A DNA stretch of 53,702 nucleotides. Source: Deltaproteobacteria bacterium (lineage in GTDB: Bacteria > Desulfobacterota > GWC2-55-46). Each line of letters begins with the position of its first letter. The first letter of the stretch is position 1. The stretch covers positions 1-53,702 of the forward strand of contig JACRCC010000036.1 in the NCBI GenBank assembly GCA_016234405.1. The letters run 5' to 3'. Below the pieces are notes generated by a model. That model searched no databases. It was given only the letters and a program-made list of their open reading frames with translations, and was not told the origin of the DNA. The translations under genes and the position numbers were made by a program. Shown here in pieces: positions 1 through 53,702 of the stretch.

Positions 1-165
1 CATCATTATAACGAACGTAAACGCTGCGCCGAGCGCGAGGATCGGCAGCTGTGCCGCCTTCAGGGACTTCTGCGCCCTCGACGATGCGATATACCAGAGG
101 GGCGCCATTACTGCGTAGAACGCGATGCACGTCTTGGGCCCAAGATACCCGTCCGGTATGTGCAT
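1..165 (-). CDS. cbiM: Cobalt ECF transporter S component CbiM, N-terminal fragment
   Basis: The reading frame opens with MHIPDGYLGP, the N-terminal signature of the CbiM/NikM membrane subunit of energy-coupling-factor cobalt and nickel transporters, and continues for 55 codons to the window edge, so the C-terminal part lies outside. In the family, the first Met and the following His help bind the metal. The visible part has one hydrophobic stretch (residues about 14-27) and a second beginning near residue 40. It lies downstream of the CbiX-CbiC gene on the same strand, and cobalt uptake for corrin synthesis fits that neighbour and the riboswitch further upstream. Confidence 0.88.
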   Translation of the reverse strand, partial: MHIPDGYLGPKTCIAFYAVMAPLWYIASSRAQKSLKAAQLPILALGAAFTFVIMM

Positions 166-293
166 AGAGTCCTTGTTCCGAAGGATGGTATGTGGGATAA
201 GGATGGTTGGTAGGAGGTAGGGGGTGGGATGTAGTAAAGACTTTACCACTACCTACCACCCACTTCCCACTTCCTACCTCCCGCATCCCGTAA
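166..293. repeat. Long imperfect hairpin of GGTAGG-type words
   Basis: The gap between cbiM and the CbiX-CbiC gene is filled by GGTAGG/GGTGGG-like words on the left and their complements (CCTACC, CCCACTT) on the right. They are symmetric about GTAAAGACTTTAC at 234-246. The transcript could fold into a stem of about 45 bp with mismatches. No coding sequence is seen here. It resembles the other intergenic word-repeat hairpins of this window in design but not in sequence. Confidence 0.7.
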
Positions 294-1382
294 TTATACA
301 GCGCCGGCGGTTTTGCACAAATCAATTGCGAGTATAAAGAGCGCGTTGACTATTGCGGCGGCCACCGTGCTGCCGCCTTTTCTGCCCGTGTTGGTGATAT
401 ACGGCACACCGGACTTCAAGAGTTCCTGTTTGGCCTCGACCGCGCCCACGAAACCGACCGGGATGCCAACGACGAGCGCGGGGCGGGCGGCATTGCTTTT
501 TATGAGCCTCAAGACCTCGGCAAGCGCGGTCGGCGCGTTGCCGACGGCCACGATGCCGCCTTCCATCAAAGAGGCTGCCTTTTTCATCGAGGCCGCGGTC
601 TTGGTGAGCTTCTCCTTTTCGGCGGTCAATGCAACGTCCCGGTCAGAGGAGAAACAAAACAGCTTGTTGCCGAAGGAAGACGCCCTCGTGATGCCGGCCT
701 CGACCATCTTGACGTCCGTTATTATATTGCGCCCCGCCCTTATGACCCCGATACCCGCCTCGATTGCGCCCGGTGAGAACCGCATAGTGTCTTTGAACTC
801 AAAATCCGCGCTCGTGTGTATCACCCTTTTGACTATGGGAAGTTCAAGGGCGGAAAAGCGCGTCTCGCCGAGTTCGCGCCCGATTATCTCAAAACTCTCC
901 TTTTCTATCGGGTGCTGGCCGGCCGCATCGGGTTTGCGCGCGCCGTCCTTATTCACCTTTAAAACGTCCAACCCGGAAACCCTCTCTATCGCTATGTCCA
1001 CGAGCCTGTCGTGAAAGCCGAGGCTCTCGGCCACGCTGAAACTCATGTCTCCGTGTCTCTCCCGCGCCTTTTCAATCTCTCCCGGTAAGTCCGACGTGAC
1101 GTGCAGGCCGGAATAGAGGAAATACGGCATGACTATTATATCCGTAAAGCCCTTTTCGTGGAGGCCGTCCACGGCCTCCTGAAAGTCGGGCTTGGACAAC
1201 TGGAGATACGCCGGGTAGACGCAGCCGAAGGGGGTATTGCCCCCAAAACCCGCGGCCGCCTCCATGGCCGAGGCGATTTGTTTCAGGGTGTCGTTCGCCT
1301 CCTTCCTCTTGCTGCCGTGTCCGAGGAGGAGCACGGCCTTGCCAAGGGAGGCAAAACCCCCGTTGTCATTGCATTTCGTCAT
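294..1382 (-). CDS. cbiX/cbiC: Sirohydrochlorin cobaltochelatase CbiX fused to cobalt-precorrin-8 methylmutase CbiC
   Basis: The 362-residue protein has two parts. Residues about 16-135 match the short CbiX chelatase: LLLGHGSKR near 19-27 carries the catalytic His, and YFLYSGLHV near 87-95 is the second metal-binding segment. Residues about 155-362 match CbiC, with TRFSALELPIVKRVIHTSADF holding the catalytic His of the methylmutase, then RFSPGAIEAGI. It would insert cobalt into sirohydrochlorin and later shift the C-11 methyl group to give cobyrinate, two separated steps of the early-cobalt pathway. The start has a GGGAGG box five bases upstream. A riboswitch and a terminator lie upstream, so expression should fall when cobalamin is plentiful. 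Confidence 0.92.
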   Translation of the reverse strand: MTKCNDNGGFASLGKAVLLLGHGSKRKEANDTLKQIASAMEAAAGFGGNTPFGCVYPAYLQLSKPDFQEAVDGLHEKGFTDIIVMPYFLYSGLHVTSDLPGEIEKARERHGDMSFSVAESLGFHDRLVDIAIERVSGLDVLKVNKDGARKPDAAGQHPIEKESFEIIGRELGETRFSALELPIVKRVIHTSADFEFKDTMRFSPGAIEAGIGVIRAGRNIITDVKMVEAGITRASSFGNKLFCFSSDRDVALTAEKEKLTKTAASMKKAASLMEGGIVAVGNAPTALAEVLRLIKSNAARPALVVGIPVGFVGAVEAKQELLKSGVPYITNTGRKGGSTVAAAIVNALFILAIDLCKTAGAV

Positions 1383-1500
1383 TTAATCCTCCCAGCCCCC
1401 TAATCTCCCCGCTCCCCGTTGCAACGTTTATCGTTCCCACGCTCCGGCGTGGGAACGCAACCCCGGACGCTCCGGCGTCCAGTCCCTTTGCCTGCGTCAT
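1366..1500 (-). CDS. Possible 44-residue leader ORF before CbiX-CbiC
   Basis: A short frame starts at ATG 1500 with a good GGAGG box seven bases upstream and ends in a TGA overlapping the first 17 bases of the CbiX-CbiC gene, which allows translational coupling. It lies just after the riboswitch terminator. Its middle is encoded by the palindrome at 1432-1457, so the peptide is unlikely to be conserved. It may be the remains of an older N-terminus interrupted by the palindrome, or a chance ORF. No family is recognised. Confidence 0.25.
   Translation of the reverse strand: MTQAKGLDAGASGVAFPRRSVGTINVATGSGEIRGLGGLNDEMQ
1432..1457. repeat. Palindromic repeat CGTTCCCACG...CGTGGGAACG
   Basis: A 26-base palindrome with an 11-bp stem (CGTTCCCACGC/GCGTGGGAACG). 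A near-identical copy, with the inner bases rearranged, sits inside the riboswitch at 1684-1709, and a related CTCGTTCCCAAGCT palindrome occurs at 19161-19189. It is a dispersed REP-like element. Confidence 0.8.
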
Positions 1501-1512
1501 GCTAAAACCTCC

Positions 1513-1552
1513 AAATAAAAACCCTCCGCTTCTTTTTGAAAAGAAAGGAGGG
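1513..1552 (-). terminator. Intrinsic terminator, likely riboswitch expression platform
   Basis: On the minus strand, CCCTCCTTTCTTTT pairs with AAAAGAAGCGGAGGG and is followed by TTTTTATTT. It lies between the cobalamin aptamer and the CbiX-CbiC start, where a ligand-controlled terminator would act. Confidence 0.75.
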
Positions 1553-1611
1553 TCGAGTGGCGCTGAAACCCCCTCACCTTCTTTACCTTCGAAGAATTCG
1601 TGAGGCGCGCC

Positions 1612-1822
1612 CGGGCAGGTTTCCTGACTCACGGCAACAACCTACTCTCCCGGCCTTCCCAACTTTACAGTTAGTGGCCTTTGCGTTCCCACGCCGGAGC
1701 GCGGGAACGATAGGGATTTCGTTCCGTTTACAGTGGCGGGTCCGTCCCCGGTTTCCTTTTTTGAAAGGTCACGGGATTCCCTTTTAAACCCCCGGCAGCA
1801 GGGGGATTACCCAAGTGCTATT
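1612..1822 (-). promoter_or_regulatory. Cobalamin riboswitch (AdoCbl aptamer)
   Basis: Read on the minus strand, the conserved blocks of the cobalamin aptamer appear in order: AAAAGGGAATCCCGTG near 1784-1769, GACCCGCCACTG near 1742-1731, GGGAAGGCCGGG near 1659-1648 and GAGTCAGGAAACCTGCC near 1630-1614. They precede a cobalamin biosynthesis gene and a cobalt transporter, the usual regulon. Binding of the coenzyme should favour the terminator at 1513-1552. A palindromic repeat occupies the variable arm between the CCACTG and GGGAAGG blocks. The outer limits are approximate. Confidence 0.93.
1684..1709. repeat. REP-like palindrome within the riboswitch variable arm
   Basis: CGTTCCCACGCCGGAGCGCGGGAACG, shown here split as CGTTCCCACGCC and GGAGCGCGGGAACG, matches the 1432-1457 element except in the inner bases. 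It lies between conserved aptamer blocks and would extend an existing peripheral stem, so the fold may tolerate it. Confidence 0.75.
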
Positions 1823-1919
1823 TGTTTTTTGAACCCGCCATCAAGGGCGGATGAAATAATGATTACATTTTGCCGCAGCCAAGTCAATGCCTTAAGTATG
1901 CCTTAAGTATGTCCCCGCC

Positions 1920-2822
1920 TCACCCCTGCCCTTCCGCGCCTTTCACGGGTTTTTCAAGCTCCAAGATTATTTTCCCCTGACTGAAAATCCGCACGATGCC
2001 GGTGGAGCCGGAGATGCTTACGGCCGCGGCGCCGGTAACGTCGGTTATGCCGGCTGCGGCCATGTGGCGGCACCCGAGGCCGGGTATCAGTCCTTCGTTT
2101 TCAAGGGCCGCGTCTATGTGGACCCCCGCGGCCATGACCACCCCGTCCTCGCGCACGATAAACGCGCCGTCAAGCAGCGAGAACTCTTTGATGGTCTCGT
2201 GCACGGACGTGTCGAGAATGTTCCTTGACTCTTCGGGGTATCCCTTAAACGGGTTCATTATGAGGGGCTTGGAGAGCTTTGCGACCTTCTCGTGGTCTCC
2301 TATCACGAACATGGCGCCGATGGCCTTGCCTTCCCTGCCCTCGCTCGAAAGCTCGATGGCGATGTTGAGGACGGCCTCGAGCACCTCAGGTTTTACGTGA
2401 CGCAGCAGCCCCTTGGTGAAGGCGCGGGTGGTGAAGACCTCGGTTTCTTTTGAAAGGTCAATGGCCATCATGGTATCGAGTATGCCGCCCCCTATCGCGC
2501 CCGTAAGGCAGATTATCCTGTCGTTATTTTTGAAGACCCCTTCGGTGAGGCACATTATCACGGTGAGCTTTATCTGCCCCAACCGCGTGAGCTTCACGCG
2601 GGGGAGTTTTAGGACGTGTTTGACTTCTTTTTTGAAGTTTTCAAGATCTGCCGCGAATTCGTCCTTCTGGGTTATGAGGACGAGCTTTTTCTTGTTGGGA
2701 ATTTTTTTCCAGAACGCCCAGTCGTCGGCAGCGTCGAGAAAAAGCACCACCGCCGACGCCTTGAACTCTTTTGCAAGGTCAAGACATTTTAAGAGCATTG
2801 TTTCATTTATCGCGTCGGTCAT
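1920..2822 (-). CDS. DisA_N/DAC-domain protein, putative diadenylate cyclase
   Basis: A 300-residue protein. The C-terminal half (about 190-290) carries the diadenylate cyclase signature: LLDGAFIV supplies the DGA motif, and GCRHMAAAGIT stands where the RHR motif of the family lies. The N-terminal 170 residues look like a regulatory alpha/beta domain (VVLFLDAADD, LTGAIGGGILD), as in the two-domain archaeal-type DacZ enzymes. The enzyme would make c-di-AMP from two ATP. The third position of RHR is Met instead of Arg, which may be normal for this subfamily or may weaken activity. It lies 58 bases downstream of trmJ and is probably co-transcribed with it. Confidence 0.75.
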   Translation of the reverse strand: MTDAINETMLLKCLDLAKEFKASAVVLFLDAADDWAFWKKIPNKKKLVLITQKDEFAADLENFKKEVKHVLKLPRVKLTRLGQIKLTVIMCLTEGVFKNNDRIICLTGAIGGGILDTMMAIDLSKETEVFTTRAFTKGLLRHVKPEVLEAVLNIAIELSSEGREGKAIGAMFVIGDHEKVAKLSKPLIMNPFKGYPEESRNILDTSVHETIKEFSLLDGAFIVREDGVVMAAGVHIDAALENEGLIPGLGCRHMAAAGITDVTGAAAVSISGSTGIVRIFSQGKIILELEKPVKGAEGQG

Positions 2823-2880
2823 CCGTTACCCCGCGGCAGCCGTTTCAGCGCGCCCAGCGCCACTTTCGCCACAACGCCCT

Positions 2881-3660
2881 TTATTGTTTAAGAAAGGTTT
2901 TGCTGAAAAGTGGCGCTGGACGCGCCCTCTCTTGTATCTGCGTAAATATCCCGCGCAGCATATTCACCTCTTTTTGCATCAATGCAGTCCTTCCAAAGAG
3001 CCTCCTGAAACTCCGCAGTATGGTTGCAAGGAGATACTCGCCGCCCTTTTCGCCGTATCCGAGCGCCCTTAACGCCGACTCCAGATGCACATACATCTTT
3101 TTCATGTCTTCGCGGGTCACGGCCTTAATCGCCGCCTCCGCCGGGTTTTCGGCCGTGAAGAGACAGTGGCACACGAGGAGCACGGCGTGTGAAAGATTGA
3201 TGGACGGATACCCTTTGGACGCCGGTATCTCAACGAGCATATCGCACACGGCTATCTCTTCGTTTTTAAGCCCCTTGTCTTCCCTGCCGAAAAGGATGAC
3301 GGTCTTGTTGCTTGAAGCAAGCTCGATTATCTTGGGCACGGCTTCATGAAGGGTCATCACCGGGTATCTGAGTCTGCCTATGCGCCGGGTCGTTCCGACA
3401 ATAATCTTGAATGCGTTTACGCACTCATCGAGGGTTGAATAGACCTTTGCGCCAAGCAGCACGTCCGTGGCCTTGCAGGCCATAGAGTAGGCGTCGTTAT
3501 TCTTGTAATCGCAGGGGGCGATGAGCGCGAGTTTCTCAAAACCCGTGTTCTTCATGGCCCTTGCCGCGCTCCCCACGTTGCCGGAACTTTGAGGCTCGAC
3601 AAGCGCGACCGATATGTTGGCGAGGGCGGACGAGTTCGAGTCCTTACCTATTTTTCTCAT
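2881..3660 (-). CDS. trmJ: tRNA (cytidine/uridine-2'-O-)-methyltransferase TrmJ
   Basis: A 259-residue SPOUT methyltransferase. VALVEPQSSGNVGSAARAMK (about 19-38) is the N-terminal motif of the TrmH superfamily. VILFGREDKGLKNEEI and PSINLSHAV (about 121-160) form the knotted SAM-binding site. The roughly 95-residue helical tail is typical of TrmJ, which 2'-O-methylates position 32 of several tRNAs. Family assignment is firm; the exact position specificity is inferred. The start at MRKIGKDS is taken because the conserved core begins shortly after. The 254-base stretch upstream (3661-3914) holds only a weak hairpin and GGTTGATAACCGATAACC words. Confidence 0.88.
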   Translation of the reverse strand: MRKIGKDSNSSALANISVALVEPQSSGNVGSAARAMKNTGFEKLALIAPCDYKNNDAYSMACKATDVLLGAKVYSTLDECVNAFKIIVGTTRRIGRLRYPVMTLHEAVPKIIELASSNKTVILFGREDKGLKNEEIAVCDMLVEIPASKGYPSINLSHAVLLVCHCLFTAENPAEAAIKAVTREDMKKMYVHLESALRALGYGEKGGEYLLATILRSFRRLFGRTALMQKEVNMLRGIFTQIQERARPAPLFSKTFLKQ

Positions 3661-3914
3661 GGCTGAGGTTTCCCTGCGGACACGGTGTTTTTATGTCGTC
3701 TTCGCCAGTATATCAGAAAAACCAAGAAATGACCAAACGCCTTTACACCCTGTAAAGACTGGGCAGAGGGGGCCAACATTGCGCCCCCTCGCTGTCAATG
3801 GCGGGGTCTGAGTGAGAAACAGCGGATAATGAGGCGGGGACTTCTTTTATGACGGGAGTCTTTTTTATCGCAACATCTTATATATGGTTGCCGGTTGATA
3901 ACCGATAACCTGAT

Positions 3915-4880
3915 TTAAACCACGTCGGAGAATTCCAGCTCGTCCTCCTCGACCATCCTTTTGAGTTTTTCTATCGTCTTTGCCTCTATCTGTCTGACGC
4001 GCTCACGGGTTATTCCAAACCTCCTGCCTACGGTCTCGAGGGTTTCAGGTTCTTTCTCGTCGAACCCGAACCTGAGCTTTATAATCTCCCGTTCGTTCTC
4101 GTCAAGCGTCTCAAGCCATGCGTGGATCTGCCCAACGCTTGCGGCCTTTGCGATGACTTCCATCGGAGAAGGCACGGTCTCGTCCTCCAAGAGGTCAAGG
4201 AGCGTCTGTTCGGAATCTTCCGAAATATGCGCCTCAAGCGAATAGCTCTTTCTGTTTATCTGGGTAAGCTTTTTGACGTATCTACCCGACAGGCGCGTCT
4301 TTTCGGCAAGTTCCCCGAGGGACGGCTCCCTATTAAGATACGCCGTGAGTTCCCTTTCGGCCCTCGTGAGTTTGGCCAGATCCGTAGTAACGTGAATGGG
4401 GAGCCTCACGGTATTGGCCTGATTCGCAAGAGAGCGGTCTATGGCCTGACGTATCCAGTAATGGGCGTAAGTCGAGAACTTGCAGCCCTTGTCGGCCTTA
4501 AATCTCTCGACGGATTTTATGAGGCCGATATTGCCCTCCTCGATGAGGTCTTGGAGGGGCAGGCCCCTGTTTAAATATCTCTTGGCGACGTTGACCACGA
4601 GACGCAAATTCGCCTCTATCATCTTTTGCCTTGCGCCTCTGTCGCCTCTGGCGATTTTCTTTGAAAGGGACTTTTCCTCGCTCGCCGTAAGGAGCGTAAA
4701 CTTTTTTATCCCTGAAAAATAGGCGGCGATTGAGTCGCTCTTTATGCCGTCGTGGTCGGCCCTCGTGTGTCCGGCGTCCTCGGCAACGTTCATGATGCCG
4801 GCCTTGCGCCTTTTGTCTTCTTTATCCGTAAGGGCTATGTGCGCCATGCGTCCGGGTTCGTTCTCGATGTTTGTCAACAT
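3915..4880 (-). CDS. RNA polymerase sigma-70 family factor (RpoD/RpoS group)
   Basis: About 321 residues. Region 1.2 ([17 protein letters not shown]) is followed by region 2 ([53 protein letters not shown]), region 3 and region 4 with the helix-turn-helix [20 protein letters not shown]. It lacks the long N-terminal region 1.1 of a housekeeping RpoD, and its length suits a group 2 or RpoS-like alternative factor. ATG 4880 is preferred over GTG 4889 because AAAGGGGG sits eight bases before it. It lies upstream of trmJ on the same strand. Whether it is a stress or stationary-phase factor cannot be settled from sequence alone. Confidence 0.88.
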
Positions 4881-4926
4881 TCGCTGCACCCCCTTTTTAA
4901 AGCCTCGGTATGCTCCTGCCGCGCTT

Positions 4927-5520
4927 TTAATAATGCGCCGATGCGTACTTCTCCAACCCTTTTGCGTCGGCCTTCATGCCGTCTTCGCCCTTTTTCCAGT
5001 TGGCCGGGCAGACTTCATTGTGTTTCTCGTTGAACTGGATGGCGTCAACCATCCTTAATACCTCGTCCACGTTCCTCCCAAGCGGAAGGTCGTTGACGGT
5101 AATATGACGGAGTAATCCGGCCTTGTCGAGGATGAAGAGTCCTCTGAGCGCGATGCCGGGTTTTTCGATGAGCACCCCGTATTTTTTGCATATACTCTTG
5201 TCGAGATCGGCCACCAGCGGGTATTGAACCTCTCCGATGCCTCCTTTCTTCCTTGGCGTATTCCTCCACGCGAGATGCGAGAAGTGGCTGTCAACCGAAA
5301 CGCCTATCACCGCCGTGTTGCGCGTCTCAAACTCCTTAATCCTGTCGCTCAGGGCTATAATCTCAGTCGGACACACGAAGGTAAAATCGAGCGGATAGAA
5401 AAAGAGCACCACGTGTTTACCCCTGTAATCCGAGAGTTTTATCTCCTTGAAACTCCCGTCCGGCATGACCGCCTGCGCCGTGAAGTCCGGCGCCGCGTTT
5501 TGAACAAAGGCCTCTGACAT
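4927..5520 (-). CDS. 2-Cys peroxiredoxin (AhpC/Prx1 type)
   Basis: A 197-residue thiol peroxidase that reduces H2O2 and organic peroxides. [14 protein letters not shown] (about 42-55) holds the peroxidatic Cys with the PxxxTxxC motif, and [12 protein letters not shown] (about 167-178) holds the resolving Cys, so it is a typical 2-Cys enzyme. Length and both motifs are complete. It follows perR by 30 bases with a GGGAGG box before the ATG, so the two should form one peroxide-responsive operon driven from the promoter at 5997-6037. No AhpF or dedicated reductant is encoded beside it; thioredoxin is the likely electron donor. Confidence 0.93.
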
Positions 5521-5550
5521 TTTTTTATTCCTCCCGTTTTTATGTTTTTT

Positions 5551-5961
5551 TCAGCCGCGGCATTCCCTGCAGACGCCGTAGAAGTCTATATGGTTTCCGG
5601 CAACCGAGAACTCCTCGACGACCTCCTGAGGCAGCGCTATCTCGGAGGTGTAATCCTCGAATATGTCCGCTATCCTCTTGCACTCCATGCAGATGATGTG
5701 ATGGTGCGGGGTGGTATTGGGGTCGAAGTGTTTTCTCTCAGGGTCAATGGTAACTTCCGCTATCTCGCCCCTGTCGCGCAGGGTCTCTATCGTGTTGTAA
5801 ACCGTTGCAACCGAGAGCGTCGGATAGTCATTTTTCAGACCCGTATAAATCTCGTCCGCCGTAGGGTGCTCGTTGTTGCCTTCGAGGAATTTCAGTATCG
5901 CAAGCCTCTGCGGCGTGAGCTTGAAACCCTTGCCTTTGTATCTGTGGATTATCTTTTCCAT
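5551..5961 (-). CDS. perR: Fur-family peroxide-type repressor (PerR-like)
   Basis: A 136-residue Fur-family protein. The winged helix is at about 14-75 (KLTPQRLAILKFL, SVATVYNTIETLRDRGEI), followed by the metal-sensing segment TTPHHHIICMECKRIADI (about 88-105) and the second Cys pair CRECRG at the C-terminus, which form the structural zinc site. Linkage to a peroxiredoxin and the operator in front of it favour a PerR role over an iron-responsive Fur role. The sequence shows Asp within DPNTTPHHH, as PerR has at its regulatory site, but the ligand set cannot be proven here. The gene heads the perR-prx operon and likely represses itself. Confidence 0.88.
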   Translation of the reverse strand: MEKIIHRYKGKGFKLTPQRLAILKFLEGNNEHPTADEIYTGLKNDYPTLSVATVYNTIETLRDRGEIAEVTIDPERKHFDPNTTPHHHIICMECKRIADIFEDYTSEIALPQEVVEEFSVAGNHIDFYGVCRECRG

Positions 5962-5996
5962 GTCTGTGAAGCCCCACTCCTGTAACTTTTACTACC

Positions 5997-6037
5997 TTAG
6001 AACAATTCTATTATAATATGAATTCCAAACTTGTCAA
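5997..6037 (-). promoter_or_regulatory. perR-peroxiredoxin promoter with PerR-box-like operator
   Basis: On the minus strand TTGACA (6037-6032) and TATAAT (6015-6010) are consensus hexamers with a 16-base spacer. TTAGAACAATTCTAT (5997-6011 on the plus strand) overlaps the start-site side of the -10 box. It contains the inverted TAGAA/TTCTA arms and matches the PerR consensus TTATAATNATTATAA at about 11 of 15 positions. A repressor there would block initiation. Confidence 0.78.
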
Positions 6038-6265
6038 GTGTTTTTTTGCTTGAGCGGTTGATATTTCTATTTGAAGGGATAACCATTTGATTTATCTATA
6101 ATATTTAGATTTTAGATACTATCGCTGATAAAAATGCCTTGTCATTTAATACCCCTCTTTCTTAAAGAGGGGCTGTGGAGATTATGATTTTACTCATATA
6201 CTATCTCAGAAATTCCTTTATAATATGCTTAGTTAGATTCTGGACATTAAACCATGGGGGGCGAC

Positions 6266-6751
6266 ATGTTTTTCTATCTAATACACATAATCCACATCCT
6301 GACGGTTATCCTGTGGATAGGCGGGCTTGCGTTCGTGACCATTATCGTCCTGCCAATGGCGATAAGCGCCAAAGACCCACTCCAGAAGGTCCTGATGTTC
6401 CAGAGGGTCGAGCACCGGTTCGCCAAGATCGCGCGGTTCTACAACCTCTTGACCGGCGCGACCGGGTTCATCATGCTATTCATGACGGGCTGGCATAGGA
6501 TGCTCTTCACGTGGGTGGGAGCGCCGCTCACGTTCATGACCCTTGTCTGGGTCTTCTGGTTCGTGATGCTATTCGGGCTTGAGCCGCTCGTGATAAAAAA
6601 GATGCTCGAAAAGATGCTGAAGCAGGAGCCTAAGGCGGACATCGACGCGGTCTTCGTGAAGCTCAACAGGATGCACTGGTTTATGGTGATGATATCCCTT
6701 CTCGCCGCGGCCGCAGGGGTCTTGACGGCGCACGGGTTGACGCTGTTTTAG
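6266..6751 (+). CDS. Small CopD-like integral membrane protein
   Basis: A 161-residue protein with four clear hydrophobic segments: residues about 4-30 (HIIHILTVILWIGGLAFVTI), 60-75, 86-108 and 138-158. His and Trp residues in the first segment (LIHIIHILTVILWIGG) resemble the CopD/HemJ-like four-helix membrane families, where such His residues can bind haem or metal. Function is not established. ATG 6266 is favoured over ATG 6254 because a run of six G precedes it, though the spacing is short. It is transcribed alone and ends at the hairpin terminator at 6771-6809. Confidence 0.72.
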   Translation: MFFYLIHIIHILTVILWIGGLAFVTIIVLPMAISAKDPLQKVLMFQRVEHRFAKIARFYNLLTGATGFIMLFMTGWHRMLFTWVGAPLTFMTLVWVFWFVMLFGLEPLVIKKMLEKMLKQEPKADIDAVFVKLNRMHWFMVMISLLAAAAGVLTAHGLTLF

Positions 6752-6770
6752 ACGCCAAAGGCGCATTGAC

Positions 6771-6809
6771 AACGAGACCCTCTCCCGTAAAACGGGAGAG
6801 GGTCTCGTT
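6771..6809. terminator. Strong hairpin terminator between convergent genes
   Basis: AACGAGACCCTCTCCCGT and its exact complement are separated by AAA, giving an 18-bp perfect stem 20 bases after the CopD-like gene stop and followed by GCTTTAAT. The T-run is short, so it may be a REP-like hairpin that serves as a terminator. Confidence 0.65.
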
Positions 6810-6886
6810 GCTTTAATCTCCTCTCCCCTACAAGATGCCCCCTTCATTTTATCCCTCCCCTTTTATGGGGGAGATGGATAACGGAT

Positions 6887-6914
6887 GTAAAGACATGCTA
6901 AGGCATGTCTTTAC
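6887..6914. repeat. Perfect palindrome GTAAAGACATGC / GCATGTCTTTAC
   Basis: A 12-bp stem with a 4-base loop (TAAG) lies in the non-coding 6810-7071 stretch, which also contains CTCCCCTTTTATGGGGGAG-type hairpins. No gene is seen in that stretch. Confidence 0.7.
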
Positions 6915-7018
6915 GGGTGGGGGCGGGAGAGGTTTTTTTGCGTCTACGCCTTGGCCTAAAACCTCCTCTCCCCTTGCGGGAGATGATTGAGGTGAGGGGG
7001 GACGTGCGCAGCACAATT

Positions 7019-7076
7019 GTTGGGTTACCCCTTCGCTACGCTCAGGGCTTCGGCTCACGCGCTAACCCAACCTACA
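7019..7076. repeat. REP element (TTGGGTTA...TAACCCAACCTACA) at the sdhE stop
   Basis: Arms TTGGGTTA (7020-7027) and TAACCCAA (7063-7070) enclose a loop with inner symmetry. The right flank CCTACA supplies the stop codon of sdhE. Related GGTTGGGTC...GACCCAACC elements occur at 24963, 27413 and 28203, near the RAYT transposase gene. Confidence 0.75.
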
Positions 7077-7956
7077 GGATTTTCTCCCCAAGTATCTTCT
7101 CCGGCGACACCAGATGCCGCGACAGACCTATCGCATCCGGGGATAACCCCAACGCAAGGCCCACGAGCTGGGCGAGATGAAAAACCGGGACGTCGATCTT
7201 CGTGGATAATTTCTTCTCAGCCATGCCCTGATAGTTGTCGAGGTTCACGTGGCAGAACGGGCACGGCGTGACAAAACAGTCCGCGCCTTTAGACTTGCCG
7301 TCAAGGAGCCTCGTGCCCGTCATCCTCACCGCCGTATCCTCGGTAACGAGGTCTACCTGAAAACCGCAACACTTGGTCTTACCCTTGTAATTAACCGCTT
7401 CCGCGCCGAGCGCCTTTATGACCTCGTCGAGCGAAGAGGGCTTCATGGGGTCGTCTACGCCGAGGGCGTCGGAGGGCCTTAAACTGTGGCATCCGTAAAA
7501 CGGCGCGACCTTGAGCCAGTCAAGGGGTTTTACGACCTCTCCCTTCAATTCCTCAAGCCCGTAATCCTCGGCAAGCACCCAGAGGAACTGTTTTACCTTC
7601 ACCTTGCCGCTGTAGTGAAGCCCCGCCTTTTTCAAAATAGCGTTCGTCTTTTCAAGCCGGGCAGGGTCGCTCTTTAAATCCCTGTTGGCCGTTGACATGA
7701 CCATAAGGCACGTGGAGCATATCGTCATTATGTCGTGCCCCATTGCCTCGGCCTCCGCGAATATGCGTGCGTTCAAGGCAAGGTAAAGCTCGTAGTCGTA
7801 GTCGGTAAGCAGGCCCGCGCCGCAGCAGTTTGCCTTTGGCATGTCGCGCAGGACGATGCCAAGGGCCTTAGCCACGAGGCGCGTGGAGTCGCTCGCCTCC
7901 TTTGTCATGTGCTGAGAGGCGCAGCCCGGGTAGTATGCGTAGGTCAGTGGGGGCAT
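7072..7956 (-). CDS. sdhE: Succinate dehydrogenase/fumarate reductase subunit E (CCG-domain, HdrB-like)
   Basis: A 294-residue protein with two CCG domains. YYPGCASQHM (about 8-17), CCGAGL (about 44-49) and CSTC (about 80-83) form the first; YGCHSLRPS, CCGFQV and CPFCHVN (about 153, 196 and 231) form the second. In HdrB these Cys bind non-cubane [4Fe-4S] clusters. As SdhE/MfrE, the protein replaces the haem-bearing membrane anchor in E-type succinate:quinone and methylmenaquinol:fumarate reductases. Assignment to this system rests on the nearby sdhA and sdhB genes and the lack of any SdhC/D anchor. The final codons and stop are shared with a REP element. It is separated from sdhB by two accessory genes, so polarity is a concern. 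Confidence 0.85.
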   Translation of the reverse strand: MPPLTYAYYPGCASQHMTKEASDSTRLVAKALGIVLRDMPKANCCGAGLLTDYDYELYLALNARIFAEAEAMGHDIMTICSTCLMVMSTANRDLKSDPARLEKTNAILKKAGLHYSGKVKVKQFLWVLAEDYGLEELKGEVVKPLDWLKVAPFYGCHSLRPSDALGVDDPMKPSSLDEVIKALGAEAVNYKGKTKCCGFQVDLVTEDTAVRMTGTRLLDGKSKGADCFVTPCPFCHVNLDNYQGMAEKKLSTKIDVPVFHLAQLVGLALGLSPDAIGLSRHLVSPEKILGEKIL

Positions 7957-8070
7957 GGATTATCCTTTATATATAAATGCCGGACACGGGTCGTCCTACT
8001 GGCTCACTTCTTCAATTTGAAAATATCGACCTTCGTTCTTTCGCCTTCTTTTTTGTCTATCCGCTTTCCC

Positions 8071-8409
8071 CTAACTTGCAAAAAAAACTACATGGTCTAT
8101 GGTATCGTCAGGATAAAGTGCAAAATCCTCATATTCTGAACTGTCTTTTTCTATTTGTTTTTTACAAAAAGCATCGATTATTAATTTTGGAACATTTTCG
8201 ATGTCAAACGGCCGTTTGCCTGATTTTTCAACTACAATTTTGAAAGCCCATTTTGCTGTCTTGGAAAATAGGTTTTTCGGAAAGCCCTTAACTGCCGCTT
8301 TTCTAATCTTCTCCCGTTTTTTCTTGTCAGTATGGCCTTTACGCATATCGGCATACGTGAAAGCCTCTCGGTAACAAAAGGAATGCGCTAATTCCTTCGG
8401 CTTAGTCAT
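8071..8409 (-). CDS. RusA-like Holliday-junction resolvase family protein (tentative)
   Basis: A 112-residue protein of lower GC than its neighbours. FDIENVPKLIIDAF (about 69-82) followed by LYPDDTIDHV (about 98-107) resembles the RusA pattern D-[LI]-D-N-x2-K-x3-DA-x(n)-DD, with Glu at the middle acidic position. RusA enzymes cut four-way DNA junctions and are usually phage-borne. ATG 8409 has GGGAG eight bases upstream. It sits between sdhE and the DUF559 gene, interrupting the sdhB-sdhE junction. The match is by eye to a short motif, so the call is uncertain. The 114-base flank to sdhE (7957-8070) is non-coding and AT-rich. Confidence 0.5.
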   Translation of the reverse strand: MTKPKELAHSFCYREAFTYADMRKGHTDKKKREKIRKAAVKGFPKNLFSKTAKWAFKIVVEKSGKRPFDIENVPKLIIDAFCKKQIEKDSSEYEDFALYPDDTIDHVVFFAS

Positions 8410-8496
8410 TATACTCCCTCACGTTATCATTTTATCTAAAGCTTTCCTGCCCTAAGTACAAAGCCCGTAACAGCGCAGGGACACCCCTCCCTGCCT

Positions 8497-8561
8497 CCCC
8501 TTGCAAAGTGGAGGCGATTTTTTACTTCCCCTCCTTGACAAGGAGGGGACTGAGGGGAGGT
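8497..8561. repeat. Double palindrome, left copy flanking the DUF559 gene
   Basis: CCCCTTGCAAAGTGGAGGCGA (first 20 bases CCCCTTGCAAAGTGGAGGCG, at 8497) is followed by CCCCTCCTTGACAAGGAGGGG (palindromic arms CCCCTCCTTG and CAAGGAGGGG, at 8528) and ACTGAGGGGAGGT. The same pair recurs in the same order and orientation at 8973-9041. The DUF559 gene ends inside this copy. Confidence 0.85.
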
Positions 8562-8914
8562 CGGGCGTGTTCCAATATCCTCTCCATAACTCCATCAAGA
8601 TTCTCAAAGACGTCCGTGTTGGTGAACCGCAATACCTTTATTCCGTACGATTCAATCGCCTCTTGCCTTGTAAGGTCGCGCTCTTGCGCGCCCACGGCAA
8701 AATGCGAATCACCGTCAACCTCAATGGCCAGCTTCAAGCCGGGGCAATAAAAATCCAGCACAAAATTCTCGACGCTGTACTTCCGTCTGAACTTGAACCC
8801 TTCGACGCCCTTTCTCCGTAACCTCGACCAGAGCGCGGCCTCGGCCTGCGGCATGTTCTTTCTAAGATGCCTTCGCACCTGTTTCTCGCTTTTTCTGTTG
8901 AAGGCTACGGTCAC
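8522..8914 (-). CDS. DUF559 (Vsr/PD-(D/E)XK-fold) endonuclease-like protein
   Basis: A 130-residue DUF559 protein. MPQAEAALWSRLRRK (about 21-35), FRRKYSVENFVLDFYCP (about 42-58), LAIEVDGDSHF (about 62-72) and VLRFTNTDVFENLDGV (about 94-109) are the family landmarks. The D in VLDFYCP and the E and D in IEVDGD form a plausible PD-(D/E)XK-like active site related to Vsr nicking enzymes. Its biological role is not established. The C-terminal tail PPLSPLLVKEGK is encoded by the flanking palindromic repeat, which suggests the gene moves with, or landed in, that repeat. It lies between sdhB and the RusA-like gene. Confidence 0.85.
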   Translation of the reverse strand: MTVAFNRKSEKQVRRHLRKNMPQAEAALWSRLRRKGVEGFKFRRKYSVENFVLDFYCPGLKLAIEVDGDSHFAVGAQERDLTRQEAIESYGIKVLRFTNTDVFENLDGVMERILEHARPPLSPLLVKEGK

Positions 8915-8972
8915 TTACCCCTCCGCTCCCCGTTGCAATGCACGCCTGCGGCGCGCAGCAACGGGGGCCCCG

Positions 8973-9041
8973 CCCCTTGTAAAGGGGAGGCGAATCCTTT
9001 ATTGCATCCCCTCCTTACCAAGGAGGGGACTGAGGGGAGGT
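8973..9041. repeat. Double palindrome, right copy flanking the DUF559 gene
   Basis: A second copy of the 8497-8561 element with two mismatches in each of its two conserved blocks (8973-8993 and 9008-9041). It ends directly at the sdhB stop codon. Confidence 0.85.
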
Positions 9042-9994
9042 TACCCCTTCCCCTTCTTCCGCTCGCACGCCTCGTAGATCGCCCGCACCTCGGCGATATC
9101 GTTTATCTGCGCGAATACAAGCGGCAGCGGCATCTTGCCGTGCAGCTCCATCTTGAGTCCGAACGGTATCATGCCGAGCGACTTCAAGAACCCCAGGGTC
9201 TTGAAGGTCATGGCCGCCTCATCGAGCCTGCCCACCCGTTTGACCGACTCCGCCATTGCGACCGCGTGTTTTGCGCCATGATTGTCGGTTATGCCTTCCT
9301 TCATTGCCGCGGAGCGCAGAAGTTCGATTGCCTTCAAGGGCGCTACTCCCTTGGGGCAATACTGGGTGCAATGAACGCACCGGACGCAGTCCCACATCCC
9401 GTGCTCGTCCGAGAGTTTATCGAGCCTGCGCCTTGCGTTGCCTTCGCGCACGTCTCCGACGAACCTCCACGCCTTTGCAAGGGCCGCGGGCGCGATGTAG
9501 CGCTTGTCTATCTCGAGGGCGTTGCACTCTCCGTTGCAGCACCCGCACATGATGCACTGCTGGCTCTTGCCGATTGCCTCCAAGTCCTCCGGCAGCACGC
9601 AGACCTTTTCAGCCCCTTCCTTAGGAGTCAGATACGGCGTTATCTTTTCCAGCTTTTCCCAGAACGGGTTCATGTCAACGACAAGGTCTTTCAAGACCGT
9701 ATGATTCGGGAGCGGCTCTATCTCCATCTCGCCGAACTTCTTGACTTCCGGCATAACCTGAGTCGCGCACGCGAGACGCGAAAAACCGTTTATCGTCATC
9801 GCGCACGACCCGCATATCGCTGAGCGGCAAGACTTCCTGAATGACAAAGACGGGTCCTGCTCGTCGGCGATCTTCAGGAGCGCGTCGAGGATCGTCATGC
9901 CCTCCGTGACCTCGACGTCATAGCCCTGCACGAACGGCTCGCAGGTCTCCCGCGACATGGGGTCGCAGCGCTTTATGCGGAATTTTATCTTCAT
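9041..9994 (-). CDS. sdhB: Succinate dehydrogenase/fumarate reductase iron-sulfur subunit
   Basis: A 317-residue protein carrying three Fe-S clusters that pass electrons between the flavoprotein and SdhE. The [2Fe-2S] ligands are in CRSAICGSCAMTINGFSRLAC (segment about 55-76, shown as CRSAICGSC and LAC). CIMCGCCNGEC (about 147-157) and CVRCVHCTQYCPKG (about 204-217) carry the other two clusters. In the middle motif, Cys occupies positions that vary among [4Fe-4S] and [3Fe-4S] enzymes. It is about 70 residues longer than classical SdhB, as in archaeal and epsilonproteobacterial E-type enzymes. The stop abuts the palindrome at 9008-9041. ORF6N and nucleotidyltransferase genes separate it from sdhA. 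Confidence 0.93.
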   Translation of the reverse strand: MKIKFRIKRCDPMSRETCEPFVQGYDVEVTEGMTILDALLKIADEQDPSLSFRKSCRSAICGSCAMTINGFSRLACATQVMPEVKKFGEMEIEPLPNHTVLKDLVVDMNPFWEKLEKITPYLTPKEGAEKVCVLPEDLEAIGKSQQCIMCGCCNGECNALEIDKRYIAPAALAKAWRFVGDVREGNARRRLDKLSDEHGMWDCVRCVHCTQYCPKGVAPLKAIELLRSAAMKEGITDNHGAKHAVAMAESVKRVGRLDEAAMTFKTLGFLKSLGMIPFGLKMELHGKMPLPLVFAQINDIAEVRAIYEACERKKGKG

Positions 9995-10007
9995 GATATA
10001 TCCAATC

Positions 10008-10511
10008 TCAAAAGCCTATCCGCTTTCCGGGTTTCGCCGGAGGCTCGATGAGCTGCTTTATGGCCTCAAAGACTATTTTGAATTGATAGTCGTACTTCTT
10101 CTCCATGTCTTCGAGCTTCCGCTTAAACTCCGTATTCGTCAAGAGCAACTCCCGCAGTTTTGTGAAGGTCCTCATTATCTGAATGTTGACCTGCACGCCC
10201 CTTTTGCTCTTCAAGACGCTCGATAACATGGCGACGCCGTTTTCAGTAAAAGCGCTTGGCAGCTTGCGCGCCCCACCCCAACTTGATATTCCATTTTGGA
10301 ACATCAAGTTTTCTAACTCCTTCCGGGTCAACTGGAACATAAAATCCTCCGGAAAGCGCTCGATGTTCCTCTTGACGGCCTTATTGAGATTACCGGTCGT
10401 GACTCCGTAGAGCGCGGCAAGGTCTTTATCGAGCATCACCTTCCTGCCGCGCATAAGCAGTATCTTACTCTCGATTACTTCCTGCGGCGCTAACGCGGTT
10501 CCCTTGACCAT
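10008..10511 (-). CDS. ORF6N-domain DNA-binding protein
   Basis: 167 residues from ATG 10511. The ORF6N domain spans about 10-95: [48 protein letters not shown], then [18 protein letters not shown]6N is found in phage and plasmid proteins beside KilA-N and BRO domains and is thought to bind DNA. The C-terminal part (about 105-150) is charged and likely coiled coil. The reading frame is open for 67 more codons upstream, but that extension is compositionally odd and overlaps the 89-residue gene in another frame, so it is rejected. It sits 13 bases before sdhB and 16 bases after the preceding accessory gene. Confidence 0.85.
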
Positions 10512-10524
10512 GTTTCTTAAAATT

Positions 10525-10553
10525 CCCCTAATACTTCCTCTCCTCGGGCTTGA
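10525..10553. repeat. 29-bp direct repeat of the sdhA 3' end, distal copy
   Basis: CCCCTAATACTTCC followed by TCTCCTCGGGCTTGA is identical to 11342-11370. It encodes the C-terminal KPEERKY and stop of the 89-residue gene. The two copies are 817 bp apart and bracket the nucleotidyltransferase module. Confidence 0.92.
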
Positions 10554-10797
10554 CCGCCATCTTTCCCCTGCACCTTGCCCTCGCGTCCTCCGGCAAGTCT
10601 TCTCCGTAAAACCTGTCGAATACCGCAAGGCGGACATCCGCGTCCGACAGGCCGGGCGCATTGTCCACGATAGCCGCCGTGACAAGCCGTTTTGCGGTTT
10701 CAAACATGTCAAACCCCATTCTGAGACGCTCCGTGCCGCTCCTTGAGAGCATCATGTCGAAAAACCGCTCCTCAACCTCTTGGCTCGTGTCCTTCAT
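10528..10797 (-). CDS. Small conserved partner of the nucleotidyltransferase
   Basis: 89 residues, no named domain recognised. [20 protein letters not shown] (about 15-34) and [18 protein letters not shown] (about 55-72) resemble small proteins often encoded next to nucleotidyltransferases. This is a memory-based impression, not a search result. The start overlaps the nucleotidyltransferase stop by four bases (ATGA), so the two are translationally coupled. The last residues KPEERKY and the stop are identical to the end of SdhA because they lie in the 29-bp direct repeat. It may be the second half of a toxin-antitoxin-like pair. Confidence 0.7.
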
Positions 10798-11336
10798 GAC
10801 CTCACCATTTCATACGCTTCCCTGACGCCTATAATCCCGGCCCATTTTTCAAGATACTCATAATCCAAAACCTTGACCGATTTCATGAGATTTTTGACGT
10901 CGTTCATCTGCATCTCCGACTCCGTCTCCCGCGCCCAAAACAATTTGGACAGTATCAAATCCTCCGGCGACACGACGTAAAGCGGCGCGCCCTCGAATAG
11001 TATCCTCCTCTTCCGGTCGAACTCCCCTATCCTGTACGGGTCGTCCTTGCGCACGATAAAGTCTATCTTTACGACCGCTTCGAGGTGAATGACGTTGAAC
11101 ATGCCGCGTTCTTTTACGGCCGATGCCATCGCGTCCATGTCAGCGTAAAAATCCTCCTTGAAAAGTTCGAAGACCCTCCGGGCGTCTTTTTCGCTCAACT
11201 CAACGACGATGTCAACGTCGCGCGTCATCCTCGGTATCGAGTAGAAATTCGCCGCGACCGAACCGGTTATCATGTAGCCTATCCCGGCGCCGTCGAGCCT
11301 GCGCGCAACTTCTTTTATTACATCCGCCTCCGTCAA
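10794..11336 (-). CDS. Nucleotidyltransferase (DUF6036/AbiEii-like fold)
   Basis: A 180-residue protein of the polymerase-beta-type nucleotidyltransferase superfamily. ITGSVAANFYSIPRMTRDVD (about 23-42) matches the GS-x(n)-[DE]-x-D pattern of these enzymes, with the acidic pair in RDVDIVV; FIVRKDDPY and VVSPEDLILSKLFWA follow. Members of this group include AbiEii-like toxins and antitoxin-type NTases that modify nucleic acid or protein with nucleotides. Target unknown. It begins eight bases beyond the sdhA stop, right beside the 29-bp direct repeat, and overlaps its 89-residue partner by four bases. The pair looks like a mobile two-gene cassette inserted into the sdhA-sdhB junction. Confidence 0.85.
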   Translation of the reverse strand: MTEADVIKEVARRLDGAGIGYMITGSVAANFYSIPRMTRDVDIVVELSEKDARRVFELFKEDFYADMDAMASAVKERGMFNVIHLEAVVKIDFIVRKDDPYRIGEFDRKRRILFEGAPLYVVSPEDLILSKLFWARETESEMQMNDVKNLMKSVKVLDYEYLEKWAGIIGVREAYEMVRS

Positions 11337-11341
11337 GGCCC

Positions 11342-11370
11342 CCCCTAATACTTCCTCTCCTCGGGCTTGA
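11342..11370. repeat. 29-bp direct repeat at the sdhA 3' end, proximal copy
   Basis: Identical to 10525-10553. It covers the sdhA stop codon and its last eight or so codons. A duplicated gene end of this kind is what site-specific insertion at a coding 3' end leaves behind. Confidence 0.92.
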
Positions 11371-13018
11371 ACCGCGTGATTGCCGCGTCTCTATAGCTTA
11401 TCTTTAACTTCCCGTCCTCTTTCCTCACGACCGTATGTTTGAGCCACTTGTCATCGTCCCTCTTCGTAAAATCCGTCCTTGAGTGCGCGCCGCGGCTCTC
11501 CTCCCTGTTTAACGCGCCGGTGAGTATGGCCTCGGATATATCGAGCATGTGGCCGACTTCAAAGAGATGCAAAAGCTCTGAGTTGAAGTTATTTCCCTTA
11601 TCCGACAGACTGGCCTTTTTTATCCTTTCTTTTAATTCCATTATTTTATCAAGCCCGGCCGCGAGGCGTTCTTTATTTCTGTAGACCCCCGCGTTTGACG
11701 CCATTGTCCCGGCCATCTCGCGCCTTATGACCGCAACGTCTTCGCCCTCGTCTCTCCGTAAGACGTCGGCCACGTCGTGGCCCGCGCCGTTTAAGGCCGA
11801 GGCTGGAAACGCGGGCAATGACGCCCCGGCGCAGAACTCTATCGCCTTTTTCCCTGCCCTCCTGCCAAATACGATTGTCTCAAGGAGGGAATTCCCGCCG
11901 AGCCTGTTTGCGCCGTGCACGCTCACGCACGCGGCCTCTCCTGCGGCAAAGAGGCCCGCGACGTTGGTCATGCCGTCCGCGTCCGTCTTAACCCCGCCCA
12001 TCGAATAATGCGCCCCGGGCTTCACGGGTATCGGGGCCTTCACCGGGTCAATGCCCGCAAAGGTTATCGAGAGTTCCCGTATCTGCGGAAGTTTCTCGTT
12101 TATCTTTTTTTCCCCGAGGTGGCGGAGGTCCAAAAGCACGCATCCGTCCACGCCCCGGCCCTCTTCTATCTCTGTCTGCTCGGCGCGGCTCACCACGTCG
12201 CGTGAGGCAAGCTCCAGCGCCCGCGGCGCGTATTTGGACATAAACCTCTCGCCGAGGGAATTTATAAGATACCCGCCCTCGCCCCTGCACCCCTCGGTCA
12301 TTAGTATGCCGGTGCGCTGCAATACGGTCGGATGGAACTGCACGAACTCCATGTCCATCAATTCGGCCCCGGCGTCATTTAAAGCAAGCCCCATGCCGTC
12401 GCCCGTGGAAGACAGCGAATTCGTGGTCGTCCTGAAGACCCTGCCGTAACCGCCGGTGGCAATCACTACGGCCTTTGAATGGAGCCGGTGGAGCCTGCCG
12501 GTTGCAAGCTCCACGGCGATTACCCCGCACACCTTCTCTCCGTTTTTAACGAGCCTTATGACGTGCCATTCGTCATACAGGGCGATGGAATGTTTCAGGA
12601 GCTGCTCGTACATGACGTGCAGGAGCGCGTGGCCGGTCCTGTCCGCGAGATAACACGTCCTCGGATACCCCGCGCCCCCGAATGGACGTTGCGCGATGTT
12701 GCCCTCCGCGTCGCGGCTGAAGACCGCGCCCATCTTTTCAAGGGCGTAGATGTCGGACGGGGCCTCCCTGCACATGACCTCTATGGCGTCCTGATCCCCG
12801 AGGTAGTCGCTGCCCTTGACCGTGTCGAAGGCGTGGTTCTCCCACGAGTCGGTTGTTTTCAGGGCAGCGTTTATGCCGCCCTGAGCCGCGACCGAGTGGC
12901 TCCGCACGGGGTAGACCTTCGAGACCATTGCAACGCTCAACCCCGCGGCCGCGGCCTCGATGGAGGCCCTCATGCCCGCAAGCCCGCCGCCTATCACTAT
13001 GATGTCGTGGATGACCAA
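11345..13018 (-). CDS. sdhA: Succinate dehydrogenase/fumarate reductase flavoprotein subunit
   Basis: A 557-residue flavoprotein. [18 protein letters not shown] (about 6-23) is the FAD-binding Rossmann motif. [13 protein letters not shown] (about 41-53) has the His that carries covalent 8-alpha-histidyl FAD. Substrate-site segments follow: [20 protein letters not shown] and [10 protein letters not shown], then [10 protein letters not shown]. The start is TTG 13018 with GGAGG four bases upstream. A small GGCGGG/CCCGCC hairpin lies just before the ribosome-binding site. A terminator separates it from kor, so it likely has its own promoter or relies on read-through. With SdhB and SdhE it forms a complex linking succinate/fumarate to quinones; the direction cannot be told from sequence. 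Confidence 0.94.
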
Positions 13019-13074
13019 GAAACCTCCAGTTTTTTCCGGCGGGTTCTCCCGCCGCGCTCAATTTTTATCTTGCG

Positions 13075-13106
13075 AAATAAAAAGGCCGGTTTTTTTCAAA
13101 CCGGCC
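13075..13106 (-). terminator. Intrinsic terminator after the suc-kor operon
   Basis: On the minus strand GGCCGGTTT and AAACCGGCC form a perfect 9-bp stem with a 5-base loop, followed by TTTTTATTT. It lies 64 bases after korC and 57 before the sdhA start. Confidence 0.9.
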
Positions 13107-13169
13107 CCTTTGATTTATAACGTTATCTTTTTGGAGTTCGTCTTCATACGTCCTCCATGCGCGCGATTT

Positions 13170-13715
13170 CTACTTCAACTCCCTTGCCTTCTCAAACCCT
13201 ATCTGGAGCGCCTTTTTGTTCAGGTCGAGAAACGCCGCAGGGACTCTGGACAACACCGCCTTTTCAATGGCCTCGTGCGTCACCGCGCCCGTAAGCTCGG
13301 TTATCATGCCCAATGAAATGATGTTCGCCACGATGGTTTTTCCCAATTCCGCGCTGGCGGTGGCTATTATCGGAAAGCTCTTTAATTTAAAGTTTCCCTT
13401 GGGGACGTCCTTTACCTCGTCGGAGTCTATGAGGAGTATGCCGTCGGCTTTTATGTCCTTGTGATACTTGGTGCACGCCTCCTGCGTCATGGCAAGCATG
13501 CAGTCTATGGCCGTTGCCTTTGGGTAATCAATCGGCTGAGCGCTTATGATGACTTCGGCCTTCGAAGCCCCGCCCCTTGACTCCGGGCCGTAGGACTGGC
13601 TCTGGACCGCGTTTTTGTCGCCGTAAATGGAAGCGGCCTCGGCCATGATGATGCCGGCCAAAATCATGCCCTGTCCGCCGGAACCGCTGAAACGTATTTC
13701 GTATCTTGCGCCCAT
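13170..13715 (-). CDS. korC: 2-oxoacid:ferredoxin oxidoreductase gamma subunit
   Basis: A 181-residue protein of the pyruvate/ketoisovalerate oxidoreductase gamma domain. IRFSGSGGQGMILAGIIMAE (about 7-26) and YGPESRGGASKAEVIIS (about 43-59) are the family hallmarks. In the four-subunit KOR enzyme it completes the catalytic core that interconverts 2-oxoglutarate and succinyl-CoA with ferredoxin. It is last in the order korD-korA-korB-korC and is followed by the terminator at 13075-13106. Placement next to sucCD supports 2-oxoglutarate over pyruvate as substrate, though the specificity is inferred from context. Confidence 0.92.
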   Translation of the reverse strand: MGARYEIRFSGSGGQGMILAGIIMAEAASIYGDKNAVQSQSYGPESRGGASKAEVIISAQPIDYPKATAIDCMLAMTQEACTKYHKDIKADGILLIDSDEVKDVPKGNFKLKSFPIIATASAELGKTIVANIISLGMITELTGAVTHEAIEKAVLSRVPAAFLDLNKKALQIGFEKARELK

Positions 13716-13740
13716 CGCTGACCTCCGTTAGAGCTAAAAA

Positions 13741-14607
13741 CTACTTTGCCTTGGCCTTTTCCATGACAAGGGTCTCATACTGCTCGCAGTACTCGGGCCT
13801 GTCCACCTTATGTAAGACCCCGCGGAGCATCTTGCCCTGAACCTTCTCGGGCGGGAGTTTGTCCACCTGTTTGACGGACACGGTCTTGTCCTTTTCAATC
13901 TCTTCCATCATCTGCGAGGCGCCCTTGAATTTATTCATCCTGCCGAAATAAGTCGGGCAGGCGTCAATGATGTCAACGACGGACGTGCCCTTGTGCTCCA
14001 ACGCCTCCTGTATGGTCTTTTCCAATTCGAGCGTGTGATACGCGGTCCCGCGCGCGACAAACGACGCGCCGGACGCCTTTGCCATCTCGCACGCGTCAAA
14101 GGGCGGTTCGATATTGCCGTAGCGGGACGTCGTGGCCTGTGAACCTATGGGCGTGGTCGGCGAATACTGCCCGCCCGTCATGCCGTAAGTGGCGTTCGTA
14201 AAGACGAGCACGGTTAAATCAATATTGCGTCTGCACGTGTGGATGAAGTGATTGCCGCCGATGGCGAGCGCGTCGCCGTCTCCGGTGACCACGATGACCT
14301 TCAATTTCGGGTTTGCGAACTTCACGCCCGTTGCAAACGAAAGCGCGCGGCCGTGGAGGGTGTGAAGGGTGTTGAAGTCAACGTATCCCGGAGTCCTCGA
14401 TGAGCAGCCGATGCCTGAGATTACGCATACGTTGTCTTTGTTGAGTCCGGCGTTGTGTATGGCCCGCAGCATGGCCTTCAACACTATGCCGTGTCCGCAG
14501 CCCGGACACCAGATGTGCGGGAGCTTATTGGGCCTTAGATACTTGTTGTAATCGAAAGGGACGCTTACCTTTTCTTTCTTCACAACGCCGCCGGTTGGTG
14601 AGGACAT
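13741..14607 (-). CDS. korB: 2-oxoacid:ferredoxin oxidoreductase beta subunit (TPP-binding)
   Basis: A 288-residue subunit. WCPGCGHGIVLKAML (about 33-47) supplies Cys ligands, and GDGDALAIGGNHFIHTCRRN (about 109-128) is the thiamine diphosphate/Mg2+ motif GDG-x(n)-N. NATYGMTGGQYSPTTP follows. Reductive carboxylation of succinyl-CoA at this site is a defining reaction of the reverse TCA cycle. The enzyme is oxygen-sensitive in most lineages, consistent with an anaerobe. It is separated from korA by a 132-base gap holding one copy of a 66-base dispersed repeat. Confidence 0.94.
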   Translation of the reverse strand: MSSPTGGVVKKEKVSVPFDYNKYLRPNKLPHIWCPGCGHGIVLKAMLRAIHNAGLNKDNVCVISGIGCSSRTPGYVDFNTLHTLHGRALSFATGVKFANPKLKVIVVTGDGDALAIGGNHFIHTCRRNIDLTVLVFTNATYGMTGGQYSPTTPIGSQATTSRYGNIEPPFDACEMAKASGASFVARGTAYHTLELEKTIQEALEHKGTSVVDIIDACPTYFGRMNKFKGASQMMEEIEKDKTVSVKQVDKLPPEKVQGKMLRGVLHKVDRPEYCEQYETLVMEKAKAK

Positions 14608-14640
14608 ATCGAAACCTCCAAGACCGTTATCGGTTAACGG

Positions 14641-14706
14641 TTAAAGCAGTTATCAGTAAACGGTTATCGGTTATCAGTGAAGGTAAAAGGCAATCGTCCT
14701 TAAACC
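14641..14706 (-). repeat. 66-base dispersed repeat, copy 1 (inverted relative to 31312-31377)
   Basis: Starts TTAAAGCAGTTATCAGT and ends ATCGTCCTTAAACC. The other copy, on the opposite strand at 31312-31377, matches at 62 of 66 positions. Flanking sequence continues with GATAACTGATAACCG words, giving internal inverted symmetry. It fills the korB-korA gap. Confidence 0.88.
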
Positions 14707-14739
14707 GATAACTGATAACCGTCCAGCGATAACCTGATT

Positions 14740-15870
14740 TTATTTAAATCTTTTTATCTGCTCGAATATCTGAGCCGGGTTTATCGGCTCGCCGTCAACC
14801 CTGTGTATGCCCGCGACCTCCGCCTTTTTGCTCACCCTCTGGACTTCCAGCGCCATCTGCCCTAAATTCATCTCAGGGACGATGATGGCCTTTACCTTTT
14901 TTGAAAGCTCGGTAACGGCCTTGTCCGGGAACGGCCAGATGGTGAGCGGACGCAGCAACCCGGCCTTAATCCCCGCCTCCCGCGCCTGCTTTACGGCAAA
15001 CCGCGCGCTCCGGGCCGTCGAGCCGATGGAGAAGACCGCGACCTCGGCGTCGCCCAGCATGAACTCGTCGTTTTTCCAGATGTCGTCTTTGTGGTTCTCG
15101 ACCTTCCTCATTATGCGAAGGTTGTTTTCCTCGATTATCTTCGAGTCGTTCGTGGGGAAGCCGTCTTTTTTGTGGTTCAGTCCCGTAACGTGGAAGCGGT
15201 ACCCCTTGCCGAAGGGCGCAAGCGGCGGGATCTCGTATTTATCGTCATAAGGGAAATAATCTTCGGGTTTGCAATCGGGCTTTACCCTGTCAATGACCTC
15301 AAGTTCGCCTTTTTCGGGGATAACGATTGGTTCCCTCATGTGGCCGACGATTTCATCGTAGAGCACGACGACCGGCGTCCTGTATTTTTCCGCGAGGTTG
15401 AAGGCCCTGACTGTCTCCGTCAGTATCTCCTGAACGTAGGCCGGGGTGATGGATATGGCCGGGTGGTCTCCGTGCGTGCCCCACTTGGCCTGCATGATGT
15501 CCGCCTGCGAAGGCCCGGTTGGATACCCCGTTGACGGCCCGCCCCTCATGACGTTCACTATCACAAGCGGAATCTCCGCGAGACACGCATACCCGATGCA
15601 CTCCTGCTTCAATGAAAAACCTGGGCCTGAAGTCGCGGTCAGGGACTTCAACCCGGTCAAAGACCCGCCCAAGGCCGCCGCAATGCCGCCTATCTCGTCC
15701 TCCATCTGTATGAACTTGCCGCCTATCTTAGGCAGCCGGACGGACATGCCCTCGGCGATTTCGGTTGACGGGGTTATGGGATAACCGGCGTAGAACATGC
15801 AGCCCGCGTAAAGCGCGCCCTCGACGCAGGCCTCGTTGCCCTGCATGAACTTTTTCTTTTTATCCGCCAT
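14740..15870 (-). CDS. korA: 2-oxoacid:ferredoxin oxidoreductase alpha subunit
   Basis: A 376-residue subunit. QGNEACVEGALYAGCMFYAG (about 10-29), GYPITPSTEIAEGM, TATSGPGFSLKQE (about 78-90) and GGPSTGYPTGPSQAD (about 109-123) are the conserved alpha-domain signatures; the C-terminal domain II (about 250-376) contains VFSIGSTARSARFAV. The protein lacks a fused gamma domain, consistent with the separate korC gene. It pairs with KorB to build the TPP and CoA site. The start follows korD by 42 bases. Confidence 0.94.
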   Translation of the reverse strand: MADKKKKFMQGNEACVEGALYAGCMFYAGYPITPSTEIAEGMSVRLPKIGGKFIQMEDEIGGIAAALGGSLTGLKSLTATSGPGFSLKQECIGYACLAEIPLVIVNVMRGGPSTGYPTGPSQADIMQAKWGTHGDHPAISITPAYVQEILTETVRAFNLAEKYRTPVVVLYDEIVGHMREPIVIPEKGELEVIDRVKPDCKPEDYFPYDDKYEIPPLAPFGKGYRFHVTGLNHKKDGFPTNDSKIIEENNLRIMRKVENHKDDIWKNDEFMLGDAEVAVFSIGSTARSARFAVKQAREAGIKAGLLRPLTIWPFPDKAVTELSKKVKAIIVPEMNLGQMALEVQRVSKKAEVAGIHRVDGEPINPAQIFEQIKRFK

Positions 15871-15912
15871 AGTCGTCTACCTCTTATAAAATAAAAATCG
15901 CGCTGCGGCCTT

Positions 15913-16119
15913 TCAATCGAAAACCTGTATTGCAAAATCCGGGCAGCGCAAATCGCATAACTGGCACCGCGTGCAGGCGGCCAAATCTTTAACAGCCGCT
16001 GTCGTTCCCCTCATCTCAAGGACGTTGGTGGGGCAGAAATCCACGCATATACTGCAACCCTTGCAAAGCCTCGCGTTTATCTCTATCCTCGGCAATTTCT
16101 TCTCGGCCGCGTTGCCCAT
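15913..16119 (-). CDS. korD: 2-oxoacid:ferredoxin oxidoreductase delta subunit, 2[4Fe-4S] ferredoxin
   Basis: A 68-residue bacterial-type ferredoxin subunit with two cluster motifs: CKGCSICVDFCPTNVL (about 18-33) and CTRCQLCDLRCPDFAI (about 48-63). It would connect the KorB active site with external ferredoxin. It is the first kor gene after sucD, with a 72-base gap, and is short but complete for the family. Confidence 0.93.
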   Translation of the reverse strand: MGNAAEKKLPRIEINARLCKGCSICVDFCPTNVLEMRGTTAAVKDLAACTRCQLCDLRCPDFAIQVFD

Positions 16120-16191
16120 AATCCTCCATACTACGACGCCTTAAAAACGAAACTTAACGCCTATCACGGCATACTTGTATAATAACACAAA

Positions 16192-17061
16192 CTACTTAAG
16201 GGCGTCCAACGCCATCGCGCCTATGCCCGCCGGACTTTTGGTAACCCTGATGCCTGCGGCAATCATGGCCTCGGTCTTGGCGTCTGCCGTGCCCTTGCCG
16301 CCTGAAATTATCGCGCCCGCGTGTCCCATCCTCTTGCCCTTGGGGGCCGTGACCCCGGCGATGTAGCCCACGACGGGCTTTTTTACGTTTCTTTTTATAA
16401 AATCCGCCGCGTCCTCTTCGGCGTTTCCGCCTATCTCGCCTATCATTACTATGGCCTTTGTCTCAGGGTCTTTTGCGAAAAATTCGAGCACGTCCACGAA
16501 GTTCGTGCCGTTGACCGGGTCTCCGCCTATTCCAACGCAGGTGGATTGACCCAAACCGAGCCTCGTCAACTGGTCTACGGCCTCGTATGTGAGGGTCCCG
16601 CTCCTTGAGACAACGCCGACAGGACCCTTCTTGTGGATGTGTCCGGGCATGATGCCAATCTTGCACTCGTCCGGCGTAATGACGCCGGGGCAATTGGGGC
16701 CCACAAGCCGCGCGGCACGGCCCTCCATGAACCTCTTGACCTTGACCATATCCAATACGGGTATGCCCTCTGTTATGCAGACCACGAGCTTTATGCCCGC
16801 GTCAACCGCCTCCATTATGGCGTCTGCCGCAAATCCGGCAGGCACGTATATGACGGAAGCGTGGGCGCCGGTTTTTTTAACGGCCTCACCGACCGTGTCA
16901 AAGACCGGGATACCGTCCACGCTCATGCCGCCCTTGCCCGGCGTCACTCCGCCGACCATCTTTGTGCCGTAGGCCGCCATCTGCCGGGAATGAAAGGTGC
17001 CCTGCTCACCGGTTATGCCCTGACAGATTACCTTTGTGTTTTTATTTATCAGGATGCTCAT
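16192..17061 (-). CDS. sucD: Succinyl-CoA ligase (ADP/GDP-forming) alpha subunit
   Basis: A 289-residue subunit. [18 protein letters not shown] (about 11-28) binds CoA, and [15 protein letters not shown] (about 207-221) and [17 protein letters not shown] (about 245-261) hold the substrate loop and the phosphorylated His. The pair SucCD interconverts succinate, CoA and NTP with succinyl-CoA. Directly followed by korDABC, it supplies succinyl-CoA for carboxylation in the reductive direction, or consumes it in the oxidative one. Start overlaps the sucC stop by four bases. Confidence 0.95.
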
Positions 17062-18242
17062 GGTTTATTTCCCTTCGCCGCCTTGACGGCCTTATCGGCC
17101 GCCTCGTCCATCTTGTCCGCGGTAATGACGTTGAGGCCGGATTCGGCCAAAAGTTTTCTGCCCTGCTCGACATTGGTGCCCTGGAGCCTCACCACGAGCG
17201 GCGCGCGGATACCCACGACCTTTGCCGCCGCAATAATCCCCTCCGCGATGATGTCGCACCTCATTATGCCGCCGAAGATATTGACGAGCACGGCCTTTAC
17301 CTTAGTGTCTGACATGAGGATTTTAAACGCGGCCGTTACCTGATCCTTATTCGCGCCGCCGCCCACGTCGAGAAAATTCGCGGGCGCGCCGCCAGAGAGC
17401 TTTATGATGTCCATTGTGGCCATAGCAAGGCCCGCACCGTTGACCATGCAGCCGATATTGCCGTCAAGGGCAACGTAGTTGAGGTTGAACCTTGACGCCT
17501 CGACCTCCTTCGGGTCTTCCTCGTCGAGGTCCCTCATGCCTTCGATGTCTTTGTGGCGGAATAGCGCGTTGTCGTCAAATGAAATCTTGGCGTCCAACGC
17601 GATGATATCGCCGGACTTGGTTATGACGAGCGGGTTTATCTCGGCCATTGAGCAGTCGGATTCGACGAATGCGGTATAAAGGGCGGTTATGAACTTTACG
17701 GCCTTATTGACGAGCGCCTTGTCTATCCTATTGAGTTCGAGCGCGAAGGCGAGATTTCTTGCCTGATACGGTTGGAGTCCGACTGCCGGGTCAATGCATT
17801 CTTTTAAAATCTTTTCGGGGGTTTTTGCAGCGACCTCTTCTATCTCAACGCCGCCTTCGGTGGAGGCCATGACCGCTACCCTGCCCGTGCCGCGGTCAAC
17901 GACCATGCCGAGGTAAAATTCTTTTGCTATCTCACAGCCCTCTTCGATGAGGACTTTTTTTACTTCTTTTCCGGCGGGGCCTGTCTGATGGGTGACGAGC
18001 ACACGGCCGATTATCTCTTTCGCGTTTGCAACGACCACGTCGCGGGACTTGCTGAGCTTTACGCCTCCGGCCTTGCCCCTGCCGCCCGCGTGTATCTGGG
18101 CCTTCACGACGCACACGCCGGAGTTGAGAAATTCCTTCGCTGCCTCCTCAGCCTCCTGAGGCGTGAAGGCAATTTTACCGCGCGGAACCGCGACGCCGTA
18201 TTTGCCAAGGAGCTGCTTGGCCTGATACTCATGGATGTTCAT
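17058..18242 (-). CDS. sucC: Succinyl-CoA ligase (ADP/GDP-forming) beta subunit
   Basis: A 394-residue subunit with an N-terminal ATP-grasp domain. [20 protein letters not shown] opens the protein, [18 protein letters not shown] (about 46-63) is the nucleotide-binding loop, [12 protein letters not shown] (about 199-210) holds metal ligands, and [12 protein letters not shown] and [12 protein letters not shown] (about 290 and 318) mark the C-terminal ligase domain. It heads the sucCD-korDABC operon. The upstream gap 18243-18498 is non-coding, has an AAGGGTAAACTTTACCCTT palindrome (18301-18319) and must contain this operon's promoter, which I could not pin down. Confidence 0.95.
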
Positions 18243-18498
18243 GTCGTGCCGCCTCCGGGAATTAAACCGGTTTTTGGGAAGGCTCGACGAGCCTTTTTGG
18301 AAGGGTAAACTTTACCCTTTCTCAGGGAAAAAAGTCAAGGGGTTTGGCGGGGCAGCGGCTGGAAGGCATTGTGTCGGGAAGGAGTTTGGCCTCGGCTCCT
18401 AACACCTTGTTAAATATGGGAGCGCATGGTATAGTAATATACGTTGTCTGGCAAGATATGTCTCGGATAAATCTTAAAATTGAAATAGGCGCGAAGGC

Positions 18499-18947
18499 AT
18501 GCCGAAAGTCATATATCTTGACGTCTGCGCGTTAAGCAGGCCTTACGACGAGCAACATTACCTCAGGATAAAACTTGAGACCGAGGCCGTCAATCTGATA
18601 ATATCGTGGGTAAAGTCAGGAAACTACGCCATGATATATTCACCGGTTCATATAAAAAGGAGATTAACGCGATCCCGGACGCAATGGAGCGGATAGAATC
18701 ATTGACCCTTTTGCAAGGCTTGGGTATACCGGTTAAGGCAGGCGGCCCCAAGACAAGAAAACGAGCCGAGGAGTTGTTTGATGCGGGTTTCGGCGCAGCT
18801 GACGCCGCGCATGTCGCCTTTGCCGAGCAGACCTGCGCGGAGTTCATAAGCTGCGACGACGCGCTCGTCAGAAGATGCCGCGTCCATAATATAAAGATAT
18901 GGTGCGGAAATCCTGTCGCCTTTTGCGAGAAGGAGGGGCTTAAATGA
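18499..18947 (+). pseudogene. PIN-domain toxin-like gene with an apparent frameshift
   Basis: Two frames together give one PIN protein. Frame 1 from ATG 18499 has the N-terminal acidic start VIYLDVCALSRPYD and runs to SPVHIK. A different frame then continues EINAIPDAMERIESL, DAGFGAADAAHVAFAE and FISCDDALVRRC, the middle and C-terminal acidic motifs. The switch falls at an A5 run near 18654-18658; one extra A would restore VHIKKEINAIPD. Either the gene is broken or this is a homopolymer sequencing error. If intact, it would be an RNase toxin of about 150 residues. The downstream gene overlaps it by four bases. Confidence 0.75.
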
Positions 18948-19144
18948 AAACGATAAAATACATGGACGAAGAAGTCATAATAAAAAAAGGGGTAGACGCC
19001 CTCTTGAAAGAGTTGGGCCCGATAGAGGCTATTCGCTTCATCAACATGCCGAGGGAAAAAAGGGTTGAGAGCGTTAAACGCCACAAACAATGGCAGAAGC
19101 TCCTTGATAAAGAGGGGTTTTTCAACGAGGTATTCGCAAAATAA
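18944..19144 (+). CDS. Small helical partner of the PIN protein, possible antitoxin
   Basis: 66 residues, charged and predicted helical: EEVIIKKGVDALLKELGPIE, FINMPREKRVESVKRH, and a C-terminal LLDKEGFFNEVF that could mask a toxin surface. It starts within the PIN stop (ATGA), so the two are coupled. The toxin-first order is the reverse of most VapBC pairs. No named family is certain. Role as antitoxin is inferred from size and coupling. Confidence 0.65.
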   Translation: MKTIKYMDEEVIIKKGVDALLKELGPIEAIRFINMPREKRVESVKRHKQWQKLLDKEGFFNEVFAK

Positions 19145-19160
19145 TAGGAAAACTCATCTG

Positions 19161-19189
19161 CTCGTTCCCAAGCTGAGCTTGGGAACGAG
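19161..19189. repeat. Palindrome CTCGTTCCCAAGCT / AGCTTGGGAACGAG
   Basis: A perfect 14-bp inverted repeat around one central G, 17 bases after the PIN-partner stop. It is related to the CGTTCCCACG palindromes at 1432 and 1684 and could act as a terminator between convergent genes. Confidence 0.8.
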
Positions 19190-19255
19190 GGCGATTCTTC
19201 ACTCCGTTCGGAATGACAGACGAGGCCCTTCGCGGAATTTATGCCCCCTCCCAAC

Positions 19256-20905
19256 CTACTCCCTTTGCCGCGCCCTTACGTGATCCGGCGCGTAATCCGG
19301 GAGAAGTATCGGACTTACGATGCCGCCCTTTATCCCGGCTGCGTCCACTTCTTTGTTGAACTTATCCACGTGCTTCAACGTAACCTTACCGGAATCCTTG
19401 CGCGAACACGCCAACTCGATTGCGTGAATACCCGCCCTCCTGCCGAAGACGAGCACGTCGAGGAGCGAATTCCCCATGAGCCTATTTTTGCCGTGCACCC
19501 CTCCCGTAACCTCCCCTGCGGCGTATAACCCCTCGACCGTGGTCCGTGCCCACTCGTCAATCAAAATCCCGCCGTTCTGATAGTGGAGCGTGGGGTAAAT
19601 GAGCATCGGCGATTTACTTATGTCAATGCCGTAGCGTTTGAACTGAATATACTTTGCGGGCAGTTCCTTCCTCACCGTGCCCTCGCCGTGGAGCATCTCA
19701 ATCATGGGGGAATCGAGCCAGACGCCGGGCCTTCCGGTGGGAGTAACAACGCCCTTCTTGATGTCCGCGCATTCCCTTATGATGCAGGCGGATTCTACGT
19801 CTCTCGGTTCAAGCGGAAAGCAGAACTGCTCGCCCTCCGCGTTCAATATCTGCGCCCCCAGACCCCTTACCTTTTCGGTTATGAGAAGCCCCACGTTCTG
19901 CTCAGGGTATATCGCGCCCGTCGGGTGATACTGGGTTGACTCCATGTCCTTGAGTTTAACCCCCGCCCTATATGCCATGACAACGCCGTCAGCAGTCGCG
20001 CCGTAGTGGTTCGTCGTGGGGAATCCCTGAATGTGGAGACGGCCGTTGCCTCCGGTGGCGATGATGACGGCATTAGCCCTTATATTATAATATTCCTTTG
20101 TCTCAAGATTATAGACTACGGCGCCCGCTGCCCTGCCCTTGTCGTCGAGGAGCGCCTCCACCGCAGGGGTGAATTCAAGGACTTTTATCTTCTCCGCGCG
20201 GTTTCTGACCTCATCCCTTAAGACCCTCATTATCTCCGCGCCGGTCATGTCGCCCGCGGAGTGCATACGCTTTCTGCTCGTGCCGCCGCCGTGCCTGACG
20301 AGCATCCTGCCGTCGGGCTTTTTATCGTACATCATGCCGAGCGATTCGAGCCAACGGATGATGAGCGGCGCGTCGTTGGTGAGCGCCGCGACAAGCGCGG
20401 GGTCGTTGCTGAAATGTCCGCCGCCTATCACGTCGAGATAATGGTAATAGGGCGAATCCCCTTCCTGATCCGCGCCCTGTATGCCGCCCTCGGCCATGAC
20501 CGTGTTGGAATCGCCGTGCCTCAGCTTCGTGGTCATTATCACGTTAAGACCCGCCTCTTGGGCCGCGAGCGCTGCGGCCGAACCCGCGCCTCCGGCGCCT
20601 ATCACGAGCACGTCGGCTGAGTAGTCCGTCCGGTTCAAATCAACGCAAGACGTATCGAGCCTGCTCTTTGCCTCGAGGAGAGTCGAGACCTCCTCCGGGA
20701 GTTCAAGCCCTTTATTTGGACCGACCTTGACCTTGCGTCTGCCTTCGCTTTTGAAATCCGGGTGGTATTTTTTCAGCCACTCCTGCCTCTGCTCCATTGT
20801 GAGCGCGGGGAAGTGCTCGCCCTTGCGCGCCCTCTCGACCCGGGCCGAGCGCGTGGCGTCCGTCTTTTTTATGAGTTCAAGCAACTCCGGCGTATATCCG
20901 CTCAT
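19256..20905 (-). CDS. tfrA: Soluble fumarate reductase flavoprotein (TfrA-like)
   Basis: A 549-residue FAD protein of the SdhA/FrdA/NadB superfamily. After a 95-residue N-terminal extension the FAD motif VLVIGAGGAGSAAALAAQEA (about 100-119) appears. HGDSNTVMAEGGIQG (about 129-143) has Ser-Asn in place of the His used for covalent FAD in SdhA, so the FAD is probably non-covalent, as in TfrA and L-aspartate oxidase. Substrate-site segments are MESTQYHPTGAIYPEQN, HYQNGGILID and KNRLMGNSLLD. The TfrB-like partner lies upstream in the same train, across a MNT-HEPN insertion. Clustering with hdr and flx fits thiol- or NADH-linked fumarate reduction more than NadB. Confidence 0.87.
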   Translation of the reverse strand: MSGYTPELLELIKKTDATRSARVERARKGEHFPALTMEQRQEWLKKYHPDFKSEGRRKVKVGPNKGLELPEEVSTLLEAKSRLDTSCVDLNRTDYSADVLVIGAGGAGSAAALAAQEAGLNVIMTTKLRHGDSNTVMAEGGIQGADQEGDSPYYHYLDVIGGGHFSNDPALVAALTNDAPLIIRWLESLGMMYDKKPDGRMLVRHGGGTSRKRMHSAGDMTGAEIMRVLRDEVRNRAEKIKVLEFTPAVEALLDDKGRAAGAVVYNLETKEYYNIRANAVIIATGGNGRLHIQGFPTTNHYGATADGVVMAYRAGVKLKDMESTQYHPTGAIYPEQNVGLLITEKVRGLGAQILNAEGEQFCFPLEPRDVESACIIRECADIKKGVVTPTGRPGVWLDSPMIEMLHGEGTVRKELPAKYIQFKRYGIDISKSPMLIYPTLHYQNGGILIDEWARTTVEGLYAAGEVTGGVHGKNRLMGNSLLDVLVFGRRAGIHAIELACSRKDSGKVTLKHVDKFNKEVDAAGIKGGIVSPILLPDYAPDHVRARQRE

Positions 20906-20940
20906 GGTAATCTCCCCTTAATCTGTGTCTGCTTCAGATT

Positions 20941-21354
20941 CTATTTTCTCTTCAAAACCTCGACTGCCTCAAGGTATTCCTCAACTTTGCTCACGAGGCC
21001 TTTCGCCTTGACAAACTGACTTTCCGCCTCTTCGCTGCCGAAGCTGACATAATCCGCATAATCAGCCGCTTCCCTACTATCCTTAGCCGCAATCAAAATC
21101 TTGTAGCACTCGACAGGCAAAAGACCTTTTTTGATGAAGCATTCGTTAAAGAGCGCTATTACTCCCGAATGCCTTTTTCTATCCTTCCCTAACAATGCAA
21201 GCAACGCCCTAATCGCCGTAAATACGGCATAATACGAACGTCCGATAGAATCGGCATATTTCCCTGAATCTAACAGCACCCTCGCAGATAAAAGATGGTC
21301 TTTCGCTTTCTCAAATCTGTATATCGCAAGAGTTCTTTCATGTTCTTCAACCAA
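20941..21354 (-). CDS. HEPN-domain protein (MNT-HEPN module)
   Basis: 137 residues from a TTG start (21354) that overlaps the stop of the nucleotidyltransferase gene. FEKAKDHLLSARVLLDSGKY and SIGRSYYAVFTAIRALLALL (about 40-59) form the HEPN helices, and KRHSGVIALFNECFIKKGLL and AADYADYVSFGSEEA follow. HEPN proteins paired with minimal nucleotidyltransferases act as RNase toxins in several described systems. An upstream in-frame extension exists but lies inside the neighbour's coding region and is rejected. It interrupts the tfrB-tfrA junction. Confidence 0.85.
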   Translation of the reverse strand: MVEEHERTLAIYRFEKAKDHLLSARVLLDSGKYADSIGRSYYAVFTAIRALLALLGKDRKRHSGVIALFNECFIKKGLLPVECYKILIAAKDSREAADYADYVSFGSEEAESQFVKAKGLVSKVEEYLEAVEVLKRK

Positions 21355-22006
21355 GAGGCATCCCCTCCCTCTCAACTTCCTGCACAAAAAAGGTCCTGAA
21401 GTCCTCGTTCTTCTTATACTCGTTCTTGCCGTATACCACGGGCGACAACCCGCTTCCCGGCCCATAAGCTATGTCAACGGCGTCTATCACAGCCGCAATA
21501 TCACTTATCTCGTCACGTATACGCCAGTCATCAGAGTCGACCACCAACAATATGTCTATATCAGAATCAGGTTTATAATCTCCGCGTACCTTCGAACCGA
21601 AGATGCAGCACTTCAATATTTTATCGCCGAAACGGGCGCGCACCCTTTTCACAAAGAGCCTTACACCTTCTCTTTCGGAGGCCGTCAGATATCTTTCATA
21701 CGGCAATACGTCTCGGCGCAGCGTTTTAAAGATACAACCTATCTGACTTGCCAACCTATCTCGCACCTCACGGCTTGCGGGGTAATTATCTCCGGGGTTG
21801 CAATCCGCAAGGCTTCCTTCGCTGAAGGCCTCATTATATCTCAACCCCTTATACGTTATAATAAGCCTATGGATTAGATAGTCTGATACTTCGCGCCACT
21901 CAAACCTGCCTTCGAGGATGATGCCTTCAGCCTGCGCCATCTCGCGCACCGTTTCCTCTACCCATTTTTTGCCATTATCTATCTGTCTTTTATAACCGTC
22001 AGTCAT
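21347..22006 (-). CDS. Nucleotidyltransferase of the MNT-HEPN module
   Basis: 219 residues from ATG 22006, which has GGAGGGGG five bases upstream. The C-terminal half holds the polymerase-beta-type site: CCIFGSKVRGDYKPDSDIDI (about 141-160), with GS and the DxD pair intact. The N-terminal 120 residues are longer than in minimal NTases and look helical. In characterised MNT-HEPN pairs, the NTase AMPylates and silences the HEPN toxin; that role is an inference here. It begins 12 bases beyond the tfrB stop, so it shares the operon transcript. Confidence 0.83.
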   Translation of the reverse strand: MTDGYKRQIDNGKKWVEETVREMAQAEGIILEGRFEWREVSDYLIHRLIITYKGLRYNEAFSEGSLADCNPGDNYPASREVRDRLASQIGCIFKTLRRDVLPYERYLTASEREGVRLFVKRVRARFGDKILKCCIFGSKVRGDYKPDSDIDILLVVDSDDWRIRDEISDIAAVIDAVDIAYGPGSGLSPVVYGKNEYKKNEDFRTFFVQEVEREGMPLG

Positions 22007-22017
22007 TGTACCCCCTC

Positions 22018-22803
22018 CTACAGCTTCGTCGTGTCCTTTGGCATCCATTTACCTGATTCGCACAAGTCCGGCTCCCGCTCTCTCTCGACGTAGAGCTTCT
22101 TCACGTCAACGAGACTCATGGCCGTGAGTTCCTTGAGCATCTTCTCATATTTGCCGGACTTGACTTCCTCGACGCGCTTCTTCAAATGCGTTGCAGCGGG
22201 CTGGATGTGCTTGCCGTATATGCGGCGCACGAACATGGCGGCCGTGAATTGCGTTATCTGCGCCGGACACCTTGCCGCGCAAAGCCCGCACATGACGCAG
22301 TCAAAACTCTTATACGCCGCGCCCTTCAAGTCTCCGCGCTTCATGAGCGCGATGTAGTCCATCACGTCTATGTCCATTGGGCACGTCCGCGTGCACGTGC
22401 CGCAGCCCACGCACTTGAAGACCTCCGGATAGAGCCTGCGGAGTTCCTCGTGCGGGTTACCGGACGCCGTATCCAATTCATAAGAAGGCCTGTTGGCCGG
22501 AAAAAACGGGAGTTGCATGATGACCATGTTCGGCTCCGCGACCGTCTGGCACGCAAGGCCGGAACGTAAGCGGTAGTCCCCGATAAAGCGGTAGAACGTC
22601 CCGCACGCCCCGCATATCCCGCCCCTGCACCCGCAGCCCCTCACGTACGAATATCCGGCGTACTCGACCGCCTTCATTATGGTGAGGGTTTCGGCCACCA
22701 TGTAGTCCCTGCCCATGATGTATATGGGTATCTCCTTGGCGCCATCGGGCGGGATGGTCTTGTCTCCTGTGGCAAGATGTTTTATCTTTTTATCGTCTGC
22801 CAT
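22018..22803 (-). CDS. tfrB: Soluble fumarate reductase iron-sulfur subunit (TfrB-like)
   Basis: 261 residues. An N-terminal 2Fe-2S-type domain carries CGCRGGICGACGTFYRFIGD (about 57-76) and LACQTV (about 84-89); it is followed by CVGCGTCTRTCPMDID (about 131-146) and CVMCGLCAARCPAQIT (about 170-185), two [4Fe-4S] motifs of the HdrC kind. In methanogen TfrB a C-terminal HdrB-like part follows; here it is absent, and a separate hdrB gene lies upstream in the same train. Start ATG 22803 has GAGGAG upstream. It would wire HdrB/Flx electrons to the TfrA-like flavoprotein. Confidence 0.83.
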   Translation of the reverse strand: MADDKKIKHLATGDKTIPPDGAKEIPIYIMGRDYMVAETLTIMKAVEYAGYSYVRGCGCRGGICGACGTFYRFIGDYRLRSGLACQTVAEPNMVIMQLPFFPANRPSYELDTASGNPHEELRRLYPEVFKCVGCGTCTRTCPMDIDVMDYIALMKRGDLKGAAYKSFDCVMCGLCAARCPAQITQFTAAMFVRRIYGKHIQPAATHLKKRVEEVKSGKYEKMLKELTAMSLVDVKKLYVEREREPDLCESGKWMPKDTTKL

Positions 22804-22895
22804 GTTTGCTCCTCATTAAGACCGTGATGCGTGCGCGTGATACGTTAAAAAACAAAACACTTACAAATGTATAACTTCATCACGATTCACGGCCT
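22804..22895. repeat. Short-word repeat gap (CGTGATGCGTG type)
   Basis: The tfrB-flxA gap carries GACCGTGATGCGTGCGCGTGAT and its partner ATCACGATTCACGG. Similar ACGCATCACGAACACGCATC words occur at 46626-46650 next to thiD. No gene is seen. Confidence 0.5.
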
Positions 22896-23729
22896 TTAAA
22901 AGTCGTTATACATCCTCTTGACTTCCACCGCCGTATATACCGGCCCTTCCTTGCAGATGTATATGTCTCCGACGTTGCACCTGCCGCATTTTCCCACCCC
23001 GCACTTCATTTTATTCTCAAGCGTGGTATAGACGTCCTCGTCGGCAAAGCCGAGTTTGCCGAGCGCGTTCAACACGTATTTTATCATGATGGGCGGGCCG
23101 CACATAACGGCAATCGCGTTTTCGGCGGAAGTCGCGGTCTCCTCTAAGATAGCCGGCACAAAGCCGATTTTCCCCTTCCACCCCGGGGTCTCGCCTCCGG
23201 GGTCAACGGTTTGGACGAGTCTCACGTCGTTTCTCGCCTCCCAGTGTTCAAGCTCATTTTTGTAGACAAGGTCCGCGACCGTCTTTGCGCCGTAGACGAT
23301 AGTAACCTTGCCGAAGTCCTCTCTCCTGTCGAGGACGTTCCATATCACCGAGCGCACCGGGGGAAGCCCGATGCCTCCCGCGATGAAGACGAGGTCTTTG
23401 CCCTTCCATTCATCCATCGGAAAACAATTACCGTATGGGCCGCGGAATCCCATGGTGTCTCCGATGGAGAGGTCATAAAGCCCGCCGGTAACGCGCCCGC
23501 TCCTCCTGAACGTGCATTGGATGTAGCCCTTGCGCGTCGGGGACGAGGCGATGCAAAAGGTGGATTCTCCGAGGCCGAAGGCCGAATAGAGGCCGAACTG
23601 CCCGGTCTTGAACTCGAAGGAGTCCCGCAGGAACTTGTCCTTGAATACGAGCCTGAAGCTCCTGACGTCCGGGGCCTCTTCATAGATGTCTTCGATTGTA
23701 ACAAGCTGCGGCAGATAGATGTTGTTCAT
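22896..23729 (-). CDS. flxA: FlxA-like FAD/NAD(P)H-binding oxidoreductase subunit
   Basis: 277 residues from ATG 23729. The ferredoxin-NADP reductase fold is visible: FEFKTGQFGLYSAFGLGEST (about 44-63, FAD domain), VFIAGGIGLPPVRSVIWN (about 123-140, NAD(P) site) and AVMCGPPIMIKYVLNAL (about 219-235). The C-terminal segment KCGVGKCGRCNVGDIYIC (about 247-264) binds a [2Fe-2S] cluster, as in sulfhydrogenase gamma (HydG) and FlxA. It is the entry point for NAD(P)H electrons into the Flx-Hdr complex. An upstream in-frame extension is encoded by the ACCGTGAACC repeats and is rejected. Confidence 0.88.
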   Translation of the reverse strand: MNNIYLPQLVTIEDIYEEAPDVRSFRLVFKDKFLRDSFEFKTGQFGLYSAFGLGESTFCIASSPTRKGYIQCTFRRSGRVTGGLYDLSIGDTMGFRGPYGNCFPMDEWKGKDLVFIAGGIGLPPVRSVIWNVLDRREDFGKVTIVYGAKTVADLVYKNELEHWEARNDVRLVQTVDPGGETPGWKGKIGFVPAILEETATSAENAIAVMCGPPIMIKYVLNALGKLGFADEDVYTTLENKMKCGVGKCGRCNVGDIYICKEGPVYTAVEVKRMYNDF

Positions 23730-23730
23730 A

Positions 23731-23815
23731 AATACCGTGAACCGTGAACGTGAACCGTGACCGTCTACCGTGCTCCGTTTTAACACGGACACGGTCACGG
23801 ACAACGGTATTTGCG
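23731..23815. repeat. Heptamer-like repeats GTGAACC/GTGACCG forming a hairpin
   Basis: Repeated words ACCGTGAACCGTGAACGTGA on the left and complementary ACACGGTCACGG on the right are closed by AAATACCGT and ACGGTATTT. The block fills the flxA-flxB gap and forms an extended imperfect hairpin. Confidence 0.7.
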
Positions 23816-23819
23816 CGGT

Positions 23820-24884
23820 TCACGGCCTTTTAGAAATCGCCTCCATCACTTCCGTTATGTCCAACCTTACCGGGCACACGCGGATGCACCTGCCGCACCC
23901 CACGCACCCCTTTGACGAAAACTTCTTAGGGTAATAGTTGAACTTGCACATAAACCTGTTGCGCCACCTTTTAAACTGCGTGTCTCTGGGGTTGTGCCCG
24001 CTCGCGTGAAGCGTGAAGTTATCGAACTGGCATGCGTCCCAGTTTTTTCTCCTCTCGCCCTCGAAGGGGGTTTTCCCCCCGTAGGCGGTTGCCTCGTCCG
24101 TTATGTCGAAACAGTGGCACGTGGGGCAGACGTACGTGCATGCCCCGCATCCGATACATTTGCGCGTAAGTTCCGGCCAGACAGGGTTTTCGTAATGCGC
24201 CGTGTCCGAGAGGAATTTTTTTATCTTCTCAAGGTCTACCCCTTTTATCCTCTCCGGCATTATAATCGGCTTTACGACAGCGTCCGCGGACGGCTTGGCT
24301 TTAAAAACGTCCGAATGCTTGGCGATAAACGCCTTACCCTTTTCCGAAACGCTATGGACGAGATAATCGCCGGCATCGGTCTCCGAGAGCGCAACGTCGG
24401 AGCCTGTTACGGATTTCGGCGACAGGTCAACGGTTGTGCAAAAACACGCCCCGTCCGCCTTTGTGCACGCAATCGTTATGACCACAAGCCTATCTTCGCG
24501 CTTGGTGCAGAACTCGTCAATAAATCCCCATGTAAAAACCGAGCGCAGGGACTCAAGGCTTGCGGCCTCACAAGGGCGCGCTCCGAAGACGACTGTATCG
24601 CGCCCGGTTACGTCTCTCCCCTTGAGTCCCACCCCGTCCTTGCCGATCGTGAAATCCGCTATAACCTCGGTCTGCGGGAAGACCAATTCTTTATATGAAT
24701 TCCGGGGGAGGATGTAATCATCGTCAAGCTCTTCGGCGGAGGAGATGTCTTTATAGACGGCCTGTCGCGCAGCGAGGGCGGGCGCGACAAAACGGCCGCC
24801 TGCGTCTCTTACGGACGCGATGAGTTTGCCGATGTCCCGTCTTTTTAAAAAGTTGTCCGGCATAAGATGCTCTTTGTTAGTCAT
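23820..24884 (-). CDS. flxB: FlxB-like iron-sulfur subunit (HydB/sulfhydrogenase beta type)
   Basis: 354 residues. The N-terminal 215 residues form the HydB/AsrA-like domain (YKELVFPQTEVIADF, VVFGARPCEAASLESL). Two [4Fe-4S] motifs follow: CIGCGACTYVCPTCHCFDIT (about 242-261) and CVGCGRCIRVCPVRLDIT (about 329-346). It relays electrons between FlxA and the Hdr side. Start is uncertain: ATG 24884 or ATG 24863, the latter with a weak AAAGAG box. A repeat cluster separates it from flxC. Confidence 0.83.
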   Translation of the reverse strand: MTNKEHLMPDNFLKRRDIGKLIASVRDAGGRFVAPALAARQAVYKDISSAEELDDDYILPRNSYKELVFPQTEVIADFTIGKDGVGLKGRDVTGRDTVVFGARPCEAASLESLRSVFTWGFIDEFCTKREDRLVVITIACTKADGACFCTTVDLSPKSVTGSDVALSETDAGDYLVHSVSEKGKAFIAKHSDVFKAKPSADAVVKPIIMPERIKGVDLEKIKKFLSDTAHYENPVWPELTRKCIGCGACTYVCPTCHCFDITDEATAYGGKTPFEGERRKNWDACQFDNFTLHASGHNPRDTQFKRWRNRFMCKFNYYPKKFSSKGCVGCGRCIRVCPVRLDITEVMEAISKRP

Positions 24885-24890
24885 TATTTA

Positions 24891-25029
24891 TCAGGGCTGA
24901 AGCCCTGAGCTACGGGCAACGGTTTTGCAGCGCAAACCTTTAGGTCTGCGGTTATCATGGCCGTAGGTTGGGTCAAGCGCAGCAGACCCAACAAAGATGA
25001 TTTGCAACGGCTGCGCCGTTGCAAATCAT
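24891..25029. repeat. Array of three unlike palindromes in the flxC-flxB gap
   Basis: CAGGGCTGAAGCCCTG, a GTAGGTTGGGTC...GACCCAAC REP element near 24963-24990, and GATTTGCAACGG...CCGTTGCAAATC at 25001-25028 follow each other. The last covers the stop codon of flxC. No gene is seen in the gap. Confidence 0.75.
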
Positions 25030-25919
25030 TTGATAAAGTCGTCCTTATCGTCCGGGCTGAAAACTATCATGGGCGGATGCGTCTTTTCATCGTAGCCCGA
25101 TTTATAATCAAAGGCGTCTTTGACGACCGTAATCATCTTCTGGTTTATCACGTTCAGCGGGATGTTCACCGGGCACGCCCGCTCGCACTCGCCGCAAAAC
25201 GTGCACCTGCCAACGAGGTGCATGGCGCGGGTGAGGTTCCACGAGAGGTTGCCCCTCGGATGCGCGCTCGTCTCTATCCACTGCGGCATGTTCTTTTCGG
25301 TTATGCACCTCTCGCAGTAGCAGAGCGAGCAGACCTGCCTGCACGCATAGCACTTTATGCAGCGCGAAAATTCGTTGACCCAGAAATCCCAGCGCCCTGT
25401 TGCTTCTTTTGAATCAATCTCTTTTATCTTATTGAAGACCATGCCCGTTGGCGACTCCGGCGGCTTGAAGTCCGATTTATCACCAACGACAAAATCCGTT
25501 GCGTGCGGGTTTCTCACGTCGCAGTTGTGGCACTTGGTGGGCATTATCTCCGGCTTCAACTCGCCCTTCCGTAACTCTTGCCTATAGACGACGCCGTTGC
25601 AGGTAACCCCGATTATGAATACGTCCTCCCTTTTAAGCTGCCCCTCGGATATGAGGACGAGGATATTTCTAATGTCGCAGCCCTTTGCGACTATCGCGGG
25701 ACGTCCCAATGCCTGAATGTCCTTGAACTTCCGCGTAAGATACACGGAGAGGTTATTCACGCAAAGCGGGTTCCAGACGAGCCTTTCCGCGTCCTCGGGC
25801 TTCGTGATGAAGACCGGCGTGGTAAAGGTCTTGTCCCTGTTCCAGCCAAAGCCGATTACGACCTTGACCTCGCCCTTTTCGAGGAGTTCCTTTGCTTTTT
25901 TTCGTAATGCGTTTTCCAT
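25026..25919 (-). CDS. flxC: FlxC-like iron-sulfur subunit
   Basis: 297 residues. The first 140 residues resemble the FrhB/HydB-like N-terminal domain (VVIGFGWNRDKTF, AIVAKGCDIRNILVLI). The C-terminal part is Cys-rich: CHNCDVRNPH (about 150-159), CIKCYACRQVCSLCYCERC (about 205-223) and CTFCGECERACPVNI (about 256-270), allowing at least two [4Fe-4S] clusters. In FlxABCD complexes of sulfate reducers, FlxC bridges FlxB and FlxD; here it lies between them in gene order. It is split from flxD by a three-gene YgiT-type module. Its stop lies inside a palindrome. Confidence 0.82.
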   Translation of the reverse strand: MENALRKKAKELLEKGEVKVVIGFGWNRDKTFTTPVFITKPEDAERLVWNPLCVNNLSVYLTRKFKDIQALGRPAIVAKGCDIRNILVLISEGQLKREDVFIIGVTCNGVVYRQELRKGELKPEIMPTKCHNCDVRNPHATDFVVGDKSDFKPPESPTGMVFNKIKEIDSKEATGRWDFWVNEFSRCIKCYACRQVCSLCYCERCITEKNMPQWIETSAHPRGNLSWNLTRAMHLVGRCTFCGECERACPVNIPLNVINQKMITVVKDAFDYKSGYDEKTHPPMIVFSPDDKDDFIK

Positions 25920-25950
25920 ACTTTTTTCTTATGCTGTTGTTTATTCCGTT

Positions 25951-26043
25951 ACTCCTCCCCCTCGATGGGGGAGGCTGGGTGGGGGCGCTGTAAATCATAT
26001 TACACCCCTTTTTTTTGTCCCCTCCCATCAAGGGAGGGGAATC
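25951..26043. repeat. CTCCCCC / GGGGGAG palindromes upstream of flxC
   Basis: Two hairpins, CTCCCCCTCGATGGGGGAG and CCCCTCCCATCAAGGGAGGGG (arms CCCCTCCC/GGGAGGGG), belong to the same loose family as the repeats around the DUF559 gene. They fill the gap after the HicB-like gene, and no gene is seen. Confidence 0.7.
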
Positions 26044-26059
26044 AAAACCCTACCGCCCA

Positions 26060-26281
26060 TTACCCCACCTGGATCTTAATCTTCATGCACTTGACGGCGT
26101 TCAATTGAATCTCGGCGCGGCCTTTGCCTTCCACGTATTTCGATATGGCCTCTTTCAGGCCGTCGAGCGCGGAGTCCTGATTTTTGCCGGTCGCGCTCAG
26201 CCCGAGGTCGGGACAATCGGCCCTGTACGTGCCGTCCGGCAGCTCGACTGCAATCACGCTTATTGAGATATCTTCCGGCAT
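26060..26281 (-). CDS. HicB-like small protein
   Basis: 73 residues with the HicB-type partial RNase-H fold: ISVIAVELPDGTYRADCPDL (about 7-26) followed by LGLSATGKNQDSALDGLKEA (about 26-45), the strand-strand-helix seen in HicB antitoxins. It lacks the C-terminal DNA-binding domain of full HicB. There is no hicA beside it; instead it trails a DUF4258-YgiT pair by four bases, so it may be a third component of that module. Confidence 0.65.
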   Translation of the reverse strand: MPEDISISVIAVELPDGTYRADCPDLGLSATGKNQDSALDGLKEAISKYVEGKGRAEIQLNAVKCMKIKIQVG

Positions 26282-26285
26282 ATGG

Positions 26286-26531
26286 TTAAGCCACCTTAAA
26301 ACTCTTTCCGACGGCCTTTAGCCCTCTTACGTTTTCCATTTTGAGTTTTTCCCGTATCTCTTCAAACCGCTTGACGATATCAGGGGCATAGAGCCTTTCG
26401 CCGCACCTGAGACACACTTCGGCCTTTACCTTTATTGATGCCGTGTTGTTGCCGCCGCGAAGCAGCTTCTCTACGCTTTTTCTCAAAACTTCGCCCCCGC
26501 ATACGGGGCACCTCGAAAAAAGAATTTTCAT
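26286..26531 (-). CDS. YgiT-type zinc-finger protein (MqsA N-terminal-like), putative antitoxin
   Basis: 81 residues from ATG 26531, with GGAGG six bases upstream and a four-base overlap with the stop of the DUF4258 gene. CPVCGGEVLRKSVEK (about 8-22) and VCLRCGERLYAPDIVKRFEE (about 39-58) carry the two CxxC pairs of the YgiT zinc finger. In MqsRA and related pairs this domain neutralises the toxin encoded before it. The helix-turn-helix half of MqsA is absent. Confidence 0.83.
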   Translation of the reverse strand: MKILFSRCPVCGGEVLRKSVEKLLRGGNNTASIKVKAEVCLRCGERLYAPDIVKRFEEIREKLKMENVRGLKAVGKSFKVA

Positions 26532-26839
26532 TTTTTCCTCCTTTTCCATTCAACCCATCTCTTAGGGTCAGGTCTGTAGACCGTAATCAGCGCGCATGCG
26601 CCGGTTGCCTTATTACAAGACCAGACGCTGTGTATCGGCTCATTCCTGAAGTTCCTTCCGTATATCAGACAACTCGGATAAGGGCTGTCATCAGGATAAC
26701 TCTCGATTATTACGCCGTTTAACGCCGACATAAAAATTTCATCAAACGTCAAACCGTCATTATGCGCCTCTTCGTCGGCATGGTCCGTTATGCGAATTTT
26801 TCCCTTCCTGATGCTTTCAATAATATCTTCTATCGTCAT
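26528..26839 (-). CDS. DUF4258-family putative toxin
   Basis: 103 residues. KIRITDHADEEAHNDGLT (about 14-31), IIESYPDDSPYPSCLIYGR (about 44-62) and PIHSVWSC with ACALITVYRPDPKRW (about 81-95) are the DUF4258 landmarks, a small RelE/BrnT-like domain usually found next to YgiT zinc fingers. It would be the toxin of the pair, probably an RNase; not proven. It begins nine bases after the flxD stop and so interrupts the flxD-flxC junction. Confidence 0.83.
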   Translation of the reverse strand: MTIEDIIESIRKGKIRITDHADEEAHNDGLTFDEIFMSALNGVIIESYPDDSPYPSCLIYGRNFRNEPIHSVWSCNKATGACALITVYRPDPKRWVEWKRRKK

Positions 26840-26848
26840 AAAGAACGC

Positions 26849-27292
26849 TTACTCCGCCTCTTTGGCGTTAAGCCCCTTGTACTCCATGAACGGCCCGAGC
26901 TTTTTCACGTCGTCGGTAACCTTGTTTATGAGGTCAACCCACTTTATGGCCTCGGACGCCGAGACCCACGAAAAATTGAGCCGCCTCATGTCAATGCCCG
27001 TAAACTCAAGGAGGTTTTTGAAACCTATCCAGCGCCTTCTCGCGTGATAGTTGCCGGTGGTGTAGTGGCAGTCCCCGGGATGGCACCCTGAGATAAGCAC
27101 GCCGTCCGCGCCGTTCTCAAAGGCCTTTATGATGAAGAGCGGGTCTATGCGGCCCGTGCACGGCAGCTTTATTATGCGCACGTTGGGCCTGTACTCCATC
27201 CGGGAAGTTCCGGCAAGGTCGGCCCCGGCGTACGTGCACCAGTTGCAGACGAAGGCCATGATTTTCGGCTCGAAGGCGGTTATCGGTTCCAT
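26849..27292 (-). CDS. flxD: MvhD/FlxD-type [2Fe-2S] electron-transfer subunit
   Basis: 147 residues from ATG 27292. FVCNWCTYAGADLAGTSR (about 11-28), IIKLPCTGRIDPLFI (about 36-50) and GVLISGCHPGDCHYTTGN (about 61-78) carry the Cys ligands of the MvhD family, which docks on HdrA and delivers electrons to its bifurcating flavin. The frame is open for 11 more codons upstream, but these come from the duplicated repeat block at 27300-27409 and are rejected. Separation from hdrA by about 1 kb of RAYT-related DNA is unusual, since the two normally sit together. Confidence 0.9.
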   Translation of the reverse strand: MEPITAFEPKIMAFVCNWCTYAGADLAGTSRMEYRPNVRIIKLPCTGRIDPLFIIKAFENGADGVLISGCHPGDCHYTTGNYHARRRWIGFKNLLEFTGIDMRRLNFSWVSASEAIKWVDLINKVTDDVKKLGPFMEYKGLNAKEAE

Positions 27293-27299
27293 ATCTTTA

Positions 27300-27409
27300 T
27301 GTAGGATGGGTGAAGCGCAGCGCACCCATCAAAACCTTATTCCAAGTTCATCCCTTTGATAATCTTCGGTTCCATATCTCCCCAATCCTGAGAATACCAT
27401 CCTCTTTCC
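27300..27409 (-). pseudogene. Duplicated 3' fragment of the RAYT gene
   Basis: These 110 bases are identical to 27549-27658 and contain the last codons, stop and downstream GATGGGTG/CACCCATC hairpin of the RAYT transposase gene, without its catalytic part. Confidence 0.92.
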
Positions 27410-27459
27410 TACTCCGCTTGACCCAACCTACTGCTGTCAACTGATAACCGTCTTAAAAC

Positions 27460-27546
27460 GCGTTTATCGCCGCAAACACCTGCTCGTCCGTATAACCCGC
27501 AAGGTCTATTGATTTACTTCTGCACGCCGCAACGCAAACCCCGCAG
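27460..27546 (-). pseudogene. Duplicated 3' fragment of hdrA
   Basis: 87 bases identical to 28304-28390, encoding the last 29 or so residues of HdrA; it ends in TAA where the intact gene has TAG. With 27300-27409 it shows that a RAYT-hdrA-end segment was duplicated and one copy lost most of the RAYT gene. Confidence 0.92.
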
Positions 27547-27585
27547 TATGTAGGATGGGTGAAGCGCAGCGCACCCATCAAAACC

Positions 27586-28125
27586 TTATTCCAAGTTCAT
27601 CCCTTTGATAATCTTCGGTTCCATATCTCCCCAATCCTGAGAATACCATCCTCTTTCCACACAACGACGAAATGAACTATGCGGCCATTTTGCAGAGGAA
27701 TCAACAAGACCATGTTTTACCGGATTGTAGTGGATATAATCCATATGTCTTTGCCAGTCATCTTCATCCCTGACGAGATGCTCCCAATACCTTCTTTGCC
27801 ATATTGCCTTTTCATCCTTTGATTGTCTTGACTGACTGCTTGCTGCACCATCAAAGCCTTTACATAACCTGCTAAAGTAATGCTTAATCAAGCGCCACCT
27901 CGTCGGGAAATCATCGTCATCTTCGGGCAATTGCCATATACAATGAATATGGTCAGGCAATATCACAATCCCGTCTATTTCAAACGGCCTTTTACGCCTT
28001 ATATGGTCAAATGCAGCCCGGAGGCGGTCTACATTTTCAGGAATGGTCAATATCGGGTGTCTTTCATGCGTAACCACGGTAAAGAAATAGCAGCCTCCCT
28101 TTTGCCATGCCCGCCGATATTCCAT
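27586..28125 (-). mobile_element. REP-associated tyrosine transposase (RAYT, IS200/IS605-like)
   Basis: A 179-residue Y1 transposase of the REP-associated group. MEYRRAWQKGGCYFFTVVT opens the protein, ILPDHIHCIWQLPE (about 56-69) has the HUH metal site, and HMDYIHYNPVKHGLV (about 127-141) has the catalytic Tyr. RAYTs nick single-stranded DNA at REP palindromes and are single-copy domesticated enzymes, not ordinary insertion sequences. Here REP-like hairpins lie on both sides (28142-28296 and 27553-27579), which fits the family. The gene is inserted between hdrA and flxD. Its 3' end is duplicated at 27300-27409. Confidence 0.92.
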
Positions 28126-28141
28126 ACTTCGATGTCCTTTG

Positions 28142-28296
28142 CTGTGTTGGGTCCGCGGAGTTTACCCCATAATTGATATGGGGCTTGATCCAACCTTGCC
28201 GTGTTGGGTCCGCTGCGCTTGACCCAACCTACTCGCTCATCGCCTGATACCCGTTTTAGGACGTAGGATGGGTGAAGCGAAGCGCACCCATCAAAA
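28142..28296. repeat. REP cluster between the RAYT gene and hdrA
   Basis: Contains GTTGGGTCCGC...GCTTGACCCAACC (28203-28230), CCCCATAATTGATATGGGG (28163-28181) and GATGGGTG...CACCCATC (28267-28292). The last recurs at 27305-27330 and 27554-27579. These are plausible substrates of the adjacent RAYT. The last hairpin ends just before the hdrA stop. Confidence 0.82.
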
Positions 28297-30270
28297 CTAA
28301 AAGGCGTTTATCGCCGCAAACACCTGCTCGTCCGTATAACCCGCAAGGTCTATTGATTTACTTCTGCACGCCGCAACGCAAACCCCGCAGCCCTGACACA
28401 CGCCGTCGTTGACCTTGGCGAGCCGCCGGACGACCGTGCCCTGCCTGTTCTTCACTCCGTCTTTTTCAATCGCCGAATACGGACACGCAATAACGCAGTC
28501 CCAGCAGGCGTTGCAGGTAGTCTTATTTACGAGCGCGGTAATCGGCTCTCTCGTCATCTCGCTCGCGGAGAAAAGCGCCAAAGCCTTGCTCGCGGCAGCC
28601 GAGCCTTGCGCCACGGAATCCGGTATGTCCATTGGCCCCATGCACGTGCCCGCGAGGAATATCCCGGCCGTTACGGTCTCAACGGGCCTCAGCTTGGGAT
28701 GGTATTCGTTGTAGAACTTGTATTTGTCGCAGCCTATGCCGAGTTTTTGCGCCAAAGAATCTGCGCCATCCCTCGAAACTATGGCCGTTGCAAGCACGAC
28801 CATGTCGGCCTCTATCTCGACCTGACTCCCGGATAAAGTGTCCGCGCCCTGAACGACTACCTTGCCGTCTTTTTCATATACGCGGGAAACGCGGCCTCTG
28901 AGATACATTGCCCCGTCGCGCTCGATGGCCCTTCTCACGAATTCCTCGTAGCGTTTGCCGCCTGAGCGTATGTCCATATAAAAAACGTAGGACTGGCCTC
29001 CATGCACCTTGTGCGAATAGAGCATCGTGTGCTTGGCCGTGTACATGCAGCAGACCTTCGAGCAGTATGACACGCCCTTTTTCTCGTCCCTCGAGCCTAC
29101 GCACTGGATGAATACTACGCTCTGGGGAACACGGCCGTCGGACGGGCGCCGTATCTCGCCGCCCGTGGGGCCGGACGAGGACGCGAGGCGCTCGAACTGC
29201 ATGCCGTTTATCACGTCTTTTATTCTGCCGTAACCGTACTCGCCGAACCTCTCGTTGGGCATGAGCTGATAGCCGGTTGCAACGACTATGGCGCCGAATT
29301 CCTCGGTTACTATCTTGTCAACTTGCTTAAAATCAATGCACTTGGGGCCGCAAACGAGCGCGCACGCCCCGCACTTGTCCTTCTGTATTTTAGGGCAGTT
29401 CGGCGCGTCTCTGACCGGGATATTCGGGACCGACTGCGGGAACGGCGTATAGATGACCTTACGTTTTGCAAGCCCCATCTCAAAGGCGCTCTCGGTCTTG
29501 AACGGGCACTTCTCTATGCACTCGCCGCAGCCCGTACAGAGGTCTTCGTTGACGTATCTCGCTTTCTTGCGTATCTGAACTCGAAAGTTGCCGATGTAGC
29601 CCTCGACCTTGACGATTTCGGAGTAGGTGTAGAGCGTTATGTTCTCGTGCAGCTCGGCCTCGACCATCTTGGGCGTCAAGATGCACTGCGAGCAGTCCAT
29701 TGTCGGAAAGGTCTCGGACAGGCGCGCCATATTGCCGCCGATGGATGGTTCTTTTTCCACGAGCACGACCTCTATGCCGCCGTCGGCCATGTCGAGCGCG
29801 GCCTGTATCCCGGCGATGCCTCCGCCTATGACGAGGCCGCGCTTTTTGACGGGTATCTTTATCTTTTTGAGGGGCTTGTTCTTCTTGAGCCTCTCAATCG
29901 TCATGCGGGTGAGGTCAATTGATTTTATCGTCCCCGCCTTTTTCGTGCTGTCATGGTGCACCCACGAGCACTGCTCCCTGATGTTCGTTATCTCGCACTT
30001 GTAAGGATTCAACCCGGCGGCCTCCGCGGCCTTGCGGAATGTCTTCTCGTGCATGTGCGGGGAGCAGGCCGAGACAATGATTGAATCGAGCTTGTTGTCC
30101 TTGATGGCGTTCCTGAGCATCTCCTGCCCCGGCGACGAGCACATGAACTTGTAGTCGCACGTGTAGACCACGCCGGGGAGCTTGCTCATCTCTCCCGCCA
30201 CTTTTTTGGTGTCAACGGTCGCGGCGATGTTATTCCCGCACTGGCATACGAATACGCCTATACGCGGCAT
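28297..30270 (-). CDS. hdrA: Heterodisulfide reductase subunit A (bifurcating flavoprotein)
   Basis: 657 residues, full family length. The N-terminal domain starts IGVFVCQCGNNIAATVD. The FAD site is GLVIGGGIAGIQAALDMADG (about 145-164). CSQCILTPKM (about 197-206) is the HdrA cluster motif. Two inner [4Fe-4S] motifs are CTGCGECIEKCPF and CGACALVCGPKC (about 247 and 300), and the C-terminal ferredoxin part has CNACWDCVIACPY and CQGCGVCVAACRS. No selenocysteine is needed. HdrA flavin splits electron pairs between ferredoxin and the HdrBC branch. It is coded between hdrB and the RAYT-interrupted flxD. Confidence 0.95.
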   Translation of the reverse strand: MPRIGVFVCQCGNNIAATVDTKKVAGEMSKLPGVVYTCDYKFMCSSPGQEMLRNAIKDNKLDSIIVSACSPHMHEKTFRKAAEAAGLNPYKCEITNIREQCSWVHHDSTKKAGTIKSIDLTRMTIERLKKNKPLKKIKIPVKKRGLVIGGGIAGIQAALDMADGGIEVVLVEKEPSIGGNMARLSETFPTMDCSQCILTPKMVEAELHENITLYTYSEIVKVEGYIGNFRVQIRKKARYVNEDLCTGCGECIEKCPFKTESAFEMGLAKRKVIYTPFPQSVPNIPVRDAPNCPKIQKDKCGACALVCGPKCIDFKQVDKIVTEEFGAIVVATGYQLMPNERFGEYGYGRIKDVINGMQFERLASSSGPTGGEIRRPSDGRVPQSVVFIQCVGSRDEKKGVSYCSKVCCMYTAKHTMLYSHKVHGGQSYVFYMDIRSGGKRYEEFVRRAIERDGAMYLRGRVSRVYEKDGKVVVQGADTLSGSQVEIEADMVVLATAIVSRDGADSLAQKLGIGCDKYKFYNEYHPKLRPVETVTAGIFLAGTCMGPMDIPDSVAQGSAAASKALALFSASEMTREPITALVNKTTCNACWDCVIACPYSAIEKDGVKNRQGTVVRRLAKVNDGVCQGCGVCVAACRSKSIDLAGYTDEQVFAAINAF

Positions 30271-30289
30271 AAGAAAAACCTCTCCATGG

Positions 30290-31159
30290 TTAAGCCGTTA
30301 CCTTCCCCTTCAACAACTCCCTCGCATCCCACTTGCTCTCCCCAAACCCCAACCCCTCTACGTCCTGCCCCAACGCATAGCCCAAGAGCTGCGTGAAATA
30401 AACGATTGGCACGCCTTTGTAGCCGGGGGTTTCCGCCTCGACCCGCGCTTGGCTCTTTTCCAAATTATACTGACACAGAGGGCAGGACGTAACGATAATG
30501 TCCGCGCCCATTCCAACGGCGGACTTCATCACGTTGCCGGATAACCTCGTAACAACGTCCTCGTTGTTCATCGCCAAATGCGCGCCGCAGCATTCGATCT
30601 TATTGGGGAACTCCACAGGCTCGGCCCCGAGAGACTTCATCAGGTCTTCGAATATCACCGGCGCCTCGGCCTTATCTATACCCATGTCCTCGAAAGGGCG
30701 AAGGAGCATGCAGCCGTAGTAGCACGCGGTCTTGACGCCCTTTAACGGCCTTTTTACCGCCGCCGTTACTTTATCAAACCCAATCTTATCGCGCAGGACT
30801 TCAAGGTAATGGATGACGCTCAAGCTCCCGTCATAGTCCTCTTCAATAAAGCCGTTTATGACCCTGCGTCTTTCCCTGTGGTCCCTTATGACCTTGTTCG
30901 TGCGCTTCAAGACGTTGTAGCAGACCGAGCACAGCGTCATAACCTCAGCCCCGTCTTTACTCGCGTTAGCCAAGACCTTGGCCGGCGCGGTGAGGCCCAT
31001 GACGTTATCGGGAGTCAGCGGAAACGCCGCGCCGCAGCAATTCCACTGTTTCAATTCGGACAACTCAAAGCCGAGGGTTTGAGCCGATTGACGCGCCGAC
31101 GAATCAAAACCCTTTGCGAATGTATTTAACGTGCAGCCGGGATAGTAGGGTATCTTCAT
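30290..31159 (-). CDS. hdrB: Heterodisulfide reductase subunit B
   Basis: 289 residues with two CCG domains: YYPGCTLNTFA (about 5-15), WNCCGAAF (about 39-46), CSVCYNV (about 77-83) and then YYGCMLLRP, IECCGAHLAMNN and SCPLCQYNL (about 148, 189 and 228). These coordinate the two non-cubane [4Fe-4S] clusters that reduce heterodisulfides in methanogens. The physiological disulfide or acceptor in this bacterium is unknown; DsrC-like proteins or the TfrAB-like fumarate reductase are candidates. It is a paralogue of the SdhE encoded at 7072-7956. Confidence 0.93.
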   Translation of the reverse strand: MKIPYYPGCTLNTFAKGFDSSARQSAQTLGFELSELKQWNCCGAAFPLTPDNVMGLTAPAKVLANASKDGAEVMTLCSVCYNVLKRTNKVIRDHRERRRVINGFIEEDYDGSLSVIHYLEVLRDKIGFDKVTAAVKRPLKGVKTACYYGCMLLRPFEDMGIDKAEAPVIFEDLMKSLGAEPVEFPNKIECCGAHLAMNNEDVVTRLSGNVMKSAVGMGADIIVTSCPLCQYNLEKSQARVEAETPGYKGVPIVYFTQLLGYALGQDVEGLGFGESKWDARELLKGKVTA

Positions 31160-31183
31160 TTCGGTTACCGGTTATCCGTTATC

Positions 31184-31288
31184 TCACAGAAAAAACGCGA
31201 ATATCAACGCGAGCCCGAATATGAGAAGTATCAGTCCTTCGACGAAACCCTTGAGGAGCTGTATGCCAGGGTCCTTTTCATCGACCAT
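31184..31288 (-). CDS. 34-residue single-pass membrane peptide between hdrC and hdrB
   Basis: ATG 31288 is preceded by AGGGGG seven bases upstream. The peptide has a charged head (MVDEKDPGIQ), a short linker, and one hydrophobic helix of about 19 residues to the end (GLILLIFGLALIFAFFL), closed by TGA 31184. Size, strong ribosome site and a clean head-helix plan argue for a real gene. No known family is recognised. It could tether the otherwise soluble Hdr-Flx complex to the membrane. Confidence 0.68.
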   Translation of the reverse strand: MVDEKDPGIQLLKGFVEGLILLIFGLALIFAFFL

Positions 31289-31311
31289 GTTCACACCCCC
31301 TATCGGTTGCC

Positions 31312-31377
31312 GGTTTAAGGACGATTGGTTTTTACCTTCACTGATAACCGATAACCGTCCACTGATAACTGCTTTAA
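31312..31377 (+). repeat. 66-base dispersed repeat, copy 2
   Basis: The inverse of 14641-14706 (62 of 66 identical). Its edge overlaps the hdrC stop codon at 31374-31376. Flanks again carry GATAACCGATAACC words. Confidence 0.88.
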
Positions 31378-31778
31378 CTCACCAGCTTCCTGAACCCGCA
31401 TACAATCGCCTGTTGCGGGGCTTTTTTCAAAAAAGCAACCGGTATCTCGCTAACCTTCTGCGCCTCTTCAGAACGCCTAAGATGAATCTGTCTCAACCCC
31501 TCAAGCGCGCTTGCCACGCTGCATCCTTTGGGGCAGCGCGAATAGCATTGCAGGCAACCCACGCAGACCCAGATGGAATTCGCGTTCATGACCTCGTCAA
31601 CCCTTCCGAGCTGCAGCATCCGCATGACCTGATGCGGCTGGACGTCCATTGCGTAGGACACCGGACAGCCGCCCGAGCAGTTGCCGCACTGGTAGCACTT
31701 CTTGAAATCCTCTCCGCTTATGCGCTCGATGCGCTGGACAACGGAACTTTTTATATCGTCATTCGAGAGCTTAATCAT
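31374..31778 (-). CDS. hdrC: Heterodisulfide reductase subunit C
   Basis: 134 residues from ATG 31778, overlapping the fumarase beta stop by eight bases (ATGATTAA). CYQCGNCSGGCPV (about 28-40) and CVGCLQCYSRCPKGC (about 72-86) bind two [4Fe-4S] clusters that pass electrons from HdrA to HdrB. Coupling to fumarase places the Hdr genes firmly on the TCA-cycle transcript. The stop lies in the dispersed 66-base repeat. Confidence 0.92.
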   Translation of the reverse strand: MIKLSNDDIKSSVVQRIERISGEDFKKCYQCGNCSGGCPVSYAMDVQPHQVMRMLQLGRVDEVMNANSIWVCVGCLQCYSRCPKGCSVASALEGLRQIHLRRSEEAQKVSEIPVAFLKKAPQQAIVCGFRKLVS

Positions 31779-32355
31779 TACCCGTGCCCCTGTATTTCTC
31801 AACGCCTTGAACGAAGAGGTCTCCTCCGACCGCGTCGTTGACGACTATGGCCGGAAAGTTCTCGACCTCAAGTCTCCTTATGGCCTCTGGCCCGAGGTCT
31901 TCGTAGGCTATGACCTCCGCCTTTTTTATGGCGCGGGCGATGAGCGCGGCCGCGCCGCCGACCGCCGCGAAGTAGACCGCCTTATTCCTCTTCATGGCCT
32001 CCAATACGTCTTTGCTTCTCGCGCCTTTCCCTATCATGCCCTTCAAACCGAGGTCCAAAAGCCTCGGGCTGTATGCGTCCATCCTGCCGCTTGTCGTGGG
32101 ACCCGCCGAGCCTATAACCTGACCGGGCTTTGCGGGCGTGGGGCCGACGTAATATATTATCTGCCCCTTTATGTCGAATGGAAGTTTGCCTGCGGAGAGG
32201 GCTATACCCTCCTTGTCGAGAAGCTCGATTAGCCTTTTGTGCGCCGCGTCCCTTGCCGTATAAAGGACGCCTGTTATGAGAACCTTGTCCCCGGCGCGGA
32301 GTTTTTCAACGTCGGCATTCGTGAGCGGCGAGGTTATCTTGATGGACACCGTCAT
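31771..32355 (-). CDS. fumB: Class I fumarate hydratase beta (C-terminal) subunit
   Basis: 194 residues from ATG 32355, one base after the alpha-subunit stop. The Fe-S hydro-lyase beta domain is shown by DKVLITGVLYTARDAAHKRL (about 23-42), YYVGPTPAKPGQVIGSAGPT (about 68-87), TSGRMD and MIGKGARS. It forms the substrate-binding half of the [4Fe-4S] fumarase. Class I enzymes are oxygen-labile, matching the rest of the cluster. A tartrate dehydratase activity is possible in this family, but the mdh neighbour favours fumarase. Confidence 0.92.
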   Translation of the reverse strand: MTVSIKITSPLTNADVEKLRAGDKVLITGVLYTARDAAHKRLIELLDKEGIALSAGKLPFDIKGQIIYYVGPTPAKPGQVIGSAGPTTSGRMDAYSPRLLDLGLKGMIGKGARSKDVLEAMKRNKAVYFAAVGGAAALIARAIKKAEVIAYEDLGPEAIRRLEVENFPAIVVNDAVGGDLFVQGVEKYRGTGND

Positions 32356-32356
32356 T

Positions 32357-33193
32357 CTATATAACCGCCTCTTTGTGTCTGTCCGCGTGGCACTGGATAT
32401 TGACGGCAACCGGCAGGCTTGCTATGTGGCACGGATAGGTCTCTATGTGAACGGCGAGCGCCGTGACCGTGCCGCCGAACCCCATAGGCCCGATGCCGAG
32501 GCCGTTTATCGTCTTAAGAAGTTCTTCTTCGAGGCCCGCAACGTCGCCGTCAAGGTTCTTTCCCCCGACCGGCCTTAGAAGCGCCTTTTTTGCGAGGATG
32601 GCGGATTGCTCGAAGTCCCCGCCGATGCCCACGCCTACGATTATCGGCGGACACGGGTTGCCGCCCGCCTCCCTTACGGCCTCGACCACAAAACCCTTTA
32701 TGCCGGGCACGCCTTCGGAGGGTTTCAGCATCTTCAAGCGGCTCATGTTCTCGCTGCCCGCGCCCTTTGGCGCGAACTTTATCTTGACCTTATCCCCCTC
32801 GACCATGCGCGTATGGATTATCGCGGGCGTGTTGTCGCCGGTATTCGTCCTTTTAAGAGGGTCGCAGACGGATTTTCTCAAATACCCGTCTTTATAACCC
32901 TGACGCACGCCCTCGTTTATCGCGTCCTCGAGGGAGCCGTCAAGCTCAACGCCCCTCCCGGCCTCGACGAAGAATACGGATATGCCCGTATCTTGGCACA
33001 TGGGGACGTTCTCGGCGTCGGCTATCTCGAAGTTTTTTATTATCTGGGCCAAAACCTCCCTGCCGAGCGGAGATGCCTCTTTTTCGGAAGCAACGCGGAT
33101 GGCGGCGGCGGCATCAGGTTCGAGATGACAGGCCGCGGCAATGCAGAGCTCTTTTACCTTCGCGGTTATGTCTTTGACCGAAACTTTTCTCAA
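32357..33193 (-). CDS. fumA: Class I fumarate hydratase alpha (N-terminal) subunit
   Basis: 278 residues. PMCQDTGISVFFVEAGRG (about 64-81) carries the first cluster Cys, and GGNPCPPIIVGVGIGGDFEQ (about 177-196), SENMSRLKML and GPMGFGGTVTALAVHIETYP (about 236-255) complete the Fe-S hydro-lyase alpha domain. In the reductive direction it dehydrates malate to fumarate. It is 14 bases from mdh and one base from fumB, so the three are co-transcribed. Confidence 0.93.
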   Translation of the reverse strand: MRKVSVKDITAKVKELCIAAACHLEPDAAAAIRVASEKEASPLGREVLAQIIKNFEIADAENVPMCQDTGISVFFVEAGRGVELDGSLEDAINEGVRQGYKDGYLRKSVCDPLKRTNTGDNTPAIIHTRMVEGDKVKIKFAPKGAGSENMSRLKMLKPSEGVPGIKGFVVEAVREAGGNPCPPIIVGVGIGGDFEQSAILAKKALLRPVGGKNLDGDVAGLEEELLKTINGLGIGPMGFGGTVTALAVHIETYPCHIASLPVAVNIQCHADRHKEAVI

Positions 33194-33207
33194 CGAAATG
33201 CGCCCCT

Positions 33208-34137
33208 TTAAAATTTAAGCTCGTCAATGAGGCCTTTCACGGCCTTTACCGAATCCTCGAACGCCTTTTTCTCTCCGGCGTCGAGCTCTATCTCAATTAT
33301 CCTCTCGGCGCCCCCCGCGCCTATAACGACCGGAACGCCTATGAACATGCCCTTCACGCCGTACTGGCCGTCGCAGTACGCGGCGCAGGGGATTACGCGC
33401 TTTTTGTCTCTTATGATGGCCTCGCACATCTCGGCTATGGCCGCCGAAGGCGCGCAGTATGCGCTGCCGGTCTTGAGGAGCGCGACTATCTCGCCGCCCG
33501 CCTTTTTGGTGCGGCCCATAATCGCGTCAATCTTCTCTGGAGGCAAAAGCTGCGTTATCGGTATCCCGGAGACGGTTGAATATCTTTTAAGGGGCACCAT
33601 CTCGTCCGCGTGACCGCCTATGACCATCGCGTGCACGTCTTCCATTGACACGCCAAGCTCCATTGCGATAAACGCGCGCAAACGGCCGCCGTCAAGCGCG
33701 CCTGAAAGTCCCATTATCTTTTTGGGCGCAAGACCGCTATGCTTCCACGCCGCATAGACCATCACGTCAAGCGGGTTCGTAACTATAAGAAGATGCGCGT
33801 TTGGAGAATGTTTTACAACCCCCTCCACGACGTTTTTCAGGATACCGACGTTCGTCGCGATGAGATCGCTTCTGCTCATCCCAGGTTTTCGAGGGATGCC
33901 CGCGGTTATGATAACCACGTCGGAATTCGCGGTGGCTTTATAATCGTTTGTCCCGACGACCAACGAGTCAAAACCCTCTATGGGGGAGGCCTCCATGAGG
34001 TCAAGGGATTTTCCCTGCGGCACGCCCTCGACGATGTCAAGGAGGACAACGTCTCCAAGTTCTTTGAGCGCAATCCAGAGCGCGGTATGCGCCCCCACGT
34101 GCCCGGCGCCGACAACGGTAATCTTTTTTCTCGACAT
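33208..34137 (-). CDS. mdh: Malate dehydrogenase (LDH-like type)
   Basis: 309 residues from ATG 34137, with AAGGAGG close upstream; an ATG three bases earlier is too near that box. KITVVGAGHVGAHTALWIAL (about 4-23) is the NAD-binding motif, TAGIPRKPGMSRSDLI (about 78-93) is the mobile loop with substrate Arg residues, VTNPLDVMVYAAW (about 117-129) is conserved, and VIGGHADEMVPLKRYS (about 172-187) has the catalytic His. The Arg-Lys pair after GIP fits malate over lactate. It is the first gene of the long train behind the promoter at 34258-34292. Confidence 0.94.
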   Translation of the reverse strand: MSRKKITVVGAGHVGAHTALWIALKELGDVVLLDIVEGVPQGKSLDLMEASPIEGFDSLVVGTNDYKATANSDVVIITAGIPRKPGMSRSDLIATNVGILKNVVEGVVKHSPNAHLLIVTNPLDVMVYAAWKHSGLAPKKIMGLSGALDGGRLRAFIAMELGVSMEDVHAMVIGGHADEMVPLKRYSTVSGIPITQLLPPEKIDAIMGRTKKAGGEIVALLKTGSAYCAPSAAIAEMCEAIIRDKKRVIPCAAYCDGQYGVKGMFIGVPVVIGAGGAERIIEIELDAGEKKAFEDSVKAVKGLIDELKF

Positions 34138-34257
34138 CATGCCTCCTTGAATAAAAACTATTTTGGTTGGACTTCTTAACCCTATAACCTATTGATTTTT
34201 AAAAATATTTTAGGCTGATACTTTTCTGAAATAATCCCGGCAAAGGCTATGCCTCTA

Positions 34258-34292
34258 TTGTATACAGTATACAAAAACGCCTTTTCTGTCAA
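34258..34292 (-). promoter_or_regulatory. Promoter and palindromic operator of the mdh-fum-hdr-flx-tfr train
   Basis: On the minus strand TTGACA (34292-34287) is followed after 15 bases by TATACT (or after 17 by TACTGT). The perfect 17-bp palindrome TTGTATACTGTATACAA (34274-34258) covers the -10 region. A dimeric repressor, perhaps GntR-like from the TGTATACA half-sites, could block initiation. The leader to mdh is then about 115 bases. The regulator is not encoded in the window so far as I can see. Confidence 0.72.
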
Positions 34293-34410
34293 GGATTTTC
34301 TAAACCATAGGCCGGAGCGCCTCGGCCCCAAAAGTCCTTGAAATCAAGCGGTTTGTGTGCTAATTGTAAACATACTCCGGCGTATGGAGCACAACAGCGG
34401 CAGAAAAATA

Positions 34411-34487
<77 letters not shown>

Positions 34488-34498
34488 GTTTTTTTAAA

Positions 34499-34753
34499 AT
34501 GACAGGAAGCATTGATCCCGCAGCAGGTATAAATCCTACAGACAGTAGAAACAGGGGTGAATACACGCATACCGCCAAAAAAGAAGTATCCAAACTCCTT
34601 ACAACGCTGCCTGACGACTGCTCGCTCGAAGACATCCAGTAACATCTCTTCGTGCTTCAGAAGATCGAACGCGGCTTGCAGGACGCCAAAGAGGGCCGCG
34701 TTCTGACACAGAGGGAGGTCGAAAAGCGGATGTCCAGATGGCTCGGCAAGTAG
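34499..34753 (+). pseudogene. Broken addiction-module antitoxin gene
   Basis: 85 codons with an in-frame TAA at 34640-34642. The frame reads KEVSKLLTTLPDDCSLEDIQ, stop, HLFVLQKIERGLQDAKEGRV and REVEKRMSRWLGK, which matches small helical antitoxins of RelE/ParE modules; the stop probably replaced a Tyr codon (TAT or TAC). It overlaps the dead toxin gene after it and begins 12 bases beyond tRNA-Pro. Confidence 0.82.
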
Positions 34754-34896
34754 TCTGGTCAAAAGAGGCAGTCGAAGATATCACGGCTGCAACCTAACAC
34801 ATCTCCCGCGACTCGGCCTATTACGCCTCTGCTTTCGTAAACGAGATTCTTGAAGCGGGCATTTACAACCACGCGTCTTTTGATATATACTCGTGA
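34738..34896 (+). pseudogene. Broken RelE/ParE-type toxin gene
   Basis: Opens ARQVVWSKEAVEDITAAT, then an in-frame TAA at 34795-34797, HISRDSAYYASAFVNEILEA, and an early end. That is the N-terminal third of a RelE/ParE toxin; the catalytic C-terminal part is missing. It is the partner of the broken antitoxin at 34499-34753. Confidence 0.82.
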
Positions 34897-34902
34897 TATA
34901 TA
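34881..34902 (+). promoter_or_regulatory. Direct repeat TGATATATA x2 ahead of vapB
   Basis: Two copies of TGATATATA, 13 bases apart, in the AT-rich leader 32 bases before the antitoxin start. Probably the promoter/operator of the vapBC pair, where the VapBC complex would bind. Confidence 0.45.
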
Positions 34903-34933
34903 ACCTTAAACGAATTCTCGGAGCCGCGCCGAT

Positions 34934-35170
34934 ATGTCAACCGCAAAAAAGATACTCTTTGTCCTTGAAGAAGGCGTAAGGGATGAACTTGAAAGCCTCA
35001 TACCTCCCGGACAGCGGAGCAGGGTGATAAACGAAGCGCTCAAGAAAGAATTGCTCTTTTTGAGAAGAAAAAGGAGCGCCGTCGAACTCGTTAAGCTGTC
35101 TTCACGCACCCGCCCCGTCTCAACAAGGGCTATTGTTGAAGAACTCAAAAATGACAGAAAAAGGCGCTGA
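34934..35170 (+). CDS. vapB: VapB-like antitoxin
   Basis: 78 residues. IPPGQRSRVINEALKKELLF (about 23-42) looks like a ribbon-helix-helix DNA-binding core, and the C-terminal SAVELVKLSSRTRPVSTRAI (about 48-67) would wrap the toxin. The gene overlaps vapC by 20 bases, the usual coupling in VapBC pairs. It is intact, unlike the pair just upstream. Confidence 0.82.
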   Translation: MSTAKKILFVLEEGVRDELESLIPPGQRSRVINEALKKELLFLRRKRSAVELVKLSSRTRPVSTRAIVEELKNDRKRR

Positions 35171-35591
35171 CAGGCAGAAAGTTATCGTGCCGGACGCCTC
35201 GGCAATCCTCAAGTGGGCGCTCGGTGGCGACGAACCTGAACGTGAGAGCGCCCTCAGAATACTCAACGGATGGCTTGAGGGCAAATACGAGATAATCCTG
35301 CCTTCACTTTGGATTTTTGAGGTCGGAAATATCCTCAGCCGCAGGGAGCCTGAACTGGCCAAAAAGATACTATGTGAGCTTTTGGATCTCAGGTTTGCCG
35401 TCGCGGAGATTGACGAGAGGCTTTTAGCAACGATACTGTCTATCGTGCGAGATAAAAAGGTTACGTTTTACGACGCATCTTATCACGCAATCGCCATACT
35501 TAACAACGGGACTTTCGTCACTGCCGACCGCTCTTATTTCAACAGGGTTAAAGAAAAAGGGTTTATCCGGCTTTTAAGCGACTTAGATTGA
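35151..35591 (+). CDS. vapC: VapC-like PIN-domain toxin
   Basis: 146 residues from ATG 35151; a TTG 18 bases upstream is also possible. PIN acidic residues appear in VPDASAILKWAL (about 11-22), IFEVGNILSRRE (about 57-68), TFYDASYHAIAI (about 107-118) and FVTADRSYFN (about 124-133), so the active site is complete. VapC toxins are ribonucleases, often cutting tRNA. The pair lies between tRNA-Pro and tRNA-Arg. Confidence 0.9.
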   Translation: MTEKGADRQKVIVPDASAILKWALGGDEPERESALRILNGWLEGKYEIILPSLWIFEVGNILSRREPELAKKILCELLDLRFAVAEIDERLLATILSIVRDKKVTFYDASYHAIAILNNGTFVTADRSYFNRVKEKGFIRLLSDLD

Positions 35592-35616
35592 ATCTCAGAA
35601 GACACACAACACCAAC

Positions 35617-35693
<77 letters not shown>

Positions 35694-35793
35694 ATTTTTT
35701 ACCAACCCCCCTGGCCCCCTTGCTTTTTCGCCTCAGTTCTGATATTTTGAAACCCTTGTAACGTTTTTGCCGTTTAAGCCAAGGAGGTAACGG

Positions 35794-36429
35794 ATGATAC
35801 GACTATTCAACTGCGGCCGCCCGTTCACGGCGGCCTTCGCGCTCATGGCGGTATTTTCCCTTTTCTTGTCAGCGCAGACCGGCTGCTCCAAGCGCGAAAA
35901 GACCCCGGAGGAAAAGGCCCAGGAAGAAGCCGCGAACCTACAGGCGGCCTTAGGGCATTTCAATAAAGGCAACGATTTGCTCGCCGCCAAGGACTACGAC
36001 GGGGCGATAACGGAATACGTCGAGTCCGTAAAGTTAAATCCCTCAAACCCGGCGGCGCAGAGCAACCTCGGCTTCGCTTATCTCGACAAGTTCAACGCGG
36101 CAAAAGACAAAAAAGACCCTGGCCTCATTGATAAGTCTTTAGAGCATCAAAAAAAAGCGACTGGACTCAACCCGGACATGGCTGCCGCGTATTACGGAAT
36201 AGCGATGGCGCTTGAACGCAAGGGGGACGTATACGGCGCGCTTGAGACTTGGCGACAGTTCCTAAAACTCTCCACCGGCAAGGGCGGGACCCCCTCGGAC
36301 GCGCAGTGGTCGGATAGCGCAAAGAAGCACATAAAGGCCATCGAGGAATTCATCAAAAAGAGGGAGAAGGAAGGGAAAAAAGCGCATCCTCAGCAAAAAC
36401 AGCCGCCGTCTAATCATAAAAAACAATAG
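35794..36429 (+). CDS. TPR-repeat lipoprotein
   Basis: 211 residues. The signal peptide has a hydrophobic stretch AFALMAVFSLFLSAQTG and a lipobox ending at Cys 31 (QTGC), so the protein is lipid-anchored. Tetratricopeptide repeats cover about 50-165: ALGHFNKGNDLLAAKDYDGA, YVESVKLNPSNPAAQSNLG and AAYYGIAMALERKGDVYGAL. The Lys/Gln-rich tail (about 185-211) is low complexity. TPR domains hold protein complexes together; the partner is unknown. A perfect AAGGAGGT lies five bases before the start. The gap 36430-36695 after it shows nothing recognisable. Confidence 0.88.
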   Translation: MIRLFNCGRPFTAAFALMAVFSLFLSAQTGCSKREKTPEEKAQEEAANLQAALGHFNKGNDLLAAKDYDGAITEYVESVKLNPSNPAAQSNLGFAYLDKFNAAKDKKDPGLIDKSLEHQKKATGLNPDMAAAYYGIAMALERKGDVYGALETWRQFLKLSTGKGGTPSDAQWSDSAKKHIKAIEEFIKKREKEGKKAHPQQKQPPSNHKKQ

Positions 36430-36695
36430 ACGGCTGACGCAAAATAATACGACCTTTTTTCGCGCTCAAGAACGTCCCCAGATGTTAGGTGTGCATTTTC
36501 AAGCCCGCAGTCCTGACGACACAGATGGGGCGTTATTGAGCGCGAACGCCTGCGCTGCCATGATATGTCTCCCTTGTAAACGCCCGAAAGGGGCAGGCAA
36601 ACCCAGCGCCGATTACCATCACGCCGCCGCCAAGTCTGCTCAAACGTTTGTGGTGGGAAGCGGCGCCGGGCGCATCGTATCACGGGGGGCATATC

Positions 36696-37133
36696 ATGGC
36701 CGGAATCACCAAAGACTTCTTCGCCGCATACCACTCGGCCATGTTCGAGCTTTTGGCCGAGGATGCCATCGAGTATAACGCCAAACTCGGCATCCTCATC
36801 GCAAGCCGTTGGATAAAAGGACTTAAACACCCCCCTTCAAACGCCTCGGAGTTCAAGGACTCGCTCGGCGCATTTTTCAACGGTCAATTCAAATTCGCCG
36901 ACAGCGCGGCAATGACCTTCGCCGCGGACGGCACGGCTGCGGTCCAAGTCGAGGGCTGCGCCATCTGCCCGGGCAACGAAATCCTCAAAAAAAGCGGCAA
37001 GTCAGGCTACTGCCCCATCTGCCACATGGTCAAATTCGCCGCCTACAAGACCATAAAAATGAACATCGAGTTAACGGAGATAGTGAGACCCGGGCCGGTC
37101 GGGGAATGCAGGCTGAGGTATAAGACGGCGTGA
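36696..37133 (+). CDS. Cys-rich protein of unknown function
   Basis: 145 residues from ATG 36696, which has six G ahead of it; an upstream ATG (36648) lacks support. The N-terminal half is helical (DFFAAYHSAMFELLAEDAIE). The C-terminal half has EGCAICPGNEILKK (about 86-99) and SGYCPICHMVKFAAYK (about 104-119), four Cys and a His that could bind metal, then VGECRLRYKTA at the end. The plan faintly recalls V4R-like or small-molecule-binding proteins with C-terminal Cys pairs, but I do not recognise the family. Confidence 0.75.
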   Translation: MAGITKDFFAAYHSAMFELLAEDAIEYNAKLGILIASRWIKGLKHPPSNASEFKDSLGAFFNGQFKFADSAAMTFAADGTAAVQVEGCAICPGNEILKKSGKSGYCPICHMVKFAAYKTIKMNIELTEIVRPGPVGECRLRYKTA

Positions 37134-37299
37134 GGCCGTTTCAAAAATCCGGATTCAATTTTTTTCACGACAATGAAAATAGGAACACCTGTTGTCCCTA
37201 TTTATTCGTCTATTTATTCCGCTGATTTTTGCGTTACCAGTATGAAACACATATGGACAACCCCCATGTCAGCCGTATATAATTCAGATAGACATCGCT

Positions 37300-37551
37300 A
37301 TGCCGACAATCAAAAATATTTCAGGGCCATACAGGTTTTTCTTTTACAGTTTTGATTGCAATGAGCAAATACATGTACATGCTCAGAGAGAAAGGATGGC
37401 CTGTAAATTCTGGATGCAACCGGTTGTATTGGCGAGGAATCAAGGTTTTACCCCAAAAGAGGTCAATGCCATACGGGAAATAATCTTAAAGAACAGGCAC
37501 AAAATAATGGAGGCATGGCATGAACACTGCGGTAAAAATACAAGAAGTTAG
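37300..37551 (+). CDS. DUF4160 protein
   Basis: 83 residues. MPTIKNISGPYRFFFYSFD, IHVHAQRERMACKFWM (about 28-43) and the tail KIMEAWHEHCG (about 69-79) match DUF4160, a small family usually encoded just before a DUF2442 gene. The pair resembles a toxin-antitoxin module in size and coupling, but no activity is established. The 166-base gap before it holds no gene. It overlaps the following gene by 32 bases. Confidence 0.85.
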   Translation: MPTIKNISGPYRFFFYSFDCNEQIHVHAQRERMACKFWMQPVVLARNQGFTPKEVNAIREIILKNRHKIMEAWHEHCGKNTRS

Positions 37552-37822
37552 AATTAAGGATGTAAGCGTCACCGAAGACACAATTACAGCTCAACTCATG
37601 GATGGACGGATAATCAGCGTTCCGCTTGCATGGTCATGGCGATTGTCGGAAGCGACGCCCAAACAGCGCACAAATTGGAGAATTATCGGAGATGGACATG
37701 GTGTGCATTGGCCTGATATTGATGAGGATATAAGCGCCGAAGGCATGCTTTATGGTATTCCCGCTCCAAGACCTCAAATATCTTCAAATCCCAACGCTAA
37801 ATCAGAACGAAAGAAAAAATGA
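37520..37822 (+). CDS. DUF2442 protein
   Basis: 100 residues. RIKDVSVTEDTITAQLMDGR (about 11-30), IISVPLAWSWRLSEATPKQR (about 31-50) and VHWPDIDEDISAEGMLYG (about 63-80) are the DUF2442 landmarks. The family has an NE0471-like N-terminal domain, and some members carry an added HTH, absent here. The C-terminal KSERKKK is basic. It is coupled to DUF4160. Confidence 0.87.
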   Translation: MNTAVKIQEVRIKDVSVTEDTITAQLMDGRIISVPLAWSWRLSEATPKQRTNWRIIGDGHGVHWPDIDEDISAEGMLYGIPAPRPQISSNPNAKSERKKK

Positions 37823-37896
37823 TTGAAAATCGGGATGTGTCCCGAATGATCTCTAAAGACGGTATCTACAGGGCTTGAGAAATAACATAAAACCCC

Positions 37897-38373
37897 CTAC
37901 TTGAAAAAACTCTCCTTCTCGTAGATAATCCCCTTTGCGTCTTCCTTCAATACGCCGCCGTCAATCACCTCGCCGATGAAGAGCGTGTGGTCTCCCGCGT
38001 CGTGGAACGAGACGACCTTGCAGTCCATCCACGCTATCGCGTCCTTTAAAATAGGGCATCCCGTTGCCTTAGTGTCGTAATCCCTGTCCGCGAACTTGTC
38101 GGTCTTCTTGCCGGTCTTGAGCCCGAAGTGACGGCCCGTCTCGACGTTGTCAGGCCCGAGCACGTTAACGGCGAAGACACCGGAGTCTCGTATCATGTCG
38201 TGCGAATGACGGGTATGGCCCACGGATATCGTTACGAGCGGCGGTTCAAACGACGCCCGGCAGACCCATGCCGCAGTCATGGCGTTCACCTTATCGCCGA
38301 GCTTGGCGCTTATGACATAGACGCCGTGCGTTATCCTTTTCTGCGCATGGGATATCTCATGTTTTACGGTCAT
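37897..38373 (-). CDS. Flavin reductase-like FMN-binding protein
   Basis: 158 residues of the split-barrel flavin reductase fold. ITHGVYVISAKLGDKVNAMT (about 14-33), ASFEPPLVTISVGHTRHSHD (about 40-59), FAVNVLGPDNVETGRHFG (about 67-84) and GDHTLFIGEVIDGG (about 127-140) are typical; FMN is bound between two monomers. Members reduce flavins or form the flavin half of high-molecular-weight rubredoxin-type oxygen scavengers. It stands alone here, between convergent and divergent neighbours. Confidence 0.88.
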   Translation of the reverse strand: MTVKHEISHAQKRITHGVYVISAKLGDKVNAMTAAWVCRASFEPPLVTISVGHTRHSHDMIRDSGVFAVNVLGPDNVETGRHFGLKTGKKTDKFADRDYDTKATGCPILKDAIAWMDCKVVSFHDAGDHTLFIGEVIDGGVLKEDAKGIIYEKESFFK

Positions 38374-38411
38374 CGGGCCCCTTATTCTTTTCTTGATTGA
38401 TATACGCGCGG

Positions 38412-38912
38412 TTATTTGGAATGACGGTCCGCGACCTTGCTGGCCCCGTAGGAACCGGGTTTCGTAACCGCGGCGTAGCCCGAGCCGGTAACCATGCCCA
38501 CGACCTCTTTTATGATGTCGCGGGTGTCGCCGTTATTCCCGATGTCAAGGTGTATTTCAACGGGGAGTTTTTTGAATCCGTTTTCGTTCAATTTGCCGCT
38601 CATGACCGAGGCAAGCTCGATGGACATGGTGGCCTCGTAGAACATCCTTTGGCGCAGGTTCTCTATCTTTTTGCGGTGGAGTTTTTTGTAGAAATATATG
38701 CCGCCGTGCCCTATCCGATGTATGATTATCGCGCTTACGAACAGGGTCTCGGTGTTGAGGAAGGAGTCCGTGCCGATGATGAGGTTATATGCGCGGGTCT
38801 TGTCTTCGTTTATGTAGGAGACGAGTTTGGAAAACATCTCCTCTAAGGACAGGCGTCCGTAAGTCGGGCTTATAAAGTCTTGCCAAGCGGAGTATTTCTC
38901 CGATAAAATCAT
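38412..38912 (-). CDS. DUF458 / YkuK-family RNase H-like protein
   Basis: 166 residues. YNLIIGTDSFLNTE (about 42-55), VSAIIIHRIGHGGIYFYKKL (about 59-78), YEATMSIELASVM (about 92-104) and VEIHLDIGNNGDTRDIIKEV (about 117-136) fit the DUF458 family, whose fold resembles RNase H with Asp at strand ends (D49, D122). Function is not established. It shares a short divergent region with the nuclease operon starting at 38961. Confidence 0.85.
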   Translation of the reverse strand: MILSEKYSAWQDFISPTYGRLSLEEMFSKLVSYINEDKTRAYNLIIGTDSFLNTETLFVSAIIIHRIGHGGIYFYKKLHRKKIENLRQRMFYEATMSIELASVMSGKLNENGFKKLPVEIHLDIGNNGDTRDIIKEVVGMVTGSGYAAVTKPGSYGASKVADRHSK

Positions 38913-38960
38913 TTTGGCATGATACTACAAAAGGGTTGATAAAAACAAGGGGTTTTTCCT

Positions 38961-41660
38961 TTGGCCCAAAAGTTAAACGTGATGATGTGTTTTATAAAGG
39001 ACGGGGCAACCGTCCTGACCGTCAACAGGAGGCTTGCGCGGTATCTTACGAACCTCTACGACAACGCGATGAAGGAGGCCGAAGCCTCGTGCTGGCCTAC
39101 CCCCCAGATTATGCCGACTGCCGCGTGGGCAACAAAACTTTGGGACACGCATACATTCGGGCCGCCGATTTTGAGCGCCCTCCGCGCCAAGGCGCTCTGG
39201 GAAAAGGTCATCTTAAATGACAAACCCCTTTCAGCCGTCAGCGGCGCGGATGACGCTTATCGCGGCTATACGTTGCTCAACGAATATTGCCCTCAAGAGA
39301 CGCCCTCATCCGGCATAGGGCTGAGCGAAGAGGCCGTTGCCCTCAAGCGATGGACGACCGAATACGAGCGCGAGGTCAAGAGGCTCGGCTTTGTCGAGCC
39401 TTCGCTCGTTATCTCAAAACTTGCGGCGCGCTTATCGTCGTGGAAAGGGATAAATCCCGTCCTCCCGAAAGAAATCGTCCTCGCCGGTTTTAACGAATTG
39501 ACGCCTTCGGTAACGTCCCTTTTAGACGGGCTTAAATCATGCGGCGTTTCCACGCGCTTGTGGCCGAGGGCGCCGGATTTCCCCGGCAACCCGGCCGCCG
39601 GACCGAGCGGCCTCGAAGGCAGACTCACGATAAGACGTTACGCTGACGAAAAAGAAGAGGTCATCGGCGCGGCCCGATGGGCGCGGGAACATGTAAAGCC
39701 GAACATGCGGGCCGCCTTCATCGTGCCGGAGTTGGAAAAGTATCGGGCGCTCATCGAAAGGGAATTCGCAAGGGAGTTGAACCCGGCCTCCGTCTTGCCC
39801 GGCCAAGCGCACAAAAACGTATTCAACATCTCCCTCGGAACACCCTTAACGGAAGAACCGCTCGTGAGGTCCGCCCTCAATATCCTCTCCGTCAGCCCGG
39901 GGAAAAACGAAACAGCCAAACTCTTTGCCGCGCTTCTCTCCCCGTTTTTTTCCGCTGAACCGGAAAGGCTCATCCTCGCGGCCGTTGACATGCGCCTTAG
40001 AAGAGAGAACCGCAGCCACTCATCCCTGCGCGAGATAGGCATTGCCGCGACTATGGACGGGGGCGCGGCTCTCATAAAAAGACTTGGGGCATGGCTTGAA
40101 AGGATAAATGCCTCCGGAAAAAAACTCCTGCCGTCCGCGTGGGCGTTGGAGTTGAGCGCGACCCTTAAAGACGCGGGATGGCCCGGACAAACCGGACTAT
40201 CGAGCGTAGAGCATCAGGCACGGGCCGCGTGGAACGGCGTCCTTGAGGCATTTGCAAGCCTCGACGACGTGCTCGGCGTCCTGACGCGGACGGAGGCCGT
40301 ATCGCGGCTGTCAAGGGACGCGCAAGATACCATCCATCAGCCGGAAACCCCGGAGGCCGCCATACAGGTGCTTGGTCTTTTGGAGGCCTCGGGCCAGAGC
40401 TTCGACCGGATTTGGTTCATGGGCTGCCACGACTTTGCCCTGCCCCCGGAACTCTCCCCAAACCCTTTTATACCGCCCGATGTCCGCAAGAAATACAATC
40501 TTCCCCACGCGAGCCATGAGCGTGAATTCAAATTCATCAGCTCGGTCTTGGGAAGGCTCATAGAAGGCGCGCATCCCATAGAGGTGAGTTACCCGGCCGT
40601 TGTCGAGGAAAAGGAGATGCGCCTGTCTCCGTTTTTTCATGACGCGGGCGCCGTGATTGAAGAACCCGCGTCACGGGGCTGCCGCCTCGTTGACGCCGTG
40701 CAAACGGGGAAGACCCTCGAAGACGTCCCTGCGGATTCCCCCATCCCGCCGACGGAAAAAGAACTCTCCACCGTTACCGGAGGCACGGCGATAATAAAAG
40801 ACCAGTCCCACTGCCCGTTCAAGGCGTTTGCTGCTCACAGGCTCCACGCCGCGTCCGTCCCCTCCACTGAATTCGGCCTTAGCCTCAAGCAGCGCGGCGC
40901 GATACTCCACAGGGCTTTATGGAAGTTCTGGGACAACGTCGGCGATTCAGGGAGACTCAACGCCATGACGGAAGATAAGACCCTCGAAAAAATCATTAAA
41001 TCCGCGGCAGATGAGTCTTTTTCGGGGATAATACTTGCCCCGCAGCTTGCGCCCGTAATCGCGCTTGAAAAGGAAAGGCTTTGCGCGCTCCTCAACGAGT
41101 GGGCCGCGTTGGAATTGAAACGGGGAAGGTTTAAGGTCAAAAAGATGGAGACCGAAAACAAGTTCACTATAGCGGGCCTCACCATAAAAGAAAAGCCGGA
41201 CAGGGTTGACGTGCTCGAAGACGGAAAAGAGGCGGTCATTGATTACAAGAGCGCAAATGACCTCAGCATAAACGGCTGGCTCACGGAGAGACCCAAAGAC
41301 CCGCAGCTTATAATATATTGCCTCTCAGGCAAGTTCCAGGCCATGACATTTGCCAAGGTCATGCCCGGGGATTGCAGGTTCGTGGGCGTGGCTATTGCGC
41401 CGGACATCATGCCGGGACTGGCGGCCTACGAACAAAAAAAATGGAAGGGCGCGCAAAGCAGCGCCCCCGGCGGATGGGACGGCCTCACGCAGTTCTGGAG
41501 GGGCGCCATCGAGACGATTGCGGCCGAGTTCGTTGCCGGGGTTTGCGAGGTCTCACCCAACGGAGACCCGCCTAACTTATTCGAGGTGTGCAGATACTGC
41601 AAATTGCCGTCTCTTTGCAGGGTCTTTGAGATGGAGGGGGAATTCAAGGGAGAAGAATAG
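38961..41660 (+). CDS. AddB-like PD-(D/E)XK nuclease subunit
   Basis: 899 residues. The N-terminal part is a degenerate helicase scaffold (TVNRRLARYL; PEAAIQVLGLLEASGQSFDR). The C-terminal nuclease holds EAVIDYKSAND (about 757-767) with the PD-(D/E)XK signature. A [4Fe-4S] cluster like that of AddB is suggested by DQSHCPFKAFA (Cys about 618) and CRYCKLPSLC near residue 877. It resembles the family sometimes labelled probable DNA repair protein. The start is TTG 38961 with AAGGGG eight bases upstream. It ends right at the start of the helicase gene, so the two would form one double-strand-break resection enzyme. Confidence 0.86.
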   Translation: MAQKLNVMMCFIKDGATVLTVNRRLARYLTNLYDNAMKEAEASCWPTPQIMPTAAWATKLWDTHTFGPPILSALRAKALWEKVILNDKPLSAVSGADDAYRGYTLLNEYCPQETPSSGIGLSEEAVALKRWTTEYEREVKRLGFVEPSLVISKLAARLSSWKGINPVLPKEIVLAGFNELTPSVTSLLDGLKSCGVSTRLWPRAPDFPGNPAAGPSGLEGRLTIRRYADEKEEVIGAARWAREHVKPNMRAAFIVPELEKYRALIEREFARELNPASVLPGQAHKNVFNISLGTPLTEEPLVRSALNILSVSPGKNETAKLFAALLSPFFSAEPERLILAAVDMRLRRENRSHSSLREIGIAATMDGGAALIKRLGAWLERINASGKKLLPSAWALELSATLKDAGWPGQTGLSSVEHQARAAWNGVLEAFASLDDVLGVLTRTEAVSRLSRDAQDTIHQPETPEAAIQVLGLLEASGQSFDRIWFMGCHDFALPPELSPNPFIPPDVRKKYNLPHASHEREFKFISSVLGRLIEGAHPIEVSYPAVVEEKEMRLSPFFHDAGAVIEEPASRGCRLVDAVQTGKTLEDVPADSPIPPTEKELSTVTGGTAIIKDQSHCPFKAFAAHRLHAASVPSTEFGLSLKQRGAILHRALWKFWDNVGDSGRLNAMTEDKTLEKIIKSAADESFSGIILAPQLAPVIALEKERLCALLNEWAALELKRGRFKVKKMETENKFTIAGLTIKEKPDRVDVLEDGKEAVIDYKSANDLSINGWLTERPKDPQLIIYCLSGKFQAMTFAKVMPGDCRFVGVAIAPDIMPGLAAYEQKKWKGAQSSAPGGWDGLTQFWRGAIETIAAEFVAGVCEVSPNGDPPNLFEVCRYCKLPSLCRVFEMEGEFKGEE

Positions 41661-44600
41661 ATGAATAAGAATAATGCGTCCGGCGCCGCCCAAAGGGGGG
41701 ATGACCCCCAACGACACCGCGCCCTCGACCCTGCCGAGTCTTTCATCGTGCAGGCGCCCGCTGGCTCAGGCAAGACCGAGCTTCTGATGCAAAGGTTTTT
41801 GTCGCTCCTCTCGACCGTTGAGCGTCCGGAGGAGATACTCGCCGTAACCTTCACCAAGAAGGCGGCGGGTGAGATGCAGGGCCGCATCATCGGGTCTTTG
41901 GAAAAAGCGCGCAGCAATGAAACCTCTCAAAGACCCCACGAGGCAAAAACCATCTCGCTTGCCCAAGAAGTGTTGAAGCGCGACAAGATGCTCGGATGGG
42001 GACTCTCAAAAAATCCAGGAAGGCTCAGGGTGCAGACCCTCGATTCTTTTTCGTCTTACCTTGCCCGGCGCATGCCCATACTCTCAAAATCGGGCAGGGC
42101 GTCTGTAATTTCCGATAACCCCGGCGAGCTTTATAAAGAGGCTGCATTGCGCGCGGTCATGCTCATCTCCGCATCCGGCCATAGCGCACAATGCGTGGAA
42201 ACGGCGCTCCGTCACCTCGACAACTCGGTTGCCTCGCTTGTAGAGAGGCTCTCCGGGATGCTTGAAAGGCGCGATCAATGGTTACGGCACATCAAGACAG
42301 GCAGGGCCGAGAACTTAAGACCGCTCCTCGAAGCATCCCTTAAAAACCTCGTGGAGGACAAGCTCCGCGGCCTATCCCTCGCGTTTCCCGGCACACTCGT
42401 ACCCGCGCTTATAAAGACCGCCGCTTATGCGGCAGAGAACCTTACGGCCAACGCAGACAACGGCCCGGTTGCGCGCCTTCCCGAAATTGCCGGACTTCCG
42501 GGAGCAGACGCAGGAAGCCTTTCCCTCTGGCAAGGCATTGCGACGTTTTTTCTGACAAAAGAAGGAGAGTGGAGAAAGCCCGGAGGGGTCAGCGTCAAAA
42601 ACGGCTTCCCCGCCGGAAAGAGCGGCGTTGAAGCGGATATGAAACAGGAGTTCAAAGACCTCCTCGAAGCCATCTCCGGCAACGAGGCCCTGCGAAACAA
42701 ACTCGCGGAGACCGTGCTCCTGCCTGCCCCGAAATTCGACGACCGCGATTGGGAGATATTGGACGCGCTCTTGAAACTCCTGCCCATTGCCGAGGGGATT
42801 TTACAAGAGGTCTTTGCGGAGACCGGCGCAGTGGATTTTCAATCAGTCGCGCTGTCCGCTCTTAATGCGCTTGGCAGCGTTGACGACCCGACGGATCTCC
42901 TCTTGACGCTTGACTACAGGATAAAGCACATACTGGTTGACGAATATCAAGACACGTCTTACGGCCAGTTAAAACTCCTCGAGACCCTCGTTGCCGGATG
43001 GGAGAATGGCGACGGCAGGACGCTATTTCTCGTGGGGGACCCGATGCAGTCAATCTTCGGATTCAGAGAGGCCGAGGTCGGGTTATTTCTGAACGCGAGG
43101 ACAAACGGCGTCAACGGCGTAAGACTCTCTCCGCTCACGCTCAAGACAAACTTCAGGTCCGATGCCGGGATAATAAACTGGGTCAACAAGACCTTCTACT
43201 GGGCATTCCCTTCACACGAAGACCCTTTTACCGGCGCGGTGCGGTTTGAAAAAAGCGTTGCCGTAAAGGGTTCTTCGGACGCCGATGCCGTTCGGACGCT
43301 CCTCACGGACCGAAGGGACGACGCATTCGAGGCTGAAACTGCAATTTCGATAATTAAGAATACCCCTGCCGATGAAACCGTAGCAATACTTTGCAGGTCC
43401 CGCATTCATCTTGTGGAGATAATAAGGGCCTTGAAACGCGAGCGGATTACATTCAGGGCAAAAGGGCTTGACGCGCTCGGCGACAGGCCGGTGATATACG
43501 ACTTGATGTCTTTAGTGCGCGCGCTGACCCACCCTTATGACAGGACTGCGTGGCTCTCGATACTGAGGGCGCCGTGGTTGGGATTGTCCCTAAAGGACAT
43601 CCACGCCCTTTGCAGCGCGGACACGGACGCGCCGGTCTGGTCCCTGCTCAACGACGCAGCGCTCGTGGGCGCACTTTCAAACGATGCAAAGGCGCGGCTC
43701 GTCCCGTTCATCGTCAAACTCGGTAATGCAATGGCCTTGAACGGCAGGATGCCTTTGGCGCAGCTCGTTGAGGGGCTATGGATTGAACTCGGCGGGCCTG
43801 CCTGCGTGGAGCCGCGAGACTTAACGGACGCGGAGACGTTTTTCGAGACCCTCTCGTCCGTTTCCGCGGGCGCCGTCCTCGACCCGTCAAAAAACCTCGC
43901 GTCAAGGATAGCGGCATTGAAGGCGGGCGGCGCAGACAACTATGCGGCAATTAAGGTTGACCTTATGACCATCCACAGCGCAAAGGGGCTTGAATTCGAC
44001 CACGTGATAATTCCGGGCCTCGGAAAAAAGACCCGCGGAGATACGAGAAAGCTGCTCCTCTGGATGGAGCGCGGGGGAGACCTCCTGCTCGCGCCGGTTG
44101 AAAAAAAGACCGCGGGCGCGTCGAGCACGGTCTACGATTATTTAGCCGCGGTTGCGAAGAAAAAATCGGAACTTGAAAGACGCCGCCTTTTTTACGTTGC
44201 CGCGACACGCGCAAAAAAAACCCTGCGCCTCATAGGCCACGTCAAGTCAACAAGTGGAGACGGCATCACCGTGGAGCCGTCTTCTTTTCTCTCAGGGTTG
44301 GAAGACCTCTTGACGGAGGTCATCGTTACGGATTCAGGGGGCAAAAAAATCTCCGGTCAGGCCGAGCACAATCGTCCTCGCCTTAGGCTCAAAAGGCTTC
44401 CCATCTCTTGGACGCCGCCCGCGCCTGCCGCGCCCGCCGTTACCGTCTTTGATACGTCCGGCCATGACGAAAAGGCGCCTGAGTTTTACTGGGCGGGACA
44501 GTCCGTGAGGCATCTCGGAACGCTCGTGCACGGATACCTCGCCATGATCGGAAAGGACGGTTTGGACAAATGGAACGAAAAACGGGTTGTCGCCGAAAAA

Positions 44601-45017
44601 GACCGCATAATGGGCGTCCTGCAGTCGCTCGGCCTCGGAAGGGTTGAGGCGGTAAAAAGGGCCTCAGACGCGGCCCGCATCCTCACGGCGGCCTTGAACG
44701 ACGCGAGGCTTCGCTGGATACTCAAAGACCACAAGGAAGGCGCGTTTGAATACGCGCTCACCGCGGTCATCGGCAGAGAAATCGTCCGCTCCGTGATTGA
44801 CAGGACCTTCGTTGACGAAGACGGCGTGCGCTGGGTCATTGACTACAAGACCGGGATTCACGAGGGCGGGAATGTTGAGGGGTTTTTAAAGGCGGAGGCG
44901 GAGCGCTATGCGCCCCAGCTTGAGCGATACGCGGCGGCGCTTGCCGCCGGCGGAGAAACGCGGCCGATAAAAAAAGCCCTCTACTACCCGGCGCTCTTGA
45001 AGTGGGTGGAGGTGTAG
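41661..45017 (+). CDS. AddA-like UvrD-family helicase-nuclease
   Basis: 1118 residues of superfamily 1A. IVQAPAGSGKTELLMQRFLS (about 29-48) is Walker A, AVTFTKKAAGEMQGRI motif Ia, HILVDEYQDTSYGQ (about 424-437) motif II, FLVGDPMQSIFGFREAEVG motif III, IHSAKGLEFDHVIIPG motif V and LFYVAATRAKKTL motif VI. The C-terminal RecB-like nuclease has VIDRTFVDEDG and WVIDYKTG (about 1056-1063). Both this subunit and its partner thus carry nuclease sites, as in AddAB. The two genes are end to end. Length and motifs are complete. Confidence 0.92.
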   Translation: MNKNNASGAAQRGDDPQRHRALDPAESFIVQAPAGSGKTELLMQRFLSLLSTVERPEEILAVTFTKKAAGEMQGRIIGSLEKARSNETSQRPHEAKTISLAQEVLKRDKMLGWGLSKNPGRLRVQTLDSFSSYLARRMPILSKSGRASVISDNPGELYKEAALRAVMLISASGHSAQCVETALRHLDNSVASLVERLSGMLERRDQWLRHIKTGRAENLRPLLEASLKNLVEDKLRGLSLAFPGTLVPALIKTAAYAAENLTANADNGPVARLPEIAGLPGADAGSLSLWQGIATFFLTKEGEWRKPGGVSVKNGFPAGKSGVEADMKQEFKDLLEAISGNEALRNKLAETVLLPAPKFDDRDWEILDALLKLLPIAEGILQEVFAETGAVDFQSVALSALNALGSVDDPTDLLLTLDYRIKHILVDEYQDTSYGQLKLLETLVAGWENGDGRTLFLVGDPMQSIFGFREAEVGLFLNARTNGVNGVRLSPLTLKTNFRSDAGIINWVNKTFYWAFPSHEDPFTGAVRFEKSVAVKGSSDADAVRTLLTDRRDDAFEAETAISIIKNTPADETVAILCRSRIHLVEIIRALKRERITFRAKGLDALGDRPVIYDLMSLVRALTHPYDRTAWLSILRAPWLGLSLKDIHALCSADTDAPVWSLLNDAALVGALSNDAKARLVPFIVKLGNAMALNGRMPLAQLVEGLWIELGGPACVEPRDLTDAETFFETLSSVSAGAVLDPSKNLASRIAALKAGGADNYAAIKVDLMTIHSAKGLEFDHVIIPGLGKKTRGDTRKLLLWMERGGDLLLAPVEKKTAGASSTVYDYLAAVAKKKSELERRRLFYVAATRAKKTLRLIGHVKSTSGDGITVEPSSFLSGLEDLLTEVIVTDSGGKKISGQAEHNRPRLRLKRLPISWTPPAPAAPAVTVFDTSGHDEKAPEFYWAGQSVRHLGTLVHGYLAMIGKDGLDKWNEKRVVAEKDRIMGVLQSLGLGRVEAVKRASDAARILTAALNDARLRWILKDHKEGAFEYALTAVIGREIVRSVIDRTFVDEDGVRWVIDYKTGIHEGGNVEGFLKAEAERYAPQLERYAAALAAGGETRPIKKALYYPALLKWVEV

Positions 45018-45082
45018 CAGAGACGGTAACGTCAAATATTTTGTGTCATAAGAGATTTTTGAGGCATTTTCCCCGCTCTTTG

Positions 45083-45112
45083 TTGCCAAACGCCATCAAA
45101 GTGTGTTATTAT
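45083..45112 (+). promoter_or_regulatory. Candidate promoter of ssrA
   Basis: TTGCCA (45083-45088) and TATTAT (45107-45112) are separated by 18 bases and lie about 60 bases before the mature tmRNA 5' end, leaving a removable leader. A TTGACA at 45130-45136 without a good -10 partner is less likely. Confidence 0.5.
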
Positions 45113-45172
45113 GGAGTGAGTTAAGTTCTTTGACATAACTTCCATAAATTTCTCTCCGTGAAAACGGGGAAT

Positions 45173-45527
45173 GGGGGCGACCGGTTTCGACGGGACGGTC
45201 AATACGCTGAGGGAAGCATGCCGAGGTATTATCTCCTCGTAAAAAAAGGTTAAAAACCATAGTCGGCAACGACTATAACTACCAACTGGCTGCCTAATCG
45301 CAGTTAGCGTCTTTTCTGCCCTTTCCTGTGGGGCTTAAAAGACGACCATTAGCAGGATGGCTTGCGGGGCTCTGTCCGAAGGACCTGCAAGCGAGACTCA
45401 ACCGGACTTGCCCTCCGGGACTTTGCCTGATGAGTGACGGAGGGCGAGAGCTGACATCGGGCTAAGCATGTAGACGCCCCGGCTGCGACGTTCCCGGACG
45501 TGGGTTCGATTCCCACCGCCTCCACCA
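45173..45527 (+). ncRNA. ssrA: Transfer-messenger RNA
   Basis: The 5' end GGGGGCGACCGGTTTCGACG and the 3' end GGTTCGATTCCCACC with CGCCTCC-A-CCA build the tRNA-like domain, and GGGGGCG pairs with CGCCTCC with one G-U. The message part, at 45265-45297, reads GNDYNYQLAA and TAA, the standard tag form ending LAA. Length about 355 bases. It frees stalled ribosomes and tags the product for proteolysis. CCA is encoded. Confidence 0.97.
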
Positions 45528-45537
45528 GATTAAATAT

Positions 45538-45572
45538 ACGGGGTTAGCTTTACGGCTAACCCCGTTGTTTTT
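45538..45572 (+). terminator. Terminator of ssrA
   Basis: ACGGGGTTAGC and GCTAACCCCGT form a perfect 11-bp stem with a 6-base loop, followed by TGTTTTTG. Confidence 0.92.
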
Positions 45573-45648
45573 GCTTCCCAAGACTGTCCCAAATCTTAGG
45601 GGAAAATAGGGAACATCCCGAACTCCTCAAGCATCCTCTGAAAAAAAT

Positions 45649-45783
45649 ATGCCCGCGAACCTGAAGGGCCTTCAAAAATACCGCGTAGGCGGCTATAGAG
45701 TCCTCTTCTGGGTTAATCACACCGGCAAATCCATTACCCTATACGGCGTCGAGCATAGAAAATCGGTATACAATAAACTTTGA
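45649..45783 (+). pseudogene. RelE/ParE-type toxin C-terminal remnant
   Basis: 44 codons reading LKGLQKYRVGGYRVLFWVNH (about 5-24), ITLYGVEHRKSVY (about 29-41), the C-terminal half of a RelE-type toxin with its conserved Arg and terminal Tyr. The N-terminal half is missing: the frame has a stop at 45607-45609. No antitoxin gene is nearby. The remnant lies 70 bases downstream of the tmRNA terminator, a common landing site for mobile DNA. The rest of 45573-45853 is non-coding. Confidence 0.75.
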
Positions 45784-45853
45784 TGCCGTCTCCTCCCTGC
45801 GCCGCATAACCGGCCTTTTCATTTTTTCCGCACCCTGCCGATGTTGCCCTTCT

Positions 45854-46609
45854 TCAAAGCCGTCTCTTTTCTATCACCTCCCCCACAAACGCCTTTGCCC
45901 TTTTTACAGCCGGCCGTACGCTCAAACCCTTTGCAAGGCCCACGGCTATGGCCGCCGAGAGCACGCAGCCCGTTCCGTGCAATTCCGCCCGGCCGGCCTT
46001 TATGCGCCTGCCCTTGAAATAATAAAACCCCTTGCCGTCAAAGAGCGCGTCAATCGGCGCGCCCTGCAAATGCCCGCCCTTCACCAGAACGAATCGAGCG
46101 CCGAGCGAATGTATCTTCCTTGCGGCCTCATCCATGCCCCGGATGTCCTTTATCTTTACGCCCGACAGTGCTTCAGCCTCCGCAAGATTGGGAGTAACGA
46201 TCGTCACGAGAGACAGTAGCCTTTTAATTTCGGCAACGCCCTTTTTATCGAGAAGCGCCTTGCCGCTTGTTGAGCGCATGACCGGGTCGAGCACGATGTT
46301 TTTAAACCTCCGGCGTTTGAAAAGGCGGATGAGCGCGGTAACGTTTCCCGCGCCGCCTGTCATGCCTATCTTCACGGCGTCTATCTTTGATTCCTCAAGG
46401 AGGGTTTCAATCTGTTTTATAAGAAATTGCGGCAAGACGTTGAGGGTTGCCTTGACCTTAACTCTATTCTGCGCTGTAAGGGCGGCAATCGCGGATACCC
46501 CTCGGACGCCGAGGGCCGCAAACGTCATGAGGTCGGATTGTAGTCCGGCCCATCCGGAAGGGTCGCTCCCTGCGATGGTCAGGCATGTCTTGAGGGGTTT
46601 TTTAGACAC
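45854..46609 (-). CDS. thiD: Hydroxymethylpyrimidine/phosphomethylpyrimidine kinase
   Basis: 251 residues. TIAGSDPSGWAGLQSDLMTF (about 11-30) matches the N-terminal ribokinase-like motif, but Trp stands where Gly is usual (GSDxSGGAG). VLDPVMRSTSGKALL (about 105-119), VTPNLAEAEALSG and AELHGTGCVLSAAIAVGLAK (about 208-227) complete the fold with the catalytic Cys of the GTGC anion hole. It phosphorylates HMP and HMP-P for thiamine synthesis. It follows the phosphate genes but is probably independent. Confidence 0.92.
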   Translation of the reverse strand: MSKKPLKTCLTIAGSDPSGWAGLQSDLMTFAALGVRGVSAIAALTAQNRVKVKATLNVLPQFLIKQIETLLEESKIDAVKIGMTGGAGNVTALIRLFKRRRFKNIVLDPVMRSTSGKALLDKKGVAEIKRLLSLVTIVTPNLAEAEALSGVKIKDIRGMDEAARKIHSLGARFVLVKGGHLQGAPIDALFDGKGFYYFKGRRIKAGRAELHGTGCVLSAAIAVGLAKGLSVRPAVKRAKAFVGEVIEKRRL

Positions 46610-46657
46610 AAGATATTGTACCGTTACGCATCACGAACACGCATCACGGCCTTTACG

Positions 46658-47323
46658 TCAGTACTTCGAGACGTTCATCTCCTCCATCTTGCCCGTAACC
46701 GTGTAGACCACCCTTTCGGCGATGTTCGTTACCCTGTCCGCGATGCGCTCTATGTTGTGCGCGGCCCATATCAGATACGTCGCGTCCTTTATTATCCGGG
46801 GGTTTTCCACCATGAGCATTATAAGCTCGCCGTATATCCTGTCGTAGAGGGCGTCCACCTCGTCGTCTTCATTGCAGATTTTCTTCGCGGCCCCGGCGTC
46901 CTTGTGGGTAAAGGCCTGCATGCACCTCTCTAACATCGAGAGCGCCTTCTCGGCCATCGCCGGCAAGTCAATAAGCGGTTTTACGAGCGGCTCTGTCCCG
47001 ATGGAAAGGCTTATCTTGGCAATGCCCTCGGCGTGGTCGCCGATGCGCTCCAAATCCGACACGATGTTGATGATGGACGCGAGTATGCGGAGGTCTCCAG
47101 CCATGGGCTGCTGGGTCGCAATGAGCATGACGCACTTTTCTTCTATCTCGAACCGTTTCTTGTTCACCTTGACGTCATCCTCGACTATCCGTTTCGACAA
47201 CGGAAGGTCGCGGTTTTTAAGTGCGCCCATCGAGTCCTTGAGCGCCGCCCCTGCCATCTCCGAGAGATGCAAGACTTCGTTCTGCAAATCCTTCAGCGAT
47301 TTATGGTATGCCTCGCGTGTCAT
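46658..47323 (-). CDS. phoU: Phosphate transport regulator PhoU
   Basis: 221 residues made of two three-helix PhoU bundles. LHLSEMAGAALKDSMGAL (about 18-35), AGDLRILASIINIVSDLERI (about 75-94) and GDHAEGIAKISL (about 95-106) then AHNIERIADRVTNIAERVVY (about 188-207) contain the ExxxD-type metal motifs of the family. PhoU restrains the Pst transporter and the PhoR-PhoB response when phosphate is plentiful. It is the last gene of the pst operon. Confidence 0.95.
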   Translation of the reverse strand: MTREAYHKSLKDLQNEVLHLSEMAGAALKDSMGALKNRDLPLSKRIVEDDVKVNKKRFEIEEKCVMLIATQQPMAGDLRILASIINIVSDLERIGDHAEGIAKISLSIGTEPLVKPLIDLPAMAEKALSMLERCMQAFTHKDAGAAKKICNEDDEVDALYDRIYGELIMLMVENPRIIKDATYLIWAAHNIERIADRVTNIAERVVYTVTGKMEEMNVSKY

Positions 47324-47367
47324 ATCGTCTCCATTCCTTCCCTGATTATTATACTACAAAAACGCCC

Positions 47368-48123
47368 CTAACCGAACCTTCCGGTTACATAATCCTCGGT
47401 AAGTTTGTTGGCGGGCGCGGTGAATATCTTGTGCGTGGAGTCGAACTCGATAACCTCGCCGAGCATGAAAAACCCGGCCGTCCCGGATACGCGCGCGGCC
47501 TGCTGCATGTTGTGCGTGACTATGATGACCGTGTAGTTTTTCTTCAGCTCCATCATGAGATCTTCTATCTTCGCGGTGGCAACCGGGTCGAGCGCGGAAC
47601 ACGGCTCGTCCATGAGTATCACCTCCGGCTCCACGGCCACGGCGCGCGCGATGCACAGCCTTTGCTGCTGGCCGCCGGAGAGCGACAGGGCCGGCTCAAA
47701 GAGCCTGTCTTTCGTCTCGTCCCACAGGGCCGAATCCTTCAAGGCCTTTTCAACCCTCCCAATCATCTCGCCCCTATTTGTTATTCCGTTCAGCTTCAGA
47801 CCAAAGGCGATATTCTCGAATACGGTCATGGGAAATGGCGTGGGTTTTTGAAATACCATGCCGACCTTGCTGCGCAGCCCTATGAGGTCAAGCCCCTTAT
47901 CTAAAATATTTTTGCCGTCAAGGAGTATCTCGCCCTCGTACCTGTTGCCCGGATAGAGGTCGTGCATGCGGTTCAGGCACCTGAGGAACGTCGTCTTGCC
48001 GCACCCGGACGGCCCGATAAGCGCCGTTATCTCCTTTGCCTTTACCGCAAAGACGACGTTTTTCAGGGCCTGTTTTTTTCCGTAAAAAAAGCTCAGATTT
48101 TTTATGACGATTTTTTCACTCAT
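47368..48123 (-). CDS. pstB: Phosphate ABC transporter ATP-binding protein
   Basis: 251 residues. [20 protein letters not shown] (about 34-53) is Walker A with the PstB-typical [25 protein letters not shown] (about 146-165) is the ABC signature, and [20 protein letters not shown] is Walker B and D-loop. It is complete and powers phosphate import. It overlaps pstA by eight bases and is followed by phoU. Confidence 0.96.
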
Positions 48124-48967
48124 TGCCGTTGACTCTTCTCATCGTCAAAAATCGCGCCGTAAGCGTAACAATAAGCACGAGCGCGGTTATGAGAAACGCC
48201 GCGCCCCATGCCTTGCCGTGCCAGTCTTCATAAGGCCCCATCGCGTAGTTGAAGATGGTAACCGTAAGGGTCGCGGTGGGTTCTCCGGGTTTGAAGTTCC
48301 AGAATGCGTTGTTAAACGACGTAAAAAGAAGCGGCGCGGTCTCGCCGGAGACCCGCGCAACCGCGAGCATGACGCCGGTCGTTATCCCCCTCATCGCGCC
48401 TCTGTAGACCACGAAGACCGTAACCTTCCAGTGCGGCGCGCCCAGGGCGAGGGCCGCCTCGCGCGTTGAATCCGGCACGAGTTTGAGCATCTCCTCGGCC
48501 GTGCGTATGACCACCGGCAGCATTATTATCGCAAGCGCAACCGCGCCCGCGACCGCGGAAAAACCCCCGAAGGGTCTTACGAGGAGCGCGTAGACGAAGA
48601 CCCCCACGACTATCGAGGGGGCGGACACGAGTATATCGCAGAGAAACCTCACAATGGAAGCGAATCTGCTTGCGCGCCCGTATTCCGACAGATACGTGCC
48701 CGCGAGTATCCCGGCCGGGACGCCGATGACGGTGGCCAGCGCGGTTATGAGCACGGTGCCGGTTATGGCGTTTGCCAGCCCCCCGCCCTCGACACCCGGA
48801 GGCGACGGGAGTTCCGTGAAAAACGCAACCGTCATGGCCGGCAGCCCAAACCTGAAGACGTCCTTGAGTATCCAGACGAGGAAGAATATCCCGAAGCACG
48901 CGGATAAAAGCGATGCCGCAAGCGCGATGGAATTGACGGCCCTCCTCCTCGCGTAATGAAGGCTCAC
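48116..48967 (-). CDS. pstA: Phosphate ABC transporter permease PstA
   Basis: 283 residues with six hydrophobic segments. The permease motif is [20 protein letters not shown] (about 156-175) followed by [18 protein letters not shown]. Earlier, GIPAG and LSEYGR-like segments ([20 protein letters not shown], about 80-99) are standard for PstA. With PstC it forms the membrane channel. The start overlaps the pstC stop by four bases. Confidence 0.94.
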
Positions 48968-49911
48968 CTTGCGCCTCCGCTGTATGGGCGGTATGAAGAC
49001 CGTGCTATCATGAGTTTGGCCGCGGCAAGCACGACAAACGTTATGACAAAGAGTATCAACCCAAGCTCCACGAGGGACGACAGATAGATGTCCTCCACGG
49101 CCTCGGTGAATTCGTTCGCAAGGGCCGCGGATATTGACGTGCCGGGATTTAAAAGCTCAAGGCTAATCCTTTGGGAATTGCCGATGATGAACGTAACGGC
49201 CATAGTCTCTCCGAGCGCCCTTCCGAGGCCGAGTATCACCGCGCCCATGATGCCTGATTTTGCGAAGGGAATGACCACCTTCCATATAACCTCCCATTTC
49301 GTCGCGCCGACCGCGTACCCGGATTCCTTCAATATCGGCGGGACCATCAGAAATACGTCGCGCGCGACGGATGAGATGAAGGGGATTATCATTATGGCGA
49401 GTATGAAACCCGCGGGCAGCATCCCGACGCCCAACGGAGCGCCCCTGAAAAGAGGGATGAACCCAAGGCGCTCTATCATGAACGGTTCTACGTTTTCCGC
49501 TATAAAGGGGGCAAAGACGAAAAGCCCCCACATGCCGTAGATGATGGACGGTATCGAGGCCAAAAGTTCTATGGCCGCGCCTATCGGGCCTTTTATCCCT
49601 TTGGGCGCGGTCTCGGTGAGGAATATCGCGTTGCCGAGGCTTATGGGCACCGCGATTATTATCGCTATGACGGAAGAGACTACCGTGCCCCACACGGCGG
49701 GCAGGGCCCCGAAGACCCCCTGCACCGGGTCCCACGTCGAGCTTACGAGAAAACCCAATCCGAACTTTCCAATGGAGAGCCACGACTCTTTTATGAGGAC
49801 GAAGATTATGGCGGACAAAAGCGCCATGACCGCGAAGGCGAAGAAAAAAGACACGCCCTTGAAGGCCGCGTCAGCGGCATGACCGCTTTTATGTCCGTCG
49901 GAGATCGGCAT
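48964..49911 (-). CDS. pstC: Phosphate ABC transporter permease PstC
   Basis: 315 residues with six predicted membrane segments. VIAIIIAVPISLGNAIFLTE (about 82-101), SIPSIIYGMWGLFVFAPFI (about 119-137), DVFLMVPPILKESGYAVGAT (about 187-206) and GRALGETMAVTFIIGNSQ (about 234-251) are conserved in PstC. It is 24 bases from pstS, and shares the operon. Confidence 0.95.
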   Translation of the reverse strand: MPISDGHKSGHAADAAFKGVSFFFAFAVMALLSAIIFVLIKESWLSIGKFGLGFLVSSTWDPVQGVFGALPAVWGTVVSSVIAIIIAVPISLGNAIFLTETAPKGIKGPIGAAIELLASIPSIIYGMWGLFVFAPFIAENVEPFMIERLGFIPLFRGAPLGVGMLPAGFILAIMIIPFISSVARDVFLMVPPILKESGYAVGATKWEVIWKVVIPFAKSGIMGAVILGLGRALGETMAVTFIIGNSQRISLELLNPGTSISAALANEFTEAVEDIYLSSLVELGLILFVITFVVLAAAKLMIARSSYRPYSGGAR

Positions 49912-49935
49912 ATTCCCTTTACTCCGGGCCGCTTC

Positions 49936-50979
49936 CTATCTCTTCCAAACGCCCTGTCCGCCGCACTTTACCTCTTTTGCCCACGCATCTTCCATTACCG
50001 TGTAAACGGGCTGCGGGATGGGCACATAGTCGAGCGACTTTGCCATGTCAACGCCGTCCCTGTACGCCCAGTCGAAGAATCCAAAAACTTCCTTTGTGTT
50101 TGCGCAACTCGCCGGGGCCTTTTGGACGATTATAAAGGTTGCCCCTGCTATGGGCCATGCGTTCTTGCCGCCTTGGTCCGTGAGCACCACGGCGAAGCCG
50201 GGCGTGCCCTTCCAATCGGCGTTTGCCGCGGCGGCCATGAAACCCTCCATCGAAGGCTCGACGAAGTTCTTCTCTTTATTTTCCATCCTCGCGTGAGCGA
50301 GTTTGTTCTGAATGGCGTATGCGTATTCCACGTACCCGATGGTGTTTTTTATCCTCTTGACGTACGTGGCCACACCCTCGTTGCCCTTGCCGCCGACTCC
50401 AGTGGGCCAGTCAACGGCCGTGCCGAAGCCTACTTTTTCATGCCAGCCCTTGCTCACCTTGTCGAGATAGTTGGTGAATATCCACGTGGTGCCGCTCCCG
50501 TCGGAACGGTGCACCACCGTGATGGAGTCGTCCGGCAATGTCACGCCGGGGTTGAGACTTGCAATCTTTACGTCGTTCCACTTTTTGATTTTACCGAGGT
50601 AGACGTCGGAGAGCGCCTCAGCCGACAGTTTCATCTGGCCTGATTTTACGCCGGCGATGTTTACGACCGGGACCACGCCTCCGACGGCCATTGGGAACTG
50701 AATTAGCCCGGAGTCATCGAGGTCTTTTGCGGTGAGCGGAGCGTCGCTTGCCCCGAAGTCAACGGTCTTGGCTTTTATCTGCTTTATGCCGCCGCCGCTC
50801 CCGATGGACTGGTAGTTCATCTTTGCGCCCGTCTTTTTGTTGTACTCGTAAGCCCATTTCGCGTAGAGCGGATAGGGGAACGTGGCGCCCGCGCCGTTTA
50901 TCAGCCCGGCGGCAAACGCTATGGAAGCCCCTCCGAAACAAACGGTCAGCACGATAAGTATGTTCAGGTATTTTTTCAT
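49936..50979 (-). CDS. pstS: Periplasmic phosphate-binding protein PstS
   Basis: 347 residues from ATG 50979 (GGAG nine bases upstream); an in-frame ATG seven codons earlier lies closer to the Pho boxes and is less likely. A signal peptide (KKYLNILIVLTVCFGGAS, cleavage after AFA) precedes the mature start AGLINGAGATFPYPLY. Phosphate ligands are in GAGATFPYP, SIGSGGGIKQI, DFGASDAPL (about 74-82) and HRSDGSGTTWIF (about 157-168). It captures phosphate for PstCAB. PhoB-type boxes precede it. Confidence 0.96.
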   Translation of the reverse strand: MKKYLNILIVLTVCFGGASIAFAAGLINGAGATFPYPLYAKWAYEYNKKTGAKMNYQSIGSGGGIKQIKAKTVDFGASDAPLTAKDLDDSGLIQFPMAVGGVVPVVNIAGVKSGQMKLSAEALSDVYLGKIKKWNDVKIASLNPGVTLPDDSITVVHRSDGSGTTWIFTNYLDKVSKGWHEKVGFGTAVDWPTGVGGKGNEGVATYVKRIKNTIGYVEYAYAIQNKLAHARMENKEKNFVEPSMEGFMAAAANADWKGTPGFAVVLTDQGGKNAWPIAGATFIIVQKAPASCANTKEVFGFFDWAYRDGVDMAKSLDYVPIPQPVYTVMEDAWAKEVKCGGQGVWKR

Positions 50980-51011
50980 GATTTTATTCTCCATTGTCAT
51001 TTTTTACCACA

Positions 51012-51055
51012 ACCCGGTTACAGGGCTATTACGCGGATGTTACAGTTGTGTTACA
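51012..51055 (-). promoter_or_regulatory. Pho boxes upstream of pstS
   Basis: On the minus strand three 11-base units run TGTAACATCCG, CGTAATAGCCC, TGTAACCGGGT, with an extra TGTAAC just upstream (51054-51049). The 11-bp periodic TGTAAC pattern is that of PhoB direct repeats and is shared with the oprP-like promoter at 52289-52321. Confidence 0.8.
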
Positions 51056-51068
51056 TCACGCAAACGCC

Positions 51069-52250
51069 CTAAAAATACATCTGCGCCTGCAACTGATAGA
51101 CGTTTTTCTTGTTTGCGTTAGTGAGTCTGCCGCCGGCAAACGTTTCATACTTGGTGTTGACCCAATTCAGGCCCGCCTTTAGGCTGTGCCCCTTGCCGTA
51201 CCAGTTGACGCCAAGTGTCGTGTCCTTCTCGGCCATATCGCGTTGTTTGGAGTCCTGATTATATATCTCGTAACGCGCCGCAGGCTCTATGTTAATGCCC
51301 TCTATAAAGTATCCGGCCTGTGCGTACCAGCCCTTGGGGTGCGAGTTCGCAACCGCCCGGTCGGATGTCTCCACCTTCCATTCGTTGAACTCAAACTGCG
51401 CCGTCAACCCATTGTAGTGGCCTGAGAGGTCAAGGCCCTTCAATATCCTGCTCTCGCGGTTGTCCGCGGTCGTCGAGTATTCAATGGAGCTTTGGTTCGC
51501 GTAGTTTAAGCCGAGCGTAAGGTGCCGCCCGCTGCCGAGGTGTGCGTCGCTCTTTTTCCCCTCGACAAAATTAGGCGGCGAAAACTCCACCCTTGCCACA
51601 TAGAGCGGTTTTGATTTGTAGACCGCGCGGGCAGGCGTTGTTTGTACGGCCTCGCCGTTTGCCCAACCGTCGGCCACAGCCGCCTCATACGCGATAACCC
51701 CGTCGAGGATCTTCCCCTTTACCGCGAACTTGGGCTGGTAGTAGGGGTCGGTCTTGCCGAAAAGCTTCTTGGCCGCCTCCGTGGAGGCCGGGTTTTCCAC
51801 AAGAAGACGTTTGGATGAGGATGTAAGCGAGACCCTCGAATACGGGAGCTTCTCCTTGCCGAAGATAACGGAAACAGGCTCTATTGGCTCCCACTCGACA
51901 TACGCGGTGTGGACGATGACCGCGTTGGAGTTGCCTGTCTTGTCCCATTTGTCGCCGGCCAGCGCGAGATGGTATTTGAACGTCTTCACGAGATGCCCGC
52001 CGGCCTCAAGCCTTACCCTCCTGAAGTAAAAATCCTTGTCGGTCGCGTATGACTTTCCGTCCTTAGCTATGATTATATCGCCGAAATCCATCCTCGGCTG
52101 CAACCGAATCCTCACGTTTAGGTCCGACTCGTTCGCGCTGACGGTTATACCCTTTGTCTCCTCACCGTAGTAAAACCCGGCCGCCTGAGCCTGTGAGACC
52201 GCAAACACGCTAAAGAAAAACAACCCTGTTGCCGTTAACCTTTTCATCAT
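51069..52250 (-). CDS. Phosphate-selective porin (OprP/OprO family)
   Basis: 393 residues with a signal peptide ending AQA (about residue 23) and a terminal Phe (QLQAQMYF), the outer-membrane insertion signal. The family is shown by LNVRIRLQPRMDFGDII (about 44-60), FYFRRVRLEAGGHLVKTFKY (about 73-92) and FGKEKLPYSRVSLTSSSKR (about 129-147), and by the alternating beta-strand pattern. It would admit phosphate through the outer membrane for PstS. Its own Pho boxes lie upstream. It sits just upstream of pstS, in the same direction. Confidence 0.9.
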   Translation of the reverse strand: MMKRLTATGLFFFSVFAVSQAQAAGFYYGEETKGITVSANESDLNVRIRLQPRMDFGDIIIAKDGKSYATDKDFYFRRVRLEAGGHLVKTFKYHLALAGDKWDKTGNSNAVIVHTAYVEWEPIEPVSVIFGKEKLPYSRVSLTSSSKRLLVENPASTEAAKKLFGKTDPYYQPKFAVKGKILDGVIAYEAAVADGWANGEAVQTTPARAVYKSKPLYVARVEFSPPNFVEGKKSDAHLGSGRHLTLGLNYANQSSIEYSTTADNRESRILKGLDLSGHYNGLTAQFEFNEWKVETSDRAVANSHPKGWYAQAGYFIEGINIEPAARYEIYNQDSKQRDMAEKDTTLGVNWYGKGHSLKAGLNWVNTKYETFAGGRLTNANKKNVYQLQAQMYF

Positions 52251-52288
52251 CCCTTTCTCCTTATCTTTTTTTCTTTCAGTATAGCCTA

Positions 52289-52321
52289 TGATTGTTACAG
52301 GATTATTGCGGACAGGTTACC
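52289..52321 (-). promoter_or_regulatory. Pho boxes upstream of the porin gene
   Basis: On the minus strand the three 11-base units are GGTAACCTGTC, CGCAATAATCC and TGTAACAATCA, aligning with the pstS units in the same order. It lies 39 bases before the porin start and 87 before the divergent hemL start. Confidence 0.75.
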
Positions 52322-52407
52322 AATTCAAGATATGATTTGACACGCCAAGGCGTGTTCGGCTAAGATATTTTCTCGTAAAACAAGACCTGCAAGGGGTAAA
52401 ACTTCCG

Positions 52408-53691
52408 ATGGGCACAAAAAAATCAGCGTCTCTACTTAAGAGGGCCTCGGCCCTAATACCCGGCGGTGTGAACTCCCCGGTCAGGGCGTTCAAGGCCGTC
52501 GGAGGCGGGCCGCTTTTCATATCCCGCGCAAAGGGGAGTAAAATCTTCGACGCGGACAACAACCCCTACATAGACTACATCGGCTCGTGGGGGCCCATGA
52601 TACTCGGCCACGCCCACCCCAAGGTCTTATCCGCCCTTAAAAAGGCGATTGACAAGGGCACAAGCTTCGGCGCGCCCACCGAACTTGAATTGACGCTCGC
52701 CGAGGAAACCATCAAGGCCTTCCCCTCGATGGACATGGTGAGGTTCGTCAGTTCAGGCACAGAGGCCGCCATGAGCGCGATACGGCTTGCGCGGGCATTT
52801 ACAAAACGCGACGACATCATCAAGTTCGAAGGCTGCTATCACGGACACGCGGACAGCCTCCTTGTAAAGGCCGGAAGCGGCGCCGCGACCTTCGGCGTGC
52901 CGGACAGTCCGGGCGTCCCGGCCGACTTCGCCAAGCATACCTTCAACGCGGTCTACAACGACCTCGATTCCGTAAGGGCGCTGTTCGAGCAAAACCCGGC
53001 GTCAGTCGCGTGCGTTATAGTCGAGGGCGCTCCGGGCAACATGGGCGTGGTAACGCCGAGGGAGGGTTTTCTGCCCGGTCTCGCCGAGTTGTGCAAACAA
53101 TTCGGCGGCCTCCTTATAATGGACGAGGTCATGAGCGGTTTTAGGCTCTGCTACGGCGGCGCTCAGAAGGTCTATAACGTTGTCCCTGATATAACTTGCC
53201 TCGGGAAAATTATCGGCGGGGGACTCCCCGTCGGCGCATTCGGCGGCAAACGCCAAATAATGGAGATGCTGTCTCCGTCAGGCCCGGTGTATCAGGCCGG
53301 GACCCTGTCCGGAAACCCGGTTGCAATGACGGCAGGGATAGAGACGTTGAAGGAGCTGAGGAAGAAAGGCGCATACGAAAAACTCCTTCAAACGACCGAG
53401 ACGTTGTGCCACGGGATAGAGGAGATAGCCGAGAGGCGTTCCATCCCGTGCCACGTGGCAAGGGCCGGTTCGATGCTCACGGTGTTTTTCACGGAAAGGC
53501 ACGTCGAGAATTACACGGACGCAAAGACGTCAAATCTGAAAAGGTTTTCGCAATATTTTACCCGAATGCTTAAAAACAGGATTTATCTGCCGCCGTCGCA
53601 GTTCGAGGCGCTCTTCGTGAGCATGGCGCACACCAAAAAGGATGTCTCCGACACCCTTGCCGCGGTGGACAGGAGTTTTAAGGGGCTGTAG
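52408..53691 (+). CDS. hemL: Glutamate-1-semialdehyde 2,1-aminomutase
   Basis: 427 residues, complete. IPGGVNSPVRAFKAVGGGP (about 18-36) is the family N-terminal motif, VSSGTEAAMSAIRLAR (about 114-129) binds PLP, GGLLIMDEVMSGFR (about 235-248) holds the PLP-binding Asp, and TCLGKIIGGGLPVGAFGG (about 265-282) the Schiff-base Lys. It makes 5-aminolevulinate from glutamate-1-semialdehyde in the C5 haem pathway. The usual EPVAGNMG stretch reads EGAPGNMG here, an odd but in-frame variant. hemL is divergent from the porin gene. Confidence 0.95.
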   Translation: MGTKKSASLLKRASALIPGGVNSPVRAFKAVGGGPLFISRAKGSKIFDADNNPYIDYIGSWGPMILGHAHPKVLSALKKAIDKGTSFGAPTELELTLAEETIKAFPSMDMVRFVSSGTEAAMSAIRLARAFTKRDDIIKFEGCYHGHADSLLVKAGSGAATFGVPDSPGVPADFAKHTFNAVYNDLDSVRALFEQNPASVACVIVEGAPGNMGVVTPREGFLPGLAELCKQFGGLLIMDEVMSGFRLCYGGAQKVYNVVPDITCLGKIIGGGLPVGAFGGKRQIMEMLSPSGPVYQAGTLSGNPVAMTAGIETLKELRKKGAYEKLLQTTETLCHGIEEIAERRSIPCHVARAGSMLTVFFTERHVENYTDAKTSNLKRFSQYFTRMLKNRIYLPPSQFEALFVSMAHTKKDVSDTLAAVDRSFKGL

Positions 53692-53702
53692 GGCTAACCC
53701 CC

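Follow-up and report, generated by a model that had tools for sequence, protein, structure and literature searches.

The e14 element and phage 21 in icd are integrative elements located at coding 3' ends; there, as at the locus described here, the end of the target gene is duplicated and the gene remains whole. A different kind of gene movement has been described for restriction-modification (RM) genes. According to passages in three articles (PMC3874152, PMC3031569, PMC1643837), which cite Nobusato et al. 2000 and Furuta et al. 2010 for target-duplicating RM insertion, these genes insert with long, variable target duplications of about 100 bp, unlinked to mobile elements, and the target-duplicated forms are expected to amplify in tandem. 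RM pairs have also been reported within operons (PMC4615327). As regards gene content, the relevant system is the toxin-antitoxin (TA) pair MenAT1 (Rv0078A-Rv0078B) of M. tuberculosis, in which a PRxTRDxD motif houses the phosphoacceptor threonine of MenT1 and the N-terminal helix of MenA1 alone is reported to be enough for toxin inhibition (PMC11375011).

The locus considered here lies in a window of 53,702 nucleotides (the whole stretch of DNA analysed) and bears on how stand-alone TA pairs without a transposase get to new chromosomal sites. A foreign gene pair separates sdhA from sdhB and is followed by a duplicate of the sdhA end; relatives have the two genes uninterrupted, and similar scars are present at other genes. 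The features are:

9041..9994, minus strand: sdhB, iron-sulfur subunit (PRK12577, 1.9e-78), directly after sdhA in relatives
10008..10511, minus strand: ORF6N-domain gene (PF10543, 5.2e-34), starting 13 nt past copy B
10525..10553, minus strand: copy B of the 29-bp repeat, source of the antitoxin C-terminus and stop codon
10528..10797, minus strand: antitoxin-like protein, 89 aa; residues 1-81 form the family domain, and KPEERKY with the stop is evidently the copied sdhA tail
10794..11336, minus strand: MenT1-like nucleotidyltransferase (NTase), presumed toxin gene, 180 aa (DUF2204/DUF6036; 8an4 by profile; predicted model)
11342..11370, minus strand: copy A of the 29-bp repeat, native sdhA 3' end and stop plus GGGG
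11345..13018, minus strand: sdhA, succinate dehydrogenase/fumarate reductase flavoprotein subunit (TIGR01812, 1.8e-233), the intact target gene; its RFKPEERKY tail is kept in relatives

Positions 10525-10553 and 11342-11370 carry the same 29-mer, with 788 bp in between and an offset of 817 bp. On the coding (minus) strand the repeat reads TCAAGCCCGAGGAGAGGAAGTATTAGGGG, which comprises the last bases of sdhA, stop codon included, and then GGGG. Target DNA is directly duplicated on both flanks of the insert, exactly over 29 bp: all 29 bases are still the same in the two copies, silent positions included, and the identity grows to 34 columns (GCGG(T)TCAAG...) when one gap is allowed. The repeat score (61, against a shuffled maximum of 29) is far beyond chance, and a search of the whole 2.04-Mb genome with up to 3 mismatches found the 29-mer at these two places only. 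The NTase gene starts with TTG 8 nt past the sdhA stop, and its own stop overlaps the antitoxin start (ATGA). Direct comparison bore out the identical copies and the 788-bp spacing given in a preliminary description of this DNA. The coordinates likewise agree with its claim that the distal copy supplies KPEERKY and the stop of the 89-residue gene. Its statement that the 788 bases hold just two coupled genes was right as to the coupling and needs amending as to the content, the antitoxin gene lying inside only to about codon 81. Promoter and terminator scans of the region gave nothing above shuffles.

Pfam matches of the 180-residue protein are weak and point to nucleotidyltransferases of unknown function (DUF2204/DUF6036). 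When its family profile was compared with the PDB, the first match was MenT1 of M. tuberculosis (8an4, 8.9e-6). The predicted model (pLDDT 92.4) had 8an5 as its best Foldseek match (E 3.7e-9) and aligned with MenAT1 over 175 residues (VIA Z 17.7, rmsd 3.1), the next family reaching Z 13.6. The protein carries a GS(x13)DxD motif; G25 S26, T38, D40, D42 and D92 are invariant in the alignment of its homologues, and PRxTRDxD is unchanged across them, T38 being the phosphoacceptor position. Model and alignment thus agree in placing the MenT nucleotidyltransferase fold, with its catalytic motif, in this protein. Judged from predicted structure and alignment, the cassette would most fittingly be described as a MenAT1-like toxin-antitoxin pair in which the gene order is reversed. 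It shares with MenAT1 the NTase fold over the entire chain, the PRxTRDxD motif (PMC10435456, PMC11375011) and a small helical partner. However, identity is about 20 %, the antitoxin gene comes first in MenAT1 whereas the toxin gene is first here, and the partner matches the Rv0078B family weakly, under the Pfam cut-off. The match of the 89-residue protein to the Rv0078B-related antitoxin family PF18993 (1.9e-4) scored 21.8 bits against a cut-off of 27.1; the same family was matched by 4 of its 11 family members (best, 5.9e-6), and chain C of 8an5 came only at rank 12 (E 6.3).

The model of the 89-residue protein has helices at 6-18, 21-46, 52-64 and 70-81, with confidence lowest over the last nine residues; the last predicted helix stops at residue 81, directly before the copied tail. 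Among antitoxin homologues from 11 other genomes of the phylum, likeness to the query runs out at residues 67-83. Several of them terminate at the equivalent of residue 81 or thereabouts, the remainder have unrelated tails, and a KPEERKY end was found in none of the 11 genomes. The preliminary description, which would have been contradicted by this ending in homologues of the 89-residue protein, stands on that point. Since SdhA mostly ends in xPxERxY in dozens of relatives, KPEERKY is, on sequence comparison, native to SdhA and copied to the antitoxin. Because homologues stop near residue 81 and the last model helix spans residues 70-81, the 89-residue protein is, as far as alignment and model indicate, a complete domain lacking its native stop, its final residues and stop codon coming from the copied sdhA end. 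The earlier proposal of an insertion that rebuilds the end of its target gene is upheld to this extent: the sdhA end is duplicated, and the tail passed from sdhA to the antitoxin. An antitoxin has in this way gained a new C-terminus from a target gene. By analogy, the altered end is probably tolerated, since the N-terminal helix suffices in MenA1, whose tolerance of C-terminal loss would permit such an exchange.

In 27 relatives forming a first set, sdhB directly follows sdhA; so it does at 64 of 80 loci in a second collection, overlapping the first, with gaps of -10 to 381 bp. The distance is 1350 bp in this genome only, where the NTase, 89-residue and ORF6N genes intervene. The search for empty sites suggested in the preliminary description was thus answered by relatives at family distance, which have sdhA-sdhB without an insert and a single sdhA end; the empty site is known at that distance only. 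The ORF6N gene is missing between sdhA and sdhB of relatives. Inspection by eye detected no shared leader or repeat around its neighbours. Because the gene occurs sporadically in the family and does not resemble the cassette in sequence, it probably came in by an insertion of its own; its position beside the cassette blurs the original junction. One-step insertion with target duplication would predict an empty allele of the form sdhA end - AATTTTAAGAAAC - ORF6N. In several relatives (L005, L006, L011, L017, L018, L021) the sdhA stop codon is where a dispersed repeat with a start like CAGGCTGCTGAAAAAG sets in, as if gene ends attracted repeat elements in this family. Downstream of sdhB, a DUF559 (endonuclease-like) gene (window 8522-8914) lies between copies of an intergenic repeat, CAAGGAGGGGACTGAGGGGAGGT, at 8539 and 9019.

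The antitoxin was found in 12 of 395 genomes of the phylum, this one counted, and in none of 30 genomes of the family besides this one. Toxin and antitoxin recur together in the other genomes as a dispersed two-gene module. Given this distribution, the pair was probably acquired horizontally. A search for the cassette on phages found none, and plasmids yielded distant NTase homologues only (30-36 % identity, on five plasmids). None of the 11 homologous cassettes elsewhere has a gene-end repeat, so that the cassette, on sequence grounds, is evidently no dedicated mobile element. When the flanking repeats of these 11 were compared with shuffles, L046 alone exceeded its own, with a palindrome-bearing repeat not situated at a gene end.

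A scan for direct repeats in two copies, one across the stop codon of a long gene and the other farther downstream, applied to about 950 kb sampled from the 2.04-Mb genome, returned four cases: sdhA, tolB, a phospholipase-C-like gene and an hdrA-like gene. The same scan of 1.2 Mb from five relatives gave no credible case. The excess over relatives comes from just four events, and the probability that all four would fall in this genome's share of the sample by chance is about 0.04. The sister repeats measure 75-104 bp and are unlike in sequence and length, that at sdhA being 29 bp only:

L156 (G000:C18) 8352-8429 and 6776-6855: repeat of the tolB end, 89 % over about 104 columns with gaps
L163 (G000:C4:40001-58718) 14636-14710 and 13828-13902: repeat of the end of the phospholipase-C-like gene, 89 %
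Window 28298-28390 and 27454-27546: repeat of the end of the hdrA-like gene, 99 %, with a RAYT-type transposase between

The order at the first of these loci (L156 6700-8430) is tolB, then lipoprotein-like, HEPN and MNT genes, the copy of the tolB end, and pal. In 18 relatives tolB lies next to pal, and the distance of about 50 bp from the distal tolB end to pal is usual there. This distal copy is decayed, with frame-breaking indels. At the second (L163 12179-15499), a zinc-dependent phospholipase-C-like gene is followed by a MazE-like/MazF pair and, beyond it, by the 75-bp copy of the gene end; a MazF fragment (L163:12179-12286) lies past the distal gene end, beyond an inverted ATPase gene. 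The third (window 27298-28390) contains a RAYT-type (Y1_Tnp) gene flanked by REP-like palindromes. Its repeated parts are the 93-bp gene end, the pre-RAYT region and 112 bp comprising the RAYT 3' end and REP, and a RAYT remnant (27298-27409) lies past the distal gene end. Read from this arrangement of repeats, the hdrA-like/RAYT locus is apparently what a tandem duplication with internal deletion left behind. Remnants of a second cassette are thus present beyond the distal gene end at the phospholipase-like and hdrA-like loci; none were found at sdhA and tolB (p ~0.18 and ~0.19, respectively). The gene-end copies do not diverge at sdhA and differ by about 11 % at tolB and the phospholipase-like gene. 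The inserts are addiction-type pairs without a recombinase at sdhA (MenAT1-like), tolB (HEPN/MNT) and the phospholipase-like gene (MazEF), the RAYT gene being the exception. The sdhA locus is a well-kept scar that shows both edges of one event in a core metabolic operon, with three more in the same genome.

Some further observations concern the surroundings of such sites. Duplicated remnants of an antitoxin in L194 and of HicB in L167 were not counted, since what is duplicated there belongs to the TA genes themselves and not to a target. In L194 (11515-11788), an mglA-like GTPase gene and a RelBE/ParDE-like pair flank a second copy of the antitoxin's last codons (DEYLADRRKK..), probably left over from an earlier TA copy. 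Six or more Gs seldom follow a stop codon: this holds for 4 of 699 long genes, among them sdhA and the phospholipase-like gene. The four lie at window 11345, L163 14645, L153 16627 and L182 15882, and TA, ORF6N or DUF433-like genes come next at several. The idea that G-run stops are insertion hotspots was dropped: the cases are too few, and G-runs also serve as ribosome-binding sites.

We consider it probable, although by no means assured, that the MenAT1-like pair came to lie between sdhA and sdhB without the help of a recombinase, through an event that duplicated its target, that is, by insertion with long target duplication. The sdhA 3' end would be opened by a staggered break, or by two nicks, offset by about 29 bp. 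The DNA piece joined in would begin shortly ahead of the toxin's ribosome-binding site and reach the antitoxin's last native codons, and fill-in synthesis would leave 29 bp on each side. The sdhA end would then be complete, while the antitoxin, without a stop of its own, would read into the copied tail; the pair lies in the operon's reading direction and near enough to sdhA for translational coupling. Such insertions would survive best at gene ends, because the duplication keeps the upstream gene whole. Once flanked by repeats, this form could amplify in tandem by unequal crossing-over and then decay, which would explain the cassette remnants at the phospholipase-like and hdrA-like loci; a single offset-cut and fill-in event would account for sdhA and tolB. 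Since no gene for Ku turned up, the classical bacterial pathway of end joining drops out. The pair is probably maintained as an addiction module linked to a core operon.

At sdhA, the chief competing account is tandem duplication followed by decay: the pair would once have stood behind sdhA with its own stop, the segment from the sdhA end through toxin and antitoxin would have been duplicated, and the second cassette would then have been deleted, leaving the sdhA end. The microhomology GCGG(T)TCAAG, where the antitoxin 3' end meets the sdhA end, speaks for it, as do the second-copy remnants at two sister loci (RAYT and MazF). It requires two events, however, with a deletion beginning no more than 4 nt from the stop; neither sdhA nor tolB retains a trace of a second copy past the distal end, and the distal tolB end has kept native-like spacing to pal. 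We regard this history as rather unlikely. A lower probability still is given to one-sided homologous recombination with a relative's sdhA-toxin-antitoxin DNA, in which a crossover in sdhA and illegitimate joining into the recipient's sdhA end would make copy A the donor's and copy B the recipient's. Although duplicated gene ends differing in length and divergence would arise in this way without a recombinase, the cassette stands behind sdhA in no relative's genome examined, the frame-breaking indels in the distal tolB copy fit a decaying copy, and the origin of the insertion would merely be shifted elsewhere; it is therefore improbable.

The rebuilt gene end, which resembles attL/attR at gene ends, invites comparison with site-specific integration of a non-autonomous element by a recombinase acting in trans, as in tRNA or icd ends. 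e14 and phage 21, however, carry an integrase and a recurring attachment core, and the sdhA cassette has neither: it contains no recombinase gene, as the preliminary description had observed, and no attachment core is common to several insertions, so that a site-specific integrative element was rejected. The likeness to such integration drawn in that description did not hold up. The 29-mer, to be sought beside other copies of the cassette, accompanies none of the 11, it is unique in the genome, and the sister insertions have unrelated targets and different duplications; neither an attachment site nor a defined non-autonomous element is therefore present. The other origin then suggested, recombination between gene ends, came nearer, the event being seen here as illegitimate and target-duplicating. 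We hold integration in trans to be very improbable. Lastly, the genome is a metagenome bin assembled in 106 contigs and an assembly artefact might be suspected, but a usual sequencing read is far longer than the repeat, each copy sits at the end of an intact gene, and the pattern recurs at independent loci, leaving this explanation scarcely credible.

Insertion with long target duplication at sdhA fits a toxin-antitoxin case of the known but poorly understood gene movement described for RM genes, and links TA mobility to it. It seems conceivable, although doubtful at this stage, that small TA pairs of this lineage reach core operons through a general process, needing no recombinase, in which the 3' end of the gene upstream is duplicated. 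If so, TA pairs would commonly move by insertion with long target duplication, which would be no peculiarity of RM genes, and antitoxins would sometimes take over the last codons and stop of the upstream gene. As far as the RM insertions are described in the passages cited above, the two share an addiction-type pair without its own recombinase, a variable direct duplication of the target and a form that can amplify in tandem. They differ in cargo, RM genes there and a toxin-antitoxin pair here, and in extent, about 100 bp being duplicated in those accounts as against 29 bp at sdhA and 75-104 bp at the sister loci. Unlike in RM insertion, the duplicated piece here is the 3' end of a gene that also terminates the antitoxin gene.
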